Of a DNA stretch of 64,000 nucleotides, positions 1 through 64,000 are shown one piece after another (positions within the stretch are counted from its first letter, which is position 1; each line of letters begins with the position of its first letter). Origin of the DNA: Chelativorans salis (lineage in GTDB: Bacteria; Pseudomonadota; Alphaproteobacteria; Rhizobiales; Rhizobiaceae). Location of the stretch: assembly GCF_025336525.1 (NCBI RefSeq), contig NZ_JAOCZP010000010.1:62001-126000 (forward strand). Direction: 5' to 3'. The notes below the pieces were generated by a model, which did no database searches, was not told the DNA's origin, and saw nothing but the letters and a program-made list of their open reading frames with translations. The translations under genes were made by a program, and so were the position numbers.

Positions 1-678
1 CTTTGCAGTTTCGATCACAAGGAAGGCATTGATGAAGAGTGACTGACTGGCGTCCATACGCCCCGTCTCGTTTCCGAGGACGAACAGGGCAACAGCGTAA
101 CCAACAACCCATCCGATGGCGACGGTAACAAGATCGAGCAGACTGCAGCCAAAGGCTGCCAGGCTACGCTTCAGCCAAGGATTTGGTCCGCCCGGTGCCA
201 GCACCCAATTGGAAACCCGCTGGTAGACGGAACTCGCCAGCATTCGCGCCAGCCACAGGATTCCGATGACGACGACGATGACAATGCCAAGATCGAATGC
301 GGCCCTTGCGAGATTCGCCATCCTTTGGGACGAGATCGAGTTCAAGTCGCGGATGCGGTCATAGGCAGCACTGATCTGAGTTACGACACCCTCGGCAGCA
401 TTGCTTGTGACATCCGCGATCTGGCGAGCTAGGGAGACATCCTGTGCTTCCGGTGCCGCCGACGATGCTTCTCCGGCCGCAAGCCGTCGCAGTTCCGCAA
501 TCAATGCGTTCCGGGCAGCTTCATCCTCCAGGATATCCGCGATGGCTTCATAGCCCGGCTGCGGATCGCTCCCGGTCGGCTCCTGCCCTGTCGGAGCTTC
601 TGTCTGCGAGACAGCAGACGCCGTGAACAGAAGAAATCCGAGGAATGGAAGAAGAACGTGTCGAAGAAACGTCGGCAA
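1..678 (-). CDS. Mechanosensitive ion channel (MscS family), N-terminal part, cut by window edge
   Basis: The minus strand stays open from a TTG at 678 to the window edge, giving about 226 residues. A signal-peptide-like start (MPTFLRHVLLPFLGFLLF, ending near an ASA-type site) is followed by a Gln/Glu-rich periplasmic stretch, then a membrane segment rich in Ile/Val (LGIVIVVVIGILWLARML) and a second one (LLDLVTVAIGWVVGYAVALFVLG). This order matches the large periplasmic-domain MscS channels that open on membrane tension during hypo-osmotic shock. The pore helix and the C-terminal beta domain would lie outside the window. No in-frame ATG precedes the first membrane segment and an upstream stop lies near 751, so TTG is the best start. 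Family assignment is from topology and general resemblance. Confidence 0.6.
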   Translation of the reverse strand, partial: MPTFLRHVLLPFLGFLLFTASAVSQTEAPTGQEPTGSDPQPGYEAIADILEDEAARNALIAELRRLAAGEASSAAPEAQDVSLARQIADVTSNAAEGVVTQISAAYDRIRDLNSISSQRMANLARAAFDLGIVIVVVIGILWLARMLASSVYQRVSNWVLAPGGPNPWLKRSLAAFGCSLLDLVTVAIGWVVGYAVALFVLGNETGRMDASQSLFINAFLVIETAK

Positions 679-1089
679 GTGACAGCTCGAATCCAGAAAT
701 TGCGACTTGATGGTGTATGGTCGAGAATAGACAGACGGCCTGTTATTTCAACATTCGGCCTTCGAGAACGCTCTGGACCGCCTTAATCGAGCAGAAAACC
801 GCAATGCTGCAGCTGGGAATGCCGAACAACGCAATCGCGCTGAATACGACGCCGAAATGGAACGCGCCTTCGAAAGAAAGCGGCAGCAAGACGACAAGCC
901 GCAGCGATGGCACGGGCGGTCGGTGCGCTTTGCTGGCCCGGGGGTAGGTCACTCGCGATCTTGATCTCTCCCAAGCCCTCACGCGGGTAGCATAGAGCCG
1001 GCGGGCTGCGATGACACGACGGGCTGGGATTCAATTCTAGCGATCATCTCCCCCCTTTGTGATAATATCGTGGTGACGGGGAGGAGAAC
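679..1089. other. Intergenic stretch, no gene seen
   Basis: Only short overlapping reading frames on both strands, none with a convincing ribosome site or family resemblance. It separates the leftward channel gene from the rightward small genes and probably holds both promoters. Confidence 0.5.
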
Positions 1090-1332
1090 ATGATCGTCGA
1101 GCGGGCATTTGAGCCACATGCAGGCGTCTACACCCCTGAAGAGCTGGGCCTTTTGAGAGGGGTTGTCAGAGAAGCGTTGCGCAGATGCGGGCACGAACTG
1201 GATCAAGATCAGGTCGAAGCCGTCGCACGCATCGTGGTCGATGCCTATAGCGACGGCGTGTCGGACAGCGACCAATTGCTTGACATTGCAACCGCAGCCG
1301 CCATCGCCTGCCTCACCAATCCCGCGGCGTAG
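1090..1332 (+). CDS. Small hypothetical protein, 80 aa
   Basis: It begins at an ATG 6-12 bases behind a strong Shine-Dalgarno sequence (GGGGAGGAG). The product is soluble, acidic and probably helical, with a regular pattern of Leu/Val/Ala (TPEELGLLRGVVREALRR, VEAVARIVVDAY). No membrane segment or signal is seen. I do not recognise a named family; the helical periodicity and the strong ribosome site are the grounds for calling it a real gene. Confidence 0.65.
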   Translation: MIVERAFEPHAGVYTPEELGLLRGVVREALRRCGHELDQDQVEAVARIVVDAYSDGVSDSDQLLDIATAAAIACLTNPAA

Positions 1333-1489
1333 CTTGCAGGTCGCGCCAACCATCGACTGCGATTTGATCCAATTGGCAGCGCCTGCGGCGCGCGATGAAA
1401 TTCAGCAGATAGCAATGAAACCGATTGCCGTCTTTCTCTTATTCTTCGTCTTGAACATCGGCGGTGCTGGGGAGGCAACTCTGCCGCCT

Positions 1490-1517
1490 TTGCCGAAAAT
1501 TCGCGCTGTGCTATGAT
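1490..1517 (+). promoter_or_regulatory. Probable sigma-70 type promoter of the small secreted protein
   Basis: A TTGCCG box at 1490-1495 and a TATGAT box at 1512-1517 are separated by 16 bases, about 28 bases ahead of the start at 1545. Spacing and boxes are close to the alphaproteobacterial housekeeping consensus; not otherwise supported. Confidence 0.4.
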
Positions 1518-1544
1518 TAACCTGCGATAGACAGGGAGAGGCAG

Positions 1545-1700
1545 ATGACGATTAAGATTGTTCTGGCCGCCGCCGTACTGGTCCTCAGCCCGACCATTGC
1601 AATGGCCGCCTGCGCTAGTCATTCGCAAAGCGCCAGCCAGTGCACACAAGGGCAGGTCTGGAATGCTGAGATGCAAAAGTGCGTTGCGACTTCAAGCTGA
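1545..1700 (+). CDS. Small secreted Cys-containing protein, 51 aa
   Basis: An ATG follows the ribosome site AGGGAGAGG. The first 22 residues form a clean signal peptide (MTIKIVLAAAVLVLSPTIAMA-A). The mature part has three cysteines and ends with a QVWNAEMQKCV motif. This resembles a family of tiny secreted proteins frequent in Rhizobiales and Rhodobacterales, whose mature part has the form C..(S)C..G.VWD....CV; their function is unknown to me. It probably sits free in the periplasm. Its end runs directly into the remains of a parD gene. Confidence 0.7.
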   Translation: MTIKIVLAAAVLVLSPTIAMAACASHSQSASQCTQGQVWNAEMQKCVATSS

Positions 1701-1842
1701 CGCACGTGAGCTGCTGCGACACGAATAGGCCCAGCAGGCGGAGAAACTCGCTATCCTCCGGCGCGAAATCAGCATAGGGGTGGAAGCCGCCAACGCAGGA
1801 CGCGTCTCGAAGAAGAGTGTCAGTGACATTCTGATGAGGTGA
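1699..1842 (+). pseudogene. Remnant of a ParD-type antitoxin gene
   Basis: The frame ending at 1842 reads LLRHE-stop-AQQAEKLAILRREISIGV...AGRVSKKSVSDILMR. This is the typical C-terminal half of ParD antitoxins (helix, then IGxxxxxAGRVS, then a short tail). A TAG codon at 1726-1728 interrupts it and the N-terminal ribbon-helix-helix part is missing. It is followed, as expected for the pair, by a ParE-like fragment. Recognition is by motif only. Confidence 0.5.
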
Positions 1843-1861
1843 TGCTCGAATCGTCCAAGAG

Positions 1862-1990
1862 ATGAGACACGAGCTTGCCGAACCCGTAGAACGCGATATC
1901 AGGGACATCTTGCGAAATGTGATGCAGATGCCTCCCACGAGTGTGGGAAATCCGCTTCAGCCAAAAGGCAGCCGCACAGCTTTGACGTGA
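1862..1990 (+). pseudogene. Truncated ParE-type toxin fragment
   Basis: A 42-residue frame begins MRHELAEPVERDIRDILRNV, which matches the N-terminal strand and first helix of RelE/ParE toxins (xYxLxxxAERDxxDILR). The frame then diverges and ends early, so the catalytic core is missing. It lies 19 bases behind the ParD remnant, the usual gene order of parDE modules. Not expected to be functional. Confidence 0.5.
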
Positions 1991-1999
1991 TTGGGTCCA

Positions 2000-2524
2000 C
2001 TACGTCCGCTCTGCGGTCATATGATACATGCATTCCTGCGCGACAGCCCTTCGGGCCCTCGCTGCGCCCTCACGGGTGCAGGCTTCGGCGATCGACAGGC
2101 TGTTCTCGTAAAGGTGGTGCCGGGTGATCCGGCCGTCCTCGACGGTCAGGCGCAGCGCGAACGGACCCGCGAAGGACTTTCCCGTCGCACGTACGGTCCC
2201 CAACACGTGCCCCATCAGGACGGCGTCGGTGCCGTCGACGAGGAAGGTGTCGACGGAGGCGCGCGCATCTTCGGGCACGGTGTGCTCCATCAACTCCATG
2301 AACTGGGCAGCGCACTCGGCGGCGGTAGACCGCGGGCGGATCCACGGGACGGTGGGGTTCTCGGCGAGCAGCCAGTCGACCTCGTCGGCGAAGAGCGCGA
2401 CGGGCCGTCCGGTGTCTCCGGCCAGCCGGGCGGCGAGGAACTCCTGCACGACGGGCCGCGTGGCCTCGGCGACGGAATTCGCGGTGGCGGCTGAAATCGC
2501 CGTAGTGGTGGATTTGTCGGGCAT
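2000..2524 (-). CDS. NTF2-like / SnoaL-type small protein, 174 aa
   Basis: The start at 2524 (MPDKSTTTAISAATANSV) is chosen over the upstream ATG at 2695 because GAGGAAA stands at the right distance before it. The chain has the NTF2 fold signature: an N-terminal helix, ALFADEVDWLL, a middle helix pair, then the sheet strands TDAVLMGHVLGTVRATGKSF and LRLTVEDGRITRHHLYENS. Members are ketosteroid-isomerase-like enzymes or ligand-binding proteins; the substrate cannot be read from sequence. Third codon positions are almost all G or C, more so than in neighbouring genes, which suggests a high-GC donor such as an actinobacterium. Confidence 0.75.
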   Translation of the reverse strand: MPDKSTTTAISAATANSVAEATRPVVQEFLAARLAGDTGRPVALFADEVDWLLAENPTVPWIRPRSTAAECAAQFMELMEHTVPEDARASVDTFLVDGTDAVLMGHVLGTVRATGKSFAGPFALRLTVEDGRITRHHLYENSLSIAEACTREGAARARRAVAQECMYHMTAERT

Positions 2525-2840
2525 GGCACTTTCCTCGCTGCTACGACCGGTTCCCCGCGTCTGGCGATCGAACGTGGGCAGCCTGAACTTGCGAACGACG
2601 ACATGATGAACTGGGCGAAGAGAGGCCAGGGATAAGGGTTGCGAGCTTCTGGACACTTCTTCGATCTCGCTTGATGAGAGCGTTTCATACATCATCGAGC
2701 GCCTGAGCAGCTAGGACAGGAAACCACCCGACTGCAACCCACGAGAGCTGCGAACACGCGGCCTCCTTGCCGCGCTCAGGGTTTGATCGTCGCCATTGCA
2801 TGCTGCAGGTTTCCAGTGGTTAATCGGGATGCCGATCACA

Positions 2841-4442
2841 ATGACCGATATGACCGATCAAATCGATCACCTCTTTGCAGCCTGGGCAAAGCTCGATTCA
2901 CCGGGCGCAGCTGTTGCCGTCATGCAGGACGGTGAGATCGTGCTCAAGCGTGGATACGGAATGGCTAATCTGGATCATGATGTTCCGATCGAACCGTCAT
3001 CGATCTTTCACGCTGCATCCGTTTCGAAGCAGTTCACAGCCATGGCCGTCTACATGCTGGCCGGAGAAGGCAAACTGACTCTGGAGGATGACGCCCGGAG
3101 TTACATTCCCCAACTGCCGGATTTGGGCTTTCCCATCACACTGCGGCATCTCCTCCACCATACCAGTGGCCTGCGCGATCAATGGGATCTTCTGACGTTG
3201 GCCGGATGGCGATACTCAAAGGATTTGATAACGGACGATGACGTGCTCCGGCTCGTTTCCCGGCAGCGGACGCTCAACTTTCCGCCGGGAGCCCGTTTTC
3301 TCTACTGCAATACGGGCTACACCCTCTTGGCACAGGTGGTCCAGAACGTCACCGGTCAGTCCTTCCGGCAGTTCACCACGTCCCGCCTTTTCAAGGCACT
3401 GGGTATGGCTCGAACTTTCTTTCGCGACCGGCATGGCGAGGTCATAAAGGGCGTTGCCTATGGGTACCATCCGTGCGGCGAGGGTTTTGAAGCCGCGCCG
3501 ACGAATTTCGAAACGGTCGGTGCCACAAGCCTCCTGACAACCGTCGAAGACCTGGCTCTTTGGGATGCCAACTTCTACTCCGGTCTGGTTGGCGGGAAGT
3601 CAGTCTTCGACCAGATGCACCAGCGAGGCGTGCTCAACGACGGTTCGCTGACCGGCTATGGCGGCGGGGTCGGGCTGGGCACCTACCGCGGGTTCAATAT
3701 CGTTGAGCACACGGGAGGGGATGCCGGATATCGCTCGGACCTGATGCGCTTTCCCGAGCAAGGGCTTTCTATCGCGATCCTCAGCAATCTCTCTTCGATC
3801 GATCCGCCGGCTTTGGCCCGGCGCATCGCGGACATCGTTCTCAAGCCCATCCTCCCCGGCCAGCGAGAGAACCCACGCCGCGTGCCGACGATCGATTCAA
3901 TGCCGCAACTTGAGCTCGAAAGGCTGGCAGGCGTATACATCGATCCAGAGGATGGTGACCAAATTCTCCATCTCCACTACGGCAACGGAAAGCTGCTCGG
4001 CGGTGCGGCGGCGGCCAAAGAGCAAGCGTTCGAGCTAGAGCCGATGGGATCAGGCCACTTCCGCTACATTCTGTTTCCCCGGACCCAAATACTGGTGGAA
4101 GGCGACGGTGCATTGTCGCTTCTCGTCGATGACCGCCCGATTAACCGCTTCGTTCGGCTCGCCTCCTATTCATGCTCACCAGCAGAGTTAGAGGAATTTG
4201 TCGGAACCTATCGCAGTCCGGAAACGGGCTACGAGTATGACGTAGTGCTGTACGACGGCGGCCTTGCATCGCGCGCACTCAAGCAATTACCCCAGCCGAT
4301 GACTGTAATGGCAAAAGACCTGTTCGTTGAGGGACGTTCACGTCTCCGCTTTCGGCGAGACGATAAAGGAGTGGTTGCCGGGCTGGAGCTGAACAGTGAG
4401 CGAACGCGGAACTTCAATCTCGACCGCCTACCAAGTGAATAA
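2841..4442 (+). CDS. Serine hydrolase of the beta-lactamase / penicillin-binding protein family
   Basis: The N-terminal two thirds is a class C beta-lactamase-like domain. It has the active-site SVSK tetrad (SxxK) after SSIFHAA, a Tyr-x-Asn motif in FLYCNTGY, and HTGG (KTG equivalent) in VEHTGGDAGYRSD. The last 160 residues form a lipocalin-like extension (LAGVYIDPEDGDQI, LEEFVGTYRSPETGYEYDV) typical of this clan. Such proteins are mostly esterases or D-amino acid peptidases rather than true beta-lactamases. No signal peptide is visible. Several ATGs precede the domain (2796, 2829, 2841); I prefer 2841 (MTDMTDQIDHLFAAW) because related proteins begin there. Confidence 0.85.
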   Translation: MTDMTDQIDHLFAAWAKLDSPGAAVAVMQDGEIVLKRGYGMANLDHDVPIEPSSIFHAASVSKQFTAMAVYMLAGEGKLTLEDDARSYIPQLPDLGFPITLRHLLHHTSGLRDQWDLLTLAGWRYSKDLITDDDVLRLVSRQRTLNFPPGARFLYCNTGYTLLAQVVQNVTGQSFRQFTTSRLFKALGMARTFFRDRHGEVIKGVAYGYHPCGEGFEAAPTNFETVGATSLLTTVEDLALWDANFYSGLVGGKSVFDQMHQRGVLNDGSLTGYGGGVGLGTYRGFNIVEHTGGDAGYRSDLMRFPEQGLSIAILSNLSSIDPPALARRIADIVLKPILPGQRENPRRVPTIDSMPQLELERLAGVYIDPEDGDQILHLHYGNGKLLGGAAAAKEQAFELEPMGSGHFRYILFPRTQILVEGDGALSLLVDDRPINRFVRLASYSCSPAELEEFVGTYRSPETGYEYDVVLYDGGLASRALKQLPQPMTVMAKDLFVEGRSRLRFRRDDKGVVAGLELNSERTRNFNLDRLPSE

Positions 4443-4578
4443 TCGCTCTTGGACACTCGTTGCTCGTTCCAATGACGGAATGACCTGTAGCTCTCTACCC
4501 TGCGCAGTCGTTGACTATGACACTTCACGTCCATGATAGATGCGGCGCAAAAGACATTTGTCTCCGAGGAGAACGAGC

Positions 4579-4725
4579 ATGCCCTACGAATTGCAACCTG
4601 TCCGTTCGCCGGAAGACTGGCGTCATTTGCACCATATCAGACGCACTGTTCTCTTCACGCCCGAACGGCATTCCGTTGGCTATAACGAGAACCACCCGGA
4701 CGATCGCGCTGAAGGGAACATACGC
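4579..4725 (+). pseudogene. 5' fragment of a GNAT-family acetyltransferase gene
   Basis: A strong ribosome site (GAGGAGAAC) precedes an ATG at 4579, and the first 48 residues (YELQPVRSPEDWRHLHHIRR..VLF...YNENHPDD) are the usual N-terminal part of GNAT acetyltransferases. The frame then loses the family pattern and runs into the 3' end of the opposing transglycosylase gene, so the acetyl-CoA site is missing. It was probably cut by a rearrangement near 4725-4775. Confidence 0.55.
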
Positions 4726-4774
4726 CGAAGGCGTACTCTTCAGATCAAAGCATGCGAGGTAATTTTGCCCTATT

Positions 4775-5632
4775 TTAGCGATTGCGCAGCACGACGCACG
4801 ATGCATGCGCCGAGCGAAGCTTCGCACAAATGCCGTCGGCCTCCGCGCGCGTTTCGGCACCGAGCCGCACCGCATATATTCCCCTTGGCGCGTGCGCCGC
4901 GCGGATGCGGCTGACCACGGGTTCATATGCCGCCAGGAGAGTTTGGTGAGCGCTTCGGAGGCGCTCCCAGCTCCTTATGGCAACATCTCGCCGGACATTG
5001 CCTGCCACATGGACGCCCCACGGCTTCGTGAGAACGCTCGTCATCGCAGTAACGGAAGCAGCCGAGACTGGAAGCCGCATACAAGCTTCCTTGAAAGGAA
5101 GTTGCGGATCGAGCGGTTGGACTGGTGCCTCGGACGTTGCGTCGATGAATCTGTCAACCGGCTGTCCGAAAATCCCGAGCACGTACGCTTCTGTCTCCAG
5201 AGGGAGGAAGCCCCCACGTGATAGCCAACGCGAAACTCGCGCCTCGCCGGCGTTGTATGCAGCCGCTGCCAGACCGAGATTGCCGAATCTCTTTTGGAGG
5301 TCGGAAAGGTAGCTGACCGAAGCATGAATCGCCTGATCTACGTCAAAAGGATCTGCCAGCCCTCGCCGGGAAGCTGTTGCGGGCATGAACTGGGCAATGC
5401 CTTCCGCACCCCTGGGGCTGACCGCGTTTGGGTTGAACCGGCTCTCCTTCCAAAGCAGCCTGGCAATGAAATGCGGCGACAGGCGGTTGCGCGCACTTTG
5501 GTTCTCGATGAGGTGGCATACGCGACCAATCAGCTCCTCGCCTTTCATTTGCGCGCTTGAGGGAGTCGGCACACCGAACGCAACTGCAAGAACAAGCGCA
5601 ATCAAGTATGCGAACCGGCGCCGCCCTGCCAT
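4775..5632 (-). CDS. Lytic murein transglycosylase with SPOR-like tail
   Basis: This secreted cell-wall enzyme cleaves the glycan strands of peptidoglycan. The start at MAGRRRFAYLIALVLAV (5632) gives a signal peptide ending near SSAQ. The SLT domain follows: catalytic Glu in LLWKESRFNPNAVSPRGAEGIAQFMPATA and the AAAAYNAGEARVSRW motif. Such short transglycosylases are often coded near conjugation or secretion systems, but none is visible here. The last 40 residues (IYAVRLGAETRAEADGICAKL) look like a degenerate SPOR repeat, which binds denuded glycan. A longer in-frame start exists at 5653. Confidence 0.85.
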   Translation of the reverse strand: MAGRRRFAYLIALVLAVAFGVPTPSSAQMKGEELIGRVCHLIENQSARNRLSPHFIARLLWKESRFNPNAVSPRGAEGIAQFMPATASRRGLADPFDVDQAIHASVSYLSDLQKRFGNLGLAAAAYNAGEARVSRWLSRGGFLPLETEAYVLGIFGQPVDRFIDATSEAPVQPLDPQLPFKEACMRLPVSAASVTAMTSVLTKPWGVHVAGNVRRDVAIRSWERLRSAHQTLLAAYEPVVSRIRAAHAPRGIYAVRLGAETRAEADGICAKLRSAHASCVVLRNR

Positions 5633-5653
5633 GTATATGCGCTCCTGCATCAT

Positions 5654-6186
5654 CGGTTCCGCCCATCAAGCGTCAGGTGCCAACCCAGTTCTCAAAGTGA
5701 GCCCCGGATTGTTCGGACTCGGCGCACTCAGCCATGCGCCCTTGATTGCGCACCACGAGCCTGAGGATGAGATGCATCCCGAAACTGTGCCCGCAAACAT
5801 CCTTGTCTCCTCCGGTCCCGGAACATCCTTCATCACTCGAAGCCGCCGCCGGGAGAGCGGGTACCTGGACCATCCCGTCCTCCCTACCGCGCGCTGCGCG
5901 ATGGCAACCATGGACAAGGAATAGCACCAAAGATCGTTTGTGCAGATGGCGACTAAGGGCTTCGCTGTCATCCAACAGGGAACCATATGGTTCGACCGCT
6001 GCCATAGGCTTCCCGGCGACGGGGAAGCTACGCCCTCACGTCGGCTGCTTTGCGGGCGAGAGCAGCCGTCGCCATATCCGAAAGAGGCGTCCGGAATGGG
6101 TCGATCTTTCCGGTTCCCGGAGGTCGCAAGAGGGTGGAGAGACGGAGCAGACCTTCACTGCGCCAGGCAGGAGCCTTGTCAGTGTA
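5654..6186. other. Non-genic stretch, probably decayed sequence
   Basis: Frames of about 100 codons occur on both strands but none has a plausible ribosome site together with a recognisable motif. I see nothing I can name in it. Confidence 0.4.
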
Positions 6187-7184
6187 TCAAACCAAGGCCG
6201 AAAGCCGTTCTGCCGTCTCGGGCACACGCTTCAAACTTGCCTTGATCCGGGCACGCCAGCGAGGACCACGCGATAGCGCGTCCTCGTAGGCTTCCGCGAG
6301 CTCGTCTGGACGGTCCTCGGAAAGAACCGCCAACTCGGCCTGGCCCGGTCCTTTCGAGCCTTCAGCTGATCGGGCCCGCCATAGCGCCGATCGGCCACAA
6401 TCAGCTTGTGAATCGCGAAACGCTCGGGCCGCGGCACCTGAACCAGAACGCCGGAGCGGTAGAGAGCAACCGCACGAAGCGGGTCCGCGATCAGAAAGTT
6501 CAGGTAGTTCAGCGCCTGGGCACTCACCCCCAATGCAGGGAGCGGCTTGACCTTTTCGTCGCCGAAGGCCGGAGTCAGAAACTCGACCATTGCTTCCGAG
6601 TGGCTCTGCCGCCATTTCCAGACCGTCGATCGTTCATGCCGGGAACTGGATCAAACTTGAGCAACTTGAGGATATCGGCAGGGTTCTCTTCCAAAACAAC
6701 CGAGAGCCGTTCGAAACTGGCGAAATCAATGTCGCCGGTTTGGGCCAGTTCCTCGTAGTCCATGCGCACCCCGAGATCGCATTGGTAGAGGCTGTAGGCC
6801 GATGTCCCCACGAGGGTGCCACCAAGCCGGAATACCCTGCCCGCGAAAATGCGAGAAGTATCGAACCGGTCTCGCGATCGGTCGTGATGAAGCCTTCGGC
6901 CCGGAGTGTCTTAGCAAGCCTGGCCATCGGCTTCCGTCGCGCTTCCGCGTCGGCTTTCAGCGCTTCCGCACGTTCTAGGCGTGCACGCAGCTCCGGTTTG
7001 TCTTCGCGAGATACCGGCTCATCATCTCGGTCCCGATCCCGAAGCGCTCGTAGAGATAGGTTCGTCCGTCGCGCTGTCGCTCCTCGATGGTGCCAACCAG
7101 GCTGGAGGCCCTTTCGCCGAGATGAAGACGCAGCAGGTCCTGGTAGGCCACTACGGCCGGACGACTGTAAGCAACAATTTCCAT
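6187..7184 (-). pseudogene. Nucleotidyltransferase (GSU2403-like fold), broken by several frameshifts
   Basis: Pieces in all three minus frames add up to one protein. The order is MEIVAYSRPAVVAYQDLLRL (from 7184), EDKPELRARLERAEALKADA, the nucleotidyltransferase core FRLGGTLVGTSAYSLYQC with GDIDFASF, then FLTPAFGDEKVKPLPALGVS, PERFAIHKLIVADRR, and DRPDELAEAYEDALSRGPRW (to 6190). At least four frame changes are needed, so it is inactive. The GG...GT...D.D pattern marks the MNT/DNA polymerase beta superfamily, whose stand-alone members are often toxins or defence proteins. A perfect 13-bp palindrome sits just upstream. Confidence 0.7.
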
Positions 7185-7202
7185 ATCTCTCCATTCCTCG
7201 CC

Positions 7203-7236
7203 ATGTGTGCATCAAAAAAATTATTGATGCACACAT
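7203..7236. promoter_or_regulatory. 13-bp inverted repeat upstream of the nucleotidyltransferase remnant
   Basis: ATGTGTGCATCAA (7203-7215) and TTGATGCACACAT (7224-7236) are perfect inverted arms around the loop AAAAATTA. The site lies 19-52 bases ahead of the start at 7184, where an operator overlapping the promoter would be expected. It may be a binding site for an autoregulator; no regulator gene is adjacent. Confidence 0.5.
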
Positions 7237-7674
7237 CAACCTTCCGGGAGACAGGCTGTCTCATCCGACGGGTGGAGAAAGGCCTCGGCGCAAATTGCCG
7301 TTGCGCTGCTCTCAGCCTTCAAAGTCATCGAGGCGGTCGGTCGCCAGTGCCGGAGCATGAACCTGGGGTCCGCTTCAGAGCGTCCAGATCGCCGCCGGAA
7401 TGACCGGAGTTGATGCGCTGACGCGCGTAAGTGGAAGATCGCGCCCCATATAACTCTTGCTGTCTACGAGGCCCCGACCAGGAGCTTCACGAGAACGCTC
7501 GGCCTTATTTCCCATCCACCCCTTCCGAAATGGGGAGCCGTTCGAAGGACGTTGGAGAGAGCTCCGAACCGACAGGGACGAAGGAAAGTTATCCGAATGG
7601 CAGCAACGGGGCGCTCCACTTAAGTGCAAAAAGCGAAGACGAAAAAATACGCTCTGACCGGTACCGATCCCTAT
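7237..7674. other. Intergenic stretch, no gene seen
   Basis: Between the 7203-7236 palindrome and the end of tctA. Short frames on both strands have no ribosome site and no family resemblance. No clear terminator hairpin followed by T residues was found for the tct operon. Confidence 0.4.
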
Positions 7675-9162
7675 CTAAGGACGCCGACGCCATGCTCTTG
7701 CCCAGCCAACGAGCAGTGAAGCCCAGACGAGAATGACGAGAATGCCGAGACCGGCAGCGATCGGCCGCTCGAAAAAGGAGAAGAAGGAGCCGCCAGACTT
7801 GATCATGGAGGTCACGAAGTTCTTCTCCAGGATCGGCCCGATGACGATCCCAAGGATGCATGGGGCAAGGGGGATTTCGTTTTCCTCCATGAAGAAGCCG
7901 AGGACGCCGAACGCCAGCATCACGATAACGCCGTACATGGAGTTGGTGGATGCAAAGGCGCCCACGATGCAGAAGGCGAGGATGATGGGCATCAGTACGG
8001 CGCGCGGCACCTGCAGCAGTCGCTTGGCGAGCTTGATCGCCACCCATCCGAGCGGGATCAGCACGAGATTGGCGAGCACGAAGATGAGGAACACCGCATA
8101 GATGTTCTGCGGATTGAAAAGAAACAGCGTCGGGCCTGGGTTCAGCCCCTTGACGTAGAGCACGCCGATGACGATGGCGGTGATGGTGTCACCGGGAATG
8201 CCGAAGACGAGTGCCGGGATCCAGGCGCTCGAGAGCGAAGAGTTGTTGGCCGAGGTGCTTTCGACGATACCCTCTATATGGCCCGTTCCAAACTTCTCGG
8301 GCGTCCGGGAGAACCTGCGGCTGATGGCATAGCTCACCCAGGCGGCGATGTCGGCGCCGGCACCGGGTAATGCGCCGATGATCGTGCCGAGGATGTTGCC
8401 TCGCAACTGCTGGCGCCAGTAGGTGACGATGAGGCCGCCCCAGTGACGAAACACGTTGCCTACACGCTCCTGCACAATCTCCCAGCGCGGCGCGCCGGCG
8501 GCAATGTTGCGCAGCACCTCCGAGACGGCAAACAGCCCGATCATCGCCGGGATGAAGTCGATGCCGGCCAGCATCTCGGTCGAGCCGAAGGTGAAGCGCG
8601 GCACGCCTGCGGGATTATTGAGGCCGATGGTGGCGACGAACAACCCGATGCACAGGCTTATCACGCCGTTGATGGGGGAGGCGACACTGAGGAAGGCTGC
8701 GCAGGTGAGGCCGAGCAGCGCCATCCAGAAATATTCGAAGGAGGAGAACTTAAGCGCAATCTCCGCGAGCGTGGGTGCTGCGAATATGAGTACCGCCGTG
8801 CCGAAGAGCCCGCCGATCGCGGAAAACAGCAGGTTCGCGCCCAGCGCAAGCTCCGCCTGCCCCTTGCGGGTGAGCGCATAGGCCTCTTCCGCGTAGGCCG
8901 CCGAGGCTGGTGTGCCCGGAATGCGCAGGAGTGTTCCCGGAATGTCGCCGGCAAAGATCGCCATCGCCGCGCAGGTCACCATGGTGCCGACGGCCGGCAC
9001 CGGGTCCATGAAGAAGGTGATCGGCACGAGGAGCGCGATCGCCATGGTCGCGGTCAATCCTGGAATCGCGCCGACCAGGAGCCCGAATAGTGCGGCTGAA
9101 AGAACCGCGGCAAGGACCTGCCAGGTGGCAACCAGTTCGAAAGCGGCGGCAATGGCGTCCAT
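7675..9162 (-). CDS. tctA: Tripartite tricarboxylate transporter large membrane subunit TctA
   Basis: This is the 12-TM permease subunit of a secondary, binding-protein-dependent carboxylate transporter in the inner membrane. The start at 9162 (MDAIAAAFELVATWQVLAAV) fits the family; upstream codons in the same frame are an extension into tctB. Family hallmarks are VGAIPGLTATMAIALLVP near the N-terminus, FAGDIPGTLLRIPGTPASAA, and LGTIIGALPGAGADIAAWVSY in the middle, the internally duplicated Gly/Pro loops of TctA. It is the last gene of tctC-tctB-tctA, which appears to be one leftward operon with only 16 bases between tctB and tctA. The substrate is unknown. Confidence 0.93.
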   Translation of the reverse strand: MDAIAAAFELVATWQVLAAVLSAALFGLLVGAIPGLTATMAIALLVPITFFMDPVPAVGTMVTCAAMAIFAGDIPGTLLRIPGTPASAAYAEEAYALTRKGQAELALGANLLFSAIGGLFGTAVLIFAAPTLAEIALKFSSFEYFWMALLGLTCAAFLSVASPINGVISLCIGLFVATIGLNNPAGVPRFTFGSTEMLAGIDFIPAMIGLFAVSEVLRNIAAGAPRWEIVQERVGNVFRHWGGLIVTYWRQQLRGNILGTIIGALPGAGADIAAWVSYAISRRFSRTPEKFGTGHIEGIVESTSANNSSLSSAWIPALVFGIPGDTITAIVIGVLYVKGLNPGPTLFLFNPQNIYAVFLIFVLANLVLIPLGWVAIKLAKRLLQVPRAVLMPIILAFCIVGAFASTNSMYGVIVMLAFGVLGFFMEENEIPLAPCILGIVIGPILEKNFVTSMIKSGGSFFSFFERPIAAGLGILVILVWASLLVGWARAWRRRP

Positions 9163-9178
9163 GTTCCAGCTTTCCCGG

Positions 9179-9649
9179 CTACCAGGGCAGCCGCGGCATG
9201 ATGCCGAGCGGCAACGGCACGAGCAGCACGCTGCGGAATACAAAATCGATCACCAGTGTCGTGCCAACAGCGAAGATCGCCGTCTGCCACCAAGGCACGC
9301 GCAGCAGGACAAGCAGCACGGCCAGGATGGCCGCCATGACCGGCACGAAGCCGACGGGTCGCGCGAGCAGGATGTAGGCCACGACGGCGAGGATGGTGAC
9401 CAAGGCCGCAAGCAGCGCGCCGGGCACGCGCGTCCATTCAGTAAGTGTAATGAGCGGCTCACGTGGCCCGAGAAGCCCGCGCGCAAACAGGATCAACCCG
9501 CAGCCGCCCAGCGCGACGGCAATCGCGGTGGGAAAGGCGGCAGCGCCGTATTGCTGGCCGGGAATGTCGGGGAAGGTTTGCGAATAGATGCCGACCGCCA
9601 GCGCAAAGGCGATGAGCACCCCACCGAGCATCCTGTCGCTAAAGCGCAT
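9179..9649 (-). CDS. tctB: Tripartite tricarboxylate transporter small membrane subunit TctB
   Basis: A 156-residue protein with four hydrophobic segments (GGVLIAFALAVGIYS; AIAVALGGCGLILFARGLL; ALVTILAVVAYILLARPVGF; TAIFAVGTTLVIDFVF) and the early motif FPDIPGQQYGAAAFP that defines the family. It pairs with TctA in the membrane; its precise role in transport is unclear. The gene lies between tctC and tctA. Confidence 0.9.
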   Translation of the reverse strand: MRFSDRMLGGVLIAFALAVGIYSQTFPDIPGQQYGAAAFPTAIAVALGGCGLILFARGLLGPREPLITLTEWTRVPGALLAALVTILAVVAYILLARPVGFVPVMAAILAVLLVLLRVPWWQTAIFAVGTTLVIDFVFRSVLLVPLPLGIMPRLPW

Positions 9650-9794
9650 GGAAAAACCTCCCAGGGCGCATGCTCAAGACGACGCTTGAAAGCTGTGGCG
9701 CGCGTGCATGCGTCAAGGCTCTTGCCCCGCTTGACCACGGCCCAAGGGCGCGGCTTACAGGACGCACCTCCCGGCTATTACCGTCGGGTTCGCC

Positions 9795-10775
9795 TTACTC
9801 CGCCAGACCGATCGCTTTCATCGTCTCGCCCAGAGCCTGGTTGCTCTGGTCCATGAAGTCGGCGAAGTCCTGGCCGGCCGCCCAGCGGACGCCATAGCCT
9901 TGCTCGGACATGAACTGCTTGTACTCGTCGCTGTTGTAAACCTTCTCCAGGGCTTCGGTCAGCGTGGCAACCACGTCGTCGGGCATCCCCTTCGGGCCAA
10001 CGATGCCGCGCCACGCGCCGATCTGCCAATCGGAGTTGATAGCCTCCTTGAGTGTCGGCACGTCCGGGAACAGCTCTGAGCGCTCTTCCGCCATGATGGC
10101 CAGAGATTTCACGCGGCCGGCGTCGATCAGCGAGCGTGCCTCGGGCAGCGAACAGGGCACGATTTCCACCCCTCCGGCCACCATATCCTGCAGGCCCGAA
10201 GCGGCCCCTTCGCTCGGCACCCATTGCACCTTGCTTGGTTCAATGTTCAAATCGTTGAGCATCCCTGCAATGGCGAGATGCCAGATGCCGCCCTGACCGG
10301 TGCCGGATGCCTTGAAGGCTCCGGGCTCGCCTGACTTGATAGCGTCAACCAGTGCCTCGATCGTCTCGAATTCGGAGTCGGCGGCAACCTGAACTGCGGC
10401 CGGATCCTCGTTCATCAGCGCAATCGGCGTGTAGTCTTCCCAGGTGAGCTCCGTCAGGCCCTGCCAGTGCATCATGCCAATCTCGACGGTCGCCACGCCA
10501 AGCGTATAGCCATCAGGCTCCGCCGAGGCGATCGCAGAATGGCCAACCACGCCCGAGCCGCCTGTGCGGTTGGTCACGTTGATCGGCTGCCCGAGCTCCT
10601 TTTCCAGGACCGAGGCGATGATGCGGCCCGTCGCATCCGTTCCGCCGCCGGCGCCCCATGGCACGATGATGGTGATCGGCCTCGCGGGGTATTGCGCCAT
10701 CGCCGGACTCACAAAGGCAAACAGCACTGCGCACACGGCGATCGTCTCAAGATTGAGCAACATTCTCCTGAGCAT
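9795..10775 (-). CDS. tctC: Tripartite tricarboxylate transporter periplasmic binding protein (Bug family)
   Basis: The signal peptide ends at SPAMAQ. The mature protein starts YPARPITIIVPWGAGGGTDATGR, the classical Bug-family opening that forms the ligand loop, and continues with QPINVTNRTGGSGVVGH. Length (326 aa) is normal. It captures a carboxylate in the periplasm and delivers it to TctAB. The residues at the pocket do not tell which carboxylate. It is first in the operon, so the promoter should lie in 10776-10830. Confidence 0.93.
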   Translation of the reverse strand: MLRRMLLNLETIAVCAVLFAFVSPAMAQYPARPITIIVPWGAGGGTDATGRIIASVLEKELGQPINVTNRTGGSGVVGHSAIASAEPDGYTLGVATVEIGMMHWQGLTELTWEDYTPIALMNEDPAAVQVAADSEFETIEALVDAIKSGEPGAFKASGTGQGGIWHLAIAGMLNDLNIEPSKVQWVPSEGAASGLQDMVAGGVEIVPCSLPEARSLIDAGRVKSLAIMAEERSELFPDVPTLKEAINSDWQIGAWRGIVGPKGMPDDVVATLTEALEKVYNSDEYKQFMSEQGYGVRWAAGQDFADFMDQSNQALGETMKAIGLAE

Positions 10776-10808
10776 TTCAACCTCCCTTAACGATTGAGCA
10801 CGATACGT

Positions 10809-11032
10809 TTATCTGGTGTCACTGGGACCGCCTCCAAAGGCAACTCCGGTGTCAGGCAAGGTTCTGACACATACTCGGGACAATGCGTTTACAAGCCAAT
10901 CCTCCGGTGACGGAACCTCGCAAGTGTGTACCCGATGCCAGCCCAGAGACCCCTCCTGCACGGCGTCTTCGGCGCCCCGGCGGGAGCCTAGCATGCGGCA
11001 GGCAAGGTCGAACAGGTGCGGCCCAAGCTTTT
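10809..11032 (-). pseudogene. Fragment of an ECF sigma factor gene (region 2)
   Basis: The frame reads LGPHLFDLACRMLGSRRGAE-DAVQEGSLGWHRV...VPSPEDWLVNALSRVCV. This is sigma-70 region 2 as seen in SigJ-like ECF factors (LF.LAYRMLGS..DAEDAVQ). A TGA lies directly upstream in frame and the protein ends before region 4, so both ends are missing. It is a relic immediately in front of the tct operon. Confidence 0.55.
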
Positions 11033-11036
11033 GATA

Positions 11037-11484
11037 TCATGGCCATCGACCAGCAAGGATAACGGCCCCACCATCCTGTCTGGCCCCACCGGAAGCAGCG
11101 CGATGATTGCGGGCTCGCAGATCGGCTTCAGTCGAGGAACGATCTACAACTCGCACATTCGTAGATCGCTCACTCAATTCCCCGATCTACGTGCCCGTGC
11201 TGTGGTAGTGCCTCCCCTATCGTCGTATCAGGTGTGGCTTCCGGCACTTGCCGATGGATATCTTCGGTCCGATCGAGGGAGAAGAACTGCCGCTCATTTA
11301 GGCGCGGGGACTGCCATGAGCGGTGCATCAAACGGATGCCGGCGACGCGGGGCTACGGCACGGCTACTCTAGGAAATCGAATCGGGCAAGGCGCCACGGT
11401 TGCCTCATTCGCTGTACGGCGCTGTTCACTGATGCTCCTGTTGTGGGTGGAGAGCCGCCATCCGCACCCGCCTGCAGACGACGC
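11037..11484. other. Intergenic stretch, no gene seen
   Basis: Apart from short repeats of CGATCTAC in both orientations near 11142-11205 I find nothing recognisable. The plus-strand frame from 11234 that runs into the lectin gene is its antisense shadow. Confidence 0.35.
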
Positions 11485-11617
11485 GGTCAGGCCACCAGAC
11501 TACCAATGCAAATTTGCAGATAGCGAAAGGGCCGAGCCCGGTGAACGGGCTCGGCAGGGGGAGGATGGCTTTTCCCTGGTCCGTCGGGGACTAGGGAAAA
11601 GCCACGGGGGTTCCGTT
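11485..11617. repeat. Structured element downstream of lectin gene 1 (copy A)
   Basis: This 130-bp stretch recurs at 18058-18189, in both cases downstream of a LecA-like gene. It contains the palindrome TGCAAATTTGCA (11507-11518), a perfect 10-bp hairpin GCCGAGCCCG/CGGGCTCGGC with loop GTGAA (11531-11555), and a 16-bp hairpin starting GGCTTTTCCC with loop GTCGG (11567-11603). In copy B both hairpins keep their shape although bases differ. It may be a terminator or an RNA-stability or regulatory element. No T-run follows either hairpin, so a simple intrinsic terminator is uncertain. Confidence 0.6.
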
Positions 11618-11653
11618 CAGGCCGGCTTTGGAAGCCGGTGCGTTAGCCAGCAG

Positions 11654-12382
11654 CTATTTCTTTGTGAGCGTTATCTCAAAGGAGCCCCTATTGTTGCCAT
11701 ACTCACCCGGATCGTCGTTGTAGAAGAACGCGATTTCGCCTTCCTCTTGCACGTGATAGTCGGACAGTCCTTTGCCCACGGGCCTGTAAGGGTTGGGACC
11801 GCTGCCAATCCTCATCAGACATGCACCGACATTCGTTCCGGGCAGAAGTGCACCTGGGTCCTGATTTTGGGGATCCCCATCAGGATCGAACTCTGGATAG
11901 GACGGCCCATAACTTGCCTTCCCTGTGACCGTGATCGAAATCTTATCCCCACTGCTGACGGTGACACCTGATTTCACGCCCTTTTCCGCCGTCGCCTCGA
12001 GCGTGCATGTGACCGGTTTCGGTGTTTCTCTCGTGACTGTGACGTCGAACGAGCCCGAATTGTTGCCATACTCGCCCGGCACATCGTTGTAGAGGAATGT
12101 GATTTCGCCGACCTCTCCTACTCCCCAATTGGATTTCCCCGTGCCGATGACCTTCGGGGCGCCGTCCTTGCCAACCCGCATCAGGACTGCTCCGACATTC
12201 GTTCCGGGCAGAATTGCTTTGGGGTCTTTATTTTGGGGGTCTCCGTCAGGACCTTCTTCCGGAGCGGCCGGACCGTTTCTTGCTGACCCCGTGACGGTGA
12301 TCGTGATCACGTCGTCTTCTTTGAGGTGCACACTTGTTGCTTTCCCATTTTCCGACTTAGGGTCGAGTTTCCCATGCCACAT
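11654..12382 (-). CDS. Tandem LecA-like (PA-IL) lectin, two domains
   Basis: The start at 12382 (MWHGKLDPKSENGKATSVHL) is preferred over the in-frame ATG at 12412, because PA-I lectins begin M(A)W.G and have no signal peptide. Domain 1 covers about residues 1-118 and domain 2 about 125-242. Each ends with the family motif YNDVPGEYGNN.GSF, which in LecA supplies the calcium and galactose ligands: Asp100, backbone 101 and 104, Asn107, Asn108. Here Asp100, Asn107 and Asn108 stand at the same numbers. Differences: position 36 is Asn in domain 1 but Tyr in domain 2 (GKASYGP), and the His50/Gln53 pair that grips galactose is not kept, so sugar preference may differ. A lux-box dyad lies about 110 bases upstream. 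Cytoplasmic synthesis with release by lysis or an unknown route is likely, as for LecA. Confidence 0.85.
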   Translation of the reverse strand: MWHGKLDPKSENGKATSVHLKEDDVITITVTGSARNGPAAPEEGPDGDPQNKDPKAILPGTNVGAVLMRVGKDGAPKVIGTGKSNWGVGEVGEITFLYNDVPGEYGNNSGSFDVTVTRETPKPVTCTLEATAEKGVKSGVTVSSGDKISITVTGKASYGPSYPEFDPDGDPQNQDPGALLPGTNVGACLMRIGSGPNPYRPVGKGLSDYHVQEEGEIAFFYNDDPGEYGNNRGSFEITLTKK

Positions 12383-12512
12383 TACTCGCTCCTTTCGAAG
12401 ATAACTCGGCAACTTGATACGTCACGCTGGATGTCCGGAGATCCGCACGACCTGATTGACGTTACGCAAAAGGAGAGGGATTGGTATTGTAGATTCCTAC
12501 AGGTCGCGTGGA
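12026..12512. repeat. Long direct repeat, copy A (lectin domain 1 plus promoter)
   Basis: This block matches 18653-19139 at a constant offset of 6627 bases with no net insertion or deletion. The part coding for the LecA domain is nearly identical between copies. The leader and promoter part (12383-12512) has many substitutions, although the TTACGCAAAAGGAGAGG stretch and the lux box are kept. Recent duplication or gene conversion of the coding part explains this best. Confidence 0.8.
12483..12504 (-). promoter_or_regulatory. lux-box operator upstream of lectin gene 1
   Basis: A 22-bp dyad reading, in gene direction, ACCTGTAGgaatCTACAATACC. The inner arms TGTAG/CTACA are a typical LuxR-type binding site. 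Near-identical sites lie at 17201, 19110 and 20775. TTGCGTAAC follows about 20 bases downstream in this copy and in the 19110 copy. Activation by AHL-bound LuxR is inferred. Confidence 0.75.
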
Positions 12513-12530
12513 CTGCAGCGGCGCTGCATG
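12498..12530 (-). pseudogene. Remnant of the luxR 3' end at lux box 1
   Basis: In the minus frame that ends inside the lux box the codons read MQRRCSPRDL-stop. This aligns with the LuxR tail LQHRLIPLDL-stop at the same position relative to the dyad at 19124. It supports the view that the operator was copied together with the end of luxR. It is short, so taken alone it would be weak. Confidence 0.45.
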
Positions 12531-12609
12531 CCCGTAAATTGCCTCATCTTGTTTGGCCGCGGCAACTCGGCGCAGAATGCGGCGAACTACTTGAAGCTCG
12601 AGGCAAGCG

Positions 12610-12885
12610 ATCTGCTGTATATGGCGGTATTGGCGATGGCGCTGCACAGCGCTTTCCCCACCATTACCACTATTTCTCCAACCGCAGCTTCCCCTACGTG
12701 GGCAAAACGACCGAAGGACACAACGATCTTCTTGGCCGCGTAGACGGCGTCGATGGGCTCAAGACGGGCTATATCCGCGCTTCCGGTTACAATCTCGCTA
12801 CCTCCGCCGGCCGCAGCCGACGGGTTGTCGCGATCGTAATGGGTGGGGAGACCGCCAAGACGCGGGACGCGCATATGGAGGGGCC
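12610..12885 (+). pseudogene. Fragment of a D-alanyl-D-alanine carboxypeptidase gene
   Basis: Two plus frames join near 12655: MAVLAMALHSAFP, then FPHHYHYFSNRSFPYVGKT, GHNDLLGRVDGVDGLKTGYI (the KTG motif of DacA-type enzymes) and NLATSAGRSRRVVAIVMGGE. The catalytic SxxK part and the C-terminal domain are absent. It is a frameshifted relic between the lectin promoter and the end of the sugar ABC operon. Confidence 0.7.
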
Positions 12886-12914
12886 AGTCACGATCGAATG
12901 GAAAGCCGATAGAC

Positions 12915-13655
12915 CTACGCACCCTCGATGGCCCCGGTGATCAGCCCCGTCACCTCCTCCGGAGAGCTGTCAGCAATCGGTTTGTCGGCCACTTTCCTGC
13001 CGCGACGCAGCACCGCAACACGGTCGCAGACGGAGAAGACGTCCGGCGTCCTGTGGCTGATGAGGATCACCGTGTGACCTGTGGTCTTCAGATGCCGGAT
13101 CAGGTCAAGCACCTCGGCCACCTGGCGCACGCTGATCGCCGCCGTCGGCTCGTCCATCAGCACGATCTTCGGGTCCACGAGCCGCGTACGGGCGATCGCT
13201 ACCGCCTGGCGCTGGCCGCCGGACATGTGCTTGACAAGGTCTCGTGGTCGCGTCTCAGACTTCAACTCAGCAAAGATCTCTGCCGCGCGTGCGTTCATCG
13301 CTGTTCGGTCGAGAAAGCGGCAGGGGCCAATCTTGCGGATGAGTTCTCGCCCAAGGAACACGTTGAGCGCCGCCGAGAGATTGTCGCAGAGAGCGAGATC
13401 CTGATAGATGATCTCGATGCCCTTCTGCCGCGCCTCCACGGGACGCGCGAACCGCACCTCCTCGCCGTCGAGCACGATGCGTCCCATGCTCGGCGGGAAG
13501 GTTCCGGCGATGATCTTGACCAGCGTCGATTTGCCCGCGCCGTTGTCGCCCATAAGGCCTAGCGCTTCGCCGCGCTCAAGCGAAAGATCGATCCCGTTCA
13601 GCGCCTCGATGGCGCCGAAATGCTTGGAAACCCCGCTAAGCTCCAGTATGGCCAT
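12915..13655 (-). CDS. Sugar ABC transporter ATP-binding protein (RbsA/XylG type, single domain)
   Basis: Start at 13655 (MAILELSGVSKHFGAIEALN). It has the Walker A GDNGAGKST, the signature HMSGGQRQAVAIART and the Walker B VLMDEPTAA. At 246 residues it holds one nucleotide-binding domain, whereas RbsA/MglA have two; such half-size forms pair with RbsC-like permeases. It is the last gene of the leftward operon binding protein-permease-ATPase and powers uptake of a sugar or polyol through the 13667-14686 permease. Confidence 0.92.
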   Translation of the reverse strand: MAILELSGVSKHFGAIEALNGIDLSLERGEALGLMGDNGAGKSTLVKIIAGTFPPSMGRIVLDGEEVRFARPVEARQKGIEIIYQDLALCDNLSAALNVFLGRELIRKIGPCRFLDRTAMNARAAEIFAELKSETRPRDLVKHMSGGQRQAVAIARTRLVDPKIVLMDEPTAAISVRQVAEVLDLIRHLKTTGHTVILISHRTPDVFSVCDRVAVLRRGRKVADKPIADSSPEEVTGLITGAIEGA

Positions 13656-13666
13656 GCCGTCCTCCC

Positions 13667-14686
13667 TCAGCCGCGCCGCCGCGCCGCGTACTGGTCGAAC
13701 GCCACCGCCATGACCAGGATCACGCCGATAATGATCTGCTGCACGAAGGACGAGACGTTGAGCAGCACTAGGCCGTTGCGCAGCACGCCGATGAGCAGGA
13801 CACCCGCCACCGTACCGCCGATGCCGCCCACGCCGCCGAAGAGCGATGTACCGCCGATCACCACCGCGGCGATGATGTCGAGCTCCAGCCCCAACCCTGC
13901 CACGGCCTCCGCCGAGTTGAGCCGCGCCGAAAGCACAAATGCGGCAAACCCGCTTAGGAAACCGACGATCACATAGACGAGAAATGTCACCCGCCTCGCG
14001 TTGATGCCGTTCAAATCCGCCGCCGCCTCGTTGCCACCGACGGCATAGACATGCAGGCCGAAGCGCGTGTAGCGCAGCACGATGTGGGCGATGATCGCGA
14101 CGACTACGAATATGATCACCGGCACCGGCACCATCATGATCCGCCCCTGTCCCCACCAGGTGTAGTCGGGGGTGAAACCGCTGACCGGCCCGCCTCCCGA
14201 CAGAAGTAGCGCCATACCGCGAAAGGCGGTGAGCCCCCCGAGGGTCACCACGAAGGGCGGAACCTTGAGACGGGTGATGGCGATTCCCTGCACCGCGCCC
14301 GCTGCCATGCCGACGGCAAGCGCCGCGAGCACCGCCAGTATAACGGGGTTGCCCGCTTGCTCGACGCCCACGGCAAAGCGGCTTTCGAGCCCGCCCTTGG
14401 CCACATAGGCCGCCGCCAGTCCGCAAAGCGCCACCTGCGAGCCCACGGAGAGGTCGATGCCCCGCGTCAGGATGACGAAGGTCATGCCGATGGCGATCAG
14501 GCCCGAAATCGAGACCTGCCGCAACACGTTCATCACGTTGAGCGGGTGCAGGAAATTCTGATGCAGAAGCGAGAAGACGAGGATCAGCAAAAGCAAGAAC
14601 ATTGGCGCTGCATACTGCGCCAGGAAGTCGACCGTGTCCCTTCGCTGGTCGGCGGCGTGCCCCTGGCGCGATGCAATCTTCGTCAT
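13667..14686 (-). CDS. Sugar ABC transporter permease (RbsC-like)
   Basis: A 339-residue inner-membrane protein with 8-10 hydrophobic segments. The family motifs are present: VILTRGIDLSVGS near residue 73 and AVVIGGTSLFGGVGGIGGTV toward the end. The gene stands 11 bases before the ATPase gene. A typical homodimeric channel of a CUT2-class importer. Confidence 0.93.
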   Translation of the reverse strand: MTKIASRQGHAADQRRDTVDFLAQYAAPMFLLLLILVFSLLHQNFLHPLNVMNVLRQVSISGLIAIGMTFVILTRGIDLSVGSQVALCGLAAAYVAKGGLESRFAVGVEQAGNPVILAVLAALAVGMAAGAVQGIAITRLKVPPFVVTLGGLTAFRGMALLLSGGGPVSGFTPDYTWWGQGRIMMVPVPVIIFVVVAIIAHIVLRYTRFGLHVYAVGGNEAAADLNGINARRVTFLVYVIVGFLSGFAAFVLSARLNSAEAVAGLGLELDIIAAVVIGGTSLFGGVGGIGGTVAGVLLIGVLRNGLVLLNVSSFVQQIIIGVILVMAVAFDQYAARRRG

Positions 14687-14766
14687 TTGGAACTGTCCGC
14701 TCCGCTACCGACTCGGCACCCGCGCGCGGGCCGCATGGTCCCACGGCCCGTCCGAGCAGGTGCGAT

Positions 14767-15705
14767 TCAGTTCAACTCGTCGAGGCGTTCGGCCTCGTCT
14801 ATATTGTTCGCGGTGATCGCAATCGGCTCCAGAAGCACCACCGGCTCGGGCTCAACGCCGTCGCGCAGATATCCCACCATCTGCTGCATGGCCGTGCGGC
14901 TCTGCCCGCCCGGCATCTGCTCGATAGTAGCCGTCATCATGCCGTCGCGGACGCTGGCCAGCGCCTCCGGCAGCGCGTCGAAGCCGATGAGGGCGATGTC
15001 GAGGCCCTGCTCTTCCAGCACCTGTTGGGCACCGAGCGCCATGTCATCGTTCGCCGCCACGATCACGTCCGGCGGCTCGTCCAGCCCGGCCAGAATGGCC
15101 TCCGTGACCGACGCGCCTTCCTCGCGCGCGAAATTCGCCGTCTGCTCCGCCACGAACACATAGAGGTCGGGATGCTCGTCCAGCACGTTATGGAGCCCGG
15201 CATTGCGGTCGATGGCGGGGCTCGCACCTGGCTGCCCTTGCAGGTTCACGACGCGCGCGCCGTCGGGAAACAATTCAATGATGAGCCGCCCCTGCGCCTC
15301 GCCGCCTAGCACGTTGTCGGCGCCGACATGGCCTAGGATACCGTCCACGCCTTCGACCCGCCGATCGACAGTGATGACGGGAATCCCCGCTTCGACGGCC
15401 TGCTGCAGGGCCGGCGCCATTGCCACCGAGTCAAGCGGGCTGATGATGATACCGTCGACCCCACTAACGATCGCCGCTTCCACGTCGGAGGTCTGCTTCG
15501 GCGTCGAGTTCTGTCCGTCATACTCGACTACCGACACGCCCAGCGCCCCCGCCTCGTCGCGCAACTCGTTCTGCATGTGCACGAAGAACGGGAAGCCGAG
15601 GCTCGGCATCGATGTGGCGATCGTCAGATCCTGGGATGCTGCCGGCGAGACCGCCAGAAAGCCCGCTGCTACGAGTGCCGCGATGCACGCGGATATCTTC
15701 TTCAT
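14767..15705 (-). CDS. Sugar ABC transporter periplasmic binding protein (CUT2 class)
   Basis: Start at 15705 (MKKISACIAALVAAGF) gives a signal peptide ending near AASQ. The mature protein has the type I binding-protein pattern: SMPSLGFPFFVHMQNELRDE, DVEAAIVSGVDGIIISPLDS, ITVDRRVEG, DVIVAANDDMALGA and IGFDALPEAL. Of the ligand residues the Asp-Arg pair at VDRR and the Asp in NDDMA can be seen. The ligand is probably an aldopentose or hexose, not determinable here. First gene of its operon. Confidence 0.92.
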   Translation of the reverse strand: MKKISACIAALVAAGFLAVSPAASQDLTIATSMPSLGFPFFVHMQNELRDEAGALGVSVVEYDGQNSTPKQTSDVEAAIVSGVDGIIISPLDSVAMAPALQQAVEAGIPVITVDRRVEGVDGILGHVGADNVLGGEAQGRLIIELFPDGARVVNLQGQPGASPAIDRNAGLHNVLDEHPDLYVFVAEQTANFAREEGASVTEAILAGLDEPPDVIVAANDDMALGAQQVLEEQGLDIALIGFDALPEALASVRDGMMTATIEQMPGGQSRTAMQQMVGYLRDGVEPEPVVLLEPIAITANNIDEAERLDELN

Positions 15706-15953
15706 AAGGTTCCTCCCCACCGTTATAAGGCTCTCCGCGCATCATCGGTCATCCTGGCGGGGAGCCAGCGCGGCAAGCTTACAAAGCGATGGAGATTTCA
15801 GTCAAGCAGCGCGGGCTTCAGAGAAATGCGCGTGGCGAGCTCGCCACGCGGGTCAGCGTCGTGGCGGGCATTGCCATCAGGGCCTCCGCCAAGTCTTGTT
15901 CCTGGTCGGCAGCGCTCAGTTCCGCCTGCTTGGCGGCGAAATAGCCGCTTCGC

Positions 15954-16430
15954 TTAAGCCGTTGGCTTTTGAAATGAGCGCCGGCGCTTTGTCTCGACGA
16001 CCACGCCTGTCGATCTGCCGGCCGCAATCTTGGTCTTGAGCGTAAGCGCTTGTTTTGGCTCCGGCTTTGACTGCGATTCAGCGTCCCCTTTTGGTGGTGT
16101 TTGCGCGGCTCGCCGCCTGAGGTTGCGTATGTGCATTAGGGCGTTGGCTGCCGCCGCGTCCGCCTCAGATACTTCGCCAGCCGGTTTCCCATTGAGATCG
16201 ACACGCACCGCGCCAGCACGCAGTTTCGAAAGGTAGTTTCCGATCTTTGTATAAGCACGCATGGCCGTGCTCAACTCATCGTCCGACAGATCCCCGTCAA
16301 GAGCGCGAATATCGTGATGAATGCCGATCTTCAGAGGCCTCGGCGCTTTCGGATTGAATGCCTTCGGCCACTTGGCCGACAGGTAGCGGAAAAGCTCTGA
16401 TGGCGATCTCCCTTGCTTTGTGCCTCGCAT
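15954..16430 (-). CDS. ProQ/FinO-family RNA chaperone
   Basis: The FinO domain covers about residues 8-105: LFRYLSAKWPKAFNPKAPRP-LKIGIHHDI, LSDDELSTAMRAYTKIGNYL and GAVRVDLNGKPAGEVSEADA. The KIGI and YL motifs are conserved in the family, which binds terminator-like RNA hairpins and their antisense partners. A basic, low-complexity tail (residues 110-158) resembles the linker and extra RNA-binding part of other members. On plasmids such proteins can act with antisense RNAs in transfer or copy control; a link with the repABC antisense RNA is only a possibility. Confidence 0.85.
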   Translation of the reverse strand: MRGTKQGRSPSELFRYLSAKWPKAFNPKAPRPLKIGIHHDIRALDGDLSDDELSTAMRAYTKIGNYLSKLRAGAVRVDLNGKPAGEVSEADAAAANALMHIRNLRRRAAQTPPKGDAESQSKPEPKQALTLKTKIAAGRSTGVVVETKRRRSFQKPTA

Positions 16431-16700
16431 GATCAAGCCTCACCCGAATTGTTTTGTTCCAAGATCTAGTAGCGCGCGTTTACGCATGCTTACAGGCTTC
16501 TGGGTAGAGCCCAGGGACTTATCGACCTCGCGGGCGGGGGCAAGCCAAGTGATGGTGCCGACGGTGACGAGCCTCCCATGAACGATCATCACGAGGGTGT
16601 CGGCCTTCCGTTCCTTGCCGAAGGAGCACCCAGGCGCTTAGCGCATGGTCAACTGGCCGACGGATAGCCGACCAGCTGACTTGATCCGCCGATCACGACG

Positions 16701-17018
16701 TCAAATGGCATAGGCGACCCAGCCAATCCTCTCGGCAACATGGATGCCATTCGACATGGCCTGGTTCTCCTTACCGCCCGAGGAACCGACAAGCTCGTTG
16801 ATCCTGATTTTGAAGCCCGCAGGCGTCACGTCGGCAAGGCGAATACCAGGCGTGTCCGGACCATGGAACGTCTGCGTCTCGGTGATGACGATAACCTTCG
16901 AGCCATTCGGGAAGGGCTTGGGGAACTGCACGGGTGTGAAACTGCTGGTATCGTCTCCCTTGAGCGCAGGCGCATTTGCGGACTTGAGTTCAACGACCCC
17001 GGTTTGGACTTGGCTCAT
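16701..17018 (-). CDS. H-type lectin domain protein, 105 aa
   Basis: The ATG at 17018 follows a perfect AAAGGAGGAA ribosome site. After a short tail the chain matches the H-type (Helix pomatia agglutinin-like) lectin pattern: FTPVQFPKPFPNGSKVIVIT, then RLADVTPAGFKIRINE and a closing IGWVAYAI strand. These small beta-sandwiches usually form trimers or hexamers and bind GalNAc-type sugars. There is no signal peptide, as with the two LecA-like proteins nearby. Directly upstream lie the remains of a LecA-like gene and, at 17201, a lux box. So this lectin appears to have been placed behind an existing quorum-sensing promoter. Family assignment is by motif. Confidence 0.7.
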   Translation of the reverse strand: MSQVQTGVVELKSANAPALKGDDTSSFTPVQFPKPFPNGSKVIVITETQTFHGPDTPGIRLADVTPAGFKIRINELVGSSGGKENQAMSNGIHVAERIGWVAYAI

Positions 17019-17026
17019 GACTTCCT

Positions 17027-17150
17027 CCTTTATGACTGTGGCATCAAACGAACCCGAATTATCGCCTTAGTGACGGGGCGCATCGGCGACCAAGAAAATC
17101 AGCTCACCATCGGCTGGGACCTGCCAATGGAGCGAGCCGTTGCCGAGGTG
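17027..17150 (-). pseudogene. 3' remnant of a third LecA-like lectin gene
   Basis: The minus frame reads HLGNGSLHWQVPADGELIFL-VADAPRH-stop-GDNSGSFDATVIKEEV. This matches the end of LecA-type domains (..G.ITLIYNDVPG.YGNNSGSF.V.). A TAA stands where the family Tyr is expected. The 5' half is gone. It lies between the lux box at 17201 and the H-type lectin gene, so the H-type gene now follows a promoter that once served a LecA-like gene. Confidence 0.7.
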
Positions 17151-17200
17151 TTGTCACCGATGCTTCAGCGCAAAGATGCTGAGGCAAAAAAAGGGGGATT

Positions 17201-17222
17201 GGTATTGTAGTTTTCTACAGGT
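17201..17222 (-). promoter_or_regulatory. lux-box operator upstream of the H-type lectin
   Basis: In gene direction ACCTGTAGaaaaCTACAATACC, identical over the dyad to the site at 19110. It stands about 185 bases before the H-type lectin start. Downstream sequence differs from the other lectin promoters (GGCAAAAAAAGGGGG region), so its strength may differ. Confidence 0.72.
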
Positions 17223-17265
17223 CGTGTGGAATGAGGTGGTGCTGAATGGCGCGCACGACGGCCTG
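17215..17265 (-). pseudogene. Duplicated 3' end of luxR at lux box 2
   Basis: The minus frame ends QAVVRAIQHHLIPHDL-stop, with the stop codon inside the lux box. The functional luxR at 19124 ends QAVVRALQHRLIPLDL-stop at the same place. Upstream of these 16 codons the resemblance ends. This is the clearest evidence that operator and luxR tail were copied as one unit. Confidence 0.8.
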
Positions 17266-17285
17266 GCGTGGCCCGCCGGCCGGCC

Positions 17286-17741
17286 TTACGCCTCTCCCTC
17301 GGTGACGGTTGGCGCGCGCCGCTCGATCCGCGCCTGAAAGCCACATAACGCGCCTACGAACAGCATTCCTTTCCGGTTCGAGCCGCAACCGGTCGCATAC
17401 ACGGGATCGAGCACAGGGCGGCAGCACTCGAAGTGCCTCGCCGCCGCCGTCAGGCTCATCAGAGGCGTTCGATAGAGGCGGTCACGGCTTTCGGCCGCCA
17501 GCACCAGCTTGCCCGCCAGTGGTTGCGGATAGCCGTCGAAGATCGTGTACGCGGTCAGGCCGTCCTTCAGCCCGTCATTATTGAGGTACAGCGAATGACG
17601 CTCGTCAAACAGTACAGCATCGATCTTTCGCGATCCGATCAACTCATAAATACCCTTGATCCCTGCATCGGCCGAAACCGTCACCCCACGAAAGATCGTC
17701 GTTTCCGGGTCGAGCACATAAAGGATGGTGGTCTTGGTCAT
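17286..17741 (-). CDS. Hypothetical protein, 151 aa
   Basis: Starts at ATG 17741 behind GAAAAGG. The chain alternates hydrophobic strands and turns (TTILYVLDPETTIFRGVTVS; IDAVLFDERHSLYLNNDGL; LTAYTIFDGYPQPLAGKLVL), without signal or membrane segment. Similar small proteins, sometimes annotated as DUF3846-like, are common on plasmids and phages and have no known role. It ends about 20 bases from the luxR-tail remnant of lux box 2. Not obviously part of the quorum-sensing unit. Confidence 0.6.
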   Translation of the reverse strand: MTKTTILYVLDPETTIFRGVTVSADAGIKGIYELIGSRKIDAVLFDERHSLYLNNDGLKDGLTAYTIFDGYPQPLAGKLVLAAESRDRLYRTPLMSLTAAARHFECCRPVLDPVYATGCGSNRKGMLFVGALCGFQARIERRAPTVTEGEA

Positions 17742-18057
17742 AAACTAGCCTTTTCTTGCTTCACCAAGACGGCAGCGCAGCCCGCAGCGCGCACCAGTCC
17801 TCTTGAATCTGACGGGCAGGCCGTCCCGTCCGGACCGGGAAAGAGGGAGGGCAAGACGCGCGGGGAGAAAGTATCCCCTGCGTGCACGAGCGCAGCGCGG
17901 AGGGTCGGAAGATCCCTCGCGCGTCTTGCGGGGGAGCAGGTCAGCGGTGCCCGTTTTCCCCATGTCAAATTCCGAAGTGAAGTATAGCGAGCAAAATCCA
18001 CGTGAAATGAAAGAGCTCGCGCGCCTCAGAAGTGGTACTCGCTATACCAGCGACGCT
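17742..18057. repeat. Non-coding stretch with two inverted repeats
   Basis: GCAAGACGCGCG (17851-17862) is inverted at 17918-17929, with 55 bases between the arms. GTATAGCGAG (17982-17991) is inverted at 18038-18047, with 46 bases between. The region lies upstream of the hypothetical gene starting at 17741 and could hold its control sites. No gene is seen. Confidence 0.45.
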
Positions 18058-18189
18058 GGTCAGGCCGCAAACCAGACTATCATTGCAAATTTGCAAATCG
18101 CCGATAGGACCGACCCCGGGTGAACGGGCTCAGCAGGGGAGGATGGCTTTGCCTGGCCCGTAGGGGCCAAAGCGACGAGGGTTTCCGTT
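18058..18189. repeat. Structured element downstream of lectin gene 2 (copy B)
   Basis: Counterpart of 11485-11617. It shares GGTCAGGCC, TGCAAATTTGCA (18084-18095), a GGGTGAACGGGCTC hairpin region and GGAGGATGGCTTT. The second hairpin is now GCTTTG..GGCCC/GGGCC..AAAGC, so it keeps its pairing with changed bases. It lies 120-250 bases beyond the stop codon of lectin gene 2. Confidence 0.6.
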
Positions 18190-18307
18190 AGTCCGCCGCG
18201 CGGGCCATGGCAGGTGTGGCAGCCTCCGCCTTGGCCGGAGACTGGTCTCGACATCCAAATCTCTCCGCTGCTCAGAGGCCTACTCCACACCCGCCAGCGA
18301 ATTCCTG

Positions 18308-19009
18308 CTATGCAGGTGTGTGGTAGAAACCGTCGCCGTCACGCACGGCCGTCCATTTGTCGCCGTTCCAGGTTATATAATTTAGGTTAGCGTCCTCGTG
18401 CTGAACTCGGCTTGGCGGATTGGCTGTCGGCAATGGCACATGGTCGAATTTCTTTGTGGTGGGGTCCCAACTTGCCTGCCAGGCACTGTTGTCCCACGTC
18501 TTATAAATTATGATCTTGTCCTTATGCTCAGTCCCTCCTTGACGCGGTCCCGCTGGAGTATGAAGAAAAATATCACCAACCCAACGTGCCGTCCAAGTAG
18601 TATTGTCCTGCGTGACGTAGTTTATGATCGTGTCATAATGGCCTTGGCCCCGTTCTCTCGTGATTGTGACGTCGAACGAGCCCGAATTGTTGCCATACTC
18701 ACCCGGCACATCGTTGTAGAGGAATGTGATTTCGCCGACCTCGCCTACTCCCCAATTGGATTTCCCCGTGCCGATGACCTTCGGGGCGCCGTCCTTGCCA
18801 ACCCGCATCAGGACTGCTCCGACATTCGTTCCGGGCAGAATTGCTTTGGGGTCTTTATTTTGGGGGTCTCCGTCAGGACCTTCTTCCGGAGCGGCCGGAC
18901 CGTTTCTTGCTGACCCCGTGACGGTGATCGTGATCACGTCGTCTTCTTTGAGGTGCACACTTGTTGCTTTCCCATTTTCCGACTTAGGGTCAAGTTTCCC
19001 ATGCCACAT
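18308..19009 (-). CDS. LecA-like lectin fused to a three-repeat C-terminal domain
   Basis: The start at 19009 (MWHGKLDP) matches lectin 1. Residues 1-118 are almost identical to domain 1 of lectin 1, with YNDVPGEYGNNSGSF intact. Instead of a second LecA domain there follow three similar units of about 38 residues: YDTIINYVTQDNTTWTARW ending FLHTPAG, DKIIIYKTWDNSAWQASW ending FDHVPLP, and DANLNYITWNGDKWTAVRD ending FYHTPA. The pattern is roughly (I/L)xYxTxxxxxWxAxxxxxxFxHxP. I do not recognise this domain; the Trp/Tyr-rich repeat suggests a beta-propeller or beta-trefoil-like binding module. It lies directly downstream of luxR and has a lux box about 110 bases upstream. No signal peptide. Confidence 0.85.
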   Translation of the reverse strand: MWHGKLDPKSENGKATSVHLKEDDVITITVTGSARNGPAAPEEGPDGDPQNKDPKAILPGTNVGAVLMRVGKDGAPKVIGTGKSNWGVGEVGEITFLYNDVPGEYGNNSGSFDVTITRERGQGHYDTIINYVTQDNTTWTARWVGDIFLHTPAGPRQGGTEHKDKIIIYKTWDNSAWQASWDPTTKKFDHVPLPTANPPSRVQHEDANLNYITWNGDKWTAVRDGDGFYHTPA

Positions 19010-19139
19010 TGGTCGCTCCTTTCGAACGTAACTCGGCAAACTGGCGCGTCACTCTGGATGTCCTGAGATCCGCACCACTTATTGGAAGTTACGCAAAAGG
19101 AGAGGAACTGGTATTGTAGTTTTCTACAGGTCGAGTGGA
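18653..19139. repeat. Long direct repeat, copy B
   Basis: Partner of 12026-12512. The homology begins at the end of the LecA domain, exactly where the two proteins differ in their C-terminal halves, and runs through the leader and the lux box into the luxR tail. Confidence 0.8.
19110..19131 (-). promoter_or_regulatory. lux-box operator between luxR and lectin gene 2
   Basis: Same dyad as at 17201. The luxR stop codon (19124-19126) lies inside it, so the end of luxR and the operator of the next gene overlap completely. TTGCGTAAC follows 20 bases downstream. This is likely the ancestral copy, because only here is the full luxR gene attached. Confidence 0.78.
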
Positions 19140-19867
19140 ATGAGGCGGTGCTGAAGGGCCCGCACCACGGCCTGGGTCTTGTTGGCTGCCCCGAGCTTGT
19201 CCATCGCGTTGATGGTGTGCGCGGTCACCGTGCGCTCTTTGATATTGAGAATCTCCGCAGTAGCGGTGGCCGATTTGCCGGCAGCCGCCCAGCGCAGAAC
19301 CTCCCGTTCGCGCGCGGTTAACAGGCAATTCTTGAGTGGTCTGCCGGACGCCGTGATCCGCTTGACATGCTCTGCAGCGTAAATGGCCATTAACTGGATG
19401 GCCGGCTTGGTCTGTGGGGTCAATTCGGCGTACTGCCCGCTCATTGAGACACAGGCACAGCGATGTGCGAACCCGGGAACAGGCACGCAAAAGCCTCGCG
19501 GCATGCCGAAGTCACGGGCCAATGCCATGATCTCGTCCGCTTGCGGTTCGAGCTCGTGGTCATACGGAGCCTCGTTCCAGTCAAACGCCTGCGGCGTATT
19601 TCGACAAAAGCGAGCGACCGGATCCCAATGCAGGTATTTCCGTCCAAGGTACAACGCCGACCACTCGTGCGGCCACTTTTCAAGAAGAATGATGTCCTGT
19701 GCACTCTCCTGCGGCAGGGGCAGGTCCGACATCACGATGGTCGTCAACCCAAATTGGGAGAAAGAATGCTCTATTGCGCGGAGAACATCTGACTTATCCG
19801 GGAGCGCCTCCAAGCCCTCAATAAATGAGAATGCTGTTTGGGCATATTCTGATAGTCCCATATCCAT
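19124..19867 (-). CDS. luxR: LuxR-family quorum-sensing transcription factor
   Basis: Length 247 aa, normal for the family. The autoinducer-binding domain (about 20-165) shows WPHEWSALYLGRKYLHWDPV, with the conserved Trp, Tyr and Asp-Pro of the acyl-homoserine lactone pocket, and the later FDWNE and GFCVPVPG motifs. The C-terminal GerE helix-turn-helix (about 182-240) reads LTAREREVLRWAAAGKSATA and IKERTVTAHTINAMDKLGA. It should bind an AHL and activate the four dyads in this island. Its own start at 19867 has no lux box close by. It is transcribed leftward into lectin gene 2 and divergently from luxI. Confidence 0.93.
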   Translation of the reverse strand: MDMGLSEYAQTAFSFIEGLEALPDKSDVLRAIEHSFSQFGLTTIVMSDLPLPQESAQDIILLEKWPHEWSALYLGRKYLHWDPVARFCRNTPQAFDWNEAPYDHELEPQADEIMALARDFGMPRGFCVPVPGFAHRCACVSMSGQYAELTPQTKPAIQLMAIYAAEHVKRITASGRPLKNCLLTAREREVLRWAAAGKSATATAEILNIKERTVTAHTINAMDKLGAANKTQAVVRALQHRLIPLDL

Positions 19868-19904
19868 TGCACCCGCCCGTGCTGCTGGCTACGTCATTGA
19901 ACCT

Positions 19905-20005
19905 GTCGTTAACGTCAAGCGCGTTGGCGTTGTGGTCGCCGGTCCGCACGTCGGAGTAAGCTGAACCAATCAAGTTTTTGATATGGGTGAGAACCGCCCT
20001 CGGCG
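19905..20005 (-). pseudogene. Possible fragment of an RTX-type repeat protein gene
   Basis: The minus frame contains AVLTHIKNLIGSAYSDVRTG-DHNANALD, close to the I.NL.GSA..D.LTGD..ANVL units that precede calcium-binding RTX repeats. Only about 33 residues are left. Such exported proteins are common quorum-sensing targets in alphaproteobacteria, but a fragment this short is weak evidence. Confidence 0.4.
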
Positions 20006-20219
20006 TGGCGTCGCATGCCGGCCGTGTCGCCGCCAAAGTTTCGGGGTAGAAGATCGAGCCTGTTTTTGCCTTCGCTATCACCGCGCCGTAGTGCGTCATT
20101 GCGAGCTGAGATCTTGTCCTCGCCATTCGTCGGATTTCCGCCCGGCAGTGCCAGCAACTCTGACGAGCCAGCCACAGCGCATTCCTCTTCAATGAAAACA
20201 CAGCGGCTCTCTTTGCCAA

Positions 20220-20491
20220 GCTGTATTTTTTGAGTTTCGATTACAACTGACGGGTCGCAATTTTTATATAACCGCTCTCCTGTATTTTATCATGACATCC
20301 AAAACTTTATTATAAAATTGCAAGAACATATAACTCAAGAAAGATATACATATAATCTCGTCTACTTTCTAAGAACTTCGTGAATATATCTTACAACTTC
20401 GGGATTATAAAGACTCCCTCATGCTCTATTCTAGACTCGCGCATTTCATCATACTTCGGTAAGGATCTATCGCTTAAGAAAGATATACTCA
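20220..20491. other. AT-rich island between luxR and luxI
   Basis: About 270 bases that are clearly richer in A+T than the surrounding DNA, with many TATA-like runs and a direct repeat AAGAAAGATATAC (near 20338 and 20475). No convincing gene is seen; a 65-codon frame from 20380 begins with GTG and has no family resemblance. It may hold the luxR promoter region or be foreign DNA. Confidence 0.5.
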
Positions 20492-20640
20492 CTACCATGA
20501 GGTGTCAACGGTCGCAGTGGTGGTCTGACTTTTTTCCGCCTCGATGGTTTGCGTTGGCGGGCCGGCTGACTGCTTGAGCCGATGGCTTTCGCTGTTCATC
20601 TCAACGATATGTGCGTGATGGGGTGACAGCTTCGTCCTTA
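20492..20640 (-). pseudogene. Possible 3' fragment of an IS21-type istB gene
   Basis: The minus frame reads HHAHIVEMNSESHRLKQSAG, followed by a short polar tail and stop. This looks like the end of some IstB transposition ATPases (VHNAHI.EM.GES.RLKQS). No other part of the element is next to it. Weak evidence. Confidence 0.35.
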
Positions 20641-20774
20641 TAATCAGCACCGCTTGCGAGGCGCCATGTACCATCATTGTGGAGTCACGTGTTGGACAAA
20701 TACTTATGCGAATCCCGTGGCTTAAGGTTCTTGTATTATCTGCGGCGGTGACGGCCTAGGCCTCATTCCACGCT

Positions 20775-20796
20775 ACCTGTAATTTACTACAATACC
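20775..20796 (+). promoter_or_regulatory. lux-box operator upstream of luxI
   Basis: Reads ACCTGTAAttta CTACAATACC on the plus strand, one arm slightly changed (TGTAA instead of TGTAG). It lies about 60 bases before the luxI start. The codons CTCATTCCACGCTACCTGTAA leading into it translate LIPRYL-stop, matching the LuxR tail LIPLDL-stop. It would give positive feedback on signal synthesis. Confidence 0.72.
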
Positions 20797-20854
20797 AATT
20801 CCTCTTGTTATTGCTTAAGCCGAGGCCATGGGATGCGGCAAAAGGAACGATTCC

Positions 20855-21523
20855 ATGGCTGTTGTTTATGTGATCAATGAACGCAACCGGCATCACTACC
20901 GGGACGTCATCGACCGCTATTATTCGCTTCGTCATCAAGTCTTTGTGGGGGAGCGGGGTTGGCGTGCCCTCGCTTCGCGCGAAGGGCGTGAAATCGACGC
21001 CTATGATAACGCCGAAGCCGTGTACCTCCTCGCCTTGGACGGCGAACGTATCATCGGCGGGCTGCGCCTTGGTCCGACCACCCAGCCGCACTTGCTCAGC
21101 GAAGTCTTCTCGCATCTCGCGAGCTTCGAAGGCGTGCTGCAGGGTGCTGATATTTACGAGTGCACACGATTTTTCGTTGCTAGGGACGATAGGAGCGGTC
21201 GTACGAATTGTACTCTTCTCGCCGCCATGCAGGAATTTTGTCTTTCGCAAAACATCAATCATGTGACCGCTGTCGTGGAGACGCGGTGGTTCGCGCGCTT
21301 GCGACGCGCGGGATTTGAGTTCCGCCCTTTAGGCGCTCCCGTGCTTATCGAGGGGCTGCCGTGTGTTGCCATCGCGGCCGATATATCCGAGGCAAGCCTC
21401 GCCACGGCAAGACGGCTTGCCGGTCTGAAGGGGTCCGTATTGGTCCGGCACGAGCACCGCAATCTGCGGGAGCAATCCGTCTGTGCGGGCGCCGCAAGCT
21501 ATCAACTCTCGCACGCATCATGA
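20855..21523 (+). CDS. luxI: Acyl-homoserine-lactone synthase LuxI
   Basis: Makes the quorum-sensing signal from S-adenosylmethionine and an acyl carrier. The start at 20855 (MAVVYVINERNRHHYRDVID) follows AAGGAA; an in-frame ATG at 20828 lacks a ribosome site. Conserved family residues are visible: Arg and Phe in SLRHQVFVGERGW, the Asp pair in REIDAYDN, Arg in GGLRLGPTT, and Glu and Arg in YECTRFFV. Length 222 aa is normal. The acyl chain cannot be predicted. Its operator is the dyad at 20775. Confidence 0.93.
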   Translation: MAVVYVINERNRHHYRDVIDRYYSLRHQVFVGERGWRALASREGREIDAYDNAEAVYLLALDGERIIGGLRLGPTTQPHLLSEVFSHLASFEGVLQGADIYECTRFFVARDDRSGRTNCTLLAAMQEFCLSQNINHVTAVVETRWFARLRRAGFEFRPLGAPVLIEGLPCVAIAADISEASLATARRLAGLKGSVLVRHEHRNLREQSVCAGAASYQLSHAS

Positions 21524-21654
21524 TCATCTGCTCTCTGCTGAGATAAGTGATGCTTCTGCGTTTCTGATCTGGGACGGAACCTAGGCGATGGCAAGGTTGA
21601 GGACGGTGCCTTGGTCGTGCTCCAGCACTAGATGTTCGATCCCGCCTCGATGAC

Positions 21655-21870
21655 TGTAGATGGCCGAAGTCTGCACCGGGATGCCAGCCGCAAGCCTCCC
21701 ATGAAAGATCATTGGGCCTGTGATATTCTTCCCTTTCTCCGGCTGAGCAGCAATCGTGCAGCCACCATGCCGATCTCCTCGGACAGATAGACAGCGGCGA
21801 GTCCGATATTGGCGAGTGAGGACATGAAGATGTTGTCGAAGCCGACCACGGATAGGTCCGATGACGGCGC
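21655..21870 (-). pseudogene. C-terminal fragment of a LacI-type regulator gene
   Basis: The minus frame shows DLSVVGFDNIFMSSLANIGL and YLSEEIGMVAARLLLSR, the standard C-terminal subdomain of LacI/GalR repressors. A frame change near 21740 leads to GPMIFHGRLAAGIPVQTS. The DNA-binding part is missing. Confidence 0.55.
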
Positions 21871-22004
21871 CGGACAGGATCAGAATGTTGATACCGGAAT
21901 ATCTGCGCCTGGTGGCGGCGATCCGGTCGTTGTAGCTGTTTGGATTGCGCGGCGGTCAAGCGGTTGCTGTCGCCGGCGGTGGCATGGAACGTTCGCAGCC
22001 TCTC

Positions 22005-22090
22005 CCCGTCAGGTCGATGCGATAGACGCTGTGGACGAGCCGATCGAAAATGGCATCGGCGATGGTGGGGTCACCGAGAGCAAATCTAGA
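22005..22090 (-). pseudogene. IS21-family istB fragment
   Basis: The minus frame reads FALGDPTIADAIFDRLVHSV-YRIDLTG, a hallmark end of the IstB transposition helper ATPase (GDPTLADAI.DRLVH.A..I.L.G). Only about 30 codons remain. Confidence 0.6.
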
Positions 22091-22114
22091 GAGCACTGCA
22101 ACGCTGACCACATG

Positions 22115-22570
22115 TCAGGTCTCTTGCCTAGCAGGCTCTGCCTCCTCGTCTGAAGCTTCGGGTTTGCTGATCGGCAACCTCCAGAGCCTGCCTTCCTGTC
22201 GAAGACGACCCTGACGCTTCAGCGCGGAAAGCTGTGTGCTTATGGTTCGCATCGTCGCTTTCCTGCCGTGGCTTTCTTCGAGCTTTCGGGCGATCTCGGC
22301 TGTGTCCAAACCCTGCGGGTTTTGCTCCAGAAGCCCCCTCGACTGATCCGCAATCGAAGGCTGACGCTTTCGCTTCGCCTTTTCCCTCTGCGTTCTGGTA
22401 CCGCGTGGCTTTTCTTTCGTCGCCGTGCGCCGGCGCTCTTTCCGGGTCGGCGTCTTTGGTTCGATGGCGGATAGCGCTGCGTCAATCTGCTCAAGCTCGG
22501 CTTGAAGAGGGCCGAGCTCGGCTTCGATCTCCCTGCGCCTGGCGACCAAAAGGTCTTTGACTTTGCTCAT
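22115..22570 (-). CDS. Hypothetical protein with N-terminal coiled coil and C-terminal winged helix
   Basis: 151 aa. Residues 5-40 form a heptad-rich helix (LLVARRREIEAELGPLQAEL); residues 42-80 are strongly basic. The last 60 residues look like a small winged helix (GLDTAEIARKLEESHGRKAT, ISTQLSALKRQGRLRQEG, RLWRLP), as in plasmid-borne DNA-binding proteins. Probably nucleoid or DNA binding, not characterised further. It is intact among decayed neighbours. Confidence 0.65.
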   Translation of the reverse strand: MSKVKDLLVARRREIEAELGPLQAELEQIDAALSAIEPKTPTRKERRRTATKEKPRGTRTQREKAKRKRQPSIADQSRGLLEQNPQGLDTAEIARKLEESHGRKATMRTISTQLSALKRQGRLRQEGRLWRLPISKPEASDEEAEPARQET

Positions 22571-22697
22571 CTACTCGGTCTCCTTGCTGAGGTTTTCTTC
22601 AGATCATCAGCCCCGGTGAATACGCCTCGTGACTTCAATGCTGCGCCTGGTCACGATGATCACAACTGTTAGCTATATCGCCTCCTTTCGGAACAGA

Positions 22698-22918
22698 TCA
22701 ATTCTTCGTGCGCAGTCGGTATACGCCGTCGATGAACCATTTGTCAGCTTGCGCCGCCGCTTGGACATCGGCATCCTGAGCGCTCTGTCGCAAGCGACAC
22801 CACAATTGCCCGGCTCCCAATGCATGTCCTCCAGGTGGATAACCGGAATGGCGAGCGCATTCGCAGGCCGACGGGCGAGCCACGTCTTTCCGCACCCGCC
22901 GTTGCCCATGATCAGCAT
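22698..22918 (-). pseudogene. P-loop kinase-like gene fragment, frameshifted
   Basis: Begins MLIMGNGGCGKTWLARRPAN with a Walker A motif and continues IPVIHLEDMHWEPGN, as in adenylate-kinase-like 'topology modulation' (FlaR-type) proteins. After a frame change near 22800 it goes on ADVQAAAQADKWFIDGVYR and stops. The rest of the domain is missing. Confidence 0.55.
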
Positions 22919-23213
22919 TCGGTCGACCGCGATTTGCCGATGAGTTTCTGCTGTCTAGGTCGGAAGTCCTGGTCAACTGCGCCTCAGAGATCATGCTGGC
23001 GAATTCAATCTGGTGTTGTCCAGCGCGAACAAGAGTGGGCTGTCTTCGAACTTCTGTTGCCCAGAACTCGGTATTTCCGGCCTCAGCCAGTTGCGGTTGG
23101 GGACTTCCAGGAGCGACGCGAGCTACTATGCGCGGTAGGAAATTCAGCTGGTCAAGAACGACAAGAGCGTTTGGGCCCGGCTAAAGCACTTAGCTTGCCG
23201 GGCGATAGGTCCA

Positions 23214-23795
23214 TCACTCACTCTCGGAATGGCTGGGATCCAGGAATGGGCGGGTGACTGCGACCAATTCCTCCGGTGCGGTAAACACGAGCGTACGCGC
23301 GACATCGGGTATCAGCGCCAGCCGGCCGTTGGGCAATCCTTCGGCAACCTGCTCGGCCCAGCCTTGGTCGCAGATGGGATCCTTCATGCCGCGCACGACC
23401 AGCGCCGGTGTACGGACGCGATGCAGCTTGTCTTCCGGCCGGTCGCGTAGAGAATATTCGAAGGTCGCCAAAGCGCGCACGATGCCGCATTTGGCATAAT
23501 CGATGCCGGCGACCTTCTCCATCTCCGGCGGGTTGAAGGGCGAGTTCTGCTGCCAGCGGATGAACTGCCACAACCAGCTTCGCTCGTCCGGCGGCGTTGT
23601 CGGCCCCTGCAGGACCGCCCGCTCGACCATATGCGGATAGCGGGCCGCGAAATCGACGATGATCTGACAAGCGAAGGAATTGCCGAGCAAGGCGGCCCTG
23701 CCCCAGTCCATGGCCTCCATCCATGCCGCCAGCGCGTCGGCGCGTTCGAGCAACCGGACGACCTCAGCGCTCCGGTGGCCGACTTCCATCGCCAA
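23214..23795 (-). pseudogene. Alpha/beta hydrolase, N-terminally truncated
   Basis: The frame holds the nucleophile elbow (ALLGNSFACQIIVDFAARYP; Ser in GNSFA), the cap and the acid strand (RVRTPALVVRGMKDPICDQ). The first strands and the oxyanion HG motif are absent, and upstream sequence does not restore them. The expected catalytic His region ends PDVARTLVFTAPEEL, without a clear His. The break at about 23800-23830 coincides with the break of the divergent gene at 23828. Confidence 0.6.
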
Positions 23796-23827
23796 GGGTA
23801 CCGGCAGCGCGGCTTGCCGGCCGACCG

Positions 23828-24247
23828 GCTGCTGGTGAGCTCGTCATCCTCATCGAGCCCTATTGGGCCTTGCGCACCGGATCGGCGCCCTTCTGGGCCA
23901 CCTTCAATGCAGCCTCCTCATTTGCTCAGCTGAAGAGCTATCTGGAACGCACCGAGCCGTATGACGACATCAGGGCCATGATCTTTCCGCATGGGACCGA
24001 ATCGGTCGGCCTGCCTTCGCTGGACGATTGGCGCGCAGTCCTCCAGAAGGCGCGAGGGCAAGCCGGTTTTGTGGGGATCAACGACCGCGCTTATCCGCAC
24101 CACTTCTCTGCCCTTGCCCGCTACCATATGGATATCTCGGACATCCCGGACCGTCATCCTTTGCCACCACCGGTCCCGCTCAAGGAATTCGAGCAGTTCT
24201 GCGGCAGATGCGATCAGGACTACACTGTGCGGCTGGTCGGCCTCTAA
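23828..24247 (+). pseudogene. 3' part of an unrecognised gene, 5' end missing
   Basis: From about ELVILIEPYWALRTGSAPFW the plus frame looks protein-like to its stop (YDDIRAMIFPHGTESVGLPS, AYPHHFSALARYHMDISDIP, QFCGRCDQDYTVRLVGL). Farther upstream the same frame is only the antisense of the hydrolase. So its 5' end was lost in the same event that truncated the hydrolase. Function unknown. Confidence 0.4.
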
Positions 24248-24692
24248 TGAGACTCTCTGGAGAGTCCGAGGCACCCCACGCTCCCGGCCCTATCGGCCGG
24301 AGGGCCAGCTAGACTGCGCGCGCGACCCGCGTGGGTGACTGAGGCATCAAAGGCTGCTGCCGGTTCGTGGACGGGAGGTCAAGCTGACAAGATGATATGG
24401 CTTGTTCCTCGAACGCAATGGATTCAAAGAGCGCAGCGTCGCAAGCCGGCGTTTGTAGGGGACATTGCTCGAAGGCCGTGATGGCAGCTGCCAAATTGCC
24501 AAATTTCCGTTATTGTGCGCACTCTCCCGAGTGGACATTGAGAAGGCTCGTCTTCGGGACGTTGCACTCGCCAATGTAGCTCTACGTGCGAATTCCGCTA
24601 TTGATCTTGTAGCCCGAGGCTGAGTGGGCAGAGTTGTCCATAGATGAATCCAAGCGGAACCGCTGTTGCATCTGCGCATTTATCGAGCACCC
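24248..24692. other. Non-genic stretch
   Basis: No frame with a ribosome site and recognisable motif. A plus-strand run of alanine- and leucine-rich codons near 24530-24620 ends in a stop and might be a gene relic, but I cannot name it. Confidence 0.35.
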
Positions 24693-25496
24693 ATGGACGA
24701 TCGCCCTGCCACCGAAACCCAGTCACCTACCGGTCTTGAGGCACTCCGCGAGCGTCTCCGCCTGCTCTACCATGGCCATTCTTCCGGTGCGCTGCGCTTT
24801 CAATACGCCGTGATGATGGTCGATCTCCTGATCGTCGTCTTCTTCGTCGCCAGTCCTGTGCTCCGCGAGCGCCCATCCTTCCTCTGGATAGACTATTCGA
24901 TCGCGACTCTCCTCGCACTCGACATCACTGCCCGCGCAATGGCGTCCAAAGACGCTCCGCGGTGGCTGAGGCAGCCGACGAGCATTGTGGACGTGTTTAT
25001 CCTGCTGACGTTGCTCTTTCCGCTGTGGCTGGCCAACCTGGGATTCCTGCGCGTTTTGCGTCTGTGGTCGCTGTCGCGCAGCGGAGTGTTCTGGCGGCCT
25101 CTGGTCAGGCGCGGCTATGCCCCTTGGCGCGAGGTCGTGCAGTCCGCCGTCAACCTGATCACCTTTCTCTTTGTGGTAACGGGCTTCATCTACACGTTCT
25201 TCTTTCGGAAAGGGTCCGGTTTTACCGGCTATATCGACGCCCTCTATTTCACTGTAACGAGCATGACCACCACGGGTTACGGTGACATCCTGCTGCCGGG
25301 ACCATGGGGCAAGCTTACGGCCGTCGTGATCATGCTGGCGGGAATCTCTCTCTTCATTCGCTTGGGGCAGGCCATTTTCCGACCGCAGAAAGTCAGGTAT
25401 CCCTGCCCACAGTGCGGGCTGCAGCGCCACGATCCGGACGCGGTTCACTGCAAGGCCTGCGGCTACATGCTAAAGATCCCGGATCCGGACGAGTGA
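24693..25496 (+). CDS. Voltage-gated-type potassium channel with C-terminal zinc ribbon
   Basis: Start at 24693 (MDDRPATETQSPTGLEALRE). It has a six-helix layout: S1 (MMVDLLIVVFFVASPVL), S2/S3, an S4-like RVLRLWSLSRSGVFWRPLVR with spaced arginines, S5, and the pore loop TSMTTTGYGDILLPG with the K+ filter TTGYGD, then S6. After the pore a short cytoplasmic tail holds four cysteines (YPCPQCGLQRHDPDAVHCKA-CGY), a zinc-ribbon-like fold. This combination is found in some proteobacterial Kch-like channels; the tail could sense or bind a partner. It forms a tetrameric channel in the inner membrane. Intact gene among decayed sequence. Confidence 0.9.
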   Translation: MDDRPATETQSPTGLEALRERLRLLYHGHSSGALRFQYAVMMVDLLIVVFFVASPVLRERPSFLWIDYSIATLLALDITARAMASKDAPRWLRQPTSIVDVFILLTLLFPLWLANLGFLRVLRLWSLSRSGVFWRPLVRRGYAPWREVVQSAVNLITFLFVVTGFIYTFFFRKGSGFTGYIDALYFTVTSMTTTGYGDILLPGPWGKLTAVVIMLAGISLFIRLGQAIFRPQKVRYPCPQCGLQRHDPDAVHCKACGYMLKIPDPDE

Positions 25497-25706
25497 AACC
25501 CTTTGCGATGTCGTGTGCTGATCGGTGTGGAATAAGGAGACTGACTCAACTTGGATCACGTGGGCAAGAATACTGCGCTGATCAGCCTGGCTCCGAGGAG
25601 ACAAATCGTGCCGCGCCCCATATATCTGGCGCGCCACCGGCTTGAGCTTGCCTTGGGCTTGGAGCGCGTCGACTGTCGGGAACGCTGACCAGTCCAGACG
25701 CAGAAA

Positions 25707-25805
25707 TCAGCCGAAGGTGGATAGGTTCTCCCAAAACCTCTTCCTTCCGCCGAGACCACGGCGGACGACGAGATAGCGATCCAGCTCTCGAGACAGTGTG
25801 CTCAT
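25707..25805 (-). pseudogene. N-terminal fragment of a second tyrosine recombinase
   Basis: Starts MSTLSRELDRYLVVRRGLGG, the usual opening of plasmid-borne integrases in tandem sets, and stops after 32 codons through a frame change. Its ATG overlaps the TGA of the recombinase upstream (ATGA at 25802-25805), the coupling seen in recombinase-in-trio (RIT) elements. Confidence 0.5.
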
Positions 25806-26215
25806 GCCACACCTCCTGCGGTCGGCCACGGCTGTGCGATTGAGCGCAGGCCTTCGACATCGAGCCTTGCATAGAGCATCGTCGTCGTGCGGGAGCGATG
25901 ACGCAGCGTGTCACTGATTTCCTCCAGCGAAGCGCCATTCTGAACCAGATTGGTCGCCAGGCTGTGGCGGAGAATGTGGGCGCCCACAGGGCGCAGGCGG
26001 CTTCAGCCCCGTCCTGTCGTACGCTTTGCGCAGGATATCGTTCAGAACCTGGGCGTCCGTGAACGGGCGGTGCGGTGGCCAACCTATCACGAACAGCGAT
26101 CGCGATGTGGTCACGCGTTCGAGCTTGATGTAATCGGCCAGCGCCTATCCGACTTCGGGCAGAAGCGGTGGCCTGTCGTGTCTGTCGCCCTTGCCGCGAA
26201 CAAGGATTTCTCCCG
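25802..26215 (-). pseudogene. Tyrosine recombinase / phage-type integrase, C-terminal part, broken
   Basis: Reads DIDWRSGEILVRGKGDRHDR, PLLPEVG-stop-ALADYIKL, FTDAQVLNDILRKAYDRTGL, then after a frame change GAHILRHSLATNLVQNGASL, EEISDTLRHRSRTTTMLYAR. The catalytic box HxLRH..A, H (RHRS) and Tyr (MLYAR) are present. An in-frame stop, a frameshift and the missing N-terminal part make it inactive. Probably the relic of a RIT-type mobile element. Confidence 0.7.
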
Positions 26216-26331
26216 AGCGCCAATCGATATCGCTGTAAACGTCTCCAGGTTACGGAGGGCCTGTGACAGCATGCGGATCCTTCATCACAGTCTTGTTACT
26301 GCATTTAACATTCCGTGTGATATCATGCAGG

Positions 26332-26356
26332 GATCGAGTGCAGTAAGCACTCGATC
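26332..26356 (+). promoter_or_regulatory. Perfect hairpin in the leader of the 26377 gene
   Basis: GATCGAGTGC and GCACTCGATC are perfect 10-bp arms around AGTAA, ending 20 bases before the ATG at 26377. A TTGTTA..TGATATCAT promoter-like pair lies just upstream (26293-26325). The hairpin may be an operator or an RNA structure near the ribosome site. Confidence 0.45.
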
Positions 26357-26376
26357 TAGGTGAGGTTGGAACCATC

Positions 26377-26724
26377 ATGAACACACCCGAGTGGACGAAA
26401 CCGGCCTTCTTCGGAGCGGTGGGTGGCGCTTTCGCGCTTGCCGTCATTGGCTTTACATGGGGTGGCTGGGTTACTAGTGGCACAGCTAATGCTATGTCCG
26501 AGAAAGCAGCTAAAGCGGCAGTGGTTGCGGTGTTGGTCCCACATTGTGTCGAAAGGGCGCAAAGTGATCCGCGTGCAGCCGAAGTAATGGCCGAACTCGC
26601 TGCGGCAACTGCCTACAGCCGCCGTGCAGTGATTGAAAAGGCCGGTTGGGCGACACCAATCGGCACCGAAAAACCAAATCGGGAGCTCGCGCAGGCCTGT
26701 CAGCAGGTGCTCATAAGCTCGTGA
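26377..26724 (+). CDS. Small membrane-anchored hypothetical protein, 115 aa
   Basis: An N-terminal membrane segment (FFGAVGGAFALAVIGFTWGGWV) is followed by an alanine-rich helix and a periplasmic part with two cysteines (VLVPHCVERA; LAQACQQVL). Such proteins, without known role, are widespread in Rhizobiales. Ribosome site AGGTTGG stands before the ATG. Intact, with its own promoter region. Confidence 0.7.
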   Translation: MNTPEWTKPAFFGAVGGAFALAVIGFTWGGWVTSGTANAMSEKAAKAAVVAVLVPHCVERAQSDPRAAEVMAELAAATAYSRRAVIEKAGWATPIGTEKPNRELAQACQQVLISS

Positions 26725-26744
26725 TATCATGAGCCTGTCGCAGT

Positions 26745-27093
26745 CCAGGCGCGCAACTTCTGCCCAGGGACCGCCGGGACGTAGCACAACGCTTCGCTGC
26801 GACAGGCCGCTCAGCGGCGGGCGGAGCCTCCGGCGTGAGCGGGTGGTTGTTGAAGCGCCAGCGGCCTGTTCGCGCTGCATCGCGTATGGCGAGGATATCA
26901 CCGAGACGCTGGAAGTGATCCCGCGCCAATGGAAGGTCATCCAGACGGTGCGCGAGAAGTTCACGTGTCGGGATGTCGAAGCACAATCCTGTCGCCAAGG
27001 CGATCAATTACATGTTTGAGAAGGATCGCTGGGCGGCCTTCACCAACTTCCTTGAGAATGGCCGGATTTGCCTCGGCAACAATGCCGCGGAAG
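26745..27093 (+). mobile_element. IS66-family transposase remnant
   Basis: Two parts of a TnpC transposase are joined: the zinc-binding region (RRERVVVEAPAACSRC, ITETLEVIPRQWKVIQTVRE-KFTCRD) and the C-terminal catalytic part (NPVAKAINYMFEKDRWAAFT, NFLENGRICLGNNAAEE). The DDE core between them is deleted and frames differ. It ends abruptly against the IS110 fragment. Confidence 0.75.
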
Positions 27094-27094
27094 A

Positions 27095-27687
27095 GCCCTC
27101 AGCCGCGCCGCATCGGCCGGCGTCGGCGCCAGACGCCACAGCGCGATCCGCCACGCTGCGGCGGGATCGCCGCCAAAGTCGAGCATTTGCGGATAGTAGC
27201 GCCAGAGCTGTTCGCGCAACCGGTTGGCAAGCCGGTTGCGTTCCTGCTGCAGGTCTTCGCTCATTCGCGACCACTCCCGCAACTCGATCTCCAGCGGATC
27301 ATCCAGCGACAACCTGCGAAAGGCTGGCCGATCGGTGCGCAGGGCGCTGGCCAGGACCTACGCATCGCGACGATCATCCTTGGCGCCGGCAACGCTGAAG
27401 CGGTCGCGGAAACGATCAAGTTGCTTAGGATTGACCGCATAGACGTGGAATTCCCGCTCCAACAGCGCTTCCACCACCGGCCCATGCGGCACCTCGATGG
27501 CGACGGCGATCGCGGCCGGCTCATCACCAGTCCTCTCCGTCAGCCAGTCACAAGCCTCGGCGAGACCACCGCCGCCATGCGAAACCGAGCGTTCCCCGAC
27601 AGGCTGGCCGCTCGCATCCAGCAGACACACCTGATGGCACTCCGTCGCCCAATCGATGCCGGCAAACCATCGAACCTCTCCTGTCAT
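27095..27687 (-). mobile_element. IS110-family transposase, truncated and interrupted
   Basis: Start at 27687 (MTGEVRWFAGIDWATECHQV). It has the DEDD transposase N-terminal domain with the Asp of GIDWA, Glu in AIEVPHGPVV, and AKDDRRDA. A TAG follows RRDA directly, but the same frame continues VLASALRTDRPAFRRLSLDD and further to about 27095, where IS66 sequence begins. The C-terminal Transposase_20 domain is missing. Inactive. Confidence 0.8.
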
Positions 27688-27951
27688 GGACAAGACCTCC
27701 CTGATCGTCCGGACCACCGCGACACGCGTCGTTCCCTGTACTGGCGCTCGACGGCGCAACCTCCCACCGGACATCTGTCGCGGCCGTCCCATCGGGGTAC
27801 CAGTCCGCAACAGGTGCTCACGGGCACAGGGGGAGTACTATATGCCGAAATGACAGCACGGGGCGCGGCGGTGCTCATTCGCGTCTGTATTGGAATGCAC
27901 CAGAAATTCGAACCCACTTGCGAAGTATGATCCTTTGGTCATAGTCGTGCT

Positions 27952-30387
27952 ATGGCCAAGGCCGATTTACGAACATACAGAAGCAAGCGCGACTTCTCGA
28001 AGACTGCCGAGCCAGCGGGCGGAACCAACGGCGTTGCGGGCAACCATTTCGTCGTCCACAAGCATTCGGCGACCGCAGACCACTACGATCTGCGGCTTCA
28101 GGTGGGCGACGTGCTCAAGTGCTGGGCTGTGCCGAAAGGCCCGTCCCTTAATCCGGACGACAAGCGGCTGGCGGTTGAGACAGAGGACCATCCGCTCGAA
28201 TATATCGATTTCGAGGGCGTGATCCCCGAGGACGAGTATGGCGGCGGACCGATGATCGTCTGGGACGCCGGCGTCTGGGCGCCGATGGACGACATCGCAA
28301 AGAGCCTCGCCTCCGGCAATTTCAAATTCCGCCTGGCGGGCGAGAAGCTGAACGGCGGCTGGATGCTCACGCGGCTGAAGTCCACGGAGGGCGAGAAGAA
28401 GCGCAACTGGCTCCTGTTCAAGGAGCGGGACCTGGCCGCCGACGGCAAGCGTGACATCCTCGAAGAGCGGCCCGAAAGCGTCAAGAGCGGTCGGCGCATC
28501 GAGGAGCTGGTGGAAGAGCCGAAGCCGGTGGCGCGACCGCCCAGGCCCGGCAAGGTCCCCGGTGCGGCGAAGGCGCCGATGCCGGACCGCGTCGAGCCCC
28601 AACTCGCCACCGCCGCCGACCGGCCGCCGGACGGCGAGGACTGGCTGCATGAGATCAAGTTCGATGGGTACCGCACCATTGCGCATGTCTCGGAGGGCAC
28701 CGTGCGCCTGATCACGCGCAGCGGGTTGGACTGGACCAAGCGCTATCGCGGTCTCGCCGGCGCATTCGCGGCGCTCCGCTGCGACGGGGCCGTCATCGAC
28801 GGCGAGGTCGTGGTGCTCGATGATGGGGGCATCGCCCGCTTCGCGCTGCTGCAGGACGCGCTTGCCGAGGGAGAGGGCCATAAGCTTCTCTTCTACGCCT
28901 TCGACCTTCTCCATCTCGACGGCTGGAACCTCGCGAATGTCCCTCTCGAACGTCGCAAGGAATTGCTCTCCGGGCTGCTTTCGGGGCACGTGGGCGGGCA
29001 CTCGGCCATCCAGTACAGCGACCACGTGGCCGGCGACGGAAGGGCGTTCTACGAGCGGGTCAGCGAAATGGGCCTCGAAGGCATCGTGTCGAAGCGTGCC
29101 TCGGCGGGCTATCAGCAGGGCCGCTCGAAGAGCTGGACGAAGACCAAGGCCCTGCAGACGGGGGATTTCATCATCGCCGGCTACACCGTCTCCGAGGCCG
29201 CGGAGGGGATCGCCGCGCTGGCGCTCGGCGAATGGGAGGACGAGGAGCTCGCCTATCGCGGCAAGGTCGGTACCGGCTTCGACGCCGGGATGCTTGGCCG
29301 CCTGCGTGAGCGGCTGGAGCGGCTCCGGGACGGCGCAGTCAAGCTTGACGGCGCCCCGAAGGATGTCATCTGGGTGCGCCCATTGCTCACTGCGCACATC
29401 CACTACGCCAACCGCACCCAGGACAATATGCTTCGTCATGCCGTCTTCAAAGGCTTGCGGGAAGCAGAGCTGTCGCGTGAAGCTTCTCCGTTCGAGCGGA
29501 AGCGGCTGATCTCGGACGCCGATCTCGCCACCATCTGGGTGACCAACCCAACGCGGCGCCTTTTCGGCAGGTCTGGCCCCACCAAGCTGGACGTGGCCGT
29601 CTACTACGCGCTCGTCGGCGACTTCATGCTGCCGCACATTATGGGCCGGCCGGTCTCGCTGATGCGCTGCCCGACGGGCAAACCGCAGGACTGCTTCTTC
29701 CAGCGCCACGCATTCGCCGGCATGCCGTCCTCCGTCGCAACCTTCCAGTCCGTCAATTCCGAAGGCGAGGACAAGAGCTATCTCGCGGTGGAAGGCGCGA
29801 AGGCCTATCTGGCGCTCGCCCAGTTCGGCGTCGTCGAGTTCCACACCTGGGGCGCGATGCGCAAAAGGCTGGAAAACCCAGACCGCATCGTCTTCGATCT
29901 CGATCCCGGCGAGGGGATAGCCTGGCGCGAGGTCGTCGAGGCGGCGGTTCATATTCGTGCCGAGCTGGAGGACCTTGGGCTCGTCCCCTTCGTCAAGACG
30001 ACAGGCGGCAAGGGTATCCACGTGGTGGTGCCTCTCAAGCCGAAGCTCGGCTGGAAGGAGATTCACCGACGCACGGGCGAGATTGCCGCGGCCCTTGCCG
30101 CGACAGCGCCCGACACCTTCACCACCAACATGGCGAAGGACAAGCGCCGGCGCCGCATCTTCATCGACTTCCACCGCAACGCCCGGGGCGCCACCGCGGC
30201 CGCCCCCTATTCGCTGCGCGCCCGGACCAACCTGCCGGCGTCGACGCCGCTGACGTGGGCCGATATCGAATCCATCGACGCTCCGGAAGATTTGAATTAT
30301 TCTTCGCTTCCAGGCTTGTTAACCACTTCCGGCGATCCTTGGGCCGAAATCTCGGACTTCGCCCGGGAGTTGCCGAAAGCAGAGTAG
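27952..30387 (+). CDS. ligD: ATP-dependent DNA ligase D (LigD)
   Basis: Central enzyme of bacterial non-homologous end joining. Three domains in the order seen in rhizobia and Pseudomonas: 3'-phosphoesterase (residues 30-165; HFVVHKHSATADHYDLRLQ), ATP ligase (about 205-510; catalytic Lys236 in LHEIKFDGYR, GLEGIVSKR motif), and primase-polymerase (about 525-810; DLDPGEG with metal-binding Asp residues, TTGGKGIHVVVPL). At 811 aa it is full length. First gene of a tight rightward cluster with ku. The ribosome site is weak. Confidence 0.95.
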   Translation: MAKADLRTYRSKRDFSKTAEPAGGTNGVAGNHFVVHKHSATADHYDLRLQVGDVLKCWAVPKGPSLNPDDKRLAVETEDHPLEYIDFEGVIPEDEYGGGPMIVWDAGVWAPMDDIAKSLASGNFKFRLAGEKLNGGWMLTRLKSTEGEKKRNWLLFKERDLAADGKRDILEERPESVKSGRRIEELVEEPKPVARPPRPGKVPGAAKAPMPDRVEPQLATAADRPPDGEDWLHEIKFDGYRTIAHVSEGTVRLITRSGLDWTKRYRGLAGAFAALRCDGAVIDGEVVVLDDGGIARFALLQDALAEGEGHKLLFYAFDLLHLDGWNLANVPLERRKELLSGLLSGHVGGHSAIQYSDHVAGDGRAFYERVSEMGLEGIVSKRASAGYQQGRSKSWTKTKALQTGDFIIAGYTVSEAAEGIAALALGEWEDEELAYRGKVGTGFDAGMLGRLRERLERLRDGAVKLDGAPKDVIWVRPLLTAHIHYANRTQDNMLRHAVFKGLREAELSREASPFERKRLISDADLATIWVTNPTRRLFGRSGPTKLDVAVYYALVGDFMLPHIMGRPVSLMRCPTGKPQDCFFQRHAFAGMPSSVATFQSVNSEGEDKSYLAVEGAKAYLALAQFGVVEFHTWGAMRKRLENPDRIVFDLDPGEGIAWREVVEAAVHIRAELEDLGLVPFVKTTGGKGIHVVVPLKPKLGWKEIHRRTGEIAAALAATAPDTFTTNMAKDKRRRRIFIDFHRNARGATAAAPYSLRARTNLPASTPLTWADIESIDAPEDLNYSSLPGLLTTSGDPWAEISDFARELPKAE

Positions 30388-30405
30388 TCACGTAGGAGAT
30401 CGTCA

Positions 30406-31290
30406 ATGGCACCGAGAGCGAGCTGGAAGGGCTACCTGAAGCTGAGCCTGGTGAGTTGTCCCGTCCGGCTCTATCCGGCCACCAGCACCCGTGACCGCAT
30501 CACCTTCAACCAGCTTCACAAGGAAACGCACAACCGGATCAACATGAAGCCGGTCGACCCGGAGCTCGGGCTCGTCGAGCGCTCGGATCTGGTCAAGGGC
30601 TATGAATACGAGGACAAGCAGTACATCATCATCGAGGATTCCGACCTCGAGAGCGTCAGGATCGAGTCCAACCACACGATGAGCATCGAAGCCTTCGTGG
30701 ACGCGGATTCGGTCGACGTCATTTACCAGGACGCACCCTACTATCTGGCGCCGGACGGCGCGATGGCCGAGGAGACCTTCGTGGTCTTGCGCGAGGCGCT
30801 GCGCAAGTCGGGCAAGCTGGCGATCGCCCGGCTGGTGCTTTCAAGCCGCGAGCGGGTGATCACCATTTCGCCGCGCGAGACTGGCATGTTCGTCTGCACG
30901 CTCAGAAACCCGAACGAGGTCCGCGGCACGGCCGAGTATTTCGGCAACATTCCCGTCGGCACCCCCGATCCTGAGATGTTGGAGCTTGCGGAAAGGCTGA
31001 TCGAGCAGAAGACGACCGAGTTCGATCCTATGGACTACGAGGATCGCTACGAGATTGCCTTGATGAACATGATTAAGGAGAAGCTGAAAGGTCACAAGCC
31101 GATCGTCGCCGCGGCACCCGAGCGCGGCAACGTCATCAACCTCATGGACGCGCTGAAGGCGTCGCTGTCGCAGTCGAAGCCGCCGGCGAAGAGCAAGACG
31201 AAAACGGAACCGGCGGCGAAGCCCGCCGCCAAGGCCGCTGCGGGCGGCGACAAGCCCGCGCCCAAGCGAGCGAGCCGGAAGAAGGCGTGA
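30406..31290 (+). CDS. ku: Ku DNA end-binding protein
   Basis: Starts MAPRASWKGYLKLSLVSCPV, the normal opening of bacterial Ku. The core includes SCPVRLYPATSTRDRITFNQ, VKGYEYEDKQYIIIEDSDLE, and the C-terminal MINLMDALKASL segment that recruits LigD. The tail is Lys/Ala-rich (residues 255-294), as in other alphaproteobacterial Ku proteins that bind DNA through it. It forms a ring homodimer on broken ends. 18 bases behind ligD; its stop overlaps the next gene. Confidence 0.95.
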   Translation: MAPRASWKGYLKLSLVSCPVRLYPATSTRDRITFNQLHKETHNRINMKPVDPELGLVERSDLVKGYEYEDKQYIIIEDSDLESVRIESNHTMSIEAFVDADSVDVIYQDAPYYLAPDGAMAEETFVVLREALRKSGKLAIARLVLSSRERVITISPRETGMFVCTLRNPNEVRGTAEYFGNIPVGTPDPEMLELAERLIEQKTTEFDPMDYEDRYEIALMNMIKEKLKGHKPIVAAAPERGNVINLMDALKASLSQSKPPAKSKTKTEPAAKPAAKAAAGGDKPAPKRASRKKA

Positions 31291-32378
31291 CCTCCGTCGC
31301 CGGAACCACGTTCGGCATCGTCGGTCCCCTGGCCGCCTTTCCCCGCCGGCTGGCCGCCCGCGAGGTGGAACGGCAGCACGGGCACTTGAGAAGCGGCGTC
31401 ACCCGCCGGACGTCCCATGTGGTCTTCGGCCGCAAGCTTCTCGAGCGCGACAGCGAGGCCAGAATCGAGGAACGCTTGGAGGCCGAATGCGGTGCGGGCC
31501 GCCGGCCGGTCAGCGAAAACGGCTTTCTCAGGCTTTTGGGGCTCCTGCAGGCGCCGGAGAGCCCGTCCGTCGACCGGCAGGCCCTGCTCGACCAGTCGGG
31601 ACTGTCCGAGCGGGAGCTTGCGCTCTTGTCGCTGTTCGACGCGTTCGAGCACGACAACGAGCCCTACTCCTTCCGCGACCTGATCCTGGCGAGGAAATAT
31701 GCCGGCCTGATCGCCGGCGGCGCCGGCTGGAGCACGATCGCCCGCTCCGTCCACCGCTCGTCCGGTCCGGTGACCTCGCTCACGGCGCTGTCGCTGGAGG
31801 CCGAGGGACGGGAGGCGATCTACGCCCGCATGGGCGAGCGGCTGAGCGAGCTCGACGGGCAACTGCTCCTGCCCATGGACCGGGCGGACGACGCAGAGCT
31901 GGAGGAGCTGTTCCAGCTTGCGGAGGAAGCCGAGGCCGAGGAGCGGCACGAGGAGGCGGCCGCGCTCTACGAACGCTGCCTGTCGATCGATCCGGGCGAC
32001 GCGGTCGCCGCCTTCAACCGTGCGAACAATCTCGGAGCGGTCGGCCGTTCGGAAGAGGCGCGCCGGGCCTATCTTCTCGCCCTGAAACTCGATCCCTCCT
32101 TCGTGGAGGCCTGGTTCAACCTGGCGAATCTTTCGAAGGCGGCGGGGCGGCCCCATGCGGCCCGGGAATGCCTGCGGGAGGCGATCCGGCTCGACGACGC
32201 ATACGAGGATGCCGTCTACAACCTTGCCGCGCTGGAGTTCGAGGCCGGCAATCTCGCCGAAGCACGGAGCTGGTGGGCCCGCTATCTGGAGCTCGACGAC
32301 CGATCCGAGTGGGCGCGCAACGCCGCGAAGGGCGTTCAGTTCGTCGATCTTCAGCTCGCCAAGAGAAGTGCCGGCTGA
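31287..32378 (+). CDS. TPR protein with BRCT-like N-terminus, associated with ku/ligD
   Basis: ATG overlaps the ku stop (ATGA). Residues 1-50 (TFGIVGPLAAFPRRLAAREV, TRRTSHVVFGRKLL) resemble a BRCT domain, which binds phosphoproteins at DNA damage. The middle (SVDRQALLDQSGLSERELAL, DLILARKYAGLIAGGAGWST) looks like a MerR-type helical region. The last 180 residues are TPR units (ALYERCLSIDPGDAVAAFNR; AYLLALKLDPSFVEAWFNLA; CLREAIRLDDAYEDAVYNLA). The position suggests a scaffold in end joining; this role is inferred. Confidence 0.8.
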   Translation: MTSVAGTTFGIVGPLAAFPRRLAAREVERQHGHLRSGVTRRTSHVVFGRKLLERDSEARIEERLEAECGAGRRPVSENGFLRLLGLLQAPESPSVDRQALLDQSGLSERELALLSLFDAFEHDNEPYSFRDLILARKYAGLIAGGAGWSTIARSVHRSSGPVTSLTALSLEAEGREAIYARMGERLSELDGQLLLPMDRADDAELEELFQLAEEAEAEERHEEAAALYERCLSIDPGDAVAAFNRANNLGAVGRSEEARRAYLLALKLDPSFVEAWFNLANLSKAAGRPHAARECLREAIRLDDAYEDAVYNLAALEFEAGNLAEARSWWARYLELDDRSEWARNAAKGVQFVDLQLAKRSAG

Positions 32379-33020
32379 ATGGGCGTGCGGTTTCTCCTCG
32401 ACGGCCTGCCGGAGGCACGCGCGACGATCCTGCTCGCCCACGGCGCCGGCGCGCCGATGGATTCGGCGTCCATGACGGCCGCCGCAACGGCGCTGGCCGA
32501 GGCCGGATTCCGCGTCGCACGCTTCGAGTTCGCCTATATGGCAAGCCGCCGGACGGAGGCCGGGCGCAAACCGCCGCCGCGTGCCGAAAGCCTGAAGGGC
32601 GAATACCAGGCGGCCGTCGAGAAGATCGCGTCGGACGGCCCGCTGATCATCGGCGGAAAGTCGATGGGCGGGCGCGTCGCGAGCATGGTGGCCGACGAAC
32701 TCCGCGACCGAGGCAGGATCGCCGGCCTGCTATGTCTCGGCTATCCGTTCCATCCTCCGGAGAAGCCGACACAGCTCAGGACGAAGCACCTTGCGGGCCT
32801 GAAGACGCCGACGCTGATCTGCCAAGGCACGCGCGACCCCTTCGGCACCCGTGAGGAGGTGGCGGGCTACGCGCTGTCGGACCGGATCGAGATCCTTTGG
32901 CTCGAGGACGGGGACCACGATCTGAAGCCGCGCAAAAAGATCTCTGGCTATTCCGCCGCCGACCATCTGAAAACCGTGGCGGAGGCGGTCGGGGCGTGGG
33001 CCGGGAAGATCATTCGCTGA
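32379..33020 (+). CDS. Alpha/beta hydrolase of the KANL3/Tex30 type
   Basis: 213 aa, starting one base after the preceding stop. It shows ATILLAHGAGAPMDS (HG oxyanion loop), the nucleophile elbow IIGGKSMGGRVASM (Ser in GKSMG), Asp in CQGTRDPFGTRE and His in LEDGDHDLKPR. Substrate unknown. Its coupling to the end-joining genes is tight, but its role there is unclear. Confidence 0.85.
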   Translation: MGVRFLLDGLPEARATILLAHGAGAPMDSASMTAAATALAEAGFRVARFEFAYMASRRTEAGRKPPPRAESLKGEYQAAVEKIASDGPLIIGGKSMGGRVASMVADELRDRGRIAGLLCLGYPFHPPEKPTQLRTKHLAGLKTPTLICQGTRDPFGTREEVAGYALSDRIEILWLEDGDHDLKPRKKISGYSAADHLKTVAEAVGAWAGKIIR

Positions 33021-33029
33021 TGACTGCGC

Positions 33030-33812
33030 ATGAAGATCGCGACGTTCAACATCAACGGCATCAATAAGCGTCTCGACAACCTTCTCGAATGGCTCGGCGA
33101 AACGGAGCCGGACGTGGTCTGCCTGCAGGAGTTGAAGGCGACCGATGCGCAGTTTCCGCGTTCAGCAGTGGAGGGCGCCGGCTATGGAGCCGTCTGGCGC
33201 GGCCAGTCCGCCTGGAACGGCGTTGCGATCCTTGCCCGCGGTGCCGAGCCCGTTCTGACGCGCCAAGAACTACCGGGTGATCCGTCCGACACTCAGGCAC
33301 GCTACATCGAGGCCGCAGTGAACGGCATCCTGATTGCCTCGCTCTACGCGCCCAACGGCAACCCACAACCGGGACCGAAATTCACCTATAAGCTCGCCTG
33401 GATGAAGCGGCTCGAAGCCCATGCGGGCGAGCTTCTTTCTGCCGGCGTCCCGATCGTGCTGGCCGGCGACTACAACGTCGTCCCGGAGCCGCGCGACATC
33501 TATCCCACCCGCTCTTACGACGACAACGCGCTCGTGCAACCACAAAGCCGCGTGGCCTTTGCCGGGTTACTTGCGCAGGGCTGGGTTGACGCGATTCGCG
33601 AGATCCTCCCGGGCGAGACAGTCTACACGTTTTGGGATTACCGGCGGAACCGGTGGCAGAGGAACGCAGGCCTACGCCTCGACCACTTTCTACTCAGCCC
33701 AAAAGTCGCGCGTTTCCTTGCCGATGCCGGCGTGGACAGCAACACCCGCGGCCGCCCCAACGCAAGCGATCACGCACCTACCTGGATTGAGTTGAATGGG
33801 TGGCCGGAATAG
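33030..33812 (+). CDS. xthA: Exodeoxyribonuclease III
   Basis: AP endonuclease / 3' exonuclease of the endonuclease-exonuclease-phosphatase fold. Key residues: Asn in TFNINGI, Glu in CLQELKA, Tyr in IASLYAPNG, Asp and Asn in VLAGDYNVVPEP, and the final NASDHAPTWIEL with Asp and His. 260 aa, normal length. It starts 9 bases behind the hydrolase gene and likely belongs to the same transcript, providing 3' end clean-up. Confidence 0.93.
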   Translation: MKIATFNINGINKRLDNLLEWLGETEPDVVCLQELKATDAQFPRSAVEGAGYGAVWRGQSAWNGVAILARGAEPVLTRQELPGDPSDTQARYIEAAVNGILIASLYAPNGNPQPGPKFTYKLAWMKRLEAHAGELLSAGVPIVLAGDYNVVPEPRDIYPTRSYDDNALVQPQSRVAFAGLLAQGWVDAIREILPGETVYTFWDYRRNRWQRNAGLRLDHFLLSPKVARFLADAGVDSNTRGRPNASDHAPTWIELNGWPE

Positions 33813-34184
33813 CCCGAGGCGAAGCTGCGTGACCGCCCATACGGAAGGGGGTGTCCTCGGCGCAGGGAAGTGACGTTGCAATAGCCTTACAGGGCGAAGC
33901 GGGCGACTACAAAGGTACCTATCTTCTTCTTCCACGGTTCGCCAGGATCACGCTTGCAGCGAGGTGTGATTATGGACGATGCGATGCTGGCAAGCTGCAG
34001 CTCACGTGCTTTCGCGCCTGATCAGCCTGGAGTGGGCGCTTGATACGACTTGAAACGAGGTCATCACGCATCCACGCCTAAAACGTTTTGGCAGCACTAC
34101 CTAAATGGACCGACGGTGAGACGGCCACAGCGTGGCCGCGGCCGTCTCTTCATGTTCCATGAGTTCTAAGCGGCGCCGCTGATC
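33813..34184. other. Convergent intergenic region
   Basis: No gene is seen between the rightward repair cluster and the leftward oxidoreductase genes. Near its right end lies the hairpin at 34118-34148. Confidence 0.5.
34118..34148. terminator. Hairpin between convergent operons
   Basis: GAGACGGCC and GGCCGTCTC form a perfect 9-bp stem, 37 bases beyond the stop of the large oxidoreductase subunit. It has no long T-run on either strand, so it would be a weak or factor-assisted terminator serving the leftward genes. Confidence 0.4.
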
Positions 34185-36386
34185 TTACGCCGACAGGGCC
34201 TTGATCAGCGGCAGATCGCGGATCGTCCTTCCGGTCGCCGCGCGCAGCGCATTGCCGACCGCGGGTCCGATGGGCGGCACACCGGGCTCGCCAACGCCTG
34301 TGGGCGGCTCCTCGGACGGCACAATATGCACCTCGATGCTTGGTGGCATCTGGTCGATCCGCAACGGCGTATATGTGTCGTAGTTCTCTTGGTCGACAAC
34401 GCCGCCCGTCAGAGTCAACTCCTCCTGCAGGATCGCACCCAATCCGAAACCGATGCCGCCTTCCATCTGCGCACGGATCTGGTCGGGGTTGATTGCCGTT
34501 CCGCAATCGACCGCGCAAACGACCCTGTCGACGGTGAAGTCGCTGCCGCCGTTGTAGGTGATCTCCACCACCTCGGCGACATAGGTCGAGAAGCTTTCAT
34601 GCAGCGCCACGCCGCGGAAACGACCTTCCGCCAAGGGTGTACCCCAATCGGCCTTTTCGGCTGCAAGCTTCAGTACGGCCGCATGCCGCGGATGGTCCCC
34701 CAGCATGGACAGACGGAACTCAACGGGATCGCGATTGGCGGCGGCGGCGAGTTCGTCGATCAGCGTCTCGATCACATAGGCCGTATGGGTTGAGCCCACC
34801 GAACGCCACCACAGAATCGGTATTTTCACATCTGTTGTTGTCAGATCGATTTTCAGGTTCGGGATTGCGTAAGGCAGGTTTGAGGCGCCTTCCACCGAGG
34901 TCGGATCGACGCCATCCTGGATCGCCGCAGCAAAGGGTGTCCCGGCCATGATCGACTGGCCCACGATATGGTCGTGAAGGGCGATCACCTTCCCATCCTT
35001 GTCGAGGCCGGCTTTGACTGCATGCACATAGGCCGGTCTGTACCGTCCGCCCCGCATGTCGTTCTCGCGTGTCCACTGCACTTTCACTGGCTTGCCGGGG
35101 CCGAGTGCCTTCGCCGTGGCGACCGCCTCAACAATCAGATCGGCATCCGAGACGGCGCGGCGGCCGAAGCTGCCGCCGGTCTTCATCACATGCAGCCTCA
35201 CCTTGTCCGGCGTCGTCCCACCTACGTCAGCGGCAACCGCCTGGTAAAGGTCCGGCATCTGATGGCCGCCCCAGACGTCGATTTCGCCGTCCTCGCCGAT
35301 AAGAGCAACGGCATTGAGCGGCTCAAGCGAGGCGTGGGCAAGATATGGGAACTCGTAGTGCCCCTCCACGATCTTATCGGCATCGGCAAGGGCGGCCTCG
35401 GCATCGCCGTCATTGCGGGCAGTCGCCGCGGCGGTGCCATCCGAGATTTTGTTATACTCCGCTAGGATCTCAGCCGAACCACGCTGCTCAGCGTCGCTCT
35501 CGTCCCATTCGACCGTCACCGCATCGCGGCCCTTCATCGCCGTCCACATGTTGGTGCCGACAACCGCCACGCCCCGCGGTGTCTCGACGACATCAATGAC
35601 ACCGTCCAACGCTTTCGCCGAGGAAGCATCGATGCTCCTGACCGTTGCGCCGAACTTTGGCGGATGGATCATGACCGCTGTCACGAGACCATCCATCTTC
35701 AGGTCGATCGTATAATCTTGGGTACCGTTGGTTTTGCCGACGGAATCATAGCGCTTGAGGTCTTCCGACCCGATCTGGGTCCACTCATCCCGCGGCTTCA
35801 GCGGCACATCCTCAGGCACCGGCATTTCCGCAGCGTCGGCAGCGAGTTCACCAAAGGTCGCCTGCTTGCCTGAACCATGGGAAACCACGCCGGCAGCGAC
35901 GGTGATTTCCTCGGCCGGCACGTTCCAGTTCTTCGCCGCGGCTGCCACCAGCATGGCGCGGGCCGCAGCTCCCGCTTTCCGATAGCGCTCCCAGGAGGAA
36001 GCCATCGAGGTGGACCCGCCGGTTCCCTGCGCAATCCCACCCCAGGCGAGGTTGCCGTAGAGTCCGGTATTGCCCGAAGCGCCGATCACGTCGACCTGCT
36101 CCCAGTCGCCATCAAGCTCTTCCATCACAAGGGTCGCGATGCCGAAATAGGAGCCTTGCCCCATTTCGAATTGCGAGGAATGGATGACGATCCCGTTCTC
36201 GGGCGTGATCTCGACATAGGCCTGGAACGGATTGGCCTGGGTTCCCTCCGCTGCCGATTGCGCACTGGCCGGATTGGCGGCGATCAGCCGATAACCGACC
36301 GCGAGACCCGCGGCAGCAGCCGTGCCAAGAAGAAACTGACGGCGCGTTGGTTGGACCGGTCCCTGTTTTAAAAGATACTGCAACAT
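34185..36386 (-). CDS. iorB: Molybdenum hydroxylase large subunit (isoquinoline 1-oxidoreductase beta type)
   Basis: Start at 36386 (MLQYLLKQGPVQPTRRQFLL), two bases behind the small-subunit stop. The N-terminus is a Tat signal (RRQFLLGTAAAAGLAVG), as usual for this xanthine-dehydrogenase subfamily exported with bound cofactor. Cofactor motifs seen: SSQFEMGQGSYFG, AWGGIAQGTGGSTS, PYLAHASLEPLNAV and CAVDCGTAINPDQIRAQMEG. 733 aa, normal. It binds the molybdopterin cytosine dinucleotide cofactor and oxidises an aldehyde or N-heterocycle in the periplasm. Substrate not determinable. Confidence 0.9.
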   Translation of the reverse strand: MLQYLLKQGPVQPTRRQFLLGTAAAAGLAVGYRLIAANPASAQSAAEGTQANPFQAYVEITPENGIVIHSSQFEMGQGSYFGIATLVMEELDGDWEQVDVIGASGNTGLYGNLAWGGIAQGTGGSTSMASSWERYRKAGAAARAMLVAAAAKNWNVPAEEITVAAGVVSHGSGKQATFGELAADAAEMPVPEDVPLKPRDEWTQIGSEDLKRYDSVGKTNGTQDYTIDLKMDGLVTAVMIHPPKFGATVRSIDASSAKALDGVIDVVETPRGVAVVGTNMWTAMKGRDAVTVEWDESDAEQRGSAEILAEYNKISDGTAAATARNDGDAEAALADADKIVEGHYEFPYLAHASLEPLNAVALIGEDGEIDVWGGHQMPDLYQAVAADVGGTTPDKVRLHVMKTGGSFGRRAVSDADLIVEAVATAKALGPGKPVKVQWTRENDMRGGRYRPAYVHAVKAGLDKDGKVIALHDHIVGQSIMAGTPFAAAIQDGVDPTSVEGASNLPYAIPNLKIDLTTTDVKIPILWWRSVGSTHTAYVIETLIDELAAAANRDPVEFRLSMLGDHPRHAAVLKLAAEKADWGTPLAEGRFRGVALHESFSTYVAEVVEITYNGGSDFTVDRVVCAVDCGTAINPDQIRAQMEGGIGFGLGAILQEELTLTGGVVDQENYDTYTPLRIDQMPPSIEVHIVPSEEPPTGVGEPGVPPIGPAVGNALRAATGRTIRDLPLIKALSA

Positions 36387-36388
36387 CG

Positions 36389-36847
36389 CTATGCCTCCAG
36401 CCGGTCTGCGGCTTCGTGGATCGCTGCACGGATGCGATGATAGGTGGCGCAGCGGCACAGATTGCCGCTCATCGCGGCATCGATATCCTCGTCCGTGGGC
36501 TTGGGAGTTTCCGTCAGCAGGGCCGCAGCGGACATGATCTGGCCAGACTGGCAGTAGCCGCATTGCGGCACGTCAAGCTCAGCCCAAACGGCCTGGAGTG
36601 TTTCGCCGACCTCTCCCGAAAGACCTTCGATGGTGGTGATCGTGGCACCTTCGACATCGCCAAGCATGGTTTGACATGAACGCATCGCAATGCCGTCGAC
36701 ATGCACCGTACAGGCGCCGCATTGCGCGAGACCGCAGCCGAATTTCGTGCCCGTCAGTCCAATGGTGTCCCGTATCGCCCAGAGCAATGGCATTTCCGGA
36801 TCGGCGTCAACCGTTTGCGCCTCGCCATTGAGAGTGAAAGCGACCAT
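36389..36847 (-). CDS. iorA: Molybdenum hydroxylase small 2Fe-2S subunit
   Basis: 152 aa. The plant-type 2Fe-2S cluster is bound by [21 protein letters not shown]; the second cluster by CGYCQSGQ and [11 protein letters not shown]. It passes electrons from the molybdenum subunit to an external acceptor. It has no signal of its own and is presumably exported together with the Tat-tagged partner. First gene of the leftward pair. Confidence 0.93.
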
Positions 36848-37157
36848 GGCTTGCTCTCCTTGTGGTTAGAGCTGGCTATCGCTTCCGCCTCGGATGACTG
36901 GCCATCGCCGAGGCGTAGCTGTGTACAGGGTAGAACCGCGAGTAAAGGGGAACAAGCATTTCACGGCTTCTACGCCGATTGTGAAGTAGGACACAACCAT
37001 ATGTCAAAGATATAACGAGCAGGAATCGCTTCATCACGCGGAACATCAATCCGGCGATGCGCGATCGAAGCCGTATGCCGCGCGGGGCCTCCATTGGCGG
37101 AGCCCTTAATGAGGCTCACGCCAAATAGAGATGGGTGGCGGACCTACCGGACGCATG
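36848..37157. other. Intergenic region, no gene seen
   Basis: Lies between the end of the 37158 hydrolase and the iorA start, both leftward; it should carry the iorAB promoter. I see no clear boxes or repeats. Confidence 0.4.
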
Positions 37158-39098
37158 TCACTGCGCCGGATACATCGCCTCGCCTCGCTTGAGGACGATG
37201 TCGGCGTCCGCTGCGCGCATATAGCCGGCTGCAATGAGCTCATTGCCTGCCGTCGAAAGCGCCTTGAGGAACGCCTCGGCGTCCGCGTAGCGGTCGGCGA
37301 GCGGCTTGCGGCTGTCACCCGCGGCGTCCTCTGCCGATTTGGGCAGGGCCACGAAGCTTCCGGTCAGGCCGCACAAGCCGCCCCCGGCAAAGCCCTCCCG
37401 GCGCTGGTTCCAACCCCAATAGGTGCCAAGCGGCGCGGCGATGGCGGGATCCTTGATGCCACCGAGCGCTATACCGTCACCGTCAAGCTGCGGCACCAAC
37501 ACGGGATAGGCGCTACCATCCTTGGGCGGCAGTGCGGAGTAATCACGTACCTGCAGGACATTGTAGACCGGCGTATAAGCATCCTTGCCGAAGTCGGGCA
37601 GATTGAGGTCATGGAGCGGAACCAGCGTTCCGTCGGCAACGGACGGATAGCGGCTGGCAGGGGGTGTCTTGTTGTCGGCGACCCAGCCACGCATCGATGC
37701 CAGCAACGCGCGCATGATCGGCGCCGAGCTGATCGGGTTCGTCGGGAAACGGCAGACCGGGCTTTCGCTGCTGACCGACTGCCAGCCGGTGAAATGCGGA
37801 AGTCCGGACAGGTAGTAGAGACGCACATTGTCCGGCATTTCCAGCGGCTCGCCAGAGGGCGAAGTTGATACGAGGGCCGCGCGTGCCTGCCAAAACTCGG
37901 TGGATGTGTCGGTGTGCATGATCTTTGGGCAGGTGTCGCTTGCCGAACAGGCCGAAAGGATGCTGCCGCTCCCGCCACTTAGGGGGTCGGTGGTTTCGGC
38001 ATAGCTAAAGGGAAACTGATCGCCGGGGAAATCGTGGTCCTCGTGCTGCCGCGAATAGCGGCCGGGTTGGGCGAAGCGGTAGTTTGTGAAGGTCTTGCGT
38101 GAACCGGCGATATGGGGAATGGCGCCGTCGAAGACGCGGGCGCCCTGCTCGTCCGCATTGAAACCCTGGTAGATGAAGTCGCGCAGAAAACGTCCCGACT
38201 GCGAAATGCCAAGGCCGATCGTGCGCTCTATCCCTGAAAGCACCGGTTCGGCGTCATGGCCCGGGTTGCCGCGCAGATAGGAGATGAGGTCACTGGTGGC
38301 GGCAAACGCCAGCCCCGCCGGCACGGCATCCTTTGCCGGATAGATAAACTCGTAGATTGCGCCGGCATCCAGGCCCTCCGGCCGCGAAATCTCGATTCCC
38401 GTCGGCGAGAGATATTTGAACGACAGGCCGGGCGCCGTCGATCGTGGATCCTCCGGTGTAACGCGTACGCTCAGCGTAGCCTTGTCTGGGTCGAGGTCGG
38501 CGGCCGGATAGGTGAGCTTGGCCACACTGACGGTTTCGGCCGTGTCGAAGACGAACTCTTCGCGTGAAAATCCCGTAATTTCGGGCAGCACGGGAAGCGT
38601 GATGTTCAGAAGCTCGTCCGGCGCGTCGAACTGCCAGCCGCTCCACACGATGGTGTAGCCCTCTCGCATCAGATAGCCGTCTCCGGCATCCTCCGCCGTT
38701 TCCGGCAGGTCCGCCGAACTTCCGAGATTCATGAGCATGAATGCGAGATTCCTCCCGCGGTTCGGCACATCGTAGAACAGGGTTCCGGAACCCTTTGCCG
38801 CGTCAGTGGGGCGTAGGATTGTCACCTCGGTCGCAAAGCGTACCAGGCCCTCCCCGTCCACGGGCGCGGTATCGAGGTCGACGATGCTGCGGCCGCGTTC
38901 CGATTGGGGGTCGATGGCGAATTCGGCAATGGCATCGACCCTCTCATAGGTGCCCGCTTCATCGAACACGGCGCCTTCGAACGCCGGTTTTGTTATCTCG
39001 GTAATCCTGAATTCGACGACCTTGGCGGCGGCCGTTCCTCCCCAAGCAAGGGCCGCGAGCGAAGCCGTGGCAAGCATTCGCACTGATTTAGCAAGCAT
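37158..39098 (-). CDS. Secreted alpha/beta hydrolase domain protein, 646 aa
   Basis: Signal peptide MLAKSVRMLATASLAALAWG. The sequence matches the large 'alpha/beta hydrolase domain' family: VEFRITEITKPAFEGAVF, LFYDVPNRGRNLAFMLMN, GYTIVWSGWQFD, and the nucleophile elbow GLGISQSGRFLRDFIYQGFN (Ser in SQSG). The C-terminal GWNQRREGFAGGGLCGLTGS and FVALPKSAEDAAGD segments are also typical. Substrates of this family are unknown; some members sit in aromatic-degradation loci, which agrees with the neighbouring molybdenum hydroxylase. Confidence 0.85.
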   Translation of the reverse strand: MLAKSVRMLATASLAALAWGGTAAAKVVEFRITEITKPAFEGAVFDEAGTYERVDAIAEFAIDPQSERGRSIVDLDTAPVDGEGLVRFATEVTILRPTDAAKGSGTLFYDVPNRGRNLAFMLMNLGSSADLPETAEDAGDGYLMREGYTIVWSGWQFDAPDELLNITLPVLPEITGFSREEFVFDTAETVSVAKLTYPAADLDPDKATLSVRVTPEDPRSTAPGLSFKYLSPTGIEISRPEGLDAGAIYEFIYPAKDAVPAGLAFAATSDLISYLRGNPGHDAEPVLSGIERTIGLGISQSGRFLRDFIYQGFNADEQGARVFDGAIPHIAGSRKTFTNYRFAQPGRYSRQHEDHDFPGDQFPFSYAETTDPLSGGSGSILSACSASDTCPKIMHTDTSTEFWQARAALVSTSPSGEPLEMPDNVRLYYLSGLPHFTGWQSVSSESPVCRFPTNPISSAPIMRALLASMRGWVADNKTPPASRYPSVADGTLVPLHDLNLPDFGKDAYTPVYNVLQVRDYSALPPKDGSAYPVLVPQLDGDGIALGGIKDPAIAAPLGTYWGWNQRREGFAGGGLCGLTGSFVALPKSAEDAAGDSRKPLADRYADAEAFLKALSTAGNELIAAGYMRAADADIVLKRGEAMYPAQ

Positions 39099-39351
39099 GA
39101 GATGTCCTCCCTCAGCCCCGGAACAACAACCGGGCGCGTTGAAGCGTCGTCGACCATGCGTGCAATGTCAATATTTTTGTATACAAGAATCTCCACCAAG
39201 TATGTGATCTACCAGTCCTTACATGCAATACAATCGAGGCCACCGAGTTCTCGCCCACGAAAGCGGCCGACGTGACGGCAGTCGATGCCCTAGCCGTCGA
39301 TCTTCTCTTCTACCGCGAGATAAACCGGCATAGACTGTTGAGACGGCAGTC

Positions 39352-39606
39352 ACTTCAAGCATCGCCCAGGCCGGCTTTGTGTTGATGGCACTGGCGACCG
39401 CTGCAGCCGTGCCTACTGCTATCGCAGCGATCGGCTACTACATCCTCGCTTATCTGCTGATGAACCTCGCTGCCTTCGCAGTCGTCGCCAGATCGAGCGC
39501 ATGGCGGGGGCGCGATGAGATCGACGTCGTCACCGGACTCGGCCAGATTGCGCCGTGGACATCAGCCGCATTTACTTTGGCGCTCCTGTCGCTCGCCAAA
39601 TCAGCG
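39352..39606 (+). pseudogene. Fragment of a NuoN-type (NADH dehydrogenase / antiporter) gene
   Basis: The plus frame reads SSIAQAGFVLMALATAAA, AIGYYILAYLLMNLAAFAVV, TGLGQIAPWTSAAFTLALLS, as in the middle of NuoN or MrpD. About 85 codons remain, with no start, and the frame runs on into unrelated sequence. Confidence 0.65.
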
Positions 39607-39709
39607 ATCAGGCCTCCACGACAGCCTTGGTTTTACTGCAGTGTCCCTCTCTGCTCGTCCAAGTTCTAGAACTTGATACTATTCGAGGCCATGCCCTCGG
39701 TCAGTCACT

Positions 39710-40924
39710 TCACAATTTGCGGCGATAGACCATCCGGCTCACAGGCGCAGCGCTTGCGCCGTGCGCGAAGACGGACGCCAGCACCGCAGCACTTGCGACC
39801 TGCCAGACGAGCGGATCGCCCCCGTGCGACAGCGCGAACAGGGAATAGAACAGCCCCGAGATACCAATCGGTCCGAACCAGGCAAGGAAGGCCAGATCGC
39901 GCCCAATCAGGTGTCCGCGCATCAGGGGGAAAAGCATCAGGAAGACGGGCGGGCGCCGGACAATGAGAATACCGGCGGCAAAGGCCAAGATCGGCCATCC
40001 GAGATGCTGCCATTCCTGCCATGGCAGGGCAGCTCCGAACAGCACGAAGATGGGCGGAGTAATCAGATGATTGATCGCCTCCTGGACATTTTCCTCTTCC
40101 TGCTTCGTACCGGTGTCCGACACTAGGTTGAAAGCAATCCCCGCCACGAATACCGAGATCAGAGCATCGCCCCCGAGAAGGCGTGCGGCGCCAAGCGTGA
40201 AGATGGTCAGCGCCAGTGTGAAAGTCAGCACGGAATAGTTTTCGATGATGCCCTTCCGCTGCGCCAGGCCAAACAGCCATGCTGTACTGGCTCCCAGCGC
40301 GACCCCGAGCACCGCCGCAAGACCGACACCCAAAAGAATGCCCGTGACGAACCATTCCCTGATGGTGCCCTCACCGCCGGCGAGCACCAGCAGTGGCAAA
40401 AGCACGATCACGAAGGCGAGCCCGTCATTGGCACCGGATTCGAGGCTGAGTGCGGCGCGCACACGGGCCGGCAGCCGCTCCTTGGCGAATTTTCCCGTCA
40501 CGATGTTGCTGGAGACGATCGGATCGGTCGGCGTCATCACCGCACCGATCAGCAAGGCCGTCCAGAGCGGCAGGTCGAAAATCCATCCGGCCAACGCCGC
40601 GCTGCACAGCCACATGCCGAGCATGCCGAGCGTGAGCACGACCGCCACTGGCCGCGCAAGCGTGCGGAAGTCGTTCGGGCTGAGCCGCAGGCCCACGCCC
40701 ATAAGACCTATTGCCAGCGTGATCCTGGCGGCCTCCTCTATGATCGTATGGTGGTCTCCCCAGCCCTGGACCTCGATGATATTGAGCACCATCGGCCCCA
40801 CAATGATCCCGAGTGTGACGGACACCATCAGCTCTGAAACGATGGTGTGCTTCATCTTCTCCGAGACGAGCCCAACTACGAGCACCAATGCTCCGGCGAT
40901 AGCGAGTGAAAGGTTTAGTTGCAT
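39710..40924 (-). CDS. Na+/H+ or K+/H+ antiporter (CPA1 family)
   Basis: Start at 40924 (MQLNLSLAIAGALVLVVGLV); the longer frame from 41002 lacks a membrane-compatible start. 404 aa with 11-12 hydrophobic segments. Family motifs: GAVMTPTDPIVSSNIVTG and LSLESGANDGLAFVIVLLPL, with the conserved Glu-Ser and Asn-Asp pairs of the ion site, and AWFGPIGISGLFYSLFAL. It works in pH and cation balance in the inner membrane. Single gene. Confidence 0.9.
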   Translation of the reverse strand: MQLNLSLAIAGALVLVVGLVSEKMKHTIVSELMVSVTLGIIVGPMVLNIIEVQGWGDHHTIIEEAARITLAIGLMGVGLRLSPNDFRTLARPVAVVLTLGMLGMWLCSAALAGWIFDLPLWTALLIGAVMTPTDPIVSSNIVTGKFAKERLPARVRAALSLESGANDGLAFVIVLLPLLVLAGGEGTIREWFVTGILLGVGLAAVLGVALGASTAWLFGLAQRKGIIENYSVLTFTLALTIFTLGAARLLGGDALISVFVAGIAFNLVSDTGTKQEEENVQEAINHLITPPIFVLFGAALPWQEWQHLGWPILAFAAGILIVRRPPVFLMLFPLMRGHLIGRDLAFLAWFGPIGISGLFYSLFALSHGGDPLVWQVASAAVLASVFAHGASAAPVSRMVYRRKL

Positions 40925-41212
40925 GGGTGCATCTTCGGCCGGGCTGTTGCCGCCAAACACAGAATGCCGGATGGCGAAGAACCGTTCCGGCTGAAAAACC
41001 ACAAGCCTGGAACAAGCCCCTGGGATTGAAGAGAAGAACGGAGCCTTCTTTTCGCGCGAAGTTAATCCGCCTCGCGGGCACGTGACCTGAGGCCTGTCAC
41101 ATTCGCCGTCTCTTCCTCAAGATGGGCCGAGGCGGAAGATGGGCCGACGCGCGAACAGGAACTTATTCGCCGCGCTCCTGTTGTGAGTCTGCGCAAGAAC
41201 AGGATTAGGACC

Positions 41213-42226
41213 ATGTCGCGAAAAGTCTCCAGACACGTCGTCATCACCGGAGCCAGCGCCGGCGCGGGCCGCGCGGCAGCTATTGCCTGTGCCCGCCGCG
41301 GCTGGAAAGTCACGCTGCTCGCCCGCGGAAGGGCGGGACTGGAAGGCGCGCGCGCCGAAGTGGAGAGGAACGCCGGGACGGCTCTGGCCATACCGACGGA
41401 TGTGGCCGACGCCGGTGCCGTCGAGGCGGCGGCAGCGGAGGCGGAGAAGACTCAAGGGCCCATCGACGTCTGGGTCAACGCCGCCATGGTCACCATCTTT
41501 GGTCCGACCTCCGAAGTGACGCCGGAAGAATTTCGCCGCGTCACGGAGGTCACTTATCTCGGGCAGGTTCACGGCACCATGAGTGCGCTCCGGCGCATGC
41601 GCGCGGCCAACCGGGGGACGATCGTCAATGTGGGTTCGGCACTCGGTTACCACGGACTTTGCCTGCAGGCCGCCTATTGCGGCGCCAAATTCGCCGTGCG
41701 CGGCTTCACCGAATCCTTGCGCAGCGAGCTCATCCACGAGGGCAGCAAGGTGCGGCTGTCCTTCGTCGTCCTACCGGCGCTCAACACGCCCCAGTTCGAC
41801 TGGTCTCGCAACAAGATGGCCGGGCGTCCGCGCCCCGTCGCCCCTGTCTACGAGCCTGAAGTGGCCGCCGAGGCAATCCTTTACGCCGCCCGCTTTGCCC
41901 CGCGCGAGTTGGTGGTAGCCACCTCCTCGCTGCAAGTCATGGCCGGCAGCGTCGTCGCGCCCGGCTACCTCGAACGCAGGCTCGCCCAGGTCGGATGGTC
42001 CGGCCAGGTGGCCAGCGAAGCGGCAGAGACCCGCCCGGACAATCTGTTCGAGCCGGTTGACGAAGAGGAGGATTTCGGTGCCCGCGGGCGGTTCGACGGA
42101 GAAACAAGACGCTGGGCGACGATCGTGCCGGCGGGCGCCGCCCGCCTGATGGCGGGCGCGGCCGCTTCCCTTCCAGTGATCTTTGCCATTGCGGGCACGG
42201 TGCTGGGAACGCGCCGCTCGCGATAA
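41213..42226 (+). CDS. Short-chain dehydrogenase/reductase with C-terminal membrane segment
   Basis: Start at 41213 (MSRKVSRHVVITGASAGAGR). The Rossmann motif TGASAGAGRA, the DV in PTDVADAG, VNAAMVT, the catalytic Ser in NVGSALGYHG and YCGAK (YxxxK) are all present. After the SDR domain (about 245 aa) an acidic linker (PVDEEEDFGARGRF) leads to a hydrophobic C-terminal stretch (GAARLMAGAAASLPVIFAIA), probably a membrane anchor. Substrate unknown. Confidence 0.9.
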   Translation: MSRKVSRHVVITGASAGAGRAAAIACARRGWKVTLLARGRAGLEGARAEVERNAGTALAIPTDVADAGAVEAAAAEAEKTQGPIDVWVNAAMVTIFGPTSEVTPEEFRRVTEVTYLGQVHGTMSALRRMRAANRGTIVNVGSALGYHGLCLQAAYCGAKFAVRGFTESLRSELIHEGSKVRLSFVVLPALNTPQFDWSRNKMAGRPRPVAPVYEPEVAAEAILYAARFAPRELVVATSSLQVMAGSVVAPGYLERRLAQVGWSGQVASEAAETRPDNLFEPVDEEEDFGARGRFDGETRRWATIVPAGAARLMAGAAASLPVIFAIAGTVLGTRRSR

Positions 42227-42351
42227 GAGACAGTCATTCCCTCACCGCCCGCAACCGCCGGCGACGCTCGAAACCATATGCATGCGTTGGGGGATATCTT
42301 TCGCTGCACTACCGTTCCGACCTCGAAACCAGTTGCTTCAGAATTCACAGG

Positions 42352-42714
42352 TGTTTCAATTCTGCTCCGCGAGCGCCTCCAGTCCGGCGGTTATCCCCTT
42401 CAGCGATACCTCGAGGGGGTCTTGCGTCGCCTTGGAATCCCTCATCGTCTCGGAAAAAAATTGCCGCGGCGCACCCCCGTCAGCAGCGGCACTTCAAACG
42501 CGAACCCGGCTTGGCATCCCCAAACGTTGCACGTCTCGAAGGCGGCCCGCCTGGCGCCGCCGCCGTCGATCCGCAGCTCCAGGCCTGCCGGCAGATAGGC
42601 GTTCAGCGGCGTCGAGATGATGGTGATCGGCTTATTCTCCTGCAGCGCCACGTTGAACGGGAACACCACGTCCTTGCCATCGTTACCCGCTTGCGCCTGA
42701 TGTAGCCGGTACAA
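42352..42714 (-). pseudogene. Invasion-associated locus B (IalB)-like gene fragment
   Basis: The frame KDVVFPFNVALQENKPITII, LPAGLELRIDGG, FETCNVWGCQAGFAFEVPLL matches the middle of IalB proteins with their FxxCxxxGC motif. A frame change near 42470 gives DSKATQDPLEVSLKGITAGL-EAL to a stop. The signal peptide is missing. Inactive relic. Confidence 0.6.
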
Positions 42715-42761
42715 CCCATGAGAACATAACTCAATTTATGAGAGCATCCTCAAAAGGCCTT

Positions 42762-43943
42762 TTATACGATGCCCCATGCCCTGTAGCGCCCGCGGCCTGT
42801 CAGTTCGCGCACGCCCAGCTCGTCGATCAGGTTCAGCGCAGCGCGTTGGGTGATCTTCAACTCGGCGGCGATGAGCCCGGCCGAGACCACCGGGCGCGAC
42901 AGGATCAGCTCGGCGAGGCGCGGCAGGCGCGAGTTGCGGCGCTTGCCTTTCAGCCGTCGCTCCATCTGGGCTGCCGCCAGTTCCAGCCGATCGATCTCCT
43001 TGGCGCCGGCGATGGCCGCCGCACTCAATGCTTCGAAGAAGGCGAGACACCGTGTCGCCCGGTTGCGGCTTTGCCGGCGTTCGCGGGAAATGCCGCGCAG
43101 ACCGCCCGAAAGCCCCGCCAGATGGGCTCCTGTCTTGCCGCTCTTGCGCAACAGCGCGGCCACCAGGAGGTTACCCAACCAGTGCTGGCGCTCCAGCGGA
43201 TCGATCCGTTCCCATGCCTCCCAGGCAAGGTAGGCGGTCATGACGGGGGGCAGCGCCTCCGCCTCGGCCCGGCGCACCAGGGCCAGCCATTCACCTAGAA
43301 GCGCAGTCTCATCCCTGTCAGGATCGCGCATCAACGCACCGAGCGCGGCTTCGCCGGCCTCTGCAAAGCCAGTCGATGCGGTGGGTGCCGGCAGCGGCCA
43401 CGGTGTGGCGAGCTTCTCGACATCTTGAGCCGTACCCTTGTTCGCAAGCGCCCGGCCCGCTCGCGCCAGCACGGCGTCGATCTCCGCGAATTCCTCGGCC
43501 AGCGGCTCCGGCTGGTCGCCCTCCCCTCGTGTAGGCTCCGCGTATCCCGGCGTCTCGGCCGGCATCACCGGCAGGGGAGCGCCCTCCCCTTCCCGCGCAA
43601 CGAGTACCCCCAGGCCGTCCGGCGAAAGGGCCCAGTCCGGACGATTGCCGGCAATGCGCCGGCGGGCTCGCAGGACACCATGGGCGCGGGTTATTTCGTG
43701 GGTCGGCGCCCGCACGTCCATACGCCCGTCATGCAGCACCAAGTCCTCCACATGGACCAGCTCGCCATCCAGCCACAAGGCGGCGGCGGCCTCAGTGAAG
43801 TGCTGCCGCTCGCTAAAGCCGCGTCCCTGGGCGCTGCGCGCCACTCGCTCGTCCAGCCGCGCCAGCAGATCCTCGGCGCGAGCCAGCGGCATAAGCAGCC
43901 CTTGGCTAGAAAGTTCAAGCGAATCATGCCCCATAAAGGACAT
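42762..43943 (-). CDS. RHE_PE00001-type plasmid protein (DUF1612 with C-terminal HTH)
   Basis: 393 aa. The pattern LPLARAEDLLARLDERVARS, the LWLDGELVHVEDLVLHDG segment and the C-terminal helix-turn-helix (LPRLAELILSRPVVSAGLIA, AELKITQRAALNLIDELG) define this rhizobial plasmid family, frequently found next to repABC. The function is unknown; DNA binding is likely. The start at 43943 is only about 10 bases behind a TATAAT box (43954-43959), so the message may be leaderless. It is co-oriented with repC. Confidence 0.85.
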   Translation of the reverse strand: MSFMGHDSLELSSQGLLMPLARAEDLLARLDERVARSAQGRGFSERQHFTEAAAALWLDGELVHVEDLVLHDGRMDVRAPTHEITRAHGVLRARRRIAGNRPDWALSPDGLGVLVAREGEGAPLPVMPAETPGYAEPTRGEGDQPEPLAEEFAEIDAVLARAGRALANKGTAQDVEKLATPWPLPAPTASTGFAEAGEAALGALMRDPDRDETALLGEWLALVRRAEAEALPPVMTAYLAWEAWERIDPLERQHWLGNLLVAALLRKSGKTGAHLAGLSGGLRGISRERRQSRNRATRCLAFFEALSAAAIAGAKEIDRLELAAAQMERRLKGKRRNSRLPRLAELILSRPVVSAGLIAAELKITQRAALNLIDELGVRELTGRGRYRAWGIV

Positions 43944-43946
43944 CTA

Positions 43947-44006
43947 GCACATTATTATACGGAAGTTATCTCGGCATTTCCTTCCGCTGGTCGGGATTTG
44001 CTTTTT
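43947..44006 (-). repeat. Flanking repeat of the repABC region, left copy (inverted)
   Basis: Contains a 25-base stretch, 43981-44005, that is a perfect inverted copy of 48625-48649, and a related 30-base tail ending in ATAACTTCcGTATAATaatG. The tail carries the -10 box of the DUF1612 gene. The two copies bracket the repABC operon. Confidence 0.7.
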
Positions 44007-44119
44007 AGGAGCAACGGGGGTCGATCTAGGCGGAGGCGCAATGACAAACGCGGTTGAGATGGCCAGCATAGCGTTTGCGGCGGTCGGTCCGACCATCATG
44101 GCGCATTGCGTGTTCGAAC

Positions 44120-45484
44120 TCAAGCATCGAGCCGTGCTCGCCGCCCCCTTCGCAGCCGCGCCGAAACCAGTGCGGCCAGCATGGGCTTTGGCGAAAACCC
44201 GCCTTCTTCGGCGCGCTTTGCCAGGTCGCGCAGATATGCGCCGGGAGACTTGAGCTCGTCGGCACGCTCCAGCATCGCCGCTACCACGATGGCCGCGTTG
44301 ACGTTGCCCATAGCTCTGCGAGCCTGCAACCATGTTTCGCCTGATATGCCCAGCATCGTGCGCACGAGATCGGCTGCCTTTACGAGATCGTGCCAGCCAC
44401 GAATTCCGCCGGGGAGGTAATCGTCGATCTGCGGACAGGCCGACAGGACGGATGTGATGGCGAGGCCCGGTGCGCAGGGTGATGAGAGTTGACAGCTGTC
44501 AACTTTTGCAGGTGAAGCGCTGTGCGTGCGGCTGGGGAATTCAGAAAAACTTCCTTTATTTTTAGATGAATCCTCAGAGTCTGAACTCTCTATATGGCGC
44601 TCATTTTGCGCGTCATTGGCGCTCAATTTCCGGGGTTTCGACAGCGTTTCCGTGGGCTGGGCTGCCTCGTTGACAGCTGTCAACTCAGGCGCTTCTTCAG
44701 GCTCCGGCGTTTCTGAAAGCCACTCGGTTTCCACCCGCGCGCGCAGTGCCACCAAGCGGTCGCGGCGCCGTTGAAGGGTCTCTACATCCGTGTTGCGGCC
44801 AAGGCGGCCGGAAAGCGCATCCAGTTCCTCTCTAAGGGCGAGGAAGGCATCTCCCCTGCCCTCTTCTTCGGCGGCCCGCAGGATGGCCGCTACGTCACGC
44901 AAGTGGATGGTGATCTCGCTCCTGATCGTGCGCACGGCCGCCGCCTGGCGACGTGCTTCCGCAGCCAGTTGTTCGATCTCAGGGGCACGGACGGCAAGGG
45001 CCGACAGGTCGAAGCCGAAGGCGGTTTTGATGCGCCCGTCCTCGTCGCGGCAGGCATAGCGCTTGCCGTTGGCGCTATCGCGGCGCAGGACGAGACCTTC
45101 TTCCACCAGAGTGGCCAGATGGCGGCGTAGGGTAGCTGGCGCCATGCCGCGCGTGCGCAGCGACAATTCGGCGTTGGAGGGGAAGACGACCAGTGACCGC
45201 CCGACAGCAAGGATGCGCTCCGGGCAAAAGCTCACCAGCGCCTCCAAAACGATGATCGTGCGGTTGGAAAGCTTCAGTGCGGCGCGCGCTTCGGTGATGG
45301 CGCGTAGGAGCTTCCACTTGTCAGGACCGCCCTCTTCCCCAGGCTGCCGCTCGCTGTTGGCATCCGCCAACGCTTTGCTGGCTCGTTTCGTCCGGCGTGC
45401 CCGCAAAACCTGCTCGTTGACGGCAAATTGCGCGCGCACCAACCCCTTCCCGCCGAATGGCGAGACGGCAAATCTCTCCGACAT
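44120..45484 (-). CDS. repC: Replication initiator RepC
   Basis: 454 aa. The N-terminal winged-helix region (RAQFAVNEQVLRARRTKRAS, LSNRTIIVLEALVSFCPE, FPSNAELSLRTRGMAPATLR, LVRRDSANGKRYACRD) binds the origin. The C-terminal domain reads DYLPGGIRGWHDLVKAADLV, MLGISGETWLQARRAMGNVN, SPGAYLRDLAKRAEEGGFS. Together these identify RepC. The linker between them contains an AT-rich stretch and two parS-type palindromes within the coding sequence. Expression should be limited by the antisense RNA in the repB-repC gap. Confidence 0.95.
   Translation of the reverse strand: MSERFAVSPFGGKGLVRAQFAVNEQVLRARRTKRASKALADANSERQPGEEGGPDKWKLLRAITEARAALKLSNRTIIVLEALVSFCPERILAVGRSLVVFPSNAELSLRTRGMAPATLRRHLATLVEEGLVLRRDSANGKRYACRDEDGRIKTAFGFDLSALAVRAPEIEQLAAEARRQAAAVRTIRSEITIHLRDVAAILRAAEEEGRGDAFLALREELDALSGRLGRNTDVETLQRRRDRLVALRARVETEWLSETPEPEEAPELTAVNEAAQPTETLSKPRKLSANDAQNERHIESSDSEDSSKNKGSFSEFPSRTHSASPAKVDSCQLSSPCAPGLAITSVLSACPQIDDYLPGGIRGWHDLVKAADLVRTMLGISGETWLQARRAMGNVNAAIVVAAMLERADELKSPGAYLRDLAKRAEEGGFSPKPMLAALVSARLRRGRRARLDA
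44488..44503. promoter_or_regulatory. parS-type centromere palindrome 1 (inside repC)
   Basis: GTTGACAGCTGTCAAC, a perfect 16-bp palindrome of the form known for RepB-binding sites of repABC plasmids. Two identical copies occur at 44669 and 46826. Confidence 0.8.
44537..44612. other. AT-rich stretch within repC, candidate replication origin
   Basis: In repABC replicons oriV lies inside repC in a region of high A+T. Here the only such stretch in the gene (around TTTATTTTTAGATGAATCC and CTCTCTATATGG) lies between the two parS palindromes. Location is inferred from this known arrangement. Confidence 0.5.
44669..44684. promoter_or_regulatory. parS-type centromere palindrome 2 (inside repC)
   Basis: Second identical GTTGACAGCTGTCAAC, 181 bases from the first, on the other side of the AT-rich stretch. 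Confidence 0.8.
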
Positions 45485-45537
45485 GGCTCCTGCCTCTCAA
45501 AAGGCAAGAAAAAGACGTCACCGGAGCGCGCCGATGC

Positions 45538-45566
45538 TTGACATTACCGGTCGGAAGTGATTCTTT
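45538..45566 (+). promoter_or_regulatory. Promoter of the repABC antisense RNA
   Basis: TTGACA at 45538-45543 and a weaker TTCTTT at 45561-45566, 17 bases apart, on the strand opposite to repABC, as in all characterised systems of this type. Confidence 0.6.
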
Positions 45567-45572
45567 CAGATT

Positions 45573-45624
45573 GCTACATCGAAAGGGGCTTCCGGAATGG
45601 CGACGTTCTGGGGGCCTTTTTCTT
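45573..45624 (+). ncRNA. Antisense countertranscribed RNA of repABC (incA-type)
   Basis: The repB-repC gap of repABC plasmids encodes a 45-60 nt RNA that base-pairs with the repBC leader and blocks repC expression. Here, downstream of the promoter at 45538, the segment GGCTTCC...GGGGGCC (45587-45617) can fold into a 7-bp stem with two G-U pairs and is followed by TTTTTC, an intrinsic terminator. Predicted length about 50 nt. Start point is estimated from the promoter. Confidence 0.7.
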
Positions 45625-45695
45625 GCGCGGTTTTCCTCTTTCCGTTGGTCCTCGTTTCACTCCATACGCACCGAGGCTCTAGCCCCGGCGATCCC

Positions 45696-46769
45696 TCAAT
45701 CCGTCTCGTGGGCCTTCTCCTCGGCAAAGCGTGCGGCGAGCTCCGGCAGGCGCTCTGCTATGTAGCGGGCGAGGCCGGGCTCTACCTTCTCGTCGAATTC
45801 GAGCTTCGGCTTCTTCCCCTCGCTGAGCCGGGCGAGCACCCTGCCCTTTTCGTCAGCGATCTGCCGCGGCGCCGTTTTGCCGGACTGTGGCGATCTGGAA
45901 AGGCGCGCGACGCGCTCGAAGAGTGAGCGGAAGCGCTCGTCGGTCGGCAGTTTCAGAAAGCTCTCGGAAGTGACCAGATCGTCTGCGATGACGGCCGCCG
46001 ATTCCCGCTGCAGATACTCCGCCAGCGCCATCCAGCGCTCGCGGCCGGCCTTGGGCGCCGGTCCGATCCCCCGCGCCACCCGCTCGGGCACGGCGTCGGC
46101 CACGGCCAGAAGACGTGTGATGTCGGCCTTGTGAACGGACAGCGCACGCTGGGCGATGGCTCGGTCGAAACCGTGGTCTATGAGGGAGCGGGCGAAGAAG
46201 GCGCGCTCGATGAAGGAGAGGTTGCGCCGCTCGCTGTTTTCCTTGCCCTGGGCAAGCACCAGTTCCTCGTCGGCAAGCTGGCGCACGACGGCCTGCACCG
46301 GGGTCGCCAGCCGAGCGGCAGCGCGCACACGGCGATGGCCATAGGCCACTTGGTAGCGACCGGCCTTCTCCGGGTGCGGGCGCAGGAGCACCGGTACCTG
46401 CTGGCCGTTCTCGCGCACGCTCTCCACCAGCGCCTCAAAACCCTCTTCGCCCGTCTCCTCACCGGAAAGCCGGTCGCGCACGGGCGAGGGGTCGATAAGC
46501 ATCGGGTCGATCGCCACCACATGCTCACCTCTGGCAAGGCTCTCGCGGATGGCACGTGCCTCATCGATGTCGCGCGTCACGCCGTCGAGCGTCAGCCCCA
46601 TCGCCTTGACCGCACCAGAGGCGCTACGCGGCGGGTTGGCTTTCGTCGGCGACGGGAATGACTTCGTCTCCGGGGCACGGTTCGTTTGCGGCGAGGGGGA
46701 GGGGGCATCCTCTCCGGGCAAAGGGCCTCCGCCAAACAGCGCCTTCAGATGGTCCCTGCGCTTGTTCAT
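45696..46769 (-). CDS. repB: Partition protein RepB (ParB family)
   Basis: 357 aa. Starts MNKRRDHLKALFGGGPLPGE, the usual RepB opening. The ParB/Srx domain includes HVVAIDPMLIDPSPVRDRLS, ENGQQVPVLLRPHPEKAGRY, QVAYGHRRVRAAARL, and the box QGKENSERRNLSFIERAFFA, followed by the helix-turn-helix DRAIAQRALSVHKADITRLL. It binds the parS sites and works with RepA in plasmid segregation. Its ATG overlaps the repA stop by 4 bases (ATGA). Confidence 0.95.
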   Translation of the reverse strand: MNKRRDHLKALFGGGPLPGEDAPSPSPQTNRAPETKSFPSPTKANPPRSASGAVKAMGLTLDGVTRDIDEARAIRESLARGEHVVAIDPMLIDPSPVRDRLSGEETGEEGFEALVESVRENGQQVPVLLRPHPEKAGRYQVAYGHRRVRAAARLATPVQAVVRQLADEELVLAQGKENSERRNLSFIERAFFARSLIDHGFDRAIAQRALSVHKADITRLLAVADAVPERVARGIGPAPKAGRERWMALAEYLQRESAAVIADDLVTSESFLKLPTDERFRSLFERVARLSRSPQSGKTAPRQIADEKGRVLARLSEGKKPKLEFDEKVEPGLARYIAERLPELAARFAEEKAHETD

Positions 46770-48025
46770 GCGCCGCCTCCCTCGCCGCGGCCCCAGGCTT
46801 CCATAACGAGGCCCTCGATCTCGGAGTTGACAGCTGTCAACGCTTCCATCGCCCGGTCGTAGGTGGAGCGGGTGAAGCTGTCGCGGCCCACCTCGTAAAG
46901 CGTCTGCTTGGTCAGACCGGCATCGGAAATCGCCGTTGATTTCACCATCGGCGCCGTCAGCACTCGCTCGCCGAACTGCGAGCGCAGGAAGCCGACAATC
47001 TGCGTCTGCGGCCCGTCATTGGGTTCGTAGCGGGTCACCAGATAGCGCAGGAAGTCGAAATTGAGCGTGCCGCCCGCCGCCCGCACCACCGACAAAAGAT
47101 CGGCGGTCATGAACAGGAACTGGCTCATGGAGGCCACATCCAGCATCTGCGGATGCACGGTGACGATGACCGAGGTGGCTGCACAGAGTGCCGACAGCGT
47201 CAGGAAACCCAGCTGCGGCGGGCAGTCGATGACGACCACGTCATAGTCGTCGGCCACGGTGGCAAGAGCTGCCTGGATGCGGGCGAAGAAGAACTCGTCG
47301 GCGCCGCTGCCGGCCTGCCGCTCGGCCAGCATGCGCGGCGTCGTGTGCTCGAATTCGTGCAGCTCCAGATTGCCGGGCACGAGGTCGAGGCCGTCGAAAT
47401 AGGTCTTGCGGACGATCTGCGAAAGCGGCCGCCGCTCCTCGTCATAGCGGATGGCACCATAGAGCGTGTCATTGCCGGAAAGGTCGAGCTCCGGCTGATA
47501 GCCGAAGAGGGCGGAAAGGGAGGCCTGAGGATCCAGGTCGACGGCCAGCACCCGGTATCCCGCGAGCGCCAGGTGCTGGGCCAGATGGGCGCTGGTGGTG
47601 GTCTTGCCGGAGCCGCCCTTGAAATTGGTGACGGCGATCACCTGCAGATGCTCCGTCTCGAGATCCCGCCATTTCACGTAGGAGCGCGCCTTGGAGAGGT
47701 GTCCCTTGGCGCGGGCCTGCTCGGCCAGATACCGGCGCAGCGCGTTGATGTCGGCCAATGAGTAGAACCGCCTGCCGCCGGGGCCCGTGTCCGGCTGAGG
47801 CCCATCGCCGGCAATGGAAAGCTGGCGCAGATAGCCATCGGAGACGCCCACGAGCTTGGCTGCTTCGCCGCTCGAAAAAGTGCGTAGCGACTTTTGCGAG
47901 GAGGGCGGGAAAACCCGGTCGCGCAAGACGCGAAGCTGCTCGGAAAGCAGCGCGGCGTCGGCGGCGATCCGCTCGTCGGCCGCCATATTAACGCTCGTCG
48001 TCCGGTCCACCGCGTTGTCCAACAT
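46766..48025 (-). CDS. repA: Partition ATPase RepA (ParA family)
   Basis: The start at 48025 (MLDNAVDRTTSVNMAADERI) has GAGGGGAA in front; the longer frame from 48142 lacks this. An N-terminal MerR-like helix region (SQKSLRTFSSGEAAKLVGVS, DGYLRQLS) precedes the ATPase with deviant Walker A (NFKGGSGKTTTSAHLAQHLA), DLDPQASLS, and DYDVVVIDCPPQLGFLTLSA. It moves plasmid copies apart with RepB and represses its own promoter. The third parS palindrome lies near its 3' end. Confidence 0.95.
   Translation of the reverse strand: MLDNAVDRTTSVNMAADERIAADAALLSEQLRVLRDRVFPPSSQKSLRTFSSGEAAKLVGVSDGYLRQLSIAGDGPQPDTGPGGRRFYSLADINALRRYLAEQARAKGHLSKARSYVKWRDLETEHLQVIAVTNFKGGSGKTTTSAHLAQHLALAGYRVLAVDLDPQASLSALFGYQPELDLSGNDTLYGAIRYDEERRPLSQIVRKTYFDGLDLVPGNLELHEFEHTTPRMLAERQAGSGADEFFFARIQAALATVADDYDVVVIDCPPQLGFLTLSALCAATSVIVTVHPQMLDVASMSQFLFMTADLLSVVRAAGGTLNFDFLRYLVTRYEPNDGPQTQIVGFLRSQFGERVLTAPMVKSTAISDAGLTKQTLYEVGRDSFTRSTYDRAMEALTAVNSEIEGLVMEAWGRGEGGGA
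46826..46841. promoter_or_regulatory. parS-type centromere palindrome 3 (near the 3' end of repA)
   Basis: Third copy of GTTGACAGCTGTCAAC, inside the repA coding sequence, 60-75 bases before its stop codon. Confidence 0.8.
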
Positions 48026-48624
48026 CAAATTCCCCTCGGGCGCATGGCCCATCCCTTGGCTCATCGGGGGCACCATGCCCACCGGTCCCAATTCTACGCG
48101 TACACGAAAGGGTGGGGATAAAACTCCCTCCGTGCCGCCCAACGGACGGCAATCCCTCTACAACCTGCCGCACCCTACCGCGATTCGCCCCCGACGGGCG
48201 AGCCACCTACGCCGGCGGCCGCACATGCTCCTTTTCGAAGCCATTACGTCCGGTCGCCGGCATTAACGCAGACAGCCCACAATCTCCGCCCCCGCCATAC
48301 GGTTACGCCCTCGGCGCCAAAACGCGGTTATTTCCGTAACTATTGGAATGGTGCGTCCCGGATTCGTCAAGAAGTTTTTGGTTAACAAAGGGTTAACAGC
48401 TTCCGAGGGTGCGGAAGCCTATGATTCGGCTGGCGGATTCGGGTGGGAGGGGAGGGCGTTGTTCGGGACGCGGTTTCCATCTTCAGCATCCCTGCGCTCA
48501 CTGGATGGAGCGCCTGCTACCTATCGGTGCCGAGTCGTGAGGAGCGAGTCGCGCTTTATGGATAGAGAGTGGTGTGAACCTGCGGGCCCGGCCGTCGTAC
48601 CGCCAACTTGGCCATACGCAGGCG
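48026..48624. other. repABC upstream region
   Basis: No gene is seen. On the minus strand a possible promoter (TTGACG at 48365-48370, CAATAG-like -10 near 48340-48347) would start a leader of about 300 bases before repA. Just upstream are two GTTAAC sites (48381-48386 and 48392-48397), which may belong to the control region. Confidence 0.4.
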
Positions 48625-48680
48625 AAAAGCAAATCCCGACCAGCGGAAGTAAAGCCGCCAATCGCTTCTGTATATTGCAG
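48625..48680 (+). repeat. Flanking repeat of the repABC region, right copy
   Basis: 48625-48649 is a perfect 25-base inverted match to 43981-44005. The following bases (CTTCTGTATATTGCAG) parallel the CTTCCGTATAATAATG tail of the left copy, with substitutions. It lies about 90 bases ahead of the 48769 gene. Confidence 0.7.
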
Positions 48681-48768
48681 CCGTTCCAACCGATGCCGGC
48701 TTCGGGCCCGACGTGAAAACCGCCTACGCATGCGGTATGCTTTCCTTCCGATATCGAAAGGCCTTGCC

Positions 48769-50016
48769 ATGACCTCATCGACCCAGCGGCTCGAATTTGC
48801 CGGCCACTCCGGCGCCACGCTCGCCGCCCGCCTTGATCTACCGGGTGGGCCGGTTCGCGCCTATGCGCTGTTTGCCCATTGTTTCACCTGCTCGAAGGAC
48901 CTGGCGGCGGTGCGCAGCATTGCTGCAGAGCTGGCGCGCGAGGGCATCGCCGTGCTGCGTTTCGATTTCACGGGGCTCGGATCGAGCGAGGGGGAATTCG
49001 CCTCGACCGATTTTTCCTCCAATGTCGCCGACCTCGTCTCGGCCGCCGATTATCTGCGCGACCACTACCTGGCACCGTCGGTGCTGATCGGCCACTCGCT
49101 GGGTGGCGCGGCGGTGCTGGCTGTGGCCAAGGACATTCCGGAAGTGCGCGCCGTCGTCACCATCGGCGCCCCGGCCGATGCCGCCCATGTGCTGAAGAAT
49201 TTCGGCGCCAGCCTGGAAGTGATCGACAGGCAGGGCGATGCGGAGGTCGATCTCGCCGGGCGCAAGTTCCGCATCGGCAAGCAGTTCGTGGAGGATGTGC
49301 GCGCCCAGCGCATCTTAGAAGCCGTGGCGGCGATGAGGAAACCGCTCCTCATCCTGCACGCGCCGCGGGATGAGACGGTGGGCATCGAGAACGCCACGGC
49401 GATATTCACGGCGGCCAAGCATCCCAAGAGCTTCGTATCGCTGGACACAGCCGACCATCTTCTCACCCAACACGACGATGCGGCCTTCGCCGCCCGCGTG
49501 ATGGCGGGTTGGCTTTCACGCTATATCGTCGGTGATGTGCCGCAAGACCGCGTGGCCATCGAGCACGTGCGCGTCTCGGAGACGGGGGCGGGCGCCTACC
49601 AGAACACGGTTTTGGCCGGCCGGCACAGGCTGTTCGCCGACGAGCCGGAAAGCGTGGGTGGGCTCGATTCGGGCCCGTCGCCCTACGACTTCCTGTCGAT
49701 CGCGCTGGGCGCGTGCACGTCGATGACGCTGCGCATGTACGCCGACCGCAAGGGGCTGTCGCTTGGGCGTGTCAGCGTCGACGTTTCGCATGCCAAGATG
49801 CACGCCCGCGACTGCGCGGAATGCACAGATGAGGAGCGCGACGGCGGCGCCAGGATCGACCGTTTCGAGCGCGTGATCTCGGTGGAAGGGAAAATCTCCC
49901 AGGAGCTGCGGGACAAGCTTGCGGAGATCGCCGGGAAGTGTCCGGTACACCGCACGCTGGAGGCCAAGGCGAAGGTGAGCACGGTGGTGGAAGCCGAAGG
50001 CGACGGGGCAGGGTAG
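48769..50016 (+). CDS. Bifunctional alpha/beta hydrolase / OsmC-family protein
   Basis: Start at 48769 (MTSSTQRLEFAGHSGATLAA) behind GAAAGG. The hydrolase domain (1-255) has AHCFTCSKD, the nucleophile elbow LIGHSLGGAAVLA, and HAPRDETVGIENA with Asp, then DTADHLL with His. The OsmC domain (275-415) has the peroxidatic Cys in LSIALGACTSMTLRMYA and the second Cys in IAGKCPVHRTLE. OsmC proteins reduce organic hydroperoxides; the fused hydrolase may release them from lipid esters. This fusion is well known in Rhizobiales. Confidence 0.92.
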   Translation: MTSSTQRLEFAGHSGATLAARLDLPGGPVRAYALFAHCFTCSKDLAAVRSIAAELAREGIAVLRFDFTGLGSSEGEFASTDFSSNVADLVSAADYLRDHYLAPSVLIGHSLGGAAVLAVAKDIPEVRAVVTIGAPADAAHVLKNFGASLEVIDRQGDAEVDLAGRKFRIGKQFVEDVRAQRILEAVAAMRKPLLILHAPRDETVGIENATAIFTAAKHPKSFVSLDTADHLLTQHDDAAFAARVMAGWLSRYIVGDVPQDRVAIEHVRVSETGAGAYQNTVLAGRHRLFADEPESVGGLDSGPSPYDFLSIALGACTSMTLRMYADRKGLSLGRVSVDVSHAKMHARDCAECTDEERDGGARIDRFERVISVEGKISQELRDKLAEIAGKCPVHRTLEAKAKVSTVVEAEGDGAG

Positions 50017-50042
50017 GGCGTTCCGGCTGTGAGCGGAGCCAC

Positions 50043-50936
50043 TCAGGCCCGATGCGCATCCGCCAGGGCCTCGAAATGCTCCACCAGCGCTACGCACTCG
50101 GCGCCGAGCCTTTCACCGAGCGGCTTGATGATCGAATACTCGAACCGCTCTTCCGCCTCGAACGGCCGCGAGATGCCGCCGAGGCGCACGTGGTCTTCCG
50201 CCGTGAAGGGGTCGATCAGCGCGACGCCCAGGCCGCGCAGCACCAAGGCCGAGATGACGATAGAAAGATAGGCACGTATCTTCACCAGCGGCGGTCGGCG
50301 CATCTTGGCGAAGCGGCGGTCGAAGAGCCGGCCGGTCATGGTGGAATCGACAAAGCTGACGAAGTCGACGCCGGAAAGGTCGTTGAAGGAGATGATTTCC
50401 TTTTCGCCGAGTGGATGGCCTGCCGGGGCGATAAAGCGGTAGGGCAGGGCGCCCGTGCGCACCACATCGATCTCGAACTTGTGCTGCGTGGGGATGCCGA
50501 AGCCGATCTGGCATTGCCTGAGCGCCACCTGGCGCACCACGGGCAAGGTGGTCATGGCGAAGAACTCGGCACGGAACTCGGGCCGCTCGGCGTGCAGCTG
50601 GGCGACGGCCTGCGGCAATGCTGTGTGGGCGAAAGCCGGGGCGGCGGCGATGCTCAGCGTCGTGCGCTGCCCGCGCTTGATCTGGTCCGCCGCGCGCTCG
50701 ATCTGCTTGAGCCCCGTAAAGCTGCGCTCGACCTCCAGCCAGAATTCGTGCGCCTCCGGTGTCGCCACCACGCGCCCGCCGTGGCGCGTGAAGAGGTGCA
50801 AGCCCGAGCGCTCCTCAAGCTCGCGGATAAGCCGGCTTACGGCTGGCTGCGAGATCAAAAGCTCCTCCGCCGCGCCCGAAACGGTGCCGGTGCGCATTAC
50901 CTCGCGGAAGGCTTCCAGGGATCGTTGGCTGAGCAT
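50043..50936 (-). CDS. LysR-type transcriptional regulator
   Basis: Start at 50936 (MLSQRSLEAFREVMRTGTVS). The N-terminal winged helix (AAEELLISQPAVSRLIRELE, ERSGLHLFTRHGGRVVAT) is followed by a periplasmic-binding-type effector domain. Divergent from the 51112 oxidoreductase gene with about 175 bases between, so it probably controls that locus in response to its substrate. Confidence 0.92.
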   Translation of the reverse strand: MLSQRSLEAFREVMRTGTVSGAAEELLISQPAVSRLIRELEERSGLHLFTRHGGRVVATPEAHEFWLEVERSFTGLKQIERAADQIKRGQRTTLSIAAAPAFAHTALPQAVAQLHAERPEFRAEFFAMTTLPVVRQVALRQCQIGFGIPTQHKFEIDVVRTGALPYRFIAPAGHPLGEKEIISFNDLSGVDFVSFVDSTMTGRLFDRRFAKMRRPPLVKIRAYLSIVISALVLRGLGVALIDPFTAEDHVRLGGISRPFEAEERFEYSIIKPLGERLGAECVALVEHFEALADAHRA

Positions 50937-51111
50937 GGTTCGTCCTGCCGGTGTTCTGGGATGAGGGGCGTGGTGCAGGCTACAATGGAAGAGCCCGCAT
51001 TCTTGACTATAAGATTTGGTGATACTCACGTAATGATTCCTTATTTGCCTTATAGCAAGGCCGCCCCTTCACTGACGATGCATTTTCCGGCTCGTGTGAG
51101 GGGCATCCGCA

Positions 51112-52416
51112 GTGGGCGGGATTGATACCAGACAGAACATCGCATCCTTTCCGGCAAGCACCGATGTCATCGTTATCGGTGGCGGGGTGGTTGGCGTTTC
51201 CGCGGCCCTGTTTCTCGCCGAGCGCGGCCTCCGTGTGGTCCTTTGCGAGAAGGGACGCATTGCCGGCGAGCAGTCGTCGCGCAACTGGGGCTGGATTCGC
51301 AAAATGGGGCGCGACCCGGCCGAGTTGCCGCTGATGATCGAAAGTGCGCGGCTGTGGGCGCGGCTCGTGCCCGAGCTCGGGAATGACATCGGCTACCGGG
51401 CGTGCGGCATCACCTATCTGGCCGAGACAGAGGAGCAGCTTGCCGCGCATGCGGCGTGGCTGGAGAAGGTGCACCCGTTCCAGCTCGACACGGCGCTGCT
51501 CTCGGCCGCGGAGACCGATGCGCTCCTCGGCCGCGAGGATCGGCGCTTCAAGGGCGCGCTGCATACGCCGTCGGACGCTGCCGCCGAGCCGTCTCTGGCA
51601 GTTCCGGCAATGGCGAGGCACGCGGCGAAGCTTGGTGTCACCGTTTTGGAGAACTGCGCCGTACGCACGGTCGAGCGCGCCGGCGGGCGTGTCAGTGGCG
51701 TCGTGACCGAGCGGGGGGAGATCGCCTGTCAGGCGGTGATCCTGGCGGGCGGGGTCTGGTCGCGCACCTTCCTTGAAAATCTCGGGCTCGGCCTGCCGCA
51801 GCTCGCCGTCAAGTCCTCGGTCTTGAGGACCGCGCCGGCACCGCAGATCAGCCCCGGCGCATTGGGGGCGGCGGGCGCCTCGGTGCGGCGGCGGCTCGAC
51901 GGCGGCTACACGATTGCGCGCAGCGGGGCGGCGGAGTTCCAGCTCATCCCCGCCGCCTTCCGGCACTTTGGTGCCTTCCTGCCGGTGCTCAGGCAGCGCT
52001 GGCGCATCATGAAGATCAGGGCCGGCCGTGACTTCTTCGGGCCCTTGGGCGCGGTGCGCTGGCGCGCCGACGAGACGAGCCCCTTCGAGAAGGTGCGCGT
52101 GCTCGACCCTGAGCCGGACGGCAAGCTGCTTGGGGAGGTCATGGCGTCCGCGCGGGCGCTGCATCCGCAGCTTGCCGAAGCCCGCCCTGTGCAGAGCTGG
52201 GGCGGCATGATCGACGTGATGCCCGACGAGCTTCCAGTGGTCGACACGCCGCTCGGCTGGGCGGGACTGCTGATTGCGACCGGGCTTTCCGGTCATGGTT
52301 TCGGCATCGGGCCAGGCGTCGGCTTGATGGCGGCACAGACCGTCCTCGGCGAGGAACCGCTGGTCGATCCCGCGCCGTTCGCCTTGTCGCGTTTCGAGCG
52401 GAGGGCGGCGGCATGA
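51112..52416 (+). CDS. FAD-dependent oxidoreductase (DAO family)
   Basis: 434 aa. FAD motif VIVIGGGVVGVSAALFLAER, the EKGRIAGEQSSRNWGWIRKM segment and the C-terminal LLIATGLSGHGFGIGPGVGL typical of D-amino-acid/sarcosine/opine oxidases. Its partner gene follows with a 4-base overlap. Such pairs together with a dipeptide-type ABC transporter point to catabolism of an amino-acid derivative; the exact substrate is open. Confidence 0.9.
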   Translation: MGGIDTRQNIASFPASTDVIVIGGGVVGVSAALFLAERGLRVVLCEKGRIAGEQSSRNWGWIRKMGRDPAELPLMIESARLWARLVPELGNDIGYRACGITYLAETEEQLAAHAAWLEKVHPFQLDTALLSAAETDALLGREDRRFKGALHTPSDAAAEPSLAVPAMARHAAKLGVTVLENCAVRTVERAGGRVSGVVTERGEIACQAVILAGGVWSRTFLENLGLGLPQLAVKSSVLRTAPAPQISPGALGAAGASVRRRLDGGYTIARSGAAEFQLIPAAFRHFGAFLPVLRQRWRIMKIRAGRDFFGPLGAVRWRADETSPFEKVRVLDPEPDGKLLGEVMASARALHPQLAEARPVQSWGGMIDVMPDELPVVDTPLGWAGLLIATGLSGHGFGIGPGVGLMAAQTVLGEEPLVDPAPFALSRFERRAAA

Positions 52417-53576
52417 GTGCGCCGGACGTCCTCGTCATCGGCGCCGGCATCACGGGTGCGGCGGCCGCCCTTGCGCTGGCCGAAGCGGGCGCGCGGGTGG
52501 AGATCGTCGACCGCTACGGACCGGCGGCTATGGCCTCAGGCTGGACCCTTGCCGGCGTTCGCCAGTCCGGCCGCCACGCCGCCGAGCTGCCGCTTGCGCG
52601 GGAGGCAGTGGCATTGTGGCCGGAGCTCGACCGCACGCTGGAGGCCGACACGGGCTATCGCCAGCACGGAAACTTGAGGCTTGCGCGCGATGCAGGGGAG
52701 GTCGAAACGCTGAAGGCGCTGGTGGCGGAGCAAAAGGCGGCGGGGCTCGATCTCGCCCTCTTGCCCGATCTTGCCGCCGTGCGCGAGGTGGCGCCGGCGC
52801 TGTCGTCTGCGGTGCTCGCGGCGTCATGGTGTCCGACCGACGGGCATGCCGATCCGGTGGCGACGGTTTTGGCCTTTCTCGACCGGGCTGAGCGGCTCGG
52901 CGCGCGCGTTTCCATGGGCGAGCGGATCCTGCGGCTCGAGGCGGAAGGCGGACGCGTGACTGAAGCTATCACCGACCGTCGCCGCATCGCCGCCGGCACG
53001 GTGCTCGCCGCGCCCGGCATCTTCGTCAACGCTATGCTGGAGCCACTCGGGCTTTCCATTCCCCTGCGCCGGCCGATGGTCACGGTGGTGCGGACCGCGC
53101 CCTGCGCACCGCTATTGCGGCCCGTCCTCGGCGTGGCCAATGCGGACATGGCGGCGCGGCAGGAGGTATCCGGACGGCTGCGGGTGACGAGCGGCGCCGA
53201 GGCGTGGGCGGGCGCTCTCTCCGAAACCGACAGGGGTCCGGTCGTCCGGCCGACGGCCCGCCAGGTGATGGATGGTATAGGCAGGGTGGCGGCGGTGCTG
53301 CCGGCACTCGCCGAGGCCGAGGTGGAGAGCGTGTGGGGCGGTGTGCTCGATCTAACGCCGGACGCGCTACCGGTGGTCGACCGGGCGCCGGGTTATGGCA
53401 ATCTGGTGGTGGCGGCGGGCTTCTCCGGCCATGGCTTCGGCATTGGCCCTGTTACCGGTCCGCTGGCCGCCGACCTGGCTTTGGGGCGCCGGCCGCGGCT
53501 GGCGCTGGAGGCTTTCCGCTTTGACCGCTTTTCGGGCAGCGCCCGGCCGGAAGCGGAGCTCACGCTGCATGGCTGA
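52413..53576 (+). CDS. FAD-dependent oxidoreductase (DAO family), second copy
   Basis: 387 aa, ATG overlapping the preceding stop. FAD motif VLVIGAGITGAAAALALAEA and C-terminal NLVVAAGFSGHGFGIGPVTG. Related to its neighbour but clearly diverged, so probably a distinct specificity or the second subunit of a complex. Confidence 0.9.
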   Translation: MSAPDVLVIGAGITGAAAALALAEAGARVEIVDRYGPAAMASGWTLAGVRQSGRHAAELPLAREAVALWPELDRTLEADTGYRQHGNLRLARDAGEVETLKALVAEQKAAGLDLALLPDLAAVREVAPALSSAVLAASWCPTDGHADPVATVLAFLDRAERLGARVSMGERILRLEAEGGRVTEAITDRRRIAAGTVLAAPGIFVNAMLEPLGLSIPLRRPMVTVVRTAPCAPLLRPVLGVANADMAARQEVSGRLRVTSGAEAWAGALSETDRGPVVRPTARQVMDGIGRVAAVLPALAEAEVESVWGGVLDLTPDALPVVDRAPGYGNLVVAAGFSGHGFGIGPVTGPLAADLALGRRPRLALEAFRFDRFSGSARPEAELTLHG

Positions 53577-53605
53577 GCTCATGGAGGGGCAGGGAAGGGG
53601 ATAGA

Positions 53606-54319
53606 ATGCTCGATCCGAAAGGCCGTGTCGTCATGATCTCCGGCGCCAGCCGCGGCATTGGCCGCGTCATCGCCGAGACCCTGCACGCCAAGGGCTATGC
53701 GGTGAGCGCCGGGGCGCGGGACGTGGCGGCGCTTGAGACGGCCCTTGCGCCCTTGGCCGGTGAGCAGCTTCTATGCGCACGCTACGAGGCGGCGGATCGG
53801 GAAAGCCATGCCGCCTGGCTTGCCGCGACACTTGCGAAGTTCGGCCGGCTCGACGCACTGGTCAACAATGCCGGCACCTCCAACACCTTCTCCATCGAGG
53901 AGGGGGAGGAGGCCGATCTCGACGCCTTGTGGACGATCAACGTCAAGGGTCCGCTCTTCCTCACCCGCATCTGCCTGCCGCATCTGAAGGCCGCGGGCAG
54001 CGGGCGCATCGTCAATGTCGCCTCGCTTTCGGGGAAGCGGGTGCGCAACGACAACATCGCCTACAACATGACGAAGCACGCGGTGATGGCGCTGACACAC
54101 GGCACACGCCGCATCGGCTGGAAGCACGGGGTGCGGGCGACTGCGCTTTGCCCGAGCTTTGTCGCCACCGATCTCACCGCCGGTGTCACCAAAGTAAGCC
54201 GCGAGGAGATGATAGAGCCTGGCGATCTCGCCGAGCTCGCCGCCACGGCGATTGCGCTTCCCAACAGCGCGGCGATTGCCGAAATGCTGGTCAACTGCCG
54301 GCTCGAGGATACGCTGTAA
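53606..54319 (+). CDS. Short-chain dehydrogenase/reductase
   Basis: 237 aa, ribosome site GGGAAGGGGA. NAD(P) motif MISGASRGIGRVIAETL, NNAGTSNT, catalytic Ser in NVASLSGKR and YNMTKHA (YxxxK). It is coded between the two oxidoreductases and the transporter and may reduce or oxidise a carbonyl intermediate of the same pathway. Confidence 0.92.
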   Translation: MLDPKGRVVMISGASRGIGRVIAETLHAKGYAVSAGARDVAALETALAPLAGEQLLCARYEAADRESHAAWLAATLAKFGRLDALVNNAGTSNTFSIEEGEEADLDALWTINVKGPLFLTRICLPHLKAAGSGRIVNVASLSGKRVRNDNIAYNMTKHAVMALTHGTRRIGWKHGVRATALCPSFVATDLTAGVTKVSREEMIEPGDLAELAATAIALPNSAAIAEMLVNCRLEDTL

Positions 54320-54366
54320 GGAGCATTCAACGACAAGTCGAACAACAAGGAAGAGAGGTGGAACCA

Positions 54367-55908
54367 ATGAGAAAAACGATCGGATTAACGCTCATAAGCT
54401 TGGCCATGGCAGGCAGCGCCCACGCAGCGGGTGAGACGCTGAATGTCGGCATGGCCAGTGCCGATGCCGGCAAGCTCGACCCGCATGTGGCGACGTCGAC
54501 GCCGGACAAGGGCCTTCTGCACTGGATGTTCAACGGCCTGGTGCGCATCAAGCCGGGCGAGGCGAACCCGGCCGATATCGAGCCCGACATCGCCGAAAGC
54601 TGGACCTCCTCCGAGGACGGGCTGACCTGGACATTCACGCTGCGCCAGGATGTCGATTGCCATGGCGATTACGGTCCTCTCGATGCCGAAGACGTCGTCT
54701 TCTCGCTCAACCGCGCGGCCGATCCCGACATCTCGGCCTTCGCCGACAGCTACGCGGCTTTTGAAAGCGTGGAGGCGACGGGCGACCATGAGGTGACCAT
54801 CACGCTGAAGAACTCGGTGCCGAGCCTGCTCGGCCTGCTGGTGCCCTATCACGGGGGCAACATCGTGTGCAAAGATGCCGTCGAGGCGCTTGGGTCCGAG
54901 TTCGAGCGAACGCCCATCGGCACCGGACCCTTCATGTTCGAAGAGTATCAGCCGCAGCAATATGTGAAGCTGGTGGCGAACCCGGAATATTTCCGCGGCG
55001 AGCCGCACATCAAGGAGATCTTCTACCGCTATATCCCCTCGGATTCCTCGCGCGACCTCGCCTTCCAGTCCGGCGAGATCGACATGATCTACGGCAAGCA
55101 GGATCAGACCTGGGTGGAGCGCATTTCCGAGGTTCCCGGCACCAAGGTGGCGGTGATGACGCCGGGCGAAATGTCGGTCATCCACCTCAACATGACGATG
55201 CCGCCCCTCGATGACGTGCGCGTGCGCCGCGCTGTCGCACATGCCATCGATCGCGACGCCCTGGTTGCGTTCAAGGGGCCGGACGTGACGCTGGCCGCCG
55301 TCTCGCCGGTGCCGGAAGGCAATCTCGGCTACACCGGGGGTGTGCCGACCTATGCGTTTTCGGTGGAGAAGGCGAAGGCCTTGCTGGCCGAGGCGGGCCA
55401 CCCCGACGGTGTAACCATCAAGGCCATACACACGACGCTGCCCGGCATGCTGACCACCATGGAGGCGGTGCAGGCGCTTCTGCGGGAGGCCGACATCAAC
55501 CTGGAGATCGAGACGGTGGAGCACGCCACCTTCCATGAACAGATCCGCAAGGATTTGAGCCAGGTGACCCACTATGCCGCTGCACGCTTCCCGGTCGCCG
55601 ACGTCTATCTGTCGCAGTTCTTCCACTCCGACGCCATCGTCGGCAAGCCGACGGCTGTCGCGAACTTCTCGCACTGCGATGTGGCCGACGAGGAGATCGC
55701 CGCCGCGCGCGTTGAGACGGACGACGAGAAGCAGCTCGAACTGTGGGCGGAGGCCCAGCGCAAGATCATGGACGAGGTGTGTGCGGTGCCGCTCGTCCAG
55801 AGCCTGCAGCTTTGGGCGTGGAAGGACACGCTCGATCTTGGCGTTGAGGTCAACGGCTCGCTCAACCTGAGCCCGCCGGTGACTGAAGCGGCACAGTTCA
55901 GCGAGTAG
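54367..55908 (+). CDS. ABC transporter periplasmic binding protein, family 5 (DppA/OppA type)
   Basis: Start at 54367 with signal peptide (MRKTIGLTLISLAMAGSAHA). 513 aa. Family pattern: LNVGMASADAGKLDPHV, ESWTSSEDGLTWTFTLRQDV, the AEDVVFSLNRAADP segment, IGTGPFMFEEYQPQQYV and VRRAVAHAIDRDALV. It binds a peptide, opine or related molecule for the 56213-59846 transporter. The long frame upstream of 54367 belongs to no gene. Confidence 0.92.
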   Translation: MRKTIGLTLISLAMAGSAHAAGETLNVGMASADAGKLDPHVATSTPDKGLLHWMFNGLVRIKPGEANPADIEPDIAESWTSSEDGLTWTFTLRQDVDCHGDYGPLDAEDVVFSLNRAADPDISAFADSYAAFESVEATGDHEVTITLKNSVPSLLGLLVPYHGGNIVCKDAVEALGSEFERTPIGTGPFMFEEYQPQQYVKLVANPEYFRGEPHIKEIFYRYIPSDSSRDLAFQSGEIDMIYGKQDQTWVERISEVPGTKVAVMTPGEMSVIHLNMTMPPLDDVRVRRAVAHAIDRDALVAFKGPDVTLAAVSPVPEGNLGYTGGVPTYAFSVEKAKALLAEAGHPDGVTIKAIHTTLPGMLTTMEAVQALLREADINLEIETVEHATFHEQIRKDLSQVTHYAAARFPVADVYLSQFFHSDAIVGKPTAVANFSHCDVADEEIAAARVETDDEKQLELWAEAQRKIMDEVCAVPLVQSLQLWAWKDTLDLGVEVNGSLNLSPPVTEAAQFSE

Positions 55909-55953
55909 AGGGCGCCCCTCCGGCACCCTTCGCGCTAGCGGATAGGGCGTTAG

Positions 55954-56100
55954 CCCCCACTCCGTCTCGCGCGTACCGCGCGATCCACCTTTCCGCCGCG
56001 AACGGGGGAGAGGAAACGCCGGCCGCGATGAAGGGTGCCCTTCCTTTCCCCCATCAAATGGGGAGAGGTGGCTTGGCCGAAGACCGAGACGGAGTGGGGG
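55954..56100. repeat. Rhizobial-type intergenic palindromic element
   Basis: CCCCCACTCCGTCTCG (55954-55969) and CGAGACGGAGTGGGGG (56085-56100) are perfect 16-bp inverted arms, with CCCCCATCAAATGGGGAGAGG inside. Elements of this type are scattered between genes in many Rhizobiales genomes. It fills the 300-base gap between the binding-protein and permease genes and could form an RNA hairpin that uncouples their expression. Confidence 0.7.
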
Positions 56101-56212
56101 GCAGCACCGGCATATCGGATAGTCTCTCCCTCCGAGGAGAAATCTTTCCGACGGAACAGGGGGACGCCTTGCAAGAAGACATGACAACGACAGGCCTCCA
56201 TCGGTACACGCC

Positions 56213-57154
56213 ATGACAGCATTCGTCCTCAAGCGGCTCGGCTTCGCCGTCATCACGCTTTTCGCGGTGTTGACCATCGTCTTCTTCATCGTGCGGGTTT
56301 TACCCGGCGACCCGGCCATGGCCATTCTCGGCGATCAGGCGAGCCAGGGGGCGCTCAACGCGCTGCGTGCGCGGCTCGGCCTCGATCAGCCGCTTTATGT
56401 GCAGTACTTCCAGTTCCTCGGCGGCGTCCTTGTCGGCGACTGGGGTGTCTCCATGGTTTCCGGCCGGCCGGTGATCCAGGAGATCCTGAAGGTGCTGCCG
56501 GCGACGCTGGAGCTTACCTTCGTGTCGCTTGTGCTGGGGGCCGCTGTCGGCATTCCGCTTGGTGTGTGGTCGGCGGTCAGGCGCAACAAGCTGCCCGACT
56601 ACATCACCCGCATAGCCTCGCTTCTGGGGCTGTCCTTTCCGGCCTTCGTCTCGGCGGTGCTGCTTCTGCTGGTCTTCGCCATCCAGCTGCGCTGGTTTCC
56701 CGTCATCAGCTCCGGGCAGGGCACGACGCTGTCCGATCGGCTGCGCGACCTGGCGCTGCCGGCGATCAACCTCGGGCTCATCATGGCCGCCTACATCACC
56801 CGCGTTTCCCGCTCGGCTATGCTGGAAGTGCTGAACCAGGACTATGTGCGGACCGCGCATGCCAAGGGGCTGGCCTTCGCCACCATCATCTGGCGTCACT
56901 GCCTTCGCAACGCGCTGATCCCGGTGGTGACGGTGGTGGGCCTTTATCTCGGCATCCTGATCGGCAATTCCGTGCTCACCGAGATCGTCTTCAACCGGCC
57001 GGGCCTGGGCAAGCTCATCATCGGCGCGCTCAACCAGCGCGACTACACCATGCTGCAGGGCATGATGGTGATCTACACGCTGATCGTCGTTTTGGTGAAC
57101 CTGATCACGGACCTGACCTATGGCCTGATCGACCCGAGGATCAAATACTCATGA
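56213..57154 (+). CDS. Dipeptide-type ABC transporter permease (DppB-like)
   Basis: 313 aa, six membrane segments. Starts MTAFVLKRLGFAVITLFAVL with the typical FFIVRVLPGDPA and LGLDQPLYVQYFQFL; the EAA loop reads DYVRTAHAKGLAFATIIWRH. Ends ...LIDPRIKYS. Its stop overlaps the next ATG. Confidence 0.93.
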   Translation: MTAFVLKRLGFAVITLFAVLTIVFFIVRVLPGDPAMAILGDQASQGALNALRARLGLDQPLYVQYFQFLGGVLVGDWGVSMVSGRPVIQEILKVLPATLELTFVSLVLGAAVGIPLGVWSAVRRNKLPDYITRIASLLGLSFPAFVSAVLLLLVFAIQLRWFPVISSGQGTTLSDRLRDLALPAINLGLIMAAYITRVSRSAMLEVLNQDYVRTAHAKGLAFATIIWRHCLRNALIPVVTVVGLYLGILIGNSVLTEIVFNRPGLGKLIIGALNQRDYTMLQGMMVIYTLIVVLVNLITDLTYGLIDPRIKYS

Positions 57155-58049
57155 CCAATGCTGCGACAGCGCCCCTCTCGCGCGCGGCCTATCTGCGCAG
57201 TGTCGCCGCCGCCATGGGTGGTGGAATCATCAAGGCCTTCAATGCCAACAAGACCTCCTGGGTCGGGCTCGGTGGGTTCCTCATCGTTGTGCTGCTTGCC
57301 GTCCTGGCCCCGGTGATCGCGCCTTACGACCCGCTCGACCAGAATATCCTGTTCCGCCTCAAGCCGCCGTCGGCGGAGCACTGGCTGGGCACGGACTTTT
57401 ATGGCCGCGACACGCTTTCGCGCATCCTGTGGGGCGCGCGCATCTCGCTTACCATCGGGCTGCTTGCCATCGGCTCGGCCATGGTGATCGGCACACTGAT
57501 CGGTATGGTGGCCGGCTATTTCGGCGGCCGCACTGACATCATCGTCATGCAGGTGATGGACGTGCTGCTTGCCTTCCCTTCGCTCATCCTCGGCCTGATC
57601 GTTGTTGCCATGATGGGGCCCTCCGTCGCCAATCTGGTGATCGCCATCGCGCTGACCGCCGTGCCGCCCTTCGCCCGCATCGCGCGGGCGCCGACCATCG
57701 CGGTGAAGAACCGCGAGTTCATCGAGGCGGGCCGGGCGCTCGGCTATTCGGACCTTCGGCTGATGTTCGGCCACATCCTGCCCAACATCGCGCCGGAGAT
57801 CCTCGTCATGGGCTCGCTGTGGCTGGCGACCGCGATCCGCGTGGAAGCCTCGCTCGCCTTCATCGGCCTCGGCGTCAGTCCGCCGACGGCCACCTGGGGC
57901 GGCATGATCCGCGAGGGGTTCGAGAACATCCTGGACAGTTTCTGGCTGGCGCTATTTCCGTCCCTCGCCATCCTCATCGTCGTCTTCGCGCTCAACCTTC
58001 TGGGTGACGGGCTGCGCGATGCCATCGACCCGCGGCTGAGGGGTGAGGA

Positions 58050-58053
<4 letters not shown>
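57151..58053 (+). CDS. Dipeptide-type ABC transporter permease (DppC-like)
   Basis: Start at 57151 ([20 protein letters not shown]), 300 aa. Motifs: [39 protein letters not shown], and the EAA loop [20 protein letters not shown]. Second half of the membrane channel. Stop overlaps the ATPase start. Confidence 0.93.
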
Positions 58054-59846
<1,793 letters not shown>

Positions 59847-59984
59847 GGGTGCCAGCGATCCTACCTGCAATCGGCACGACCATTGCTGGCGCATCCTATC
59901 GTTTCCGGTAAGCGGCACCTCGATCTGTTGTCCTGTGCGGCGAACTGGTTCACAAGGTTGGGAGTTTGAGGACGCGGGTATCGG

Positions 59985-60887
59985 ATGTTTGGCTTTCGCG
60001 ACGTCGAGATCGTACATGCGGTGGTTCGGGCGGGCGGTTTCCGTGCGGCGGCGCAAAGACTCGGCCTCGCGCAGTCGGCGATTTCCGCGCGCATTGCCGC
60101 ACTGGAAAAGCGGCTGGGTGTCAGGCTGTTCGACCGGGTGGGCCGCCAGGTTCGGCTGTCGCCTGCCGGGCGCCGTTTCCTCGAAGAGGCGGATCGTCTC
60201 GTGCATAGCCGCGATCGGATCGTCCAGGAGATCACGCAGACGAGCGGGCTTAATGGCACCGTGCGCATCGGTGTTGCCGAGACCATCGTCCATACGATCC
60301 TGACGGAAATGCTCAAACTGCTTCGGCGCGAACATGCCCATGTCCGTTTCGAGCTCTCCGTCGATACGTCCGAACAGCTTGCTCACAAGCTTGTGGAGGA
60401 TGAGATCGACGTTGCCATCCTGCTCAGGGACCTGCAACCGCGGGATGTGGTGGCCGCGCCGCTACGGCCCATCGAACTGGCCTGGTACGCTTCGGATCGC
60501 CTGCCAACGCCAGCCGCGCCTCTAACCCTGGCGGAACTGGCTGCCCACCCCATCGTCACGTTCCCCAAGGGGACGCCGCCTTACAAGCAGGTTGAGCGGC
60601 TCTTCGCCGGGTCCGTTGGCGATGCGCCAATTCTTCATGGCTCGGCGTCGCTCTCCACCGTGCTTCATCTCGTTGCGGACCAGTTCGGCATTGGCGTTCT
60701 GCCGTGTCGAATGGCGACGTCTCATCAGCTCGGCGCCGCTGATCACATACAACAACTGAAAGTGGAGCCCCGCGCAGCGCCGGAGGACCTGAATTTCGTG
60801 GTGGCGTACTTCCCCGAGCGCAATCGTGAGGCGGGTCGTATCATCAGCGAAGCGGCGTTAGAGGCCGATCAAATTGATCTTTTATAG
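59985..60887 (+). CDS. LysR-type transcriptional regulator
   Basis: 300 aa. Starts MFGFRDVEIVHAVVRAGGFR; HTH AAAQRLGLAQSAISARIAAL, EKRLGVRLFDRVGRQVRLSP. The effector domain follows. Its position directly ahead of the YcsI-type and TRAP genes, on the same strand, suggests it controls them. Confidence 0.92.
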   Translation: MFGFRDVEIVHAVVRAGGFRAAAQRLGLAQSAISARIAALEKRLGVRLFDRVGRQVRLSPAGRRFLEEADRLVHSRDRIVQEITQTSGLNGTVRIGVAETIVHTILTEMLKLLRREHAHVRFELSVDTSEQLAHKLVEDEIDVAILLRDLQPRDVVAAPLRPIELAWYASDRLPTPAAPLTLAELAAHPIVTFPKGTPPYKQVERLFAGSVGDAPILHGSASLSTVLHLVADQFGIGVLPCRMATSHQLGAADHIQQLKVEPRAAPEDLNFVVAYFPERNREAGRIISEAALEADQIDLL

Positions 60888-60974
60888 AGATCGATAACTC
60901 CACAAAATGATCAGTTGACAAGATCATTTAAGTTTGGAATCCCTTTTCAAGATAGTGGAAGGGGACAGAACGTT

Positions 60975-61838
60975 TTGGCGTCAACGCATTTCCAGCCGAT
61001 GGTCTCGAAGGCCGGCCAGCAGACATTCGGCTCGGCTTGCGCCTTGCGCCGGGCAGTTCGTGCGGGACTCATGCGGAGCGACACCGCTGGAAAGGCGCCC
61101 GGCTATCTGCAGGGCAACCTGGCCATCCTGCCGAAGGCTTTCGCGCCCGATTTCCTCCTCTTTTGCCATAAGAACCCGAAGCCGTGTCCCGTCATCGGCA
61201 TCGGCGAGGCCGGTTCGCCGGCGCTGCCCCAACTGGGCGATGACATCGACATAAGGATCGACGTGCCCGGCTACCGCGTATTTCGCGGCGGCAACGATTT
61301 CGAGAGCGCCGAAGACCTCAAGGAGATGTGGCGTGATGATCTCGTCACCTTCGTTCTCGGCTGCTCTTTCTCTTTCGAGGAGGCACTGGCATCGGCCGGG
61401 ATACCGGTGCGGCACATCGATGCCGGGCGCAACGCGCCGATGTACATGACGTCGATAGACACCGTTCCGGCGGGACCCTTCAAAGGCCCGCTGGTCGTCA
61501 GCATGCGTGCCTTCAAGCCTACCGATGCGATTCAGGCCGTTCTGCTTTCTGCGCGCCAGCGGCTGGCCCATGGCGCACCGGTTCACATCGGCGATCCCGC
61601 GCAGATCGGCATCGCCGATATCATGCGCCCCGATTTCGGGGACACACCCGTGATGGAGGAGGGCGATATCCCGGTTTTCTGGGCCTGTGGGGTCACACCG
61701 CAGATCGCCATACGCACCTGCGGTGCCGACCTCGCCATCACCCATGAGCCCGGCCACATGCTGGTGACCGACATTCCCGCCGAGGCGGCGGAGAACCGTC
61801 TTTCCGGCATCGGCGCGGCGCTCGCCATAAACAGATAA
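60975..61838 (+). CDS. YcsI / DUF1445-type protein (putative hydro-lyase)
   Basis: The family core is clear: RAVRAGLMRSDTAGKAPGYL, QGNLAILPKAFAPDFLLFCH, FVLGCSFSFEEALASAGIPV, HIDAGRNAPMYMTSIDTVPA, and the ending ITHEPGHMLVTDIPAE. Members are annotated as putative hydro-lyases; related proteins include mitochondrial D-glutamate cyclase. I prefer the TTG at 60975 (behind GGAAGGGGA) as start; the ATG at 60999 is an alternative. It lies upstream of a TRAP transporter, a recurrent pairing that suggests the imported acid is its substrate. Confidence 0.85.
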   Translation: MASTHFQPMVSKAGQQTFGSACALRRAVRAGLMRSDTAGKAPGYLQGNLAILPKAFAPDFLLFCHKNPKPCPVIGIGEAGSPALPQLGDDIDIRIDVPGYRVFRGGNDFESAEDLKEMWRDDLVTFVLGCSFSFEEALASAGIPVRHIDAGRNAPMYMTSIDTVPAGPFKGPLVVSMRAFKPTDAIQAVLLSARQRLAHGAPVHIGDPAQIGIADIMRPDFGDTPVMEEGDIPVFWACGVTPQIAIRTCGADLAITHEPGHMLVTDIPAEAAENRLSGIGAALAINR

Positions 61839-61861
61839 ACGAACCAACAGGGGAAAGAGCC

Positions 61862-62905
61862 ATGAACACCATTCGCAACGCACTTCTGGCCGGCACAGCG
61901 TTTTTGACCGGCGTAGCCGCTGCCAACGCGGAGGAACTTTCCGTCGTGGGAAGCTGGAGCAGCCTGCCGCTCTACAAGCAGTATGAGGCGCCGTTCTGGA
62001 CCGAGACGCTGCCGGAGGCCTCGGGAGGTGAGTTCGAGGTCAGCATGACGACCTTCGACCAGATGGGCATCGCCGGCGCCGATGTTTACCGCATGCTCGG
62101 CGATGGGGTATTCGACGTCGGGATGACGGTTGCCGACTATACGGTGGGGGACGCGCCGGAGCTGGAGGGTCTCGATGTGCCGCTGGTGGCGACGACCGCG
62201 GAAGAGGCGCGCAAGATGGTCGATGCGGCCCGGCCCATGGTCGAAGATATCATGGCCGAACGCTTTAACGCCAAGCTTCTGGCAATCGCCCCGTACCCGC
62301 CGCAGGTCGTGTTCTGCAAGCAGCCTGTCTCTTCACTCGCGGACTTGAAGGGCAAGAAGATCCGAGGCTCCGGCCGCATGACCACGAAGCTTCTTGAAGC
62401 GCTTGGCGCAGAAGGCATCAATGTCGGTTTCTCGGAGGTTCCGGGGGCGCTCGAGCGTGGCGTGGTTGACTGCGCGGTGACCGGTGCGGGCTCCGGCTAC
62501 AGCGCGGGCTGGTGGGAGGTTTCGTCCCACCTGATGACCCTCCCGCTCGGCGGCTGGGACCCGGTGGTCACGGCCATCAACCTCGACAAGTGGGAAGCGC
62601 TTTCCGACGAGCAGAAGGAATTGCTTGTAAGTGAGATCAAGAGCCAGTTCGAGGCTCCGGCCTGGGAGGCCGCCTCCGGCGCGCTCGCCACGGACGTTGC
62701 CTGCCTAACCGGCAACGGCGACTGCCCGGCTGGAGAGCCGGCCGACATGACGCTCGTCGAGCCGACGGAGGCCGATGCCGAAGCCGCGCGGGCGATCCTG
62801 GAGGAAACGGTTCTCCCCGAATGGGCCGACCGCGCCGGGGCCGACTGGGCGAAGCGTTGGAATGAGAGCGTCGGAGAGACCGTAGGTGTGCAAATCCCGC
62901 TCTGA
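61862..62905 (+). CDS. TRAP transporter periplasmic binding protein (DctP type)
   Basis: 347 aa, signal peptide MNTIRNALLAGTAFLTGVAA. Pattern: GSWSSLPLYKQYEAPFWTET, ADVYRMLGDGVFDVGMTVAD, LADLKGKKIRGSGRMTTKLL (with the Arg that binds the carboxylate) and ALERGVVDCAVTGAGSGYSA. Binds an organic acid. Confidence 0.9.
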   Translation: MNTIRNALLAGTAFLTGVAAANAEELSVVGSWSSLPLYKQYEAPFWTETLPEASGGEFEVSMTTFDQMGIAGADVYRMLGDGVFDVGMTVADYTVGDAPELEGLDVPLVATTAEEARKMVDAARPMVEDIMAERFNAKLLAIAPYPPQVVFCKQPVSSLADLKGKKIRGSGRMTTKLLEALGAEGINVGFSEVPGALERGVVDCAVTGAGSGYSAGWWEVSSHLMTLPLGGWDPVVTAINLDKWEALSDEQKELLVSEIKSQFEAPAWEAASGALATDVACLTGNGDCPAGEPADMTLVEPTEADAEAARAILEETVLPEWADRAGADWAKRWNESVGETVGVQIPL

Positions 62906-62935
62906 TGTGTCGAACCTGGGGTCGGAGGGCGAGAT

Positions 62936-63478
62936 ATGTTTGAGAGAATCGTCGACGCCCTCCGGCGTTTGAACCGGCTGATAGCGCTGATCGTGGGCGT
63001 CGTACTGGCGCTCACGGTGCTCTTCATACTCGCGGACATCACCTTGCGGCAGTTCGGCCGCTCTTTCGGCGGCTCGGACGAGATATCCGGCTATGTGATG
63101 GCGGTCGTCGCAAGCTGGGGGCTTCCCTTCGCGCTTCTCGAGCTTGCCCATGTGCGCATCGACCTCTTACGCCTGCGCCTGGCGACGACCGGCCGCAGCG
63201 TTCTCGACATACTGGCGATCTCCACCACGGCCGCCGTCACGTCGGTGGTTGCCTGGCAGGCCTGGCCGGTGCTCGAGAAGACGCTCGACCGTGGCTCGCG
63301 CGCCAACACGCCTCTCGAAACGCCGCTGTGGATTCCCCAGGCGATCTGGTTCTCCGGATGGGTGTGGTTCGCGCTCGTGTCGACGATCCTGCTTTTCTGC
63401 GCCATTGGCCTGCTCGCCCGGCGCCGGATGGCATCATTCGAACGCTCCTTCGGCACCGCGGCGGAAGTGGAGGCTTGA
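62936..63478 (+). CDS. TRAP transporter small membrane subunit (DctQ type)
   Basis: 180 aa, four membrane helices (LIALIVGVVLALTVLFILAD; ISGYVMAVVASWGLPFALLE; LDILAISTTAAVTSVVAWQA; WFALVSTILLFCAIGLLARR) and the early DITLRQFGRSFGGSDEISGY motif of DctQ. Confidence 0.9.
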   Translation: MFERIVDALRRLNRLIALIVGVVLALTVLFILADITLRQFGRSFGGSDEISGYVMAVVASWGLPFALLELAHVRIDLLRLRLATTGRSVLDILAISTTAAVTSVVAWQAWPVLEKTLDRGSRANTPLETPLWIPQAIWFSGWVWFALVSTILLFCAIGLLARRRMASFERSFGTAAEVEA

Positions 63479-63481
63479 GCC

Positions 63482-64000
63482 GTGATCTGGTCTGTCTCCA
63501 TTGCGCTTCTCGGCCTGCTCTCCCTCTCCATCCCGGTGGGGATCGTTCTGTTCATCCTGGGGTTCGGCATCGACCAATTCGCTTCGCCGTTTCCGCTCAT
63601 ACGCGGGCTCGGCCAGGTCGTCTGGTCGTCCTCCAACAGCTCCACGCTGATCGCCATTCCCTTCTTCGTGTTGCTCGGCGAGATCCTCGTGCGCGGCGGC
63701 GTGGCGGAACGGACGTATTCCTCCCTCGACAAGTGGTTCTCCTGGCTGCCGGGCGGCCTGGTTCACGCCAATATCGGCACTGCCACGATGTTTTCGGCCA
63801 CCTCCGGCTCGTCGGTCGCGACTGCAGCGACGGTGGCGACGGTCGCCATGCCGCAGGCCGACAAGCTCGGCTATGATCCCCGCCTCTTCTCCGGCGCCAT
63901 AGCAGCGGGCGGCACCCTCGGCATCCTCATACCGCCGTCGATCAACCTGATCGTCTACGGCTTCCTGACCGAAACCTCCATTCCGCGGCTTTTTCTGGCG
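63482..64000 (+). CDS. TRAP transporter large membrane subunit (DctM type), cut by window end
   Basis: Opens with GTG at 63482 (VIWSVSIALLGLLSLSIPVG), three bases behind the dctQ stop. The open frame runs to the window edge and includes IAIPFFVLLGEILVRGG, the conserved ATSGSSVATAATVATVAMP loop and LGILIPPSINLIVYGFLTE. The remaining two thirds lie outside. Confidence 0.9.
   Translation, partial: MIWSVSIALLGLLSLSIPVGIVLFILGFGIDQFASPFPLIRGLGQVVWSSSNSSTLIAIPFFVLLGEILVRGGVAERTYSSLDKWFSWLPGGLVHANIGTATMFSATSGSSVATAATVATVAMPQADKLGYDPRLFSGAIAAGGTLGILIPPSINLIVYGFLTETSIPRLFLA

Follow-up and report, generated by a model that had tools for sequence, protein, structure and literature searches.

Organization of the locus

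The window, i.e. the whole analysed stretch of 64,000 nucleotides of Chelativorans salis, contains a luxR gene that ends inside an operator-like dyad, two lecA-type lectin genes, a unit with a decayed LecA sequence (the 17215 unit) and a luxI gene. The following features are referred to below:

11494-11604, minus strand: block behind lecA2 with two hairpins (11531-11555 and 11566-11604)
11654-12382, minus strand: lecA2, two PA-IL domains (PF07828, 1.3e-36, two stretches)
12482-12504, minus strand: box of lecA2 (box pattern match)
12504-12560, minus strand: orphan luxR tail of the lecA2 unit, aligned over about 57 nt with small indels
16701-17018, minus strand: gene for 105 aa, its ATG preceded by AAGGAGGA, weakly resembling gp53-C / H-type lectin
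17019-17153, minus strand: decayed LecA remnant that contains a stop, lacks its N-terminal part and continues in frame into the next gene
17200-17222, minus strand: box of the decayed lecA / H-lectin-like unit (box pattern match)
17222-17266, minus strand: orphan luxR tail of the 17215 unit, 45 nt, 40 identical
18308-19009, minus strand: lecA1, a PA-IL (LecA) domain and a differing C-terminal half (PF07828, 1.1e-20), directly downstream of luxR
19109-19131, minus strand: operator-like dyad (lux box) before lecA1, into which the final luxR codons and the stop extend
19124-19867, minus strand: luxR, autoinducer-binding and GerE domains (Pfam PF03472, 1e-28; PF00196, 9.5e-18)
20760-20775, plus strand: short luxR-tail-like stub before the luxI box (14/16)
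20775-20797, plus strand: box of luxI (box pattern match)
20855-21523, plus strand: luxI, acyl-homoserine-lactone synthase (PF00765, 2.3e-25)

On the minus strand, luxR is followed by lecA1 in the same direction. The luxR product combines the autoinducer-binding domain with the GerE/LuxR helix-turn-helix that together characterize LuxR-type acyl-HSL receptors. Its gene ends in ...CAGCACCGCCTCATTCCACTCGACCTGTAGAAAACTACAATACC (peptide end ...LIPLDL), and the TAG stop codon occupies 19124-19126 within the dyad ACCTGTAGAAAACTACAATACCA, which bears out the first-pass annotation that the luxR stop lies inside the operator. The dyad has the properties of a lux box, as it spans about 20 bp, stands upstream of luxI and other targets and is conserved between relatives. 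The nearby luxI gene, for which ATG 20855 is the likely and 20828 a possible start, presumably encodes the cognate synthase. Among the genomes seen, a luxR with its stop in the box occurs together with luxI and lecA in one only. No relic of luxR was found between luxR and luxI (19868-20775; best luxR match E 1.7). A stretch of this gap (19887-20081) shows weak translated similarity to the H-lectin-like gene (28% over 65 aa, E 0.011 without composition correction); the ORF located there has no Pfam match.

Occurrence of the box

The pattern CCTGTARNNNNYTACAATACC, which describes the dyad, has six zero-mismatch matches in the 5.66-Mb genome: four in the window, at 12483 (lecA2), 17201 (decayed lecA), 19110 (luxR stop) and 20776 (luxI), and two outside it, before a gene for a hemopexin/PA-IIL protein on contig C2 and before a third lecA gene, lecA3, on contig C13. 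A reversed control pattern gave no match in this genome at up to one mismatch. At three mismatches, 15 matches were obtained versus 12 for the reversed control; therefore, only close matches were used. In a collection of 84,980 species, the exact pattern matched eight contigs, six of them adjoining luxI or lecA; the other two, in Bacteroidetes bins, were taken for chance. The viral contig collection returned no exact match, and the plasmid collection yielded one luxR match (65% identical, M. extorquens) and no close copy. Within the family, the box at up to one mismatch is present in five of 394 genomes, all of the window's genus or of a second genus (g75). A luxR match at 1e-52 is likewise present in five of the 394, a set that differs from the box-bearing five: genome G007 has luxR without the box and C. 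xinjiangense (G003) the box without luxR. As far as the evidence goes, C. xinjiangense belongs to the same genus as the window.

Each of the 12 lecA genes found in eight searched genomes stands behind a box: three in this genome, one, truncated, in C. xinjiangense, three in G243, four in G340 and one in G378 of a related genus, while three of the eight genomes had no lecA match. One of the G243 boxes is imperfect, with one or two mismatches. About 13-15 nt past most lecA boxes and the luxI box, a TTGCTTAA-like stretch is conserved that may represent a -10 region. Whether the spacer sequence tells luxI-derived from lecA-derived boxes was considered and dropped, as spacers do not segregate with the gene: that of M. 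extorquens luxI is lecA-like.

Orphan luxR tails

The similarity between the luxR end and the sequences preceding the other boxes was assessed with an anchored test, in which the upstream stretch is compared with the luxR end position by position and scored, starting at the box. The null consisted of 218,414 other positions, drawn from this genome's sequence only and with the true sites removed, and the P values apply per site, uncorrected for the number of sites. In a strict version, the 13 nt adjoining the box were omitted because they are possibly part of the operator. The tail of the 17215 unit (at 17221) scored 35, with 40 of 45 nt identical, and none of the null positions was as good in either version. 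A gapped match extending this tail to 93-95 nt was set aside, and nothing beyond 45 nt was used because the match there enters the terminal part of the adjacent gene at 17286-17741. Before lecA2 (at 12503, the 12498 tail), the score was 14, with 22 of 30 nt identical in the ungapped comparison; one null position was as good, and the strict test gave p=0.0017. A gapped alignment keeps this tail in register for 57-59 nt, through the ANKTQA region of luxR. The luxI tail at 20776 reached a score of 12 with 14 of 16 nt (two null positions as good; strict p=0.075). Elsewhere, no null position equalled the tails before lecA3 in the same genome (23/24 nt; strict p=7e-5), in C. xinjiangense (22/24 nt; strict p=3e-4) or before the G378 lecA (32/43 nt, the strict test included).

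In total, 12 orphan lecA-type boxes were tested: 17221, 12503, those of lecA3, C. xinjiangense and G378, three in G243 and four in G340. Six of these have strict p<0.002 (17221, 12503, lecA3, C. xinjiangense, G378 and, marginally, G340:8257), and a distal tail was absent from the remaining six (best strict p 0.012). An unanchored local alignment supported neither the luxI stub (p of about 0.04) nor the seven lecA boxes of G243 and G340; the masked anchored test is preferred because the unanchored null sample still contained pieces overlapping true sites.

The tail peptides quoted in the first-pass annotation, RQAVVRAIQHHLIPHDL-stop at 17215, ...QRRCSPRDL-stop at 12498 and LIPRYL-stop before luxI, are correct. 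Its claim of matching tails at 12498 and 20762 holds for the former; for luxI, it extends to the 16 box-proximal nt but not to the strict test. The reservation that only the 17215 copy might be significant does not apply to 12498, which also passes the strict test, and further orphan tails, beyond those it listed, are present on contig C13, in C. xinjiangense and in G378.

The copied unit

With 74.4, 125.7 and 145.1 bits, lecA1, lecA2 and lecA3 all pass the PA-IL domain cut-off of 22.5 bits, and lecA2 matches LecA chains in the PDB at 2.4e-19. lecA1 and lecA2 share 538 nt at 92% identity; the match sets in about 58 nt ahead of the box and stops where the first LecA domain ends. A second match, a block of 154 nt at 79%, lies behind the gene. 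Positions 11494-11560 of the block behind lecA2 are repeated behind lecA1 at 18071-18139; the hairpin at 11531-11555 folds better than shuffled sequences (z -3.8) and its lecA1 counterpart does not (z 0.65). As far as the start codon (CTTCGAAAGGA region), the lecA leaders of this genome can be aligned with those of genus g75. Between lecA1 (18311-19009) and lecA2 (11657-12382), identity reaches 98% in the first LecA domain and the C-terminal halves differ, with the switch at the domain border, which can be read as domain shuffling or gene conversion. Beside the lecA2 tail lies a piece of a D-alanyl-D-alanine carboxypeptidase gene (12515-12940; Peptidase_S11 E 3e-5, below cut-off). In genus g75, LecA-type genes form arrays in which each gene has its own box (L069:8257-12084, L068:6316-9475); the luxR gene that diverges from them has no close luxI and, as far as the searches go, encodes a LuxR solo.

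At 12498, on C13, in C. xinjiangense and in G378, the copied unit comprises tail, box, leader and LecA coding sequence, and the 12498 copy also includes the block behind the gene. Since the unit reaches into LecA coding sequence, it points mainly to gene duplication with the promoter attached. luxI and the lecA units have only 59 bp in common, from the tail stub to just beyond the box, and the attachment of the other copies to lecA thus indicates that the luxR tail mostly hitchhiked with copies of, chiefly, a LecA-type lectin gene and its promoter. The similarity of the tails is sequence homology, while the direction of copying is what we infer from it. The C. xinjiangense unit consists of AQHCLIPLNL-stop, the box and the first ~32-45 residues of a LecA, in neighbourhoods that, judged by eye, differ; this genome has no luxR match at 1e-20.

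The proposal that tail and box were copied together is hence sustained for more than one case, even in a genome lacking such a luxR match, but equating the mobile unit with the luxR end plus box is too narrow, as most tail copies run on into lecA sequence. In its strong form, that proposal would make tail and box a discrete, self-spreading promoter module that recruits unrelated genes. The 59-bp block would suit such a module, as it is all that luxI and lecA1 share, and so would the 17215 box, which stands before a gene other than lecA. However, the other tail-bearing copies are joined to lecA sequence, a LecA remnant intervenes at 17215, luxI may be the original owner of the box and convincing terminal inverted repeats were found in none of the five units searched, which makes a self-spreading module unlikely. 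Three inverted-repeat pairs were detected in these units, two of which, a hairpin behind lecA2 and a weak pair inside the gene adjoining the 17215 unit, do not surround their unit; the third is a weak flanking pair in C. xinjiangense (17 nt, 82%, 488 nt apart) that may be due to chance. Direct repeats were considered for the largest 20 of 32 families. Among the copies, neither convincing terminal repeats nor examples free of an attached gene, the marks of a self-mobile promoter, were seen, and the luxI copy alone is free of lecA. No transposase gene lies near a tail-bearing unit in the stretches looked at.

The 17215 unit and targets without a tail

The 17215 unit, too, is an old lecA unit, in which the LecA portion has degenerated; a further stop codon precedes the LecA remnant. 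The product of the gene at 16701-17018 reaches 15.0 bits for H_lectin (cut-off 24) and 17.3 bits for gp53-like_C (cut-off 24.9). Both scores are under the Pfam cut-offs, and the gene is therefore termed only H-lectin-like; its product has no meaningful match in the PDB. The position of the 17215 box before this gene is plausibly one case of recruitment. Over 42 nt, the 17215 tail has 30-33 nt identical to the luxR ends of g75 and G007, compared with 28-30 for the present luxR; over the last 24 nt, the values are 14-18 and 16-18. The longer comparison could fit an older copy at 17215, while the shorter one lends this no support. A gene for a ProQ/FinO-family RNA chaperone (3.9e-24) lies nearby at 15954-16436.

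Boxes also precede LecB-type genes. The C2 protein scores 24.3 bits for PA-IIL (cut-off 21). In G340, one relative (L085) reaches 17.7 bits, below the cut-off, and the other (L086), a 94-aa ORF without a match, was called LecB-type from its likeness to L085 by eye. The C2 hemopexin and PA-IIL gene (L016:3607-4671) has a tail-less box and two G340 relatives behind boxes, one of them a short ORF. A transposase gene with DUF772 and DDE_Tnp domains lies near it (L016:1900-3369). In the anchored test, none of the three LecB-type boxes has a tail (for the C2 box, 2 nt, p=0.12), and an origin of these boxes from a luxR tail was rejected. Tails are therefore dispensable and not every target joined by tail copying; to judge from their upstream sequences, LecB-type targets were added otherwise than by tail-bearing copies. 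Of the idea that new targets arose by duplication of a cassette, the plausible recruitment at 17215 remains, but the LecA remnant found there and the tail-less LecB-type targets count against its general form.

The common upstream sequence could instead be a selected, extended operator or an UP-like element, its likeness to the luxR end being coincidental. Such an element would account for the 13 box-proximal nt (ATTCCACNCGA-like), which recur before luxI and at G340:9245 and 10196, all without a distal tail. It does not account for the five copies that stay similar 24-57 nt out, through luxR codons, nor for the lack of tail similarity at all three LecB-type boxes and at four Microvirga boxes, and we regard it as quite improbable. 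A role of the dyad as luxR transcription terminator rather than operator is very improbable: a 5-bp stem with an AAAA loop is possible at the luxR end, but folding of the 76-nt stretch does not surpass that of shuffled sequences (z 0.28), on which result this reading was rejected, a T run is absent and the dyad likewise precedes luxI and the 12 lecA genes that were found. Hardly any credence is given to 17215 as the sole real copy with the other tails due to chance, for which the strict values of luxI and 12503 and the unanchored value of luxI might speak, in view of the additional copies on C13 and in C. xinjiangense and of the 12503 tail, which with gaps remains in register to 57 nt.

Origin of the box

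In four of four Microvirga contigs, a tandem arrangement of luxR, TGA, 6-7 nt, box and luxI is found. M. extorquens AM1 also has a tandem luxR-luxI pair, with a gap of ~90 nt and a box with two mismatches. This pair is perhaps MlaR/MlaI, a name used in PMC10790750. In genus g143, eight matching genomes (397 of the order searched) have another dyad 6-10 nt past the luxR stop, before luxI; this TACTGGGAAATTTCCCAATA-like dyad (L113-L120) is a different box in the same place. Among these outgroups, the luxR stop and the dyad are spaced differently and, in g143, the box sequence differs as well. Given such tandem luxR-luxI pairs with a dyad after the luxR stop in close relatives, the box was probably at first a luxI operator located behind luxR. 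In that case the stub before luxI is probably an ancestral feature, and luxI, which had been listed among the targets gained by cassette duplication, fits better as the original owner of the box than as a new target.

In the LuxR tree (20 rows), the window pairs with g75 (99/97), and G007 joins the two (97/93); M. extorquens and two Microvirga sequences, one of them partial, fall outside. The LuxI tree gave no settled position for the window row, and the best luxI in five searched g75 genomes is 30% identical. A DL-stop end is present in all five luxR genes of the clade of window, g75 and G007 and in none of 25 other luxR ends. No recognizable box remains at the g75 and G007 luxR ends, and G378 retains only CCTATAAacaCTACAA. 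The case for a stop-in-box ancestor in that clade is thus made by the DL end.

Proposed history of the regulon

From these observations, the following sequence of events is proposed. LuxR of this locus, together with an acyl-homoserine lactone, would bind the dyads and activate luxI and the lectin genes. The dyad would have started as the luxI operator, with luxR and luxI in tandem. In the common ancestor of window, g75 and G007, a deletion of ~7 nt would have removed the old luxR stop; the stop plausibly moved into the box by this small deletion, after which TAG or TAA of the operator would end luxR translation and LuxR would gain its ...DL end. A LecA-type lectin gene may then have come to lie behind the luxR-box junction, and lectin copies made with their promoter would have carried the luxR end as well. 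The orphan tails would subsequently have drifted, with indels relative to luxR, while luxI came to stand elsewhere and retained a short stub. In one copy, the LecA part would have decayed, leaving the promoter before the H-lectin-like gene. We hold this account as a whole, comprising luxI-operator origin, a stop-shifting deletion and lecA duplication with hitchhiking of the luxR end, to be likely. It is a tentative and rather doubtful extension that the regulator's last codons and its own operator form a travelling promoter module that builds a quorum-sensing lectin regulon, with the operator stop dictating the C-terminus.

Relation to known systems and significance

Among the titles and abstract openings listed by a literature search that covered few subscription journals, there was neither a lux box over a luxR stop nor lectin quorum sensing in Chelativorans. 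Bacterial promoter propagation or promoter capture has reportedly been treated by Matus-Garcia in 2012 and Oren in 2014. Propagation and capture of promoters by duplication are discussed in PMC11111574. Here, too, a duplicated promoter is placed before further genes, but the origin of the copies can be read from the fragment of the regulator's coding end that they bear. For proteobacterial LuxR/LuxI pairs, a tandem R-I topology with a lux box before luxI is described in PMC3658600. The present pair has the same domains, the tandem order in its relatives and a dyad before luxI; it differs in that luxR and luxI are divergent and one box overlaps the luxR stop. In Pseudomonas aeruginosa, LecA (PA-IL) and LecB (PA-IIL) are placed under quorum sensing in PMC5750575. 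Relatives of PA-IL and PA-IIL likewise stand behind one type of box in this genome, whereas the host is alphaproteobacterial, several of the lectins are fused or two-domain proteins and both regulator and box are different.

The growth of regulons is usually guessed from motif scans, which are blind to whether an operator was copied or arose by point mutation. Fossils of a regulator's coding sequence help to tell copied from newly arisen boxes within a single genome: of the lecA-type boxes, at least five (three here, two in relatives) are copies, and the LecB-type boxes bear no sign of copying. As the operator supplies the luxR stop, changes in one would constrain the other. The locus thereby links an alphaproteobacterial LuxR, by its predicted boxes, to relatives of both quorum-sensing lectins of P. 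aeruginosa.
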